From: a virus
Reading direction: 5' to 3' (one strand)
Virus record (IMG/VR): IMGVR_UViG_3300025652_000520
Span: 1-24,584 of that record
Length of the DNA stretch: 24,584 nucleotides
Below the pieces are notes generated by a model that saw only the letters and a list, made by a program, of their open reading frames with translations, was not told the origin of the DNA and did no database searches. The position numbers and the translations under genes are program-made. Within the stretch, counting starts at the first letter, position 1. Every line of letters begins with the position of its first letter. Below are positions 1-24,584 of the stretch, in pieces.

Positions 1-169
1 TACCGCTAACCTCGTTAGAGGTAGAATAATCAGTAGTTGCTGCCCCAATAGAAGCAGAACTTGTGAAAAGTGCTAGTTTGAAAGTGTGACCTGACGATGC
101 GGTGAAGTTGTGCTTGCCTTGAAGCAGTTCCACCTTAAAAGAGGTACACATTGCTTGTGTTATAGCCAT
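1..169 (-). CDS. Phage structural protein, N-terminal part (cut by left edge)
   Basis: The first 56 residues are visible, from an ATG at 169 (MAITQAMCTSFKVELLQG...), and the gene runs off the left end. The start has a good ribosome site (AGGAGA, five bases upstream) and its A overlaps the TAA of the gene before it. The N-terminus, with its 'SFK-E-LLQG-HNF' and 'TFKLALFTSSA' segments, looks like a virion protein common near tail-adaptor genes in marine phage contigs. I recall this from memory and could not search. Position after the adaptor genes suggests a tail or neck component, but the exact role is unknown. Confidence 0.7.
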   Translation of the reverse strand, partial: MAITQAMCTSFKVELLQGKHNFTASSGHTFKLALFTSSASIGAATTDYSTSNEVSG

Positions 170-462
170 TACAGTCTCCTTATAGCTTCGGCTAGTTCTG
201 GATGCCCAGCATCCGCTAATGCATTGTATATCGTAGTACGATCACTACGAATAGCTTCACGCATATAAAAGGCTATCGTTTTTTCAATATGACCCTTAAA
301 AGCGTTTGCTTGATCTCGGATACCGGGGTGAGCTGTATCCGACACAGAAATAATTTTTTCTGCACAGCGTGAAGCGACCTCTTCCGGGGTAAAACCTCGG
401 TGTTCTGTAGTCTTCACGTTTACTACGGGAGTATCCGGTAGATCAAAATTCATTTTGAACAT
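169..462 (-). CDS. Small hypothetical protein between adaptor and tail genes
   Basis: This encodes 97 residues, soluble and mixed in charge, with no signal peptide or membrane segment. The start ATG at 462 overlaps the TAA of the adaptor gene upstream, and GGGAG lies eight bases before it. The TAA overlaps the start of the next gene in the same TAATG arrangement, so it is coupled at both ends. The C-terminal half is predicted helical by eye (residues about 55-97). I do not recognise a family. The position suggests a late virion or assembly protein. Confidence 0.7.
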   Translation of the reverse strand: MFKMNFDLPDTPVVNVKTTEHRGFTPEEVASRCAEKIISVSDTAHPGIRDQANAFKGHIEKTIAFYMREAIRSDRTTIYNALADAGHPELAEAIRRL

Positions 463-1115
463 TAGGTTTTCTCCCTAACAACAAGACCTTCACGATATGC
501 GTCAGATGTTTCAAGACCTTCACCGAAGTTCTTGAGACGCAGAAGAGCCTGCTGAAACTGTTGAGTATAGTTTTGAAGAATGTCAGGTTCACCCTTCATA
601 AATGTATATGCCTCAATTAATGATCCATACAAAAGCGTCATTGGAGCATTCGTGCTCAACCATGTGGTTCCGCCTCCTGCTTGAGCCGTAAGGCTGGCAG
701 GGCGATAGAAGTAATGTAGTTCGACTGCCAGATTTGCGTTTGGCGTAGGCGCAATCAAGAAGTTAGTGATATCAAAGAACCCATAATACTTCGGAAACCC
801 AGTCGTTGTGGCATCTGGAGTGTATTCTTGTAAAAAGTTAATGTCCTTGTACAACAGAAAGGTTTTGTCACTCGTGGAGGCGTCTGTAACAGATAACGAA
901 AACGGAGCCAGAAAATCGGCAGGGCAGTTCAAAAACTGGTTGTTCTGTGTCAGTGTGGCTGTTTGATTGCGGCGGAAAAACGTAAGTCCCACACTCTTTA
1001 GAACCCGTTCCTCTGCCTCGGTGATAAAAATGTCCAGATTGTTAACAAAAGTCGTCTCTTGATTCTCGCAATAATCCTGTATGGCTTGTTTCAGCTCATT
1101 AAATGTAAAACTCAT
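462..1115 (-). CDS. Head-tail adaptor, phage SU10-adaptor-like
   Basis: The protein has 217 residues. The N-terminus (MSFTFNELKQAIQDYCENQE, then 'FVNNLDIFITEAEERVLKSVGL') and the later 'CPADFLAPFSLSVTD' and 'LHYFYRPASLTA' segments match what I remember of the SU10-type adaptor proteins of marine podovirus-like phages. These form the ring linking portal to tail. Residues 150-217 form a helical tail typical of portal-binding adaptors. The start ATG overlaps the previous TGA (ATGA). A second adaptor-like protein is encoded at 1435-2100, so the two may form stacked adaptor and nozzle rings. The family call comes from recalled sequence similarity, not a search. Confidence 0.72.
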   Translation of the reverse strand: MSFTFNELKQAIQDYCENQETTFVNNLDIFITEAEERVLKSVGLTFFRRNQTATLTQNNQFLNCPADFLAPFSLSVTDASTSDKTFLLYKDINFLQEYTPDATTTGFPKYYGFFDITNFLIAPTPNANLAVELHYFYRPASLTAQAGGGTTWLSTNAPMTLLYGSLIEAYTFMKGEPDILQNYTQQFQQALLRLKNFGEGLETSDAYREGLVVREKT

Positions 1116-1435
1116 GTTATCACCGTAACGCTGCCAACGGCACCCGTCCCAACTAGATCATTGGTGTTCAGCCCACCGTTATCATACAAACCCACAGGGT
1201 TCCAACCATACTGAATTGATCTGCTTACAACTATCGTTGGATCTGGGCGCGGATCACGGAGAGCTTGCGGATCTATAACCTTGCGTCTAGGTTCAAGCTG
1301 TGGATGCTTTGGTTCGTATTCGTCATAGCCTACTTTTAGACCGTTCCACTCAACTTTCATATCCCGCAAGCGATAACGAAAGCCGGAACGATCCGATACT
1401 CCATAAGCATCTTTTCCAGACGCATAATTGCCCAT
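1112..1435 (-). CDS. Small hypothetical late protein between two adaptor genes
   Basis: This encodes 107 residues rich in Arg, Asp, Pro and Tyr. It begins MGNYASGKDAYGVSDRSG and ends in a small hydrophobic Val/Thr stretch. A central 'PQLEPRRKVIDPQALRDPRPDP' type segment (about residues 45-67) looks extended and proline-rich, not globular. It overlaps the neighbour upstream by one base (TAATG) and downstream by four (ATGA). Its placement between two adaptor-like genes suggests a head-tail junction protein. I do not know a named family. Confidence 0.7.
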   Translation of the reverse strand: MGNYASGKDAYGVSDRSGFRYRLRDMKVEWNGLKVGYDEYEPKHPQLEPRRKVIDPQALRDPRPDPTIVVSRSIQYGWNPVGLYDNGGLNTNDLVGTGAVGSVTVIT

Positions 1436-2100
1436 TAGACCCTCAAATACTGAATACTAGGTTGCAGCTTCAATGAAACTCTGTCTTCGTCTTCGTCTGC
1501 GGCACGCTGGAACTCTTCCTCATATACCGTTTTTAGCAACTGAATCCGTTCTGGAGCCTTTTTCAAAGCAATGTAGTACGCCATCCCTGCAACAGCGCAA
1601 GGCAAGAAACGAAACGGCAGTTCTACATCGTTGACTAACGCATCTGCATCCTCAAGACGCCGGATGTAGTAGTAAACAATCTGATCAGTGCTGTTTTCAG
1701 GTGTAGGCCACATGGTAATTTGAGGCAAAACCTGACGATTAAAGTAGAACTGAGACGGGCGCCCTGTGGTTGTTTTAGTCGGCACAGATAAATACTCGCC
1801 ACGACTAATCTTGTTTATGTCAAAGTCTGTACCATTACGGCGCAGGACAACTTCAAGTAAATCCACCACATCGGAGGTTAGTGTCTCAGTGGCTTGTCCT
1901 TGGGTCAGAGTTATCGTGGCTTGCCGCACTGTCCAGAGGTTTATGCCTCTGTTCGCCCAATCTGCAAACATCAAGTTCATGGACCGCCGCGCAGTACGAG
2001 CATCATAGCCGGTGCGAACCTCTAGTCCACACCGCTCATAAGCCTCTTCGATAATGTCAGAGACATCAAGGTTGAAATCTCTTGACCCAGACGTTGCCAT
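1435..2100 (-). CDS. Second adaptor / tail-accessory-like protein
   Basis: The protein has 221 residues. The N-terminal helix region 'DVSDIIEEAYERCGLE', followed by 'RSMNLMFADWANRGINLWTV', is the usual opening of P22 gp4-like and tail-tubular-like connector proteins. The middle has the pattern 'PSQFYFNRQ...ITMWPTPE', seen in connector proteins that carry a beta domain. The C-terminal 50 residues are helical and charged. It is coupled to both neighbours by TAATG overlaps. Together with the protein at 462-1115 it probably builds the connector below the portal. Which one contacts the portal cannot be said from sequence alone. Confidence 0.7.
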   Translation of the reverse strand: MATSGSRDFNLDVSDIIEEAYERCGLEVRTGYDARTARRSMNLMFADWANRGINLWTVRQATITLTQGQATETLTSDVVDLLEVVLRRNGTDFDINKISRGEYLSVPTKTTTGRPSQFYFNRQVLPQITMWPTPENSTDQIVYYYIRRLEDADALVNDVELPFRFLPCAVAGMAYYIALKKAPERIQLLKTVYEEEFQRAADEDEDRVSLKLQPSIQYLRV

Positions 2101-2288
2101 TACATTCTTCCTCTAGGCTTTCGTGTAGGAACAGAACCCTGCATCATGTTTCCAAGATTTTGCGCAAATAGCTGCGCTCTTTTTACATCTACATTGCCAC
2201 CCATCTGATAACCCATAGCCATGGCTTTGCGTGGACTGACCATGCCACCATCCTTGTAGCCTTTTTTGTCCTTTTTCATGCCCTTCAT
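2100..2288 (-). CDS. Tiny basic 'GGMV' protein
   Basis: This encodes 62 residues, very rich in Lys, Arg, Gly and Met. Two glycine pairs are followed by a hydrophobic and a basic residue (YKDGGMVSPRK at about 12-22 and QMGGNVDVK at about 29-37). The same type of motif occurs in the proteins at 8567-8968 and 13024-13311. AAGGAG lies nine bases before the ATG. The start overlaps the preceding TGA (ATGA) and the stop overlaps the next ATG (TAATG). Function unknown. It could be a virion-bound peptide or a nucleic-acid binder. Confidence 0.65.
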   Translation of the reverse strand: MKGMKKDKKGYKDGGMVSPRKAMAMGYQMGGNVDVKRAQLFAQNLGNMMQGSVPTRKPRGRM

Positions 2289-2566
2289 GACTTTTTTCTC
2301 CTTCTAACGGATTTAACTCTTTTAGGCTTACCAGCAGGCTGACCCAAACGCTTCTTCTGAGATATCCTACTCTTTTTTTCGCTTGCAGACAATTCGCTGG
2401 CTGTCTTTGGCGTTTTGGATGAAACCCGCTTAGACGGGCGACAATAAGGGACACCACGTTTCTCACCCTTCTTTCTGCCACAAGGCTTGCCAGTGCGTAC
2501 ATCTTTCCACTCTTCTTTGAACCATCGTTTGAGTGACGCACCCTTTTTTGTCTTACGAACTGCCAT
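2285..2566 (-). CDS. Polybasic small protein with CGRK...YCRPS motif
   Basis: This encodes 93 residues, about one third Lys plus Arg. Residues 14-21 (RWFKEEWK) and the pair 'GKPCGRKKGE' and 'PYCRPSKRVSSKTP' follow a pattern I recall from a domain of unknown function shared by marine phages and giant viruses. I am not certain of its Pfam number. The two cysteines in a short basic loop could bind a metal or nucleic acid. The C-terminal 40 residues are Ser/Lys-rich and probably disordered. The start overlaps the stop of the 42-residue gene upstream (TAATG). A DNA- or RNA-binding role is inferred from charge only. Confidence 0.68.
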   Translation of the reverse strand: MAVRKTKKGASLKRWFKEEWKDVRTGKPCGRKKGEKRGVPYCRPSKRVSSKTPKTASELSASEKKSRISQKKRLGQPAGKPKRVKSVRRRKKS

Positions 2567-2694
2567 TAAGACTGCTCCACCGAACCTTTAGTTCTCTTCC
2601 GGCGTCTAGGCAAAACACAACCACAACCTCGAGCCACGGCGGTTCCCTTAACTGGTTTACCTCTAAACTTTCTTTTTGGTTTTGTATCAGCCAT
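2566..2694 (-). CDS. 42-residue basic protein with a CGC motif
   Basis: This very short frame translates as MADTKPKRKFRGKPVKG, then a 'VARGCGCVLPRRRKRTKG' segment, then SVEQS and TAA. It is supported by context: its ATG at 2694 overlaps the TGA of the gene upstream, and its TAA overlaps the ATG of the gene downstream, the same one-base coupling used along the operon. It is strongly basic and has a CxC pair next to an arginine cluster. Function is unknown. It forms part of a run of five small basic proteins from 2100 to 3392. Confidence 0.62.
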   Translation of the reverse strand: MADTKPKRKFRGKPVKGTAVARGCGCVLPRRRKRTKGSVEQS

Positions 2695-2876
2695 CAGTAG
2701 GTCTTACCTTTGCGTTTAGAAGAGCTACTCTTTCTTTTAGATGTTTTACTCTTTCCTCCAGTTCCCCAGTTCTTGGCTCCAACTTTTCTGCATTTAGCAA
2801 TCGCTCCTGAAGCATACGCTGACGGAAAGACCTTATATCTTGCTTTAACTTTTCGGTAACATGCATCTTTTGCCAT
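2694..2876 (-). CDS. Small basic protein, ACYRKVKxRY...YASGA...CRKVGAKNWG type
   Basis: This encodes 60 residues. I chose the ATG at 2876 because AGGTGGG lies just before it. An in-frame ATG at 2927 would add 17 residues but has no ribosome site and runs into the neighbouring gene. The body (ACYRKVKARYKVFPSAYASG, then 'KCRKVGAKNWG') is a pattern I remember from many marine phage and large DNA virus proteins of unknown function. The C-terminal 20 residues are a Lys/Ser/Arg tail. Two cysteines are conserved in that pattern. It is likely a virion-associated or nucleic-acid-associated protein, by inference. Confidence 0.68.
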   Translation of the reverse strand: MAKDACYRKVKARYKVFPSAYASGAIAKCRKVGAKNWGTGGKSKTSKRKSSSSKRKGKTY

Positions 2877-2886
2877 TGTCCCACCT

Positions 2887-3111
2887 TTAGTTATCTGTTG
2901 TGGTATAGAACTTCGCGAGATCGCCAACGCTCTTCTCCGATATAAATGATTCCCACATAGGCTTTATCATCTCATAATTGGCCGCAACTTTACCATGCGT
3001 CTCAGCTACTTCTGTTTTTAACTCAACGATGCTAATACCAACCCAGCCAATGAAGCCAACTGACAGAGTTGAAAAGAAACCAACAATAGCAATTAAAACT
3101 TTGTTTAGCAT
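2887..3111 (-). CDS. Single-span small membrane protein
   Basis: This encodes 74 residues. I place the start at the ATG at 3111 (MLNKVLIAIV...), with GGAG six bases before it. An in-frame ATG two codons upstream would sit directly on the GGAG. Residues 4-31 form one hydrophobic span with several Gly, followed by a charged helical segment (ELKTEVAETHGKVAANYE) that may be a short coiled coil. Size and layout fit a holin, antiholin or other phage inner-membrane protein, but it lies far from the holin at 8978 and nothing is decisive. It overlaps the previous gene by seven bases. Confidence 0.6.
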   Translation of the reverse strand: MLNKVLIAIVGFFSTLSVGFIGWVGISIVELKTEVAETHGKVAANYEMIKPMWESFISEKSVGDLAKFYTTTDN

Positions 3112-3392
3112 TTCCATCTCCGCCGAGCTGCGCAAATACGTTTCTTAGGCGTCTTCTTACAGCTAATGTTATTCGCCTTCATCTGTCCAGCAGACCTAGA
3201 ACAGTAAGACTTACGCCGTTTTGCAGCGGCAGAACCCTTTTTTACTTTTCCAGTAACCGCAGTCTTCAGCTTAGACCCAGGGTTAGCTCTACGATACGCA
3301 GCCACACCAGCCTTAGTCATTCCAGCACCAGACTCGGTAGACCGGAAATTCTTCTTGTTGCGCTTTGGCATTTTTTTAGGAGCACGAGCCAT
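3105..3392 (-). CDS. Polybasic Cys-containing protein, 'PGSKLKTAVTGKV...RRWKC' family
   Basis: This encodes 95 residues from the ATG at 3392. A longer in-frame start at 3422 would overlap the upstream gene without need. The segment 'GMTKAGVAAYRRANPGSKLK' and the ending 'ARRRWKC' are hallmarks I recall from a widespread phage protein family of unknown function. The chain is about 30 percent Lys and Arg and carries four cysteines (YCSRS, SCKKT, ICAARR and the final C). It has no hydrophobic span. Charge and cysteines suggest binding to packaged nucleic acid or to RNA. Function remains unknown. Confidence 0.68.
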   Translation of the reverse strand: MARAPKKMPKRNKKNFRSTESGAGMTKAGVAAYRRANPGSKLKTAVTGKVKKGSAAAKRRKSYCSRSAGQMKANNISCKKTPKKRICAARRRWKC

Positions 3393-3399
3393 TATTGTC

Positions 3400-3675
3400 T
3401 CACTTAAAAAAGAACGCCGCACTGGTGACGTTTGTCATCACGGCGTATATATCAGTGTTAAACTTTACTCCTTCAGCGGGAAGACTTAAATCACCCGAAT
3501 CATTACTTTTTACATGTAGCGTAAAGACGGAGGTGCCAGAAGCTCCCCCGTCTTTGAACTCTATTGTACCTGTTGACGTATGACCCATGTAATGCACCGC
3601 CACAAGACGCGCAGGTCTTGCAACGACTGTTCCTGACGCCGATAGTGTCTTTGCATTTAGGTCAGAGCCTGCCAT
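3400..3675 (-). CDS. Small beta-rich virion protein, paralogue of its neighbour
   Basis: This encodes 91 residues from the ATG at 3675, whose A overlaps the TGA of the upstream gene. It can be aligned by eye with that gene's product: 'AKT-SASGT', an 'ARL-AVHYM' strand, 'IEFKDGGASG', 'LSLPAEGVKF' and the ending 'VMTNVTSAAFFF' all have counterparts at the same places. The pattern of alternating hydrophobic residues and Gly suggests a small beta sandwich. Position next to the decoration and capsid genes suggests a head decoration or outer capsid protein. The family is not known to me. Confidence 0.68.
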   Translation of the reverse strand: MAGSDLNAKTLSASGTVVARPARLVAVHYMGHTSTGTIEFKDGGASGTSVFTLHVKSNDSGDLSLPAEGVKFNTDIYAVMTNVTSAAFFFK

Positions 3676-3947
3676 CAGCCAAAAAACGCCGTAATTGATG
3701 TGATGTTCGTCAGAGTCACATGACACTCATCATCAAAAATCATCCCATGATCAGGAATACTGACTTGCGTATCATCTGAAGTATTAAACACCATGTCTAA
3801 CAGGGTCGCACCACCACTGCCGTTTTTAAATACGACCTGTGGAGAGCCACTAGACGCGGTCTTTACATAAAACGCCTTCAGACGAGTTCTGCCACCGTTT
3901 AAAGTACCAGTCGCCGTTGCTGTCTTGGCAAAAATAGAAGCAGCCAT
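3675..3947 (-). CDS. Small beta-rich virion protein, tandem paralogue
   Basis: This encodes 90 residues starting MAASIFAKTATATGTL. It shares with the next gene downstream the elements 'AKT-TATGTL', 'TRLKAFYV', 'VVFKNGSGGATLLD', 'VSIPDHGMIFDD' and 'VTLTNITSITAFF'. The two are therefore probably products of a tandem duplication followed by strong divergence. AGGAGGGC lies before the ATG (5' side of 3947). No membrane span or signal peptide is seen. A head decoration role is inferred from the gene order capsid, decoration, this pair. Confidence 0.68.
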   Translation of the reverse strand: MAASIFAKTATATGTLNGGRTRLKAFYVKTASSGSPQVVFKNGSGGATLLDMVFNTSDDTQVSIPDHGMIFDDECHVTLTNITSITAFFG

Positions 3948-3959
3948 AATGCCCTCCTA

Positions 3960-4409
3960 TTAAGCATTGTTGATGTTTTGAACATACTCAACAGTTACAA
4001 AACCCGCACCTGATGTACCCGCAGAAAAATCAATGAAGATCGGAACATCAGTAGCACCAATGTCTGCCCATACGTCAGAATCTGCAATCGTGCCAGTAGA
4101 ACCATACTTGAAAACATTCGCAGCGGTGCCAGCAGCCAAACCAGTGAAGAGGTTTGTTGAAGTGCTGTTAGTGCCCATGCTGATGTTAGCGGCGGCGGTA
4201 GCTGTGGTGATGTTTACGATAATTTCTGTGATCTGACTGTTGGCAGGAATTGTAATGCCTGTATCAGCGGCAGTGGTGGACTGAGTCCATGAACCAGTTT
4301 GTGCCATCTTAACGAAACCGACATTAGAAACGTCTGAACCGTGTGTTGTGCCAGTTGTGTTTTTGATTGTTCCGGCCTTAATAGGACCAGAGAAAGTAGT
4401 TGTCGCCAT
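3960..4409 (-). CDS. Probable head decoration or fibre-like virion protein
   Basis: This encodes 149 residues, rich in Thr, Ala, Ser and Gly with very few charged residues, typical of exposed capsid decoration proteins. It opens MATTTFSGPIKAGTIKNTTG, followed by 'GSDVSNVGFVKMAQTGSW'. I recall similar openings from proteins next to capsid genes in marine phages. The remainder looks like repeated beta strands ('ITEIIVNITTATAAANISMG'). The gene is preceded by 202 bases of noncoding DNA containing the capsid terminator and a possible promoter, so it may be separately transcribed. Confidence 0.68.
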   Translation of the reverse strand: MATTTFSGPIKAGTIKNTTGTTHGSDVSNVGFVKMAQTGSWTQSTTAADTGITIPANSQITEIIVNITTATAAANISMGTNSTSTNLFTGLAAGTAANVFKYGSTGTIADSDVWADIGATDVPIFIDFSAGTSGAGFVTVEYVQNINNA

Positions 4410-4434
4410 GAGTTACTCCTGTCGTGGCTAATGT

Positions 4435-4453
4435 CAGATCCACACTGGATCTG
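4435..4453. repeat. Perfect 7-bp inverted repeat upstream of the decoration gene
   Basis: CAGATCC, five bases, GGATCTG. It lies between the putative -10 box (4467-4472) and the start of the gene at 4409, so in minus-strand RNA it would form a hairpin in the 5' leader. It could stabilise the leader or bind a regulator. The hairpin is seen directly and the role is inference. Confidence 0.5.
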
Positions 4454-4466
4454 TCAGGGTAACACT

Positions 4467-4495
4467 AGCATACACGAAAAAAAGCGAAGCCGCAA
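4467..4495 (-). promoter_or_regulatory. Possible sigma70-like promoter for the decoration and adaptor genes
   Basis: On the minus strand TTGCGG at 4490-4495 is followed, after 17 bases, by TATGCT at 4467-4472. The match is modest (three of six and four of six). The location just after the capsid gene's terminator and 58 bases before the next ATG makes a secondary late promoter plausible. Confidence 0.3.
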
Positions 4496-4555
4496 TTAAG
4501 TCGGCTCCGAGTTTAGGGAGGAAACTTACATCTCGTAAGGTTTTTACAGACTAAC

Positions 4556-4588
4556 AGAAAAAAGGGCGACTGTGAAGCCGCCCTTTAA
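4556..4588 (-). terminator. Intrinsic terminator after the major capsid gene
   Basis: On the minus strand AAAGGGCG, a ten-base loop and CGCCCTTT form an eight-pair stem (4561-4568 with 4579-4586), and the 3' arm runs into six Ts (4558-4563). It begins 25 bases after the capsid stop codon and two bases after the hairpin at 4589-4607. It is the only clear intrinsic terminator seen inside the minus-strand late operon, so it may set capsid-level expression against the genes downstream. Confidence 0.75.
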
Positions 4589-4607
4589 CCCAGTATGGAG
4601 GACTAGG
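4589..4607 (-). promoter_or_regulatory. 3'-UTR hairpin with anti-Shine-Dalgarno loop, copy 1
   Basis: On the minus strand CCTAGT, loop CCTCCAT, ACTGGG form a six-pair stem (one T-G wobble) directly before the terminator of the capsid gene. The 15 bases CTAGTCCTCCATACT are identical to those at 20255-20269, which also lie before an intrinsic terminator on the sense strand. The loop is complementary to ATGGAGG, the core of several leaders in this window (18732, 19276, 20429, 22679). The arms differ between the copies but remain paired. Function is inferred: SD masking or an sRNA seed. Confidence 0.55.
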
Positions 4608-4611
4608 ATTC

Positions 4612-5523
4612 TTATGCGCCTGGTGAACCAAACACACAACGTGGGTCTGAGAAACCGAAGCTGTAACGCTCACGGGCCTTGAACCGCATGTTGCCTGTGT
4701 CGAAGTCTGCTTCCATCTGTGTAGACAGTGGAACACGCTCAAAGTGGACGAATCCACGAGGGGCATCTGTCAAGACAAAGAACGCATCTGGGTCTGTTAG
4801 GAAGTCGTTAACGGCGTAACCGTCAGGAAGCATTCCCATTGACCGAAGTGCGTTGATGTCGTTGTCAGCAGTACCGACACGAAGGTTTGACACCATCAGA
4901 CGCTCTGCAACGAACTGCAACTGACGAGGAATCACCAGCTTTAGACCGCGAAGTGCGACTTTCAGGCCACGCTCATCAACGAATCCAGCAATGCTGATCA
5001 GAGCGTCCTCAAGTGAGGTTTCGTTCAAGTCAGCGGCTGTACCTGGTTCGTTAGCAAACGTGCTACCAGTTGTAAGCGGGTGTGATGCGTCACAGAGTGC
5101 AACACCGTCACCGCCAGCAGATGCACCAGCCGTAAACGCATTGTTTAGAATGCTGGCTGCTTTAACCTGCTTTGTGTGTGCCATTGAACGCGCAAGAGCA
5201 CGAGTGTAGCGAGTAGAGAGACGATCATAAAGATTATCTTCCACAGCTTCTTCCGTGATCGAAAACGCTAGTGCAATGGTTTCATGGTTATACCGAGCGG
5301 TATATGCTTCGTTGGCATCGTCAAAATTGACGGCGGAACCTTCCGACTTAGTCGGAGCGGCGCCAAACCCGGAAAGCATGACCTCTTCTTCAAATGCTCG
5401 ATCTGAAGACTCAGTGGTGAAGATTTCGGCGTGCTGGTTTTCGTACCGGTTGTACTCCATGCCAAACAAGGCATTGAGACCCGGCTCCAGCTCTTTCGCC
5501 AGTTGTGCGCGAGAAATAGCCAT
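4612..5523 (-). CDS. Major capsid protein (Mu gpT-like)
   Basis: The protein has 303 residues. It opens MAISRAQLAKELEPGLNALF, with 'ESSDRAFEEEVMLSGFG' near residue 38, 'YNHETIALAFSITEEAVEDN' near 79 and the ending 'ARERYSFGFSDPRCVFGS'. These are features I know from gpT-like major capsid proteins of marine phages. 'FSDPR' near the C-terminus is the usual signature. AAGGAGG precedes the ATG. It follows scaffold and small virion genes in the usual head order and has its own terminator downstream. It assembles the icosahedral shell around the scaffold. Confidence 0.88.
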   Translation of the reverse strand: MAISRAQLAKELEPGLNALFGMEYNRYENQHAEIFTTESSDRAFEEEVMLSGFGAAPTKSEGSAVNFDDANEAYTARYNHETIALAFSITEEAVEDNLYDRLSTRYTRALARSMAHTKQVKAASILNNAFTAGASAGGDGVALCDASHPLTTGSTFANEPGTAADLNETSLEDALISIAGFVDERGLKVALRGLKLVIPRQLQFVAERLMVSNLRVGTADNDINALRSMGMLPDGYAVNDFLTDPDAFFVLTDAPRGFVHFERVPLSTQMEADFDTGNMRFKARERYSFGFSDPRCVFGSPGA

Positions 5524-5536
5524 TTAGTGAGCCTCC

Positions 5537-6172
5537 TTAAACGCCGGTAGTCGATGGAGTACCAGCAGCAATACCACCATTGGCGGAATTAAAGCTGTTA
5601 TTCAATCGAACGATTAGACCAATACCAGCCGCTGCGAAATCTTGATTCTCAACATCATCTTGAATGCCGATGATACGAAGATGCAAGGCAGCAGTAGTAG
5701 CGATAGTGCTGACACCCAACTTACCGGATGAAATGCCTGTGGTTGTTGAACCAGAAGCACCAGCCGCAAAGTTTGCGTTAGCGAACACATGAGCGCGTGC
5801 AGTAGCTTCGTCAGTCAATGAAGCGTCTGATGCGATAACAAATGTTTGCATTGGGTTGTCATACACGAAGGCTTTGACGGGATGATTTGAATCCGCGCCT
5901 GAACCTGGCCAGTAGTTTGAGAAAATTTTCTCACCAGTGGTAGACGAAACGTATTCGCAACCCCAGAAAACACCAACAAGACCCACAGATCCACCAGCCG
6001 CCGCGCCAACAATGTCAATAAAGCCAGTTGACAGCGGAATAACAGGGGATCCTTGGAATATCGCGTTTGTGTTTCCAGAGGCGATACGATATTCAGTCGC
6101 ACCAGTGGTGTTTGCAGCCTGACCGACTACACCAATCGGACGAAGTCCGAAGGCACCGTTAGTATTTGCCAT
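5537..6172 (-). CDS. Capsid-associated structural protein
   Basis: The protein has 211 residues, Gly/Ala/Ser/Thr-rich and of low charge. It opens MANTNGAFGLRPIGVVGQAA and has a central 'FWGCEYVSSTTGEKIFSNYW' segment, both typical of a virion protein encoded next to the gpT-like capsid gene in marine phages. Many alternating hydrophobic positions indicate a beta-rich fold. The gene ends 13 bases before the capsid gene's start. It is probably a minor capsid or decoration protein. The exact role is unproven. Confidence 0.7.
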   Translation of the reverse strand: MANTNGAFGLRPIGVVGQAANTTGATEYRIASGNTNAIFQGSPVIPLSTGFIDIVGAAAGGSVGLVGVFWGCEYVSSTTGEKIFSNYWPGSGADSNHPVKAFVYDNPMQTFVIASDASLTDEATARAHVFANANFAAGASGSTTTGISSGKLGVSTIATTAALHLRIIGIQDDVENQDFAAAGIGLIVRLNNSFNSANGGIAAGTPSTTGV

Positions 6173-6194
6173 GATAGCAATACTCCTCTAAAGT

Positions 6195-6656
6195 TTACTC
6201 GGAATCGCGTTTGCGACCTCCGAAAGTTACACGACTCTGCCTCTCATTACTGATAGGCATGGAAGGATGTTGTTCCTTCATAAGGTCCTGATCTACAGCC
6301 GTCATTTGTTCGCGGGTCCGGTTCCCGTAATACGCGGATCTTTCCTGCGCTGTCTCTTCAGGTATTCGGGCGAGCATTAATCCACCGTTGCCAATAACAC
6401 CAGCATGTGAACCACTATCAATAATCGCATAATCAAATCCAGGGTACTCATCGGCTCTGACTGGTTCCCATCCCTCACGAAGTTTGGAGTGGACGTTCAT
6501 TTTGTCGTCATCGCCTCTAAGAGAAGTCCGGATCCAACGATGAGTATATCCATCAGGTGGAGCAGGTGCATCTAATCGGCTGGGCGGTGCCCATGGTTTT
6601 CTGCGCGTTGTTTTTTCGCGGGTTTCTGTTGACCGTGGCTGTCTTGTTTCACTCAT
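6195..6656 (-). CDS. Conserved phage head-module protein (GVIGNGGLMLARIPEE type)
   Basis: This encodes 153 residues. The first 35 are basic and disordered (many Arg, Thr, Pro). A compact part follows: 'GYTHRWIRTSLRGDDDKMNV', 'GWEPVRADEYPG', then 'GVIGNGGLMLARIPEE' at about 86-101, 'YYGNRTREQMTAVDQDLMKE' and a basic end 'VTFGGRKRDSE'. I recall this arrangement between scaffold and capsid genes in many marine phages. It may be a capsid maturation or scaffold partner. No catalytic motif is visible. Confidence 0.7.
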   Translation of the reverse strand: MSETRQPRSTETREKTTRRKPWAPPSRLDAPAPPDGYTHRWIRTSLRGDDDKMNVHSKLREGWEPVRADEYPGFDYAIIDSGSHAGVIGNGGLMLARIPEETAQERSAYYGNRTREQMTAVDQDLMKEQHPSMPISNERQSRVTFGGRKRDSE

Positions 6657-6659
6657 GGC

Positions 6660-7529
6660 TTAGTCCTTTACATACTTGGCGTATTCTTCTAAAGGAACCC
6701 CAAGTTTCTTTGCCATAGCCACCTGTGAAGGTGACAACTTGACGGTCCTGCGCCCCTGTCGGTTACTACGAGATGCGGAAGTTGAAGCCGAGGCGACCCT
6801 AGAACTTCCCTCGTTTTGCTTGACACTCATGTCATTTGGGAAGCGTTCCCTGAGACGAGCATCTAATTGAGTATAGTATTCATCTTCTGTGCCGTCAAAT
6901 CCTTCCGCACGAAGATTGTTATCTATAACAAAAGCGGCTTGCGTCATGATCTCGTCATCACCAAACCAAGTGTTCTTTTCTGCCCACCGTTCCGCTTTGG
7001 GATCGGGCTTGACCGCCGGTTGTGCAGCCGGTTGTGCCTGCTGAACTTCCATTGGTTGCTGCTGAACAGCTTGCTGTTCCTGCCGTTGTTTAGCTAATCG
7101 AAAACGCTCCTGCTCAATAGAAATCTTTGAAAGAGCTTGTTGCGCGTCAATCATCGCATCAACATCACCACGATCATGTGCATCTTTGTAGGACTGCCTT
7201 GCGGTGCCTAGTTGTGAATCCAACCTAGTTCCGTACTCAGATAGATAACCTTGGTCTAGATTGCTTAATTTAGTTTTTAGCTGCTCATTCTCGTTCTTTA
7301 AAACTTCAGCAATACGAGCGGCTTCTTCTTTGTCCCGCTCTGCGTAACGATATTTTTCCGTTAGTTTTTTAATTCGTTTCTGGACACCCTTACTGTAGTT
7401 GTCCAGTTCTTCCCCGTCAGCCTTCTCGGTTTCTACCTGAAGGGTTTCTTCTTGTACCTCAACCTTTTTCTGGTCGTCATCAAGCGTTACCTCGATGTTT
7501 TCTTCTTCAACTGCTTGAGCTTCTGCCAT
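6660..7529 (-). CDS. Scaffolding protein
   Basis: The protein has 289 residues. I chose the ATG at 7529 (AGGAGG five bases upstream). A GTG just before it is possible. The N-terminal 45 residues are strongly acidic. A long charged coiled coil follows (about 45-160), then a Gln-rich linker (about 160-185, QQQ-rich), and a basic C-terminal region with 'RRTVKLSPSQVAMAKKLGV' near the end. An acidic, coiled, low-complexity protein with a basic C-terminus immediately before the capsid genes is the usual picture of a head assembly scaffold, whose basic end docks on the capsid protein. Confidence 0.78.
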   Translation of the reverse strand: MAEAQAVEEENIEVTLDDDQKKVEVQEETLQVETEKADGEELDNYSKGVQKRIKKLTEKYRYAERDKEEAARIAEVLKNENEQLKTKLSNLDQGYLSEYGTRLDSQLGTARQSYKDAHDRGDVDAMIDAQQALSKISIEQERFRLAKQRQEQQAVQQQPMEVQQAQPAAQPAVKPDPKAERWAEKNTWFGDDEIMTQAAFVIDNNLRAEGFDGTEDEYYTQLDARLRERFPNDMSVKQNEGSSRVASASTSASRSNRQGRRTVKLSPSQVAMAKKLGVPLEEYAKYVKD

Positions 7530-7538
7530 CACAACCTC

Positions 7539-8006
7539 CTAGACCTGCTTAACATCATCAGGCTCAAGGATAGTAGCGATTACCTCATCATCATTGATGA
7601 TGCGTACCTCGCCCCCGTCAATCTTGAACCTAGAACCAGAATACCTACCAATGCAAACCCACTGACCTTCTTGGCACCACGCTTCGGGGTTGTCGCCAAA
7701 CTTGTTAGGATCTTGGTATGCCAACGGGCCTAGCTTGAGGACGTATGCCACTACCGTGGCCAAAGCCTCTCGCTCACGAGCCTCATTTGGTATGATAATC
7801 CCGCCGTCTGTCTTGAGTTTGCCCTGATAAGGCATAACAAGAAGCCGCCAACCCGTGGGTTGCGGCAGACGTTCTTTAAGGGTTTTGTCTATGAGACTAG
7901 GATCCAGAACACGTTTCTCAGACTCTACATAAGCAGCATCTGCGGAAACGGGGTCTTTTGCTTTTGATCGCGCAATGTGATCAGGAACGTATAATGTCTT
8001 CGCCAT
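7539..8006 (-). CDS. GroES-like co-chaperonin
   Basis: The protein has 155 residues, longer than cellular GroES (about 97) because of a 50-residue N-terminal extension and an insertion. The Cpn10 core starts at about 51 (TGWRLLVMPYQGKLKTDGGI). 'DGGIIIP' at 67-73 sits where the GroES mobile loop (GGIVL) contacts GroEL. 'CQEGQWVCIGRYSG' matches the strand before the 'ID-GEVRIINDDEVIATI' C-terminal strands. A phage GroES next to the scaffold gene most likely adapts host GroEL to fold the capsid protein, as gp31 does in T4. The end of the upstream small gene overlaps its start by 26 bases. Confidence 0.8.
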   Translation of the reverse strand: MAKTLYVPDHIARSKAKDPVSADAAYVESEKRVLDPSLIDKTLKERLPQPTGWRLLVMPYQGKLKTDGGIIIPNEAREREALATVVAYVLKLGPLAYQDPNKFGDNPEAWCQEGQWVCIGRYSGSRFKIDGGEVRIINDDEVIATILEPDDVKQV

Positions 8007-8193
8007 CGTCTACGTTTTTCTCCAGCAGGGTTTTGATTTCTTCCTTGGCGTAGACAAGTCCCTGTACTTCTCCCACCAACCGCTGGTACTGCTCAAAGTT
8101 CTGAACACCACCAGATGTCAACATGTCAGCGATCTGTTCTTCTCGCTTCGCCAACAAGTTATAAACATATTTTGCGAAGTCTGCAACATCCAT
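7981..8193 (-). CDS. Small helical hypothetical protein
   Basis: This encodes 70 residues, predicted mostly helical and acidic, with no cysteine or membrane span. 'MDVADFAKYVYNLLAKREEQ' and 'YQRLVGEVQGLVYAKEEIKT' read like two long amphipathic helices. I recall similar short proteins beside head genes in phages. The start overlaps the upstream TAA (TAATG), and its 3' end overlaps the GroES-like gene by 26 bases. Function unknown. Confidence 0.62.
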   Translation of the reverse strand: MDVADFAKYVYNLLAKREEQIADMLTSGGVQNFEQYQRLVGEVQGLVYAKEEIKTLLEKNVDDGEDIIRS

Positions 8194-8567
8194 TATATAA
8201 TATCTTTGTAGTCTGCTTGTTTATCACTTGTGATAGGTCCGCCCTCTGCCCAACTATCGCATGTGTTCTCCTGCATACAGACAAACTTCCATATCTGGCA
8301 ATAACCCATGTTTCCTGACTCTTCGCCTATACATTCTAGGATGTCGTCTGTCTGGTTATAGGCAGAACAGTTACCACAAACTTGATCTGACCGAAATGCA
8401 GAGCCTGTGTTGGGTTCGCGATAATTAGCCTCATCTACCGCGATTGAACGATTTTCAGAGTTTAGATCGTCATCTTTAGTGGGAGCCGGACAGCTTTCCC
8501 CCTCTTCAGACATCTTATCCACCGGTATCGCACCATCCGGCAATATGCTGATCGTGATAACAGGCAT
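8193..8567 (-). CDS. Cysteine-rich protein, possibly HiPIP-like Fe-S protein
   Basis: This encodes 124 residues. The C-terminal half holds C64-x2-C67, C79, C90, C97 and C103. The first four read CGNC...C...GYCQIW, which resembles the four-cysteine pattern of high-potential iron-sulfur proteins (CxxC, C, GWCxxW) that ligate a 4Fe-4S cluster. The N-terminal 60 residues are polar and acidic. No signal peptide is seen, whereas true HiPIPs are usually exported. It may instead bind zinc. It is coupled by TAATG overlaps to both neighbours in the late operon, so it may be a virion component. Confidence 0.6.
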   Translation of the reverse strand: MPVITISILPDGAIPVDKMSEEGESCPAPTKDDDLNSENRSIAVDEANYREPNTGSAFRSDQVCGNCSAYNQTDDILECIGEESGNMGYCQIWKFVCMQENTCDSWAEGGPITSDKQADYKDII

Positions 8568-8968
8568 TAGTACGTTCCGCTATAACCACGGCCAGAAATT
8601 GCGGCACCGCAACCACGACCTTTGTTTGTGTTTACAGACATCCCGTCACGATAGCCGTGAACCTTGCCACCGTGCTTATAGCCAGGGCGTTTTACCATGC
8701 CGCCACCCATCATGCCTTGACCGTCACCCATTTGGAAGAGTTCAGCCTCAATCTCGATGATCTTGTCATCATCGTTGTTCTCACGGGCATCCTCAAGCAT
8801 CTGCATCAGCATTTCCTTGCGAACATCTCCACCTTCAGCGTACTTCACCATGCCGCCGCCCATCTTACTATTCTTCATAGCTTCAAAGTCTGCGCCAGTG
8901 ATGGAATCACGAGGTTCTGCTACACGAGCAATTTTCATCTGCTTTTCGGTGTACTTGTTCTTTGGCAT
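8567..8968 (-). CDS. GG-motif small protein ending GRGYSGTY
   Basis: This encodes 133 residues. Gly-rich elements 'KMGGGMVKYAEGGDVRK' (about 35-51), 'MMGGGMVKRPGYKHGGKV' (about 86-103) and 'GYRDGMSVN' alternate with an acidic helical stretch. The C-terminus 'GRGCGAAISGRGYSGTY' is an ending I recall from many marine phage proteins. GGAG precedes the ATG. Similar GG-hydrophobic-Lys elements appear in the proteins at 2100 and 13024. Function unknown. Peptide-like docking elements for virion assembly are a possibility. Confidence 0.65.
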   Translation of the reverse strand: MPKNKYTEKQMKIARVAEPRDSITGADFEAMKNSKMGGGMVKYAEGGDVRKEMLMQMLEDARENNDDDKIIEIEAELFQMGDGQGMMGGGMVKRPGYKHGGKVHGYRDGMSVNTNKGRGCGAAISGRGYSGTY

Positions 8969-8977
8969 GATAAACTC

Positions 8978-9361
8978 CTACTTCTTAAAAAACTTGGTTG
9001 CTGCCCTTGTGCCAAAGCTGGCACTTACGATAATTCCCAATGTGTAACGATAATACTCAGGCATTGCTTCCAACGCCGTAAAGCCGTCCGTTACTATCTG
9101 CCGACCCCAGTCTCCACAAAAGGCTAAGACCAAAGGAACGGAAAACAAAATTGTTAGCCACTCGTCTTTCCACGAGGATGCAGAAGCATCTGCCATTTTG
9201 AGATCCCAGTCAATCTCTCCGGTGGCTTTCTTCTCCATGATGACCGCTTCAGCCTTGGCCTTGGCAACCTTTGCTCCGGTCTCTGCCTTCTTAGTCTCAA
9301 CCTTGCCCTCAAGCCATGTGCCAGCAAGATTTGCAATAGGCCCTAACAACGCCTGTATCAT
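8978..9361 (-). CDS. Holin, 3-TM GTA type
   Basis: The protein has 127 residues. A short N-terminal helix 'MIQALLGPIANLAGTWLEGK' leads to an Ala/Lys-rich helical linker (about 20-45). 'SSWKDEWLTILFSVPLVLAF' at about 62-81 and 'YRYTLGIIVSASFGTRA' at about 104-120 are the membrane parts. The 'SWKDEW-T--FS-PL' signature is typical of the 3-TM holin family first noted in gene transfer agents of alphaproteobacteria. It would let the lysis enzyme cross the inner membrane. No endolysin gene is visible in the window. Confidence 0.75.
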   Translation of the reverse strand: MIQALLGPIANLAGTWLEGKVETKKAETGAKVAKAKAEAVIMEKKATGEIDWDLKMADASASSWKDEWLTILFSVPLVLAFCGDWGRQIVTDGFTALEAMPEYYRYTLGIIVSASFGTRAATKFFKK

Positions 9362-9573
9362 TAATACAACTCCTTATTTTTAGGAACCATAACCGGCTTA
9401 CAATAAGCCGTGGCTTTGTGCTCTGATGGAACAGAGCCATAATGTTGATAGTTCCCGTACCTCTTTGTTATCTGAGCCGCAAAAAAATTACAATCTGTTA
9501 CAGAACGAAAATACATGTCCTGACTCTGTACTTTACCACCTAATACCAAAATAAGCAAAAAAGCATGAATCAT
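9361..9573 (-). CDS. Small exported protein beside the holin
   Basis: This encodes 70 residues from the ATG at 9573, which overlaps the previous TGA (ATGA). An in-frame ATG five codons further upstream is less likely. Residues 1-17 form a signal peptide (MIHAFLLILVLGGKVQSQ) with no lipobox cysteine. The mature part has C28 and C58, which could form a disulfide. Its place between an EF-hand membrane protein and the holin suggests a role in lysis, perhaps spanin-like, but it lacks the lipoprotein or coiled-coil signs of known spanins. Function unknown. Confidence 0.62.
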   Translation of the reverse strand: MIHAFLLILVLGGKVQSQDMYFRSVTDCNFFAAQITKRYGNYQHYGSVPSEHKATAYCKPVMVPKNKELY

Positions 9574-9884
9574 TTTCGATTCATCCATGCGGTGGCGCCC
9601 ATAAACGCACCAACAATACCTGCTCCAGATATGTAAAACAGATTGCTAATGTCGCTTAACGCCTTAACCCTATCCAAAGGAATAAAGAACATCGCAAGCG
9701 TAAAAACACCCATGGAAATCAGCGTGTACCGCGCCATGCGCAACTGAGCCAAGTTTTTCCTAAGTTCATTCTCTGTTTGTTTGATTTCTTTGATGTGCGA
9801 CAGTTCCTCGTCACTTACGATGCCGTCACCGTCCTCGTCATATTCCGCAAATCTTGACTGTTTCTGTAGTTTTTTCTGGGTCAT
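9570..9884 (-). CDS. EF-hand membrane protein
   Basis: This encodes 104 residues. Residues 16-27 form a textbook calcium-binding EF-hand loop (D16, D18, D20, G21, I22, E27). A charged helix (about 28-48) links it to two hydrophobic spans, at about 53-70 and 82-100. The ribosome site is GGGAGTAGG just before the ATG. Within the lysis-gene group, it could be an accessory membrane protein (antiholin, holin partner or injection protein) whose conformation depends on calcium. Calcium binding is inferred from the loop alone, and a single EF-hand usually needs a partner. Confidence 0.66.
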   Translation of the reverse strand: MTQKKLQKQSRFAEYDEDGDGIVSDEELSHIKEIKQTENELRKNLAQLRMARYTLISMGVFTLAMFFIPLDRVKALSDISNLFYISGAGIVGAFMGATAWMNRK

Positions 9885-9887
9885 ATC

Positions 9888-10550
9888 CTACTCCCACTCA
9901 ACTATTTTACTATCGCTGTTTGGATCGTACTCACACATGTAAGATGTAGGACAAAACTCACTAATCACCATGGAGGTGCGCGTTTTGTTAGCGCCCTCGT
10001 AGTAACAGTGCCATTCCTCGTTAACTTTTTTGTACTTAGCTAATCTGCAAGTAACAAATTGTGTGTCATCCGCTCGCGCCATCCATATTATCATTACAAC
10101 GAAAAACGTAGCAGCGGCTACAATCGCTCCAGCAATTAAAAAGAACTGCTTCAAGTTCTCCTCAAACTCTTTGGTTTCTTGAATTTTTTTGCGTCTGGCT
10201 TCGGCGGCGGCTTCTTTAGCTTCTTGTATGCGCCTAGCTCGCTCTTCCACAATGGAACGCCAAGTTCCATGCCCAAACCGTAAGTCAACCATTTGAGCAA
10301 TTTCTTGCATCTGCTCTTTAGCGATTTTGGCATCTATGATTTCAGAAGCTACGGATTTTACGCCGAACTGATCCGCTACGCCTACGCCTGATTTAGCGCT
10401 GCGTTTCTTCTGAACCTGTTTTTCACCTTCAAACAGATTGTCAATATATCCGGCAATTTCAGATACGTCATTAGCAGTGCCAATAGCAGATTTTATTCCA
10501 TCTACAGCACTTTTAAATAACGCTATACCAGCCAGCGTTTCTGCTATCAT
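9888..10550 (-). CDS. Coiled-coil, single-span protein with C-terminal Cys domain
   Basis: The protein has 220 residues. An N-terminal small-residue helix (1-35) is followed by a basic linker, a helical region and a long Glu/Ala/Arg coiled coil (about 98-134). A hydrophobic span follows at about 136-158, then a C-terminal domain with four cysteines (about 168, 182, 200, 206) that may form two disulfides outside the inner membrane. The start overlaps the portal stop (TAATG). The topology fits a phage inner-membrane or genome-ejection accessory protein. I do not know the family. Confidence 0.65.
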   Translation of the reverse strand: MIAETLAGIALFKSAVDGIKSAIGTANDVSEIAGYIDNLFEGEKQVQKKRSAKSGVGVADQFGVKSVASEIIDAKIAKEQMQEIAQMVDLRFGHGTWRSIVEERARRIQEAKEAAAEARRKKIQETKEFEENLKQFFLIAGAIVAAATFFVVMIIWMARADDTQFVTCRLAKYKKVNEEWHCYYEGANKTRTSMVISEFCPTSYMCEYDPNSDSKIVEWE

Positions 10551-13024
10551 TAACCCTTACGCATCGCCAACTCACGCTGGGTCTGGATGCGTTCCCTATT
10601 CACATCTGCCCTGTCTTCCGCGATATCTTCTTGGAGTTCGATTCGCGCTGCGTCAGTCATAGCCCGTTGTTGGAGCTTCTGGCGTTCTAGTGCTAATTCT
10701 GCTGAATCCTGTTGCGCTCTACGCTCGGCTTCAGATGCCTTAATAGCAAGTTCTTGCTGCCTTATTGCGACAAGAGGATCTTGTTGCCCCTCTGGCGGAG
10801 AAAGCATCGCAATTATCTCTTGCGTAAACTGAGCCTCAAGTCCTGCAACCTCGGCTTCAATCATGTCTTCGGATACGGCAGATGCGGCCTGCATCTGTTG
10901 TTGCGCCATCATCGGGTCAACTGCACCCATCTGTGCGGCTAACGCCATTTGTTGCGCCTGCGCTTGCTGTTCTTGAACTTGAGCCATTACAGTCAAACGT
11001 GCCTTCATAGATATATGATCCTGAAGATGCCCCATGAATGTAGCATAAATATTAGGAGATGTCGAAACCAATGGCAGCTTCATGAACGCGATATGCGTCA
11101 TAATATGAGCGTCATGATCTTGCTGTTGGAACGCGCTCAGTAGTTCACCTTGCATACCTTTAGCATTTTCAATGCTCGGACTGGTAGGCTGTGGCTCTTT
11201 CTTGGCCGGCAAGATCTCATCAATGTTCTGCACCTCAAGTGCCTGATACATACGCTTGTATGCCTCATGCAGATTGTGAATGCCAGGGTTTGATTGTGCC
11301 AACTGAAGCTGTGTCTGTGCCAGCGTCACGCGCTGTGCCATCGAAAAAATGTTTGGATCTGATACAGGAAGAACATCCACACGACCATCAAAGTCTTGCG
11401 CCTTGATCTCGGAAGGTGCTCCGGCTACCTCGTAAGGGTACACAGGAGGGAGATTTTCTGCGAAGATTCTAGCGAGGAGCCGGAACTCTGTTTTCTGTGA
11501 GTAATGCAGACGCTTATGAATAGCCGACATGACCTTCATACCGCGCTCAAGCAGTGCCACAGTTGTTCCTACAGGCATGTCACCGCTTTGACCTTCACCA
11601 ATCTGCTGATCAGCGATAGATACAAAACGGCGTCCGCCTTCGATCAAAGAAGCCAGCAACTGCGCAAGCGTGCCTGACGGTTCTTTAAATGGGAGAGGGA
11701 CAATGGCGTTACGAATATCGCCACCCGGTGCATCAATGTCTCTGAACTCACCAGGCATCAAAGGCTCATCTTCATTACGAATACGAATGCCCCGTGCCTT
11801 GAAACCAGACGGCAGGTTCGCCAGCGTACCCGCATCAATCAACTGACGCAGAATGCTTGTCGCCGCACGCCCCAGACCGCCAATCATATGAATCAGACCG
11901 AAGCCATAGAAACCCAGACCCGGCAAAAACTTGTAATGAACGAAATACTGCCGCTTGGTCTTCATCTGATCTTCAGCATCGTAGTTACGAGTAATCGCCA
12001 AGATCTCTCCTGACCCATGATCAATCGTCACAATATATGGCAGTTTGATGCCAGTAGGTTCTCCGTCTGAACCAATGTCCTCAAAACCTTCTAGTTCCAG
12101 ATCAACATGCATTTCCAAAATGGTATGCACATCATCCGTGTAGCCCTTGCTCAGACCCTCTATCTCGTCAACCTTATCGCGAACTTGATTTTCTACATCG
12201 TCATCCGCAGAAATCTCTACGTCACGATACATACCAGCAATCTGCATCTTACGAACTTGATTGCCATCCATACGCAAGACATGCGTTACACGCGGAGCTG
12301 TCGCTAAGTCCGTTGCAGAATACGACACAACCAGATCTTCTGCCGGCACAAACGCAGAAACCGCACGCGCCTTGGTAGGATCAAAGTAAACCTTCTTGAA
12401 CGTAGAACCAGAGAGCGGTAAATAAAACAGCATCTGATCCGTGTCAGGATCAAACTCCTCCATGACCTCAGTAACCTGATAGTTCATGAAGTTCTTCACA
12501 CGAGTGGCCTGTGATTCCTTCTCCATGGTCTTGGAACCCAAGACTTGCGTCTTGACAGGACCACCGGCTGGCAAAAGTTCCTTATATGCCTGCGCTTGGA
12601 ACTGGGTGACAGACTCCGCAATCAACGGATGCGTTACACCTGATGCACCTTCAAAAGGCTGACTCCGCTCTTGGTACTTGACACCAAGCAAGTCCAGACC
12701 TTTCGTGTAACCTTCTTCCCACTCCTCGCGAGACTCACTGTCTTCCTCATACAAGCCGCGCAGTTCACTAGAAATCTCGCCCAGAACAGCCTCGTCAATC
12801 ATCTCGGCTAGATTAGCCATATGGTCATACTGCTCAGTCTCCACCTCAATGCCGTCTGGCTCTCCGCCCATAAGCGCCTGAATCAGTGCACTGCCGTCAG
12901 CCTGCTGCATAACCTCCGCGCCACCGGCAAAGTCTTCCGCCTGCGGAATGTCCACCTCCATGCCTTGAGGTGCCTCGATCCCTGAATCTGTTAAACTGCC
13001 CATAGGCTGTGGAGGTAATGCCAT
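10550..13024 (-). CDS. Portal protein
   Basis: The protein has 824 residues. The first 75 are acidic and probably disordered. A conserved-looking block at about 98-158 ('EEWEEGYTKGLDLLGVKYQE', 'FEGASGVTHPLIAESVTQFQ', 'KELLPAGGPVKT') is typical of large portal proteins of short-tailed phages. Further parts such as 'PRVTHVLRMDGNQVRKMQ' and 'PSGFKARGIRIRN' also fit that family. The last 130 residues are Gln/Ala/Glu-rich and form a coiled-coil barrel-like tail. Twelve copies would form the DNA channel. It lies two genes after TerL, which docks on it. Confidence 0.85.
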   Translation of the reverse strand: MALPPQPMGSLTDSGIEAPQGMEVDIPQAEDFAGGAEVMQQADGSALIQALMGGEPDGIEVETEQYDHMANLAEMIDEAVLGEISSELRGLYEEDSESREEWEEGYTKGLDLLGVKYQERSQPFEGASGVTHPLIAESVTQFQAQAYKELLPAGGPVKTQVLGSKTMEKESQATRVKNFMNYQVTEVMEEFDPDTDQMLFYLPLSGSTFKKVYFDPTKARAVSAFVPAEDLVVSYSATDLATAPRVTHVLRMDGNQVRKMQIAGMYRDVEISADDDVENQVRDKVDEIEGLSKGYTDDVHTILEMHVDLELEGFEDIGSDGEPTGIKLPYIVTIDHGSGEILAITRNYDAEDQMKTKRQYFVHYKFLPGLGFYGFGLIHMIGGLGRAATSILRQLIDAGTLANLPSGFKARGIRIRNEDEPLMPGEFRDIDAPGGDIRNAIVPLPFKEPSGTLAQLLASLIEGGRRFVSIADQQIGEGQSGDMPVGTTVALLERGMKVMSAIHKRLHYSQKTEFRLLARIFAENLPPVYPYEVAGAPSEIKAQDFDGRVDVLPVSDPNIFSMAQRVTLAQTQLQLAQSNPGIHNLHEAYKRMYQALEVQNIDEILPAKKEPQPTSPSIENAKGMQGELLSAFQQQDHDAHIMTHIAFMKLPLVSTSPNIYATFMGHLQDHISMKARLTVMAQVQEQQAQAQQMALAAQMGAVDPMMAQQQMQAASAVSEDMIEAEVAGLEAQFTQEIIAMLSPPEGQQDPLVAIRQQELAIKASEAERRAQQDSAELALERQKLQQRAMTDAARIELQEDIAEDRADVNRERIQTQRELAMRKG

Positions 13025-13311
13025 TAAAATGTCCCCTTAAAAGTGCCGCGCCGTTTGACCTTTATGACACCACCATTAGAAAAAGAGTTGGCGACAGACT
13101 TAATCTTCTCGGACTGTTTCGCGTGCATATTTGACGCTTTCTTCAATTCACCGCTAATCTCTTTTAGTTTGTCTTTTGCGTTTATCACACCGCCACCAGC
13201 TTTTTTAACAATCGTCTGCTCTTCACGAAGTTCCTTGATCTTTCTCTCCAACTCCTCAATAGAGGCAGTGGTAAGATCAAACTTCTTAACCTGTGGCTTT
13301 TTGTTAGACAT
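13024..13311 (-). CDS. Small coiled-coil protein between TerL and portal
   Basis: This encodes 95 residues from the ATG at 13311, whose A overlaps the terminase TGA (TGATG). A TTG one codon earlier is unlikely. Residues 15-75 are a charged coiled coil. Two glycine motifs (AGGGVINAK, SNGGVIKVK) and a basic C-terminus (KRRGTFKGTF) are present. The C-terminus resembles that of the protein at 8567 (RGYSGTY). It ends exactly at the portal ATG (TAATG). Function unknown. A portal or terminase partner is possible from position. Confidence 0.63.
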   Translation of the reverse strand: MSNKKPQVKKFDLTTASIEELERKIKELREEQTIVKKAGGGVINAKDKLKEISGELKKASNMHAKQSEKIKSVANSFSNGGVIKVKRRGTFKGTF

Positions 13312-14771
13312 CAATAATACTCCCGCTTCTTTGGGTACCAGTCCGTAGCTTCGTTCTCACCCTCAAGTTCGATGAAGCCCCCTTGCCTAAACCGCATCAA
13401 AGCCATCGTCATGCTATCAACAAAGTCATCATGCTCCCCATGTGGGAAAGCAAGACACTCCTCAATAACCTCTTCCGAAAACTTCTGCTCCGGTGCCCAC
13501 ACCATCCCCGCCTCAAACAGCGGTGCTACCGTGTGCATACGAGTTATCTTATCACGACCTTTGCTCGGTGTATAGTTCATGACCGGAATGCCGGTTGCGC
13601 GCAACTCATCCGTCAGCGGTTGCCCTGAAGCCTTCGCCTCAATGATGACCATATCCGGTTCCCAATACTCATATTCCTCCGCAGCAACTCCTTTAAGCTC
13701 TGGAAAATTCCATCTACCGCGTCTTGCATCCATAAGTATAACATTGTCCGCGTGAGTCTCCTCATTCTCAAATACCCCCCATGTCGTTATGGCAGAGTAG
13801 TCCGCCGTTTCCTTCTTACTAAACGCCGTGTCATACGACTGAATGATGTACTTAACAGTAGGAATATCCTCCTTCTCCCATATGTTCCACCATTCCTTCT
13901 TTACAATCGCACCTTCCGCCGCAGTCGGATTCTGCTGCCACTGAGCATTCCACTTGGCGACAGGCAATGACGCCTTAACCTTGATCAGAGAATCATGATC
14001 CCAGAACTCAGGCCATAACGGCTTGTCTGACGGCAGTATCGCAGGAAACTCCACAACCTCCCACTCGTCCGCCAAAGTGTCAGAACCCTGCATCTTGATA
14101 ACCTGGCCCGTCAGATCCTTCTGACCCCAGCGCGTCATGACGATGATGATAGAACCACCAGGCTGCAAACGCTGACGAGGACCAGACGTATACCACTCAA
14201 ATGCATTGTCAAACGCCGTGCTAGACAAAGCGTCCTGCTCCGAATGCGGATCGTCAATAATCAATAAGTCCGCACCACGACCCGTCATCGCCGCTCCAAC
14301 ACCAGCCGCAAAATATTCGCCGCCTGCCGATGTCCCCCAACGACCAGCCGCCTTGTCGTCAGACTTCAACCCAGTGTCAGGAAACACAGTCCGGTAATCA
14401 GGCGTGTCAATCAAATCACGAACCTTACGACCAAACCTGACCGCAAGCTCCGTGTTATGCGTTGCCTGAATAATCTTTAACTTCGGATTGCGACCCAAGA
14501 ACCAAGCAGGCATCAAATATGACGCAAACTCAGACTTACTATGTCGCGGTGGCATGTTAACAATGAGACGCTTTAACTCGCCCCTCGCTACCCGCTCCAG
14601 CTTCTCCGCAATAATCCGGTGATGCGTGCCCTCAATAAAGCCGTCATACACATGATGAACAAAAGGCATGAACTGATCGCGTGCTTTTTCACGGATCTGA
14701 AGCCTTACCTGCTGGTTCTGAAGGGCATAGATTTCCTTGAGGGCTTCCTCTGGAATCGTCTCTAAATTCAT
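13311..14771 (-). CDS. terL: Terminase large subunit
   Basis: The protein has 486 residues. The N-terminal ATPase domain has a deviant Walker A (PPRHSKSEF, residues 74-82), Walker B with catalytic acid (LLIIDDPH, 169-176) and a coupling motif (TRWGQKDL, 213-220). The C-terminal RNase H-like nuclease has acidic residues in 'SYDTAF' (D314), 'IIEAKA' (E378) and 'HDDFVD' (447-452). The length is usual for the family. It translocates DNA into the prohead through the portal and cuts it. Its partner TerS is encoded about 7 kb away on the same strand (21738-22316), an uncommon separation. Confidence 0.93.
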   Translation of the reverse strand: MNLETIPEEALKEIYALQNQQVRLQIREKARDQFMPFVHHVYDGFIEGTHHRIIAEKLERVARGELKRLIVNMPPRHSKSEFASYLMPAWFLGRNPKLKIIQATHNTELAVRFGRKVRDLIDTPDYRTVFPDTGLKSDDKAAGRWGTSAGGEYFAAGVGAAMTGRGADLLIIDDPHSEQDALSSTAFDNAFEWYTSGPRQRLQPGGSIIIVMTRWGQKDLTGQVIKMQGSDTLADEWEVVEFPAILPSDKPLWPEFWDHDSLIKVKASLPVAKWNAQWQQNPTAAEGAIVKKEWWNIWEKEDIPTVKYIIQSYDTAFSKKETADYSAITTWGVFENEETHADNVILMDARRGRWNFPELKGVAAEEYEYWEPDMVIIEAKASGQPLTDELRATGIPVMNYTPSKGRDKITRMHTVAPLFEAGMVWAPEQKFSEEVIEECLAFPHGEHDDFVDSMTMALMRFRQGGFIELEGENEATDWYPKKREYY

Positions 14772-16787
14772 TTAGACCTGCCTACCGAGAGCCGCTCCCG
14801 TTGGTGAAAGTGCTTGAATACCGGAACGAGCCTGCTGAATGTTCTGCGCCTGCATTGGTGTGTAAGGCTGCAAGACAAACGGGTTGATCTGCCCAACTTG
14901 TGTCGCCTGAGTTGTAGGCTGGAACAACGTAGGCAAACCAGTGGTTGGATTGATTACGAAGTTAGAACCTGGTGCGGCTGGCTCATCAGCGGTGACATCA
15001 TCAACCGGCTGACAAACACCGTCAACCATCTGATACCCTTCAGGACACGGGTCTGCCGTAGCCTGCTGCATCTGCTGACCGCCGTCACTGCCACCATCGT
15101 CAGACCCAGATAAAGACATTCCGGTGTACGCACCCCTATCTAGTAGGTCTTCCACGGTTTCCGGAGGCCCCATAATCATGTTCTGAAGACCCGTGATAGC
15201 GTTACCAACCAAAGACATTCCGGGTGTCCCCACCTGACCTATGACGTTGCCTTGACTATCAAGCTCATAACCATATGGCTGAGAACCCATAAAATTAGCA
15301 ACATCCATAGAGAACGGCTGATTAGCACGTTGCTCTTCCGTCAAGCCAGCCAAGTTCGTGGTCAAAGTAACCCCGTCAGGTCTTGTGTATGTCTCAAGAC
15401 CTGTTGGAAGTCCGCCTGCGTAACCTGCTCGATTTGGATCCGTTAAATCGCGTGCCACCATATCCGTCTCAGCGTCCACCATGTCCGGCAATGGAGCAGC
15501 TATGCGGCCACCTAATGCACCAGGAGACAGACCTAAAGTAGGCGCAGGTGCCGCAAACGCATTAGCATCTCTTGCCTGCTGTGGACCCATCGTTGTACCC
15601 GCCTGAACCAGACTAGATGTTGGACGATCAAACACAGTGCCGGGGTAATCCAGAAATCCTGTAACTTCTTCTAACGCCTGCCCTGTCGAACTAATTGTAC
15701 GAGCCGGGGTGCGGGATTCTTCAATAAACTGTGGTGGGCCTTGCAACTGACGCTGTGCTTGCAAATCACGAACCGTACCACCGGGTGTTGGTAGTGAACC
15801 AAGACCTGTCGCAAGTCCGGGGTTTAGCATCATGTCCCCCGCATCCATAGCGTTGGGACTCGCGTCAAAGACTTGAACGGCAGATGGATCCATAGCCGCA
15901 TCAGCCGTAGCTATACGCGCCATGTCAGACGGGGTAGTGCCTAGAACATTCGCCGCAGTTGCGTTTTCCGCTACCGTCTGTCCAACTGTTGAAGCCGGAT
16001 CCTGCTGCGTGAAACCAAACGCATAATCCGCCTGATCCCGCGTAATGTCACCGCGTGTCGCGGCCTGATTCAACATGTCCTGCGCTTCTACATCACCCTG
16101 TAACGCACGATCCTGTAACGCCGTCATCGCTATGTTGCTGTCTATCCCAAACGCCGCAGGAGAACCAACGCGCCGAGACAGTATCTGATTGCTCATGTTC
16201 TGCGCATTCGCCGGAATGTCCGGACGACTCGTAGCAGACAAATTAACTTCAGGACGAGAAATCTGCGGAGCAACAAAATTGACTTGTGGCTGATCCGCCG
16301 CAAACGGACCATACTGTGCCTGTGTTACATCACCAACATTCGCCAAAGAAGTGCTTGCTAACCGGCCAGCCTCCGCCGCACGATTAAGTGCCGCTGTCTC
16401 CCGCGCCGCTACCTCATCATATTGAGCCTGCGCATAGTTTGAACGTGTGTCTGAAGCACGAGGGTCAGTCGCATTAAACGCTTCTCGTGCCGCTACCTGT
16501 TGAGCCTGTGTCCCAGTCGTCACCACACTGCGAGAACCATCCGGATTTACAGAAGTTACAGCGTTGCCCTTGCCATCAGTAACCGTGCCAGCGCGTGCCG
16601 CCGCCTTTTCACGAGCAGCCATCTCATTCGGGTTGCTGCGATCTACACTGTCACTACCGCCGCCAGCATCATCACCGCCAAATAAACCAAACTGAATCTC
16701 AAAAGGATCGCGATAATCCTCAATACCTAACGCAGAAACTAAACCATCAGACCACGGACGCCGTAGCTCCGGAAACAACTTCATCAT
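14772..16787 (-). CDS. Long disordered late protein upstream of terL
   Basis: The protein has 671 residues, rich in Ala, Gly, Gln, Thr, Asp and Pro, with few predicted domains and no membrane span. The N-terminus 'MMKLFPELRRPWSDGLVSAL' is followed by a Gly/Asp patch and a helical Ala/Arg/Glu region (about 55-150). Near the C-terminus is 'CPEGYQMVDGVCQPVDD' (about 580-596), a two-cysteine motif I have seen in marine phage virion proteins. Its start lies inside the HlyC-like gene (41-base overlap). It may be an internal virion or ejection protein. The role is inferred from location and composition only. Confidence 0.62.
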   Translation of the reverse strand: MMKLFPELRRPWSDGLVSALGIEDYRDPFEIQFGLFGGDDAGGGSDSVDRSNPNEMAAREKAAARAGTVTDGKGNAVTSVNPDGSRSVVTTGTQAQQVAAREAFNATDPRASDTRSNYAQAQYDEVAARETAALNRAAEAGRLASTSLANVGDVTQAQYGPFAADQPQVNFVAPQISRPEVNLSATSRPDIPANAQNMSNQILSRRVGSPAAFGIDSNIAMTALQDRALQGDVEAQDMLNQAATRGDITRDQADYAFGFTQQDPASTVGQTVAENATAANVLGTTPSDMARIATADAAMDPSAVQVFDASPNAMDAGDMMLNPGLATGLGSLPTPGGTVRDLQAQRQLQGPPQFIEESRTPARTISSTGQALEEVTGFLDYPGTVFDRPTSSLVQAGTTMGPQQARDANAFAAPAPTLGLSPGALGGRIAAPLPDMVDAETDMVARDLTDPNRAGYAGGLPTGLETYTRPDGVTLTTNLAGLTEEQRANQPFSMDVANFMGSQPYGYELDSQGNVIGQVGTPGMSLVGNAITGLQNMIMGPPETVEDLLDRGAYTGMSLSGSDDGGSDGGQQMQQATADPCPEGYQMVDGVCQPVDDVTADEPAAPGSNFVINPTTGLPTLFQPTTQATQVGQINPFVLQPYTPMQAQNIQQARSGIQALSPTGAALGRQV

Positions 16788-17196
16788 CTCTTAATCTCCA
16801 AGCTCGACCCCTTCGTCCGTCAGGTCGCTTCCAATGAGCAACACCATGACCCGTAACCTCCCCCAAGTAACGGCGCATGTCTTTCGCAATGTATGATACA
16901 CTATCTAGGGCTACCATGTCCATAACCCACAACTGATCCCCAGATTCCCGCGCAAATGCCTCAACACCACTATATTCCAAGGTGCGAGATTCAAGATCCG
17001 TCAAATACAACCATGTGCAAAACCCTATCAACGCACCATCCTGCATGTAATACCGAACCTTCCCATGCTGAATCGCAGGTATGAACCGATAACCAAGATT
17101 CTTGATCCTCTGCTCTCGGTAAAACGGCGCACTGTCCAGTAACACACACATCCGACCAAACATCTCAAATGAATTTACATCAGAATTTTTTTCCAT
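16747..17196 (-). CDS. HlyC-like toxin-activating lysine acyltransferase homologue
   Basis: This encodes 149 residues. 'RFIPAIQHGKVRYYMQDGALIGFCTWLYLT' (about 37-66, in parts) and 'SGDQLWVMDMVAL' (85-97) match the HlyC/RTX acyltransferase pattern ('P-G--TWA-L' and 'GD--WFIDWIAP'), with the conserved aspartate at D93. The catalytic histidine of HlyC lies in a 'SPLHR' motif. Here the same place reads APFYRE, with Tyr26 instead, so activity is doubtful. HlyC moves fatty acyl groups from acyl carrier protein to lysines. It is the first gene of this minus-strand block after the intergenic region. Confidence 0.68.
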   Translation of the reverse strand: MEKNSDVNSFEMFGRMCVLLDSAPFYREQRIKNLGYRFIPAIQHGKVRYYMQDGALIGFCTWLYLTDLESRTLEYSGVEAFARESGDQLWVMDMVALDSVSYIAKDMRRYLGEVTGHGVAHWKRPDGRRGRAWRLRDDEVVSGATASVV

Positions 17197-17217
17197 GCCC
17201 AGGGACTCCTTTTGCTT

Positions 17218-17246
17218 TTTCTACAATTAATTTGTGGATCTTGCAA
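17218..17246 (-). promoter_or_regulatory. Candidate late promoter for the minus-strand operon
   Basis: Minus strand TTGCAA (17241-17246), 17-base spacer, TAGAAA (17218-17223), each four of six to the sigma70 consensus. It lies 22 bases before the ATG of the HlyC-like gene, the first gene of the block. Transcription could also come from TerS if readthrough occurs, so this may not be the only source. Confidence 0.35.
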
Positions 17247-17295
17247 CTTGAACCTCGACTCAATGGAAAAACATGTGAATGAATCTACCCATCTA

Positions 17296-17310
17296 GGGGG
17301 GGAGGGTGGG
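17296..17310 (+). repeat. Potential G-quadruplex
   Basis: GGGGGGGAGGGTGGG gives four G3 tracts with one-base loops, the most stable type of intramolecular quadruplex. A second G-rich run, G6-T-G4, follows at 17336-17346. It lies in the divergent region between the two transcription directions. Confidence 0.6.
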
Positions 17311-17433
17311 CGGCGCAGCCTGGCCCCGCTGTCAAGGGGGGTGGGGTGTCATATATTTGACTATCCCGTCCGAATTGCCCCAAGTTACCCCGTCAAATGA
17401 TTGACAAATTAAATGTATTTTATTTGTTATTAA

Positions 17434-17449
17434 GTGTTGCATGTTGTCC
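17434..17449 (+). promoter_or_regulatory. Copy of the CATGTTGTC promoter box (degenerate -10)
   Basis: GTGTTGCATGTTGTCC is identical to the 16 bases at 20394-20409 apart from none seen in the box itself. However, the TATAAT that follows there is replaced here by CAGATT. It is 95 bases upstream of the ATG at 17544 and next to the palindrome 17459-17478. It may be a regulator site instead of a core promoter element. Confidence 0.4.
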
Positions 17450-17458
17450 CAGATTAGA

Positions 17459-17478
17459 TTAATGTCATAGGACATTAA
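17459..17478. promoter_or_regulatory. Perfect palindrome, operator-like
   Basis: TTAATGTC, ATAG, GACATTAA. Eight-base arms with a four-base centre lie just downstream of a promoter box and 65 bases before the first plus-strand gene. It could bind a dimeric repressor, or form a hairpin in the leader. Confidence 0.4.
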
Positions 17479-17543
17479 GGGAAATCGGACGGCAATAGCC
17501 AAGCGACCCCAAAGCAAACTAAAACCTATGGAAGGAATACAAA

Positions 17544-17837
17544 ATGACTAAATCACAATTTGCGAGACGCCATACATTTGAAGCTCTAACAGAGGCGGAA
17601 CAAGCCGCCTTTGCAAAAGAGATGATTGTGTTGTGGCGCGAGACATTGGTCGAGCTACACGGTCTTAAAGACCAGCATGACTATTGCAAAGAGCAAGCGA
17701 AGTATTGGGACATGGAACGCAAGGACGTTGAGAAACACGCCATCGAGCATGGCTTGGCGTTCAAGCAGCCTCAAGATTTCAATGTGAAAGCCAAGGCGGC
17801 ATATGTGCAGACGCGCATGATGTTCACTTGGAAATAG
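17544..17837 (+). CDS. Hypothetical accessory protein, helical
   Basis: This encodes 97 residues, charged and mostly helical, opening MTKSQFARRHTFEALTEAEQ. It has one cysteine and no membrane span. The leader CTATGGAAGGA resembles the leaders of the other plus-strand units, and GGAAGGA lies about eight bases before the ATG. A strong hairpin follows its stop (17846-17869). I do not recognise the family. Its place at the head of the accessory region suggests an early or moron-type gene. Confidence 0.65.
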   Translation: MTKSQFARRHTFEALTEAEQAAFAKEMIVLWRETLVELHGLKDQHDYCKEQAKYWDMERKDVEKHAIEHGLAFKQPQDFNVKAKAAYVQTRMMFTWK

Positions 17838-17845
17838 CAACCCTA

Positions 17846-17869
17846 GGCGGTGGCAATCATGCCACCGCC
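17846..17869 (+). promoter_or_regulatory. Intercistronic hairpin without T tract
   Basis: GGCGGTGGC, AATCAT, GCCACCGCC, a perfect nine-pair stem nine bases after one stop codon and 27 bases before the next ATG. No run of Ts follows, so it is more likely an RNA-stability, processing or partial-attenuation element than a full terminator. Confidence 0.5.
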
Positions 17870-17895
17870 GCAACCTTGTCTTGGAGGACAAAACT

Positions 17896-18150
17896 ATGAC
17901 TAACAGAAAACTTCCTTTTGATTGTGCGGTTGGTACTGAACCAGAAACTGTTCAGAATATATTCGGCGGCGATAGCGTGACTATTCCAGCCGATGCCGTT
18001 GCGGTTTATGATGTCATCATGGGTTCAAGTATGATGGCAGAAAAAGCCACCAACCCAAAAGTGCAAGCCAAACTTTATAAAGAAGTACGCAAGGGGCTGG
18101 ATTGGTTCATGAAACACGAACCAAAAGCCTACATGGTTCTTCTAGACTAA
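17896..18150 (+). CDS. Conserved small phage protein (GLDWFMKHEPKAYMVLLD end)
   Basis: This encodes 84 residues. The start is the ATG at 17896, with GGAGG eight bases upstream. A TTG further upstream in the same frame would include the ribosome site. 'VYDVIMGSSMMAEKA' and the C-terminus 'LDWFMKHEPKAYMVLL' follow a pattern I recall from marine phage hypothetical proteins. It is soluble and lacks cysteine pairs. The TAA overlaps the next ATG. Function unknown. Confidence 0.68.
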   Translation: MTNRKLPFDCAVGTEPETVQNIFGGDSVTIPADAVAVYDVIMGSSMMAEKATNPKVQAKLYKEVRKGLDWFMKHEPKAYMVLLD

Positions 18151-18335
18151 TGGTTAGGCTGTTCTTTGTGCTAGCAGGATTATTCCTGCTAGCCACCGCT
18201 CATTCACTGTACGGTTTGACCACAGTAATGAGTATGGACGTTGATAGCATTATCAGGCTATCGCTTATCGTTCACGCTGGCGCGGCGTTCTATTGCGCTG
18301 GCGTAATTCATCTAATAGTGAAAGGCAGGAGATGA
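18150..18335 (+). CDS. Two-span small membrane protein
   Basis: This encodes 61 residues from the ATG at 18150, coupled to the previous gene by TAATG. Two hydrophobic spans are seen, about 3-27 (LFFVLAGLFLLATAHSLYGL) and about 36-57 (LSLIVHAGAAFYCAGVIHLI), with a short loop and a basic C-terminus (KGRR). Positive charge at both ends suggests both termini face the cytoplasm. A perfect nine-pair inverted repeat (18170-18193) lies inside the coding region. It could be a superinfection-exclusion or other host-envelope protein. This is not determined. Confidence 0.6.
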   Translation: MVRLFFVLAGLFLLATAHSLYGLTTVMSMDVDSIIRLSLIVHAGAAFYCAGVIHLIVKGRR

Positions 18336-18523
18336 TGACAGTGAAGTATGAAATTAGGAAGATGAAAGAAACAAGAAAAAGTGAACAGGGAATCCAATAT
18401 CTATACACTTTTGGCAGGAGCAAGTGGCTAACATATGACGAAGCGATTGCCCTAGAACAAAAGTATCACATATGCAAAAGCCAATTATGGGAAGGCGAAG
18501 TCTTAGCAATGGGTGAATTTTAA
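18332..18523 (+). CDS. Small basic hypothetical protein, end of first accessory unit
   Basis: This encodes 63 residues (MMTVKYEIRKMKETRK...). Two adjacent ATGs (18332 and 18335) are possible, and the first overlaps the upstream TGA as ATGA, which favours coupling. The chain reads like a small beta-strand plus helix fold ('IQYLYTFGRSKWLTYDEAIA'), and the N-terminus is strongly basic. It is followed six bases later by a clear terminator. No family recognised. Confidence 0.6.
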   Translation: MMTVKYEIRKMKETRKSEQGIQYLYTFGRSKWLTYDEAIALEQKYHICKSQLWEGEVLAMGEF

Positions 18524-18526
18524 GAC

Positions 18527-18557
18527 AAGGGGCGGAGCAATCCGCCCCTTTTTATTT
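18527..18557 (+). terminator. Intrinsic terminator of first accessory unit
   Basis: AAGGGGCGGA, GCAA tetraloop, TCCGCCCCTT gives a ten-pair stem, followed by TTTTTATTTG. The GNRA-type loop and the tail are typical of a strong terminator. The same tail follows the stems at 20236 and 20298. Confidence 0.88.
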
Positions 18558-18571
18558 GCCTAGATTTTATA

Positions 18572-18580
18572 TGCTATAGT
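18572..18580 (+). promoter_or_regulatory. Possible extended -10 element
   Basis: TGCTATAGT fits TGn plus a TATAAT-like hexamer, but no matching -35 is seen at 17 bases and the next gene begins 165 bases later, beyond a second, better promoter. Low confidence. Confidence 0.2.
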
Positions 18581-18632
18581 CTTACTCCTATAGCAGAGGG
18601 CGGCGCCCATAGTCGCCACCAGTATCACCAGT

Positions 18633-18675
18633 CCCGAACCCGACCCGACCCGAATCATAGCGAACCCGACCCGAA
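18633..18675. repeat. CCCGAA/CCCGAC intergenic repeats, copy 1
   Basis: CCCGAACCCGACCCGACCCGAA, in fragments, is followed by ATCATAG and another CCCGA series. It lies between the terminator at 18527 and the promoter at 18684. Related repeats occur at 20310-20377 and 21359-21483. Confidence 0.75.
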
Positions 18676-18683
18676 CATTTAGT

Positions 18684-18711
18684 TTGTTTTGTGTTTGTTA
18701 ATGTGTATAAT
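18684..18711 (+). promoter_or_regulatory. Promoter for the zinc-ribbon gene unit
   Basis: TTGTTT (18684-18689), 16 bases, TATAAT (18706-18711). It is followed by CTATGGAGGA at 18731 and the ATG at 18745. The perfect -10 and the location support it. The box upstream of the -10 (TTAATGTG) is related to, but not the same as, the CATGTTGTC box of the other promoters. Confidence 0.65.
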
Positions 18712-18744
18712 AAACCCATCAACAACCTGTCTATGGAGGACAAA

Positions 18745-18912
18745 ATGGAATCATGTGATAAATGCGGAACTATCGTGTATGAGCGCAATCTCGCCATGTT
18801 CGGTCATAAGTTTATCTGCCCATCATGCCAAGGATTAAGTGACGAAGAATTAAATGCATATTGGACAGAGCAAGAGCAAGACGAATTACATATTGCTAAT
18901 GGAGGAGCATAA
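18745..18912 (+). CDS. Zinc-ribbon small protein
   Basis: This encodes 55 residues from the ATG at 18745, with GGAGG in the leader seven bases before it. An upstream in-frame ATG overlaps the promoter and is rejected. Two CxxC pairs (C4, C7 and C25, C28) form a zinc ribbon: MESCDKCGTIVYE and 'FICPSCQGLSDEE'. The C-terminus is acidic and ends NGGA, encoded by the GGAGGA used as ribosome site by the next gene. It may bind nucleic acid or a host protein. The substrate is unknown. Confidence 0.72.
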   Translation: MESCDKCGTIVYERNLAMFGHKFICPSCQGLSDEELNAYWTEQEQDELHIANGGA

Positions 18913-18913
18913 A

Positions 18914-19183
18914 ATGGACGTTACAATTATCGCAGACAATGGACACGCATGGGGAATCGTATCAATAGAACAGTTAAAGGCGGCACGCCTATCTATTGAT
19001 GACATTAGCGATTTCTCATACAAGACGCCTAATGGTGAGATACTAGCATTGGAGGAGGATTGCGATCTTCCAAAATATCTGAACAAACTGGAGAGCATGG
19101 GCACGAAGATCAACATTCGTGACAATTATATCCCAGACGAAGATCATCCGGATAATCCTAGAACATGGAACAGGATTAGATAG
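18914..19183 (+). CDS. Small acidic hypothetical protein
   Basis: This encodes 89 residues from the ATG at 18914 (GGAGG eight bases upstream, inside the end of the zinc-ribbon gene). It opens MDVTIIADNGHAWGIVSIEQ and ends with a polar tail 'DEDHPDNPRTWNRIR'. It is soluble, with a single cysteine. It is the last gene of a two-gene unit with its own promoter and terminator. Its stop is followed at once by an RNA element complementary to the leaders of this and the next unit. No family recognised. Confidence 0.65.
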   Translation: MDVTIIADNGHAWGIVSIEQLKAARLSIDDISDFSYKTPNGEILALEEDCDLPKYLNKLESMGTKINIRDNYIPDEDHPDNPRTWNRIR

Positions 19184-19228
19184 TTCCTCCATAGGACGGA
19201 AAGAGCGGCAGAAATGTCGCTCTTTTTG
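19181..19228 (+). terminator. Trailer with anti-SD sequence plus intrinsic terminator
   Basis: The trailer TAGTTCCTCCATAGGAC overlaps the stop codon and runs to 19197. AAAGAGCG (19200-19207), a ten-base loop and CGCTCTTT (19218-19225) follow, with a T-rich tail. TTCCTCCATAGG at 19184-19195 is the exact reverse complement of 19274-19285, the leader of the next gene, and ten of these bases complement the leader of this unit (18731-18740). Confidence 0.72.
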
Positions 19229-19229
19229 T

Positions 19230-19258
19230 TTGTGTTATGTCTCATGTTGTCTTATAAT
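19230..19258 (+). promoter_or_regulatory. Repeated promoter module, copy A
   Basis: TTGTGT (19230-19235), 17 bases, TATAAT (19253-19258), with CATGTTGTCT just before the -10. The 38 bases 19221-19258 match 20378-20415 at 34 positions. The -35 begins inside the T tail of the preceding terminator. Confidence 0.75.
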
Positions 19259-19288
19259 CTTATTATGCAATAACCTATGGAGGAATAG

Positions 19289-19504
19289 ATGCATATGAAA
19301 GAAATGTTAAAGAACATGGGATTCCATGTAGTCAACACAGGCGGAGGATGCCAAGGATATGAATTATCTCTGCCTAATGGTTTATCCATTCTTGTCACAG
19401 ATGGCGAAGCGCAGATAACAGACGATGTTAATGTGAAGCCTACCATCGTTTTTGAAGATGGGGAAAATGGCAAGTATGTAGTTGTTGAAGGGAGTGTTGT
19501 CTAA
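19289..19504 (+). CDS. Small hypothetical protein, first of a three-gene unit
   Basis: This encodes 71 residues, opening MHMKEMLKNMGFHVVNTGGG and likely beta-rich afterwards. GGAGG (19279-19283) sits five bases before the ATG. The two-base-pair-perfect complement of this ribosome site lies in the preceding trailer (19184-19195). The stop overlaps the next ATG (TAATG). A single cysteine and no membrane span are seen. Family unknown. Confidence 0.66.
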   Translation: MHMKEMLKNMGFHVVNTGGGCQGYELSLPNGLSILVTDGEAQITDDVNVKPTIVFEDGENGKYVVVEGSVV

Positions 19505-19728
19505 TGAGCAATGGTTCTTTTGAAGACTACTATAAGCAATTGATAGGCTGGACAATCACAGCGTATCGTGAGGAAGAAGATGAGTTTGGTGGCGATCCAA
19601 CGCCTATCTTTACTCTCACTAAACCTAAATTTGCATCATTAGAGATGGCTGTCATGTGCGACCCAGAAGGAAATGGTGCTGGGTTTATTGATTTTTATCA
19701 TCCGGAGAAGGAGAAGAAACATGCCTAA
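19504..19728 (+). CDS. Small acidic hypothetical protein
   Basis: This encodes 74 residues. It starts at the ATG overlapping the previous TAA, with AGGGAG upstream. 'LIGWTITAYREEEDEFGGDP' and 'TLTKPKFASLEMAVMCDPEG' suggest a compact alpha-beta fold. It ends with a Lys/Glu tail encoded by the purine-rich ribosome site of the next gene (eight-base overlap). I recall similar proteins in phages but no function. Confidence 0.65.
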   Translation: MSNGSFEDYYKQLIGWTITAYREEEDEFGGDPTPIFTLTKPKFASLEMAVMCDPEGNGAGFIDFYHPEKEKKHA

Positions 19729-20179
19729 TTGGTGTCAGAATGTAATCTATGTGTCCCATGAGGACAAAAACAAGATGGTGGCGTTGAAAGACGCCATCAT
19801 CAATCATGAGTTATGCGACCATATCAAACCAATGCCGGAGGAATTGAAGGGCACAACATCGCCTTCCGACTCCCCTAATTGGTATGATTGGGCGTGTGAG
19901 CATTGGGGAACGAAATGGGATATCTGTTCGTCTCATGATACAGATGAAATCTATAGCGATGATGATGGTGAGACATATGTGTTCAAGTTTGACACAGCAT
20001 GGGCACCACCAATCCCTGTCTATGAGGAGATGGAAAACCAAGGTTTTCAACTTCTCGCTCGTTATGTGGAGTATGGCGTAGGATATGCTGGGCATTACCA
20101 GAATGGTCAGGATTTCTGCACAGAGTTAAAAGATGGTCAGGAAGTTTATGACGAACATCTGCAATCCGAATACGCCTAG
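19721..20179 (+). CDS. Api92/YubB-like ferredoxin-fold domain protein
   Basis: The protein has 152 residues. The start is the ATG at 19721 (AAGGAG upstream). An earlier in-frame start at 19673 lies in the previous gene. MPNWCQNVIYVSHEDKNK is the typical opening of Api92-like/YubB proteins ('MPNWC-N-L-I-G'), which carry a ferredoxin-like fold and are common in phages and plasmids, without iron-sulfur ligands. 'FKFDTAWAPPIPVYEEME' (about 100-117) is the second conserved part of that family. Biochemical role unknown. Confidence 0.68.
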   Translation: MPNWCQNVIYVSHEDKNKMVALKDAIINHELCDHIKPMPEELKGTTSPSDSPNWYDWACEHWGTKWDICSSHDTDEIYSDDDGETYVFKFDTAWAPPIPVYEEMENQGFQLLARYVEYGVGYAGHYQNGQDFCTELKDGQEVYDEHLQSEYA

Positions 20180-20182
20180 AGC

Positions 20183-20246
20183 GATGGGGCTGGCATCACC
20201 AGCCCCATCCATCCGGCTGCCCAGTCCCTGACTGGGTTTTTATTTG
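20183..20246 (+). terminator. Hairpin plus intrinsic terminator after the YubB-like gene
   Basis: GATGGGGCTGG, CATCA, CCAGCCCCATC (20183-20209) is an 11-pair stem without a T tract. Then CCCAGT, CCCTG, ACTGGG (20220-20236) with TTTTTATTTG makes a regular terminator. Confidence 0.82.
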
Positions 20247-20252
20247 TTCTAT

Positions 20253-20273
20253 TACTAGTCCTCCATACTAGTA
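20253..20273 (+). promoter_or_regulatory. 3'-UTR hairpin with anti-Shine-Dalgarno loop, copy 2
   Basis: TACTAGT, loop CCTCCAT, ACTAGTA: seven perfect pairs, four bases before the next terminator stem. The loop is the same as in the hairpin after the capsid gene (4589-4607). It lies between two terminators, so a transcript ending at 20308 would carry it near its 3' end. The complementary leaders include 19276-19284 of the same transcription unit. Confidence 0.6.
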
Positions 20274-20277
20274 GGCG

Positions 20278-20308
20278 CCCCAGGGCCAGGCCCTGGGGTT
20301 TTTATTTG
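20278..20308 (+). terminator. Second intrinsic terminator
   Basis: CCCCAGGGCC-A-GGCCCTGGGG (20278-20298), in practice a nine-pair stem with a three-base loop, then TTTTTATTTG. It backs up the terminator at 20220-20246. The near-perfect palindrome might also act in the minus direction. Confidence 0.85.
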
Positions 20309-20309
20309 T

Positions 20310-20377
20310 CCCGAATCCCGACCCGACCCGAAAGCTGCCCGACTCGAGGCAGCTGCGCTAGTGCTGCCCGACCCGAA
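20310..20377. repeat. CCCGAA/CCCGAC repeats, copy 2, with hairpin
   Basis: CCCGAATCCCGACCCGACC and further CCCGA units surround a seven-pair hairpin AGCTGCC/GGCAGCT (20333-20354). As at 18633, it lies between a terminator and a promoter. Confidence 0.75.
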
Positions 20378-20386
20378 TCTTTTTGT

Positions 20387-20415
20387 TTGTGTTGTGTTGC
20401 ATGTTGTCCTATAAT
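20387..20415 (+). promoter_or_regulatory. Repeated promoter module, copy B
   Basis: TTGTGT (20387-20392), 17 bases, TATAAT (20410-20415), with CATGTTGTCC before the -10. It drives the GP88-like gene (ATG 20443, GGAGG leader at 20431). Confidence 0.78.
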
Positions 20416-20442
20416 AGTTGAGTAAACTATGGAGGTTACAAA

Positions 20443-21045
20443 ATGCTTAAAATATCGAACATGACGGGCAAGTTAGAGGGCTTCAAAGCGTTGAATACAA
20501 ACACGCTAACAAATCCTTATTGCCAGAAAATGAATGCTGTTGATGATGACAACATCATTTGCAAACATTGCTATAGCGTTGAGATGCTAAACGGATTGCG
20601 CAAAAATTGCGCTCCATCATGGCAACGAAACAGCGACACGCTGTCGGGCGGATTGATTCCCCCGCATATGTTACCGACAATCCTAGACGCATTTTTCAGG
20701 TTTTCCGGACATGGCGAATTAATAAACCTGACCATGTTGGAAAATTTCCACAACATCACGTTACATAATCCGCATTGCTCTTTTGCATTGTGGACAAAGC
20801 GCAAGGGCTGGATTCGCAAATTTTACAGCCAGCATGATAAGCCGGCAAACCTGATTCTTATCTATAGCAATCCGCGCATTGACGCGGTAATGGGCACGCG
20901 ACCAAAATATTTTGATCGCACGTTTAACAATGTATCAGCGGATAGTGTCTTGCCGCAAAACTGTACAGGTCAAAAATGCAAAGATTGTTTGCTTTGCTAT
21001 ACGCCAAACAATGGCGTTACAACAATTGTGGAGGCAGTAAAATGA
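20443..21045 (+). CDS. GP88-like cysteine-rich phage protein
   Basis: The protein has 200 residues. Cysteines are grouped as C27, C40-x2-C43-Y and C56 near the N-terminus, and C174-x4-C179-x2-C182-x2-C185 near the C-terminus. The core has 'LFRFSGHGEL'-like and 'FALWTKR' elements. This layout resembles the mycobacteriophage gp88 family, widespread in phages and of unknown function, which I suspect binds a metal or iron-sulfur cluster. GGAGG precedes the ATG. The stop overlaps the next ATG (ATGA). It might be a radical or nucleotide-modifying enzyme. That is speculation. Confidence 0.62.
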   Translation: MLKISNMTGKLEGFKALNTNTLTNPYCQKMNAVDDDNIICKHCYSVEMLNGLRKNCAPSWQRNSDTLSGGLIPPHMLPTILDAFFRFSGHGELINLTMLENFHNITLHNPHCSFALWTKRKGWIRKFYSQHDKPANLILIYSNPRIDAVMGTRPKYFDRTFNNVSADSVLPQNCTGQKCKDCLLCYTPNNGVTTIVEAVK

Positions 21046-21278
21046 GAAAAAGATATTTGCCGGTTAAAGGCTGCGAAGAGTGCGAAGAGTTCAAAACCAT
21101 TTGTGTTGAATGCTTAGATAGCGCAAGGGCTGTTATGACAAAACAAGATATTGTTAGGCACATAAAGCATATTGTCGTTGAACAATACAAAAAGGAACCA
21201 GAAGATCGGGATTGGTTCGCGGAGTTCGGCGCCCTAATCGACAAGATCGAAGACAGCATAAAGGAGGAGCAGGCCTAG
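21042..21278 (+). CDS. Small protein with two CxxC pairs
   Basis: This encodes 78 residues. C11/C14 and C21/C24 form a likely zinc site near a basic N-terminus (MRKRYLPVKGCEECEEFKTI), followed by an acidic helical part. The start overlaps the TGA of the GP88-like gene, with GGAGG shortly upstream. Its last codons (GAG CAG GCC TAG) lie in the palindrome that also holds the stop codon of the opposing nuclease gene. The coupling suggests a partner of the GP88-like protein. Function unknown. Confidence 0.68.
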   Translation: MRKRYLPVKGCEECEEFKTICVECLDSARAVMTKQDIVRHIKHIVVEQYKKEPEDRDWFAEFGALIDKIEDSIKEEQA

Positions 21279-21290
21279 GCCTGCTTTTCT
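21269..21290. terminator. Bidirectional palindromic terminator with both stop codons
   Basis: GCAGGCCTAGGCCTGC (21269-21284) is fully self-complementary. TTTTCTTTT follows on the plus side, and there is an A-rich/T tract on the other. TAG stop codons of the plus gene (21276-21278) and the minus gene (21275-21277) share the central CTAG. Confidence 0.7.
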
Positions 21291-21814
21291 TTTGCCTCGA
21301 GTCCTGGTTGCTGTGACCCTGGTACTGGTGCCCCAGTCCCTAGCTGCCCTTGGGCCAGGCCCCCGAACCCCGAACCCGAATCCCCGACTCCCGAACCCCG
21401 AAGCTGCTCCAGTACCGATTCAAGGTGCGTGATGCCCGACTCCCGAACCTGGTTCCACATAGCCTGGTGCCCCGAACCCCGAAACAAGCTCCCCGATCTT
21501 AGCCCATTGCGCCCGATTTCAAGGCTCTGGGCGCCCTCAAACAAAATTAGGTCGCCCGAAGGGAGGTGCTTAACCAAGATGAATGACAAGCCGCCATTTC
21601 GCGAATACGCGGTATTCCACGCTATTTGTTGCGGGGACAGTCTGACGGAATTGTTTTTAGTTGTTTTTAATTCTATCCAGAACACAAGTCCTAACCAAGC
21701 GAAATGCACATCAGGCACGCCACCACCATGTCGGTTTTCAATTCGTGTCGGATAACAGTTCTTCGGCAGATTCCTGCGGACGGTGTTCCAAAAGTTCGCC
21801 TCCGGTGTCGGCAT
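21275..21814 (-). CDS. PD-(D/E)xK nuclease, VRR-NUC-like
   Basis: The protein has 179 residues. The nuclease core lies at about 8-82: 'RIENRHGGGVPDVHFAW' with P34-D35, then E48-L49-K50 in 'FWIELKTTKNN', then 'LSPQQIAWN' and a final strand 'GLSFILV'. This is the pattern of VRR-NUC / Holliday-junction-resolvase-like enzymes. AAGGAGATAACTG before the ATG lies inside terS (77-base overlap). The C-terminal 40 residues are Gly/Ser/Gln-rich and largely encoded by CCCGA-type repeats. A role in resolving DNA for packaging or in recombination is inferred from coupling to terS. Confidence 0.75.
   Translation of the reverse strand: MPTPEANFWNTVRRNLPKNCYPTRIENRHGGGVPDVHFAWLGLVFWIELKTTKNNSVRLSPQQIAWNTAYSRNGGLSFILVKHLPSGDLILFEGAQSLEIGRNGLRSGSLFRGSGHQAMWNQVRESGITHLESVLEQLRGSGVGDSGSGFGGLAQGQLGTGAPVPGSQQPGLEAKEKQA
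21359..21483. repeat. CCCGAA/CCCGAC repeats, copy 3, inside a gene
   Basis: CCCCGAACCCCGAACCCGAA and further CCCCGACTCCCGAA-type units, with a second cluster at 21434-21446 and 21469-21483. Unlike the other copies, these are within a coding region (minus strand), where they encode Gly/Ser-rich sequence at the nuclease C-terminus. Confidence 0.68.
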
Positions 21815-22316
21815 CAGTTATCTCCTTGTACTCGCCTTCGATGAAGGCTTGTGGATACTGCTGACGAAGTTGAGACAGACGCGCCGTTATTTCCTCACGC
21901 GATAGATCATCAAGTTGATGAATCTGTTCACGCCTATCAACAGTCAAGCCACCAAGAGCGGAACGAATCTTTTCAGCGTTGATTGCTGCTGAGAACTGGC
22001 CAGCCTCTTCCGCCCCGGACGATAGTTCGTGCAGGCGTTTGAGCTGACCTGTCACGGTCACACCATATCGGCGTTCTCGCTCTTCTCTCAACTCTTGTAT
22101 GTAATCGACAAGCTGGGGAAATTTCTTGCCAGCCAGAAGATGCCCAGCAATGGATGCGGCACTATTAGAAGCATAACCTGCTTTTCTAGCGCACTCCGCA
22201 TTGGAGTAAATACCTTCAACATAGTAACGAGCGAACTCTCGCTGACGGTTCGTCAACTTTCGTCCAGTCTCAGCCTCTATATCATCTGCAAGAATGTCGG
22301 TTTTCTTGTTACACAT
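21738..22316 (-). CDS. terS: Terminase small subunit
   Basis: The protein has 192 residues from the ATG at 22316. A longer frame from 22430 would run through the repeat region, and its extra 38 residues look noncoding. No clear ribosome site is visible. 'LTNRQREFARYYVEGI' followed by 'NAECARKAGYASNSAASIAG' (about 21-58) is the DNA-binding helix-turn-helix of the TerS family. 'QLVDYIQELREERERRYGVT' and the following helices are the oligomerisation region, and the C-terminus is acidic. It recognises the viral DNA start site and hands it to TerL. Repeats of 9 bp lie over and upstream of the start. Confidence 0.8.
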   Translation of the reverse strand: MCNKKTDILADDIEAETGRKLTNRQREFARYYVEGIYSNAECARKAGYASNSAASIAGHLLAGKKFPQLVDYIQELREERERRYGVTVTGQLKRLHELSSGAEEAGQFSAAINAEKIRSALGGLTVDRREQIHQLDDLSREEITARLSQLRQQYPQAFIEGEYKEITDADTGGELLEHRPQESAEELLSDTN

Positions 22317-22582
22317 GTCACACTTGTACACCAAAAAAACAATGATTTGAAGCCTTTTCAAAAAACACCAATTTTCCGTCTTTTGTCCATACAGTCTTAT
22401 AGAGTCTCCAAAGTGTAACAAGTGTGCCAAAAACCCTTAGAAGTGTGCCAAGCTCAAACCCTTGCTGGCCGTGGATCGGAGCCTACCTTGTCACACTTGT
22501 CACACTTGTCACACTACATTTGAACTTTTTTCAAAAGTTTTTTTTCAGCAAAAAAGGTGTAACAAACGAGACAAGTGTACCA
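22316..22582. repeat. Array of 9-bp repeats (AGTGTNNCA / TGTCACACT)
   Basis: Units: 22316-22332 (two, reverse), 22412-22420 and 22421-22429 (forward), 22442-22450 (forward), 22489-22515 (three perfect tandem copies of TGTCACACT, reverse) and 22556-22582 (GGTGTAACA, AACGAGACA, AGTGTACCA, forward). That makes about eleven units, nine bases apart inside each cluster. This looks like iterons, a TerS-binding site or clustered operators. Confidence 0.72.
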
Positions 22583-22690
22583 AGACTTTTGAAGAGGAGT
22601 ATGCGTTCTCAGGGTTCGGTAAAATTAGTTGTTGCATGTTGTCTTGTTTCATGTATGTTTAACTTATTAACATATGTCATGGAGGACGAT
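22317..22690. other. Divergent intergenic control region, no gene
   Basis: This is 374 bases between terS (minus) and the zinc-protein gene (plus). It contains the 9-bp repeat array, AT-rich tracts (22520-22555, T- and A-runs), a minus-strand TATAAG at 22396-22401 next to repeat cluster two, and a copy of the CATGTTGTC box at 22635. A coding frame that runs through the repeats on the plus strand is judged spurious. Confidence 0.65.
22632..22659 (+). promoter_or_regulatory. Candidate promoter with CATGTTGTC box
   Basis: TTGCAT (22632-22637), 16 bases, TATGTT (22654-22659), with CATGTTGTCT overlapping the -35. Weaker than copies A and B because no TATAAT follows the box. It is 32 bases before the ATG at 22691. 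Confidence 0.4.
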
Positions 22691-22870
22691 ATGCAGGAAG
22701 TACAGGAAAGGGTCGTGATTCAAGGTTCACGCATCGAGTACGCTATTTATTGCGATTGGTGTTGTGGTCATGGGTACGAGTCTGGGGATCGCGGCGATGT
22801 TGTTGATTGTCACAAGTGCCATGGTTCGGGATTCAAGTTTCAGCAAGTAGTGGAGGCAGACAATGGATAA
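22691..22870 (+). CDS. Minimal DnaJ-type zinc-finger protein
   Basis: This encodes 59 residues from the ATG at 22691 (GGAGG five bases upstream). Two CxxCxGxG motifs, CDWCCGHG (about 21-28) and CHKCHGSG (about 40-47), form one zinc-binding unit like half of the DnaJ cysteine-rich domain. There is no J domain. Similar stand-alone zinc proteins occur in phages. It may bind an unfolded protein or RNA. It ends VVEADNG, encoded by the ribosome site of the next gene. Confidence 0.75.
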   Translation: MQEVQERVVIQGSRIEYAIYCDWCCGHGYESGDRGDVVDCHKCHGSGFKFQQVVEADNG

Positions 22871-23042
22871 TTTGATTTCAATATCTTTGACCGCGAAGCA
22901 GTGGAATGTTTTGGAGGTAGCTCTGGATCGTTTCATTGAGGATCAGGTTGATGATGGTTCGGATGAGGCGAAGCTATATGCCGGACATGGGAATATCGTG
23001 AAGATTTTAATGCAGAAAGTATTGGAGTCAGACAATGAATAA
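22863..23042 (+). CDS. Small coupled hypothetical protein
   Basis: This encodes 59 residues, opening MDNLISISLTAKQWNVLEVA, with an acidic middle (DQVDDGSDEA) and ending KVLESDNE. GTGGAGGCAGACA precedes the ATG, and the gene overlaps its neighbour by eight bases on each side. 'LTAKQWNVLEVALD-FI' reads like a regular amphipathic helix. No family recognised. It is supported by the ribosome site and the tight overlaps. Confidence 0.62.
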   Translation: MDNLISISLTAKQWNVLEVALDRFIEDQVDDGSDEAKLYAGHGNIVKILMQKVLESDNE

Positions 23043-23181
23043 GCGAGTTTTTTTTGACGCTCTTTGGGATTTGCTCAAGGAGTGTGATGTAGATTTTTTG
23101 GAAGTCTATGTCGGGGATGAAGCTGACGATCAGGTTTATGTCAGGTTTGATAATATAGTGGAGGCAGACAATGGGAACTAG
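23035..23181 (+). CDS. Tiny coupled hypothetical protein
   Basis: This encodes 48 residues: MNKRVFFDALWDLLKECDVD, an 'FLEVYVGDEADDQVYVRF' strand pair, and the ending IVEADNGN. TTGGAGTCAGACA precedes the ATG and GTGGAGGCAGACA is at its 3' end, where it serves the next gene. It overlaps the neighbours by eight and eleven bases. The fold may be helix plus two strands. Supported by context, with no recognised family. Confidence 0.58.
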   Translation: MNKRVFFDALWDLLKECDVDFLEVYVGDEADDQVYVRFDNIVEADNGN

Positions 23182-23596
23182 AGCGATTTACATTTTTGAG
23201 GACGAGCATGAAGAGGTTCATGTTTACAAGCATTATGACAACTATCCGCAGGGTGCGGTGGATTTCATTGAGAACGCCAAGGAGTTCGCATGGGATTTGC
23301 CACGGTTTGAGGCTGACGAGTTTGCGGCATCGTTTGTTGCGGCGAACAAGGATCGGAAGGGTGGCGGCATTCGTTTGGTCAACGCGAGTTTCAAGGATCG
23401 TGATGAGATGTTGGAGGCTAATGATTGGTGTGACTATTATTATGTGATCTCAAAGCATAACAGCCAAGATTTGTGGATTGAGATTTGGGAAAGTCAGTAC
23501 ATGTCAAGCCGAGACAAATGTTTATGGGTTTTGATTGACGAGTTAACGCATACAGAGATGAAGGAGAAATACGGTGAACGTGCTATCGCTGTTTGA
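23171..23596 (+). CDS. Conserved phage protein (YKHYDNYPQGA type)
   Basis: The protein has 141 residues, opening MGTRAIYIFEDEHEEVHVYK and followed by HYDNYPQGAVDFI. I recall this from phage and bacterial hypothetical proteins. 'DWCDYYYVISKHNSQDLWIE' at about 85-104 continues the pattern. It is acidic and aromatic with no signal peptide. GTGGAGGCAGACA precedes the ATG. The end overlaps the methyltransferase start by 23 bases, with AAGGAG inside its coding region. Function unknown. Confidence 0.7.
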   Translation: MGTRAIYIFEDEHEEVHVYKHYDNYPQGAVDFIENAKEFAWDLPRFEADEFAASFVAANKDRKGGGIRLVNASFKDRDEMLEANDWCDYYYVISKHNSQDLWIEIWESQYMSSRDKCLWVLIDELTHTEMKEKYGERAIAV

Positions 23597-24584
23597 CGGA
23601 ATGTCATGTGGAAGGCTTGCCCTTGAGAGGGCAGGTTTTCCTGTCACTAATTACTTTGCCAGCGAGATTGACAAGTATGCAATCCAAGTTGCCAAAGCCA
23701 ACTTTCCTGACACGGTGCATCTGGGTGATGTGACCGAACTTCAGACACATGATGGTCGCTTATTTGTTCACGATGAACAGTGGCAAACTCTTAACAAGGG
23801 TGCGTATAAGCGAAAGATTGACCTGTTGATCGGCGGCTCACCATGTCAGGGATTTTCGTTTGCTGGCAAGCAACTCAATTTTGACGATCCGCGTTCCAAA
23901 CTTTTCTTTGAGTTCGTGCGGTTGTTGAAAGCGTTGAAGCCAAAGTATTTCCTGTTGGAGAACGTCAATATGAAGAAAGAGTATCAGGACGTTATATCTG
24001 ACCTTCTGGGATGCAAGCCTGTGGATATCAATTCTAATCGTGTGAGTGCGCAGAATCGGCGGCGGTTGTATTGGACAAACATTCCAGTCCGTTCCATGCC
24101 GGAGAACAAGCATGTCTATCTGAAGGACATCTTGGAGGATGGGTTCACGGATCGCGAGAAGTCGCATTGCATTGACGCGAACTATTTCAAGGGTGGCAAT
24201 TTGAAGTCATACTTTGAGAAGAATCGGAGGCAGTTGGTGTTTGACTTTGACGATCCAACGGCTACCGGATTGCAGTTGGCTGGTGAGGCAGACCTCAAGG
24301 GTCACGGTTATAATCGGCGTGTGTATCATCCGGATGGCAAGGCACCAAGTTTGTGTGCGGCATCTGGCGGCAATCTGGAGCCTAAGATTCTTCAAGTGCC
24401 AAGGGGCAAGAACCAAGGCGGCATCAAAGCGCATGACGGTAAGGTGTTCGCTGGGTCGTTTCGTGGGCGTTATCGGGAGAATGGTATTCGTCAGGATCAC
24501 AAGATGCCTGTCGCGGGATTGGCGGAACAGGAGTTGGAGATTCGCGAGGATGGCAAGACCAACTCTTTGACCACGGTTCAGAAG
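23574..24584 (+). CDS. DNA cytosine-C5 methyltransferase (cut by right edge)
   Basis: The visible part has 337 residues and continues past the window. I chose a GTG start at 23574, with AAGGAG seven bases upstream inside the preceding gene. Motif I is LSLFDGMSCG (4-13). Motif IV with the catalytic cysteine is GGSPCQGFSFAG (87-98, C91). Motif VI is FLLENV (126-131). Motif VIII is QNRRRLYW (160-167). It transfers a methyl group from S-adenosylmethionine to cytosine C5. No endonuclease partner is visible, so it may protect phage DNA from host restriction. The target sequence is unknown. Confidence 0.9.
   Translation, partial: MNVLSLFDGMSCGRLALERAGFPVTNYFASEIDKYAIQVAKANFPDTVHLGDVTELQTHDGRLFVHDEQWQTLNKGAYKRKIDLLIGGSPCQGFSFAGKQLNFDDPRSKLFFEFVRLLKALKPKYFLLENVNMKKEYQDVISDLLGCKPVDINSNRVSAQNRRRLYWTNIPVRSMPENKHVYLKDILEDGFTDREKSHCIDANYFKGGNLKSYFEKNRRQLVFDFDDPTATGLQLAGEADLKGHGYNRRVYHPDGKAPSLCAASGGNLEPKILQVPRGKNQGGIKAHDGKVFAGSFRGRYRENGIRQDHKMPVAGLAEQELEIREDGKTNSLTTVQK

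Follow-up and report, generated by a model that had tools for sequence, protein, structure and literature searches.

The capsid and YubB-side loci

The window considered here is the whole of a 24,584-nucleotide stretch of viral DNA (IMG/VR record IMGVR_UViG_3300025652_000520, positions 1 to 24,584). Its minus strand carries a gpT-like major capsid gene followed by two short units in tandem and by the Mu-gpT-DE element, and its plus strand carries a related hairpin behind a YubB-like gene (Table 1). The original prediction placed a hairpin with the loop CCUCCAU before an intrinsic terminator after each of these two genes, and both copies are present as described. The 15 bases said to be common to them, CTAGTCCTCCATACT, occur exactly at 4592-4606 (-) and 20255-20269 (+). 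With up to three mismatches allowed, CTAGTCCTCCATACT has three matches in the window against 0.38 expected, and only 1 of 100 shuffles reaches three.

Table 1. Positions of genes, predicted RNA elements and possible target leaders in the window, with repeat sites in other genomes in the last row.
Feature	Position	Strand	Remarks
gpT-like major capsid gene	4612..5523	-	Upstream of units 1 and 2; Phage_capsid_4 1.9e-11, Mu-like_gpT 1e-4
Unit 1 hairpin CCUAGU(CCUCCAU)ACUGGG	4589..4607	-	3' UTR of capsid gene; loop 4595-4601
Unit 1 intrinsic terminator	4557..4586	-	Stem 4586-4561
Unit 2, predicted alphaR8/MmgR-like sRNA unit	4472..4548	-	Best RF00519 match of the record: 23.8 bits, gathering score 41
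Unit 2, possible weak 5' hairpin CUUAC-GAGAU-GUAAG	4525..4539	-	Competes with hairpin AGUUU-CCUCCCU-AAACU
Unit 2, alphaR8 core TTTCCTCCCTAAACTCGG	4507..4524	-	Hallmark 10-mer UUUCCUCCCU at 4515-4524
Unit 2 terminator	4477..4508	-	Directly behind core
Mu-gpT-DE (RF03012)	4407-4459	-	62.6 bits, gathering score 49; direct neighbour downstream of capsid gene
AUGGAGG leader of accessory gene	18733..18739	+	Possible target
AUGGAGG leader	18899..18905	+	Possible target
Third copy UUCCUCCAUAGG	19184..19195	+	No hairpin of its own; before terminator 19200-19228
AUGGAGG leader	19277..19283	+	Possible target
YubB-side hairpin UUACUAGU(CCUCCAU)ACUAGUAG	20252..20274	+	Behind YubB-like gene; loop 20260-20266
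YubB-side terminator	20277..20303	+	Behind YubB-side hairpin; also given as 20277-20299
AUGGAGG leader of gene 20443-21045	20429..20435	+	Possible target
ORFs repeating the capsid N-terminus	G001:C1:48680-48769; G011:C1:52537-52644; G012:C1:9488-9565; G013:C1:45855-45935

The hairpin of unit 1 has a 6-bp stem and stands directly 3' of the capsid stop codon, two bases before its terminator. Folding of this capsid copy gave a z of -3.8, with the CCUCC predicted to be unpaired (P=1.0), and the YubB-side hairpin region gave a z of -5.8. No convincing sigma-70 promoter was found before unit 1 in the window, so that unit 1 would be 3'-UTR-derived. Unit 2, the second unit behind the capsid gene, had been missed by the original prediction. 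The third copy, which offers a 12-nt complement to the leader at 19274-19285, was likewise absent from that two-copy account and adds to the finding.

At gathering score, Mu-gpT-DE was the sole family in an Rfam scan of the window. It is a separate element over the ribosome site of the next gene, and differs from the two units by having no anti-Shine-Dalgarno loop. Filed as an sRNA gene in Rfam, it ends exactly at the AUG of that gene and its CCUG pairs with the CAGG of the ribosome site; it therefore looks like a cis-acting leader. Runs of CCCGAA/CCCGACC repeats fill positions 20305-20385 (+) between the YubB-side terminator and the next promoter, and they recur in relatives. In G001, G011, G012 and G013 (Table 1), a second short frame repeats about 26-36 residues of the capsid N-terminus, inside an ORF of 125-145 aa at another site of the same genome. 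Stop codons break the capsid reading frame at G011:C1:17935-18600, perhaps through an assembly error.

Loop and stems in relatives

Relatives were fetched independently of the motif, by means of the capsid protein, the YubB-like protein and the neighbouring Mu-gpT-DE pattern. The exact 15-mer CTAGTCCTCCATACT was found in 67 stretches of viral contigs. About 50 of these lie at a place of the capsid-side or YubB-side kind, each time with hairpin and terminator, and the rest are scattered matches, as chance predicts. Among the 45 non-redundant stretches between capsid stop and terminator, from capsids that are at least 80% identical, 15 contain CCTCC, whereas dinucleotide shuffles gave 2.5 (maximum of 200 shuffles: 8); it is the commonest 5-mer there. 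It is also the commonest 5-mer in the 40 nt before 328 non-redundant terminators (11% versus 3.7% in control windows). Part of the loci pooled in both counts came from an exact-motif search; as clustering removed redundancy, each motif-search lineage counts once. The position in relatives and this enrichment rule out chance as the origin of the element.

The loop is kept on stems that have changed wholesale. Capsid-side relatives carry it on CCCACA/TGTGGG, TTCCAC/GTGGAA, CCTAAT/ATTAGG and ATCTCT/AGAGAT, and YubB-side relatives, found by protein, on CTAGT/ACTAG, TTATGGT/ACCATAG, TCGTAGT/GCTACGG and CTTGTTG/CAACAAG. In an alignment of 24 hairpins, CCTCC is the sole invariant part; these hairpins were selected for CCTCC, so that the change of the stems is the point. 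Nine hairpins of one register have 95% of their cells paired and a covariation of 0.349 versus 0.181 when shuffled (0/500), and one of their pairs is seen as CG, AU, UA and GU. The differing arms of the two window copies had been read as a sign of compensatory change, which these stems bear out. CCTCC before a terminator lies inside a stem of at least 6 bp in 11 of 37 cases, versus 6% of CCTCC elsewhere, and when the capsid-side units are folded, most lineages leave CCUCC, or its 3' half, without a pairing partner. The original prediction had named a conserved loop, covarying arms and location before terminators as the support to look for in relatives, and all of these were seen.

It is very improbable that the hairpin works as DNA, be it as an inverted repeat for a repressor or recombinase or as a boundary of exchanged gene cassettes. 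The YubB-side copy does come close to a perfect inverted repeat (7-bp arms, 7-bp spacer), and the window has the same 15 bp at two places; however, the conserved part is the spacer and not the arms, and the element always lies on the sense strand, directly before a terminator. G-U pairs also occur in the stems on the sense strand, of which only the inner ones count, since the stem rule allowed G-U. Because the arms vary while the spacer stays, a DNA inverted repeat was rejected.

Two anatomies can be distinguished. In anatomy A, that of unit 1, the CCUCC motif sits in a hairpin loop. Anatomy B has a 5' hairpin, then a single-stranded CCUCCCU stretch and then the terminator, with an extended -10 box just behind the capsid stop. 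Such a box (TGnTAnnnT) was detected in 7 of 16 capsid-linked lineages with CCTCC versus 2 of 38 without it (shuffle mean 1.0). From this arrangement, units of anatomy B look like short genes of their own. At L118:1980-2060, not adjoining the capsid stop, lies a compact unit of the order TGATATAAT-GGATATTCCTCCCCTCGACTAAAGGAGCC-terminator that has an extended -10 box of excellent quality.

Many capsid relatives have a terminator without CCUCC. Several (L226, L101, L244) have, at the capsid-side place, a hairpin without it, as would be expected if the extra hairpin only stabilised the mRNA or aided termination and its loop sequence were irrelevant. Such a plain 3'-end role is quite unlikely for the element as a whole, given that the loop is constant while the stems change, that CCTCC is strongly enriched, and that the second form exposes CCUCCC as a single strand and has a -10 box to itself. 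The unit is absent from cultured pelagiphages; among cultured relatives, the Roseobacter phages CRP-901 and CRP-902 have a hairpin with a pyrimidine loop at the capsid-side place. A search for the nearest annotated phage DNA with a 201-bp region returned none. A host sought via genome contigs gave no firm result: capsid relatives were found in MAGs of mixed phyla, which are probably misbinned viral contigs. The conserved features point to an RNA element, whose predicted sibling units are spread through a marine phage group related by the gpT-like capsid.

Ribosome-binding sites and predicted targets

AUGGAGG occurs 11 times in the window versus 2.6 expected, and no shuffle had as many. The complements of the two hairpins and of the third copy account for three of the 11, and plus-strand leaders for several, in agreement with the earlier statement that the loop is complementary to the core of several leaders. 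About 8 of 11 plus-strand leaders of the window contain TGGAGG, with a duplex with CCUCCAU of about -10.5 to -11 kcal/mol, while the minus-strand structural genes have mostly AGGAG-type sites with about -6 kcal/mol. In the six records holding both parts, 39 of 140 genes encoded opposite the capsid have TGGAGG leaders, versus 5 of 327 on the capsid strand (Fisher 1.7e-17, a value that is overstated because the six records are related and gene starts are partly chosen by ribosome-site strength). Summed counts gave TGGAGG in 68 of 642 leaders of records with a YubB-side unit versus 11 of 394 in the others. Co-variation of loop and ribosome site across phages, in the form of CCUCCC with GGGAGG in more distant relatives, was not found.

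The opposite strand encodes a DNA methyltransferase, and the capsid strand the terminase and portal. On these grounds, it is a fair but tentative reading that the opposite strand holds early genes and the capsid strand late genes. As UGGAGG sites in this phage group lie almost only opposite the capsid strand, a capsid-linked RNA could silence early or accessory genes; targets in the host are just as possible.

The pairing might also act in cis, with CCUCC in read-through transcripts binding the next gene's ribosome site and so confining translation of this gene to transcripts from its own promoter. One 151-nt fold (z -5.0) can pair the third copy with the next leader over 13 bp, and TGGAGG leaders follow the YubB-side units. 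Such control is nevertheless unlikely: in relatives the pairing beyond CCUCCA/UGGAGG is mostly lost while the unit is retained, and the next leader behind the capsid gene has CAGGAG, within Mu-gpT-DE, and not UGGAGG. Dedicated cis pairing with the next leader, which reaches 12 bp in the window, was rejected, as it amounts to only 6-10 bp in most relatives.

The element is thought, with reasonable though not high confidence, to be a conserved RNA hairpin that presents an anti-Shine-Dalgarno CCUCC(A/C) in its loop before a terminator, and to belong to a family of sibling phage sRNA units blocking ribosome sites. Transcription of the capsid operon would stop at these terminators and, in some relatives, might start from the extended -10 box at the capsid stop codon. 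RNAs of 50-80 nt would be left, either as direct products of transcription or after an RNase has cleaved the 3' UTR, and their CCUCC would pair with GGAGG ribosome sites and block translation. Late in infection, the capsid-linked RNA may in this way turn down early and accessory genes of the opposite strand. The original idea of a 3'-UTR-derived sRNA that ties capsid output to accessory genes is partly supported. Host mRNAs with strong ribosome sites are other likely targets.

Probable kinship with alphaproteobacterial small RNAs

Staphylococcal RNAs with C-rich loops had been named as a precedent, but not the nearest one: the anti-Shine-Dalgarno sRNAs of alphaproteobacteria, alphaR8 and alpha-r14/cuckoo, are closer. 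The alpha-r14/cuckoo RNAs keep a constant loop motif while their stems diverge freely (PMC3927594, PMC10746234), and among them the CcsR RNAs arise by cleavage from the 3' portion of the transcript of a protein operon (PMC10253847). Unit 1 resembles the alpha-r14/cuckoo RNAs (NfeR1, SmelA075, CcsR1-4) in its constant loop on freely diverging stems. It differs from them in the loop motif, which is CCUCCUCCC there and CCUCCA(U) or CCUCCC here (CCUCCAU in unit 1), and in number, with three or four motif hairpins there and one per unit plus a terminator here. The present units are moreover phage-borne, and the capsid gene is followed by a tandem of two different ones. Phages of enterobacteria are known to carry small RNAs that act by base pairing, including AsxR, AgvB, StxS and others (PMC12197685); AsxR and AgvB, however, are sponges of host sRNAs, unlike the proposed anti-Shine-Dalgarno units. 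That review of phage sRNAs (PMC12197685) yielded no anti-Shine-Dalgarno family located 3' of a capsid gene.

What defines the alphaR8 family is a 10-mer that follows a weak hairpin and precedes a Rho-independent terminator (PMC12559287). The family includes MmgR of Sinorhizobium and SisA-D of Caulobacter (RF00519, suhB). Unit 2 carries the exact alphaR8 10-mer UUUCCUCCCU, the 18-nt core and a Rho-independent terminator directly behind it, and it shares the length of about 77 nt and the anti-Shine-Dalgarno seed. The CUUAC/GUAAG hairpin can form, yet the MFE fold puts the core in the loop of AGUUU/AAACU. Unit 2 also differs from alphaR8 in sitting in a phage capsid 3' UTR and in scoring 23.8 bits, below the RF00519 gathering score of 41. 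In its core and terminator unit 2 is alphaR8-like (MmgR/SisA), at a score below the Rfam cut-off. Unit 1 (4557-4607, sequence UAGUCCUCCAUA) has no UUUCCUCCCU and reaches 11.3 bits with RF00519; judged by its letters, it is not alphaR8.

Among 29 records, 23 have an RF00519 (suhB/MmgR) match, and 19 of the 23 have their best match immediately 3' of the capsid gene. The top match among relatives, also below the gathering score, has 35.8 bits (E 1.5e-7). In record L302, the model's GUUUCCUCCCU-AGACUU aligned letter for letter apart from a 2-nt insertion. The 18-nt core TTTCCTCCCTAAACTCGG occurs exactly in 30 of 385 alphaproteobacterial genomes (reversed control: 0) and in 6 of the 12 SAR116-family genomes, and the chromosomal copies viewed have a terminator-like stem directly 3'. 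A SAR116 chromosomal copy, at 31 bits, likewise falls below the 41-bit cut-off, so that missing this cut-off is no proof against the kinship of unit 2. The 15-mer TTTCCTCCCTAAACT is frequent in viral contigs; in a second phage group it is placed after the DNA polymerase gene.

The exact alphaR8 core in unit 2 suggests that this bacterial mode of regulation is also used by phages. There is a slightly less than even chance that host mRNAs are the main targets of the units, or that the units compete for Hfq or a host sponge RNA, as phage-borne copies of the alphaR8 regulator, the match to phage leaders being a by-product. Such host-directed mimicry agrees with the 10-mer of unit 2 and the 18 nt it has in common with chromosomal copies, with the alphaR8 cores that follow the DNA polymerase gene in the second phage group, and with SisA, an alphaR8 RNA that represses many targets, probably via the 10-mer (PMC12559287). 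The CCUCCA of unit 1 and of the YubB-side loops, on the other hand, fits the phage's own UGGAGG sites better, as expected of RNAs that block phage ribosome sites.

A broader scenario can be offered tentatively, as one that is rather doubtful. Marine alphaproteobacterial phages may have taken over an alphaR8-type sRNA and multiplied it behind capsid, DNA polymerase and accessory cassettes. UGGAGG would then mark early genes, which CCUCCA RNAs from the capsid transcript would shut off as a timing device, and the alphaR8 copy would act on host mRNAs. If the small-RNA reading is right, annotation has overlooked a host-type class of regulatory RNA in widespread marine phages, and these phages govern gene timing or host translation through RNAs released from the 3' end of the capsid transcript. 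Phages of alphaproteobacteria would then also supply a concrete instance of temporal control by RNA, and could offer alphaR8 sRNA genes a path from one bacterium to another. No report of alphaR8 in phages was found in the literature searched, which was open-access only; relative to it, alphaR8 units in phages and the capsid 3' UTR as their home would be new.

In the second phage group, an alphaR8 core and terminator stand directly behind the DNA polymerase gene at L446:2640-2800 and in L415, L450, L470 and others. This polymerase is related to that of phages DSL-LC04 and HTVC023P.
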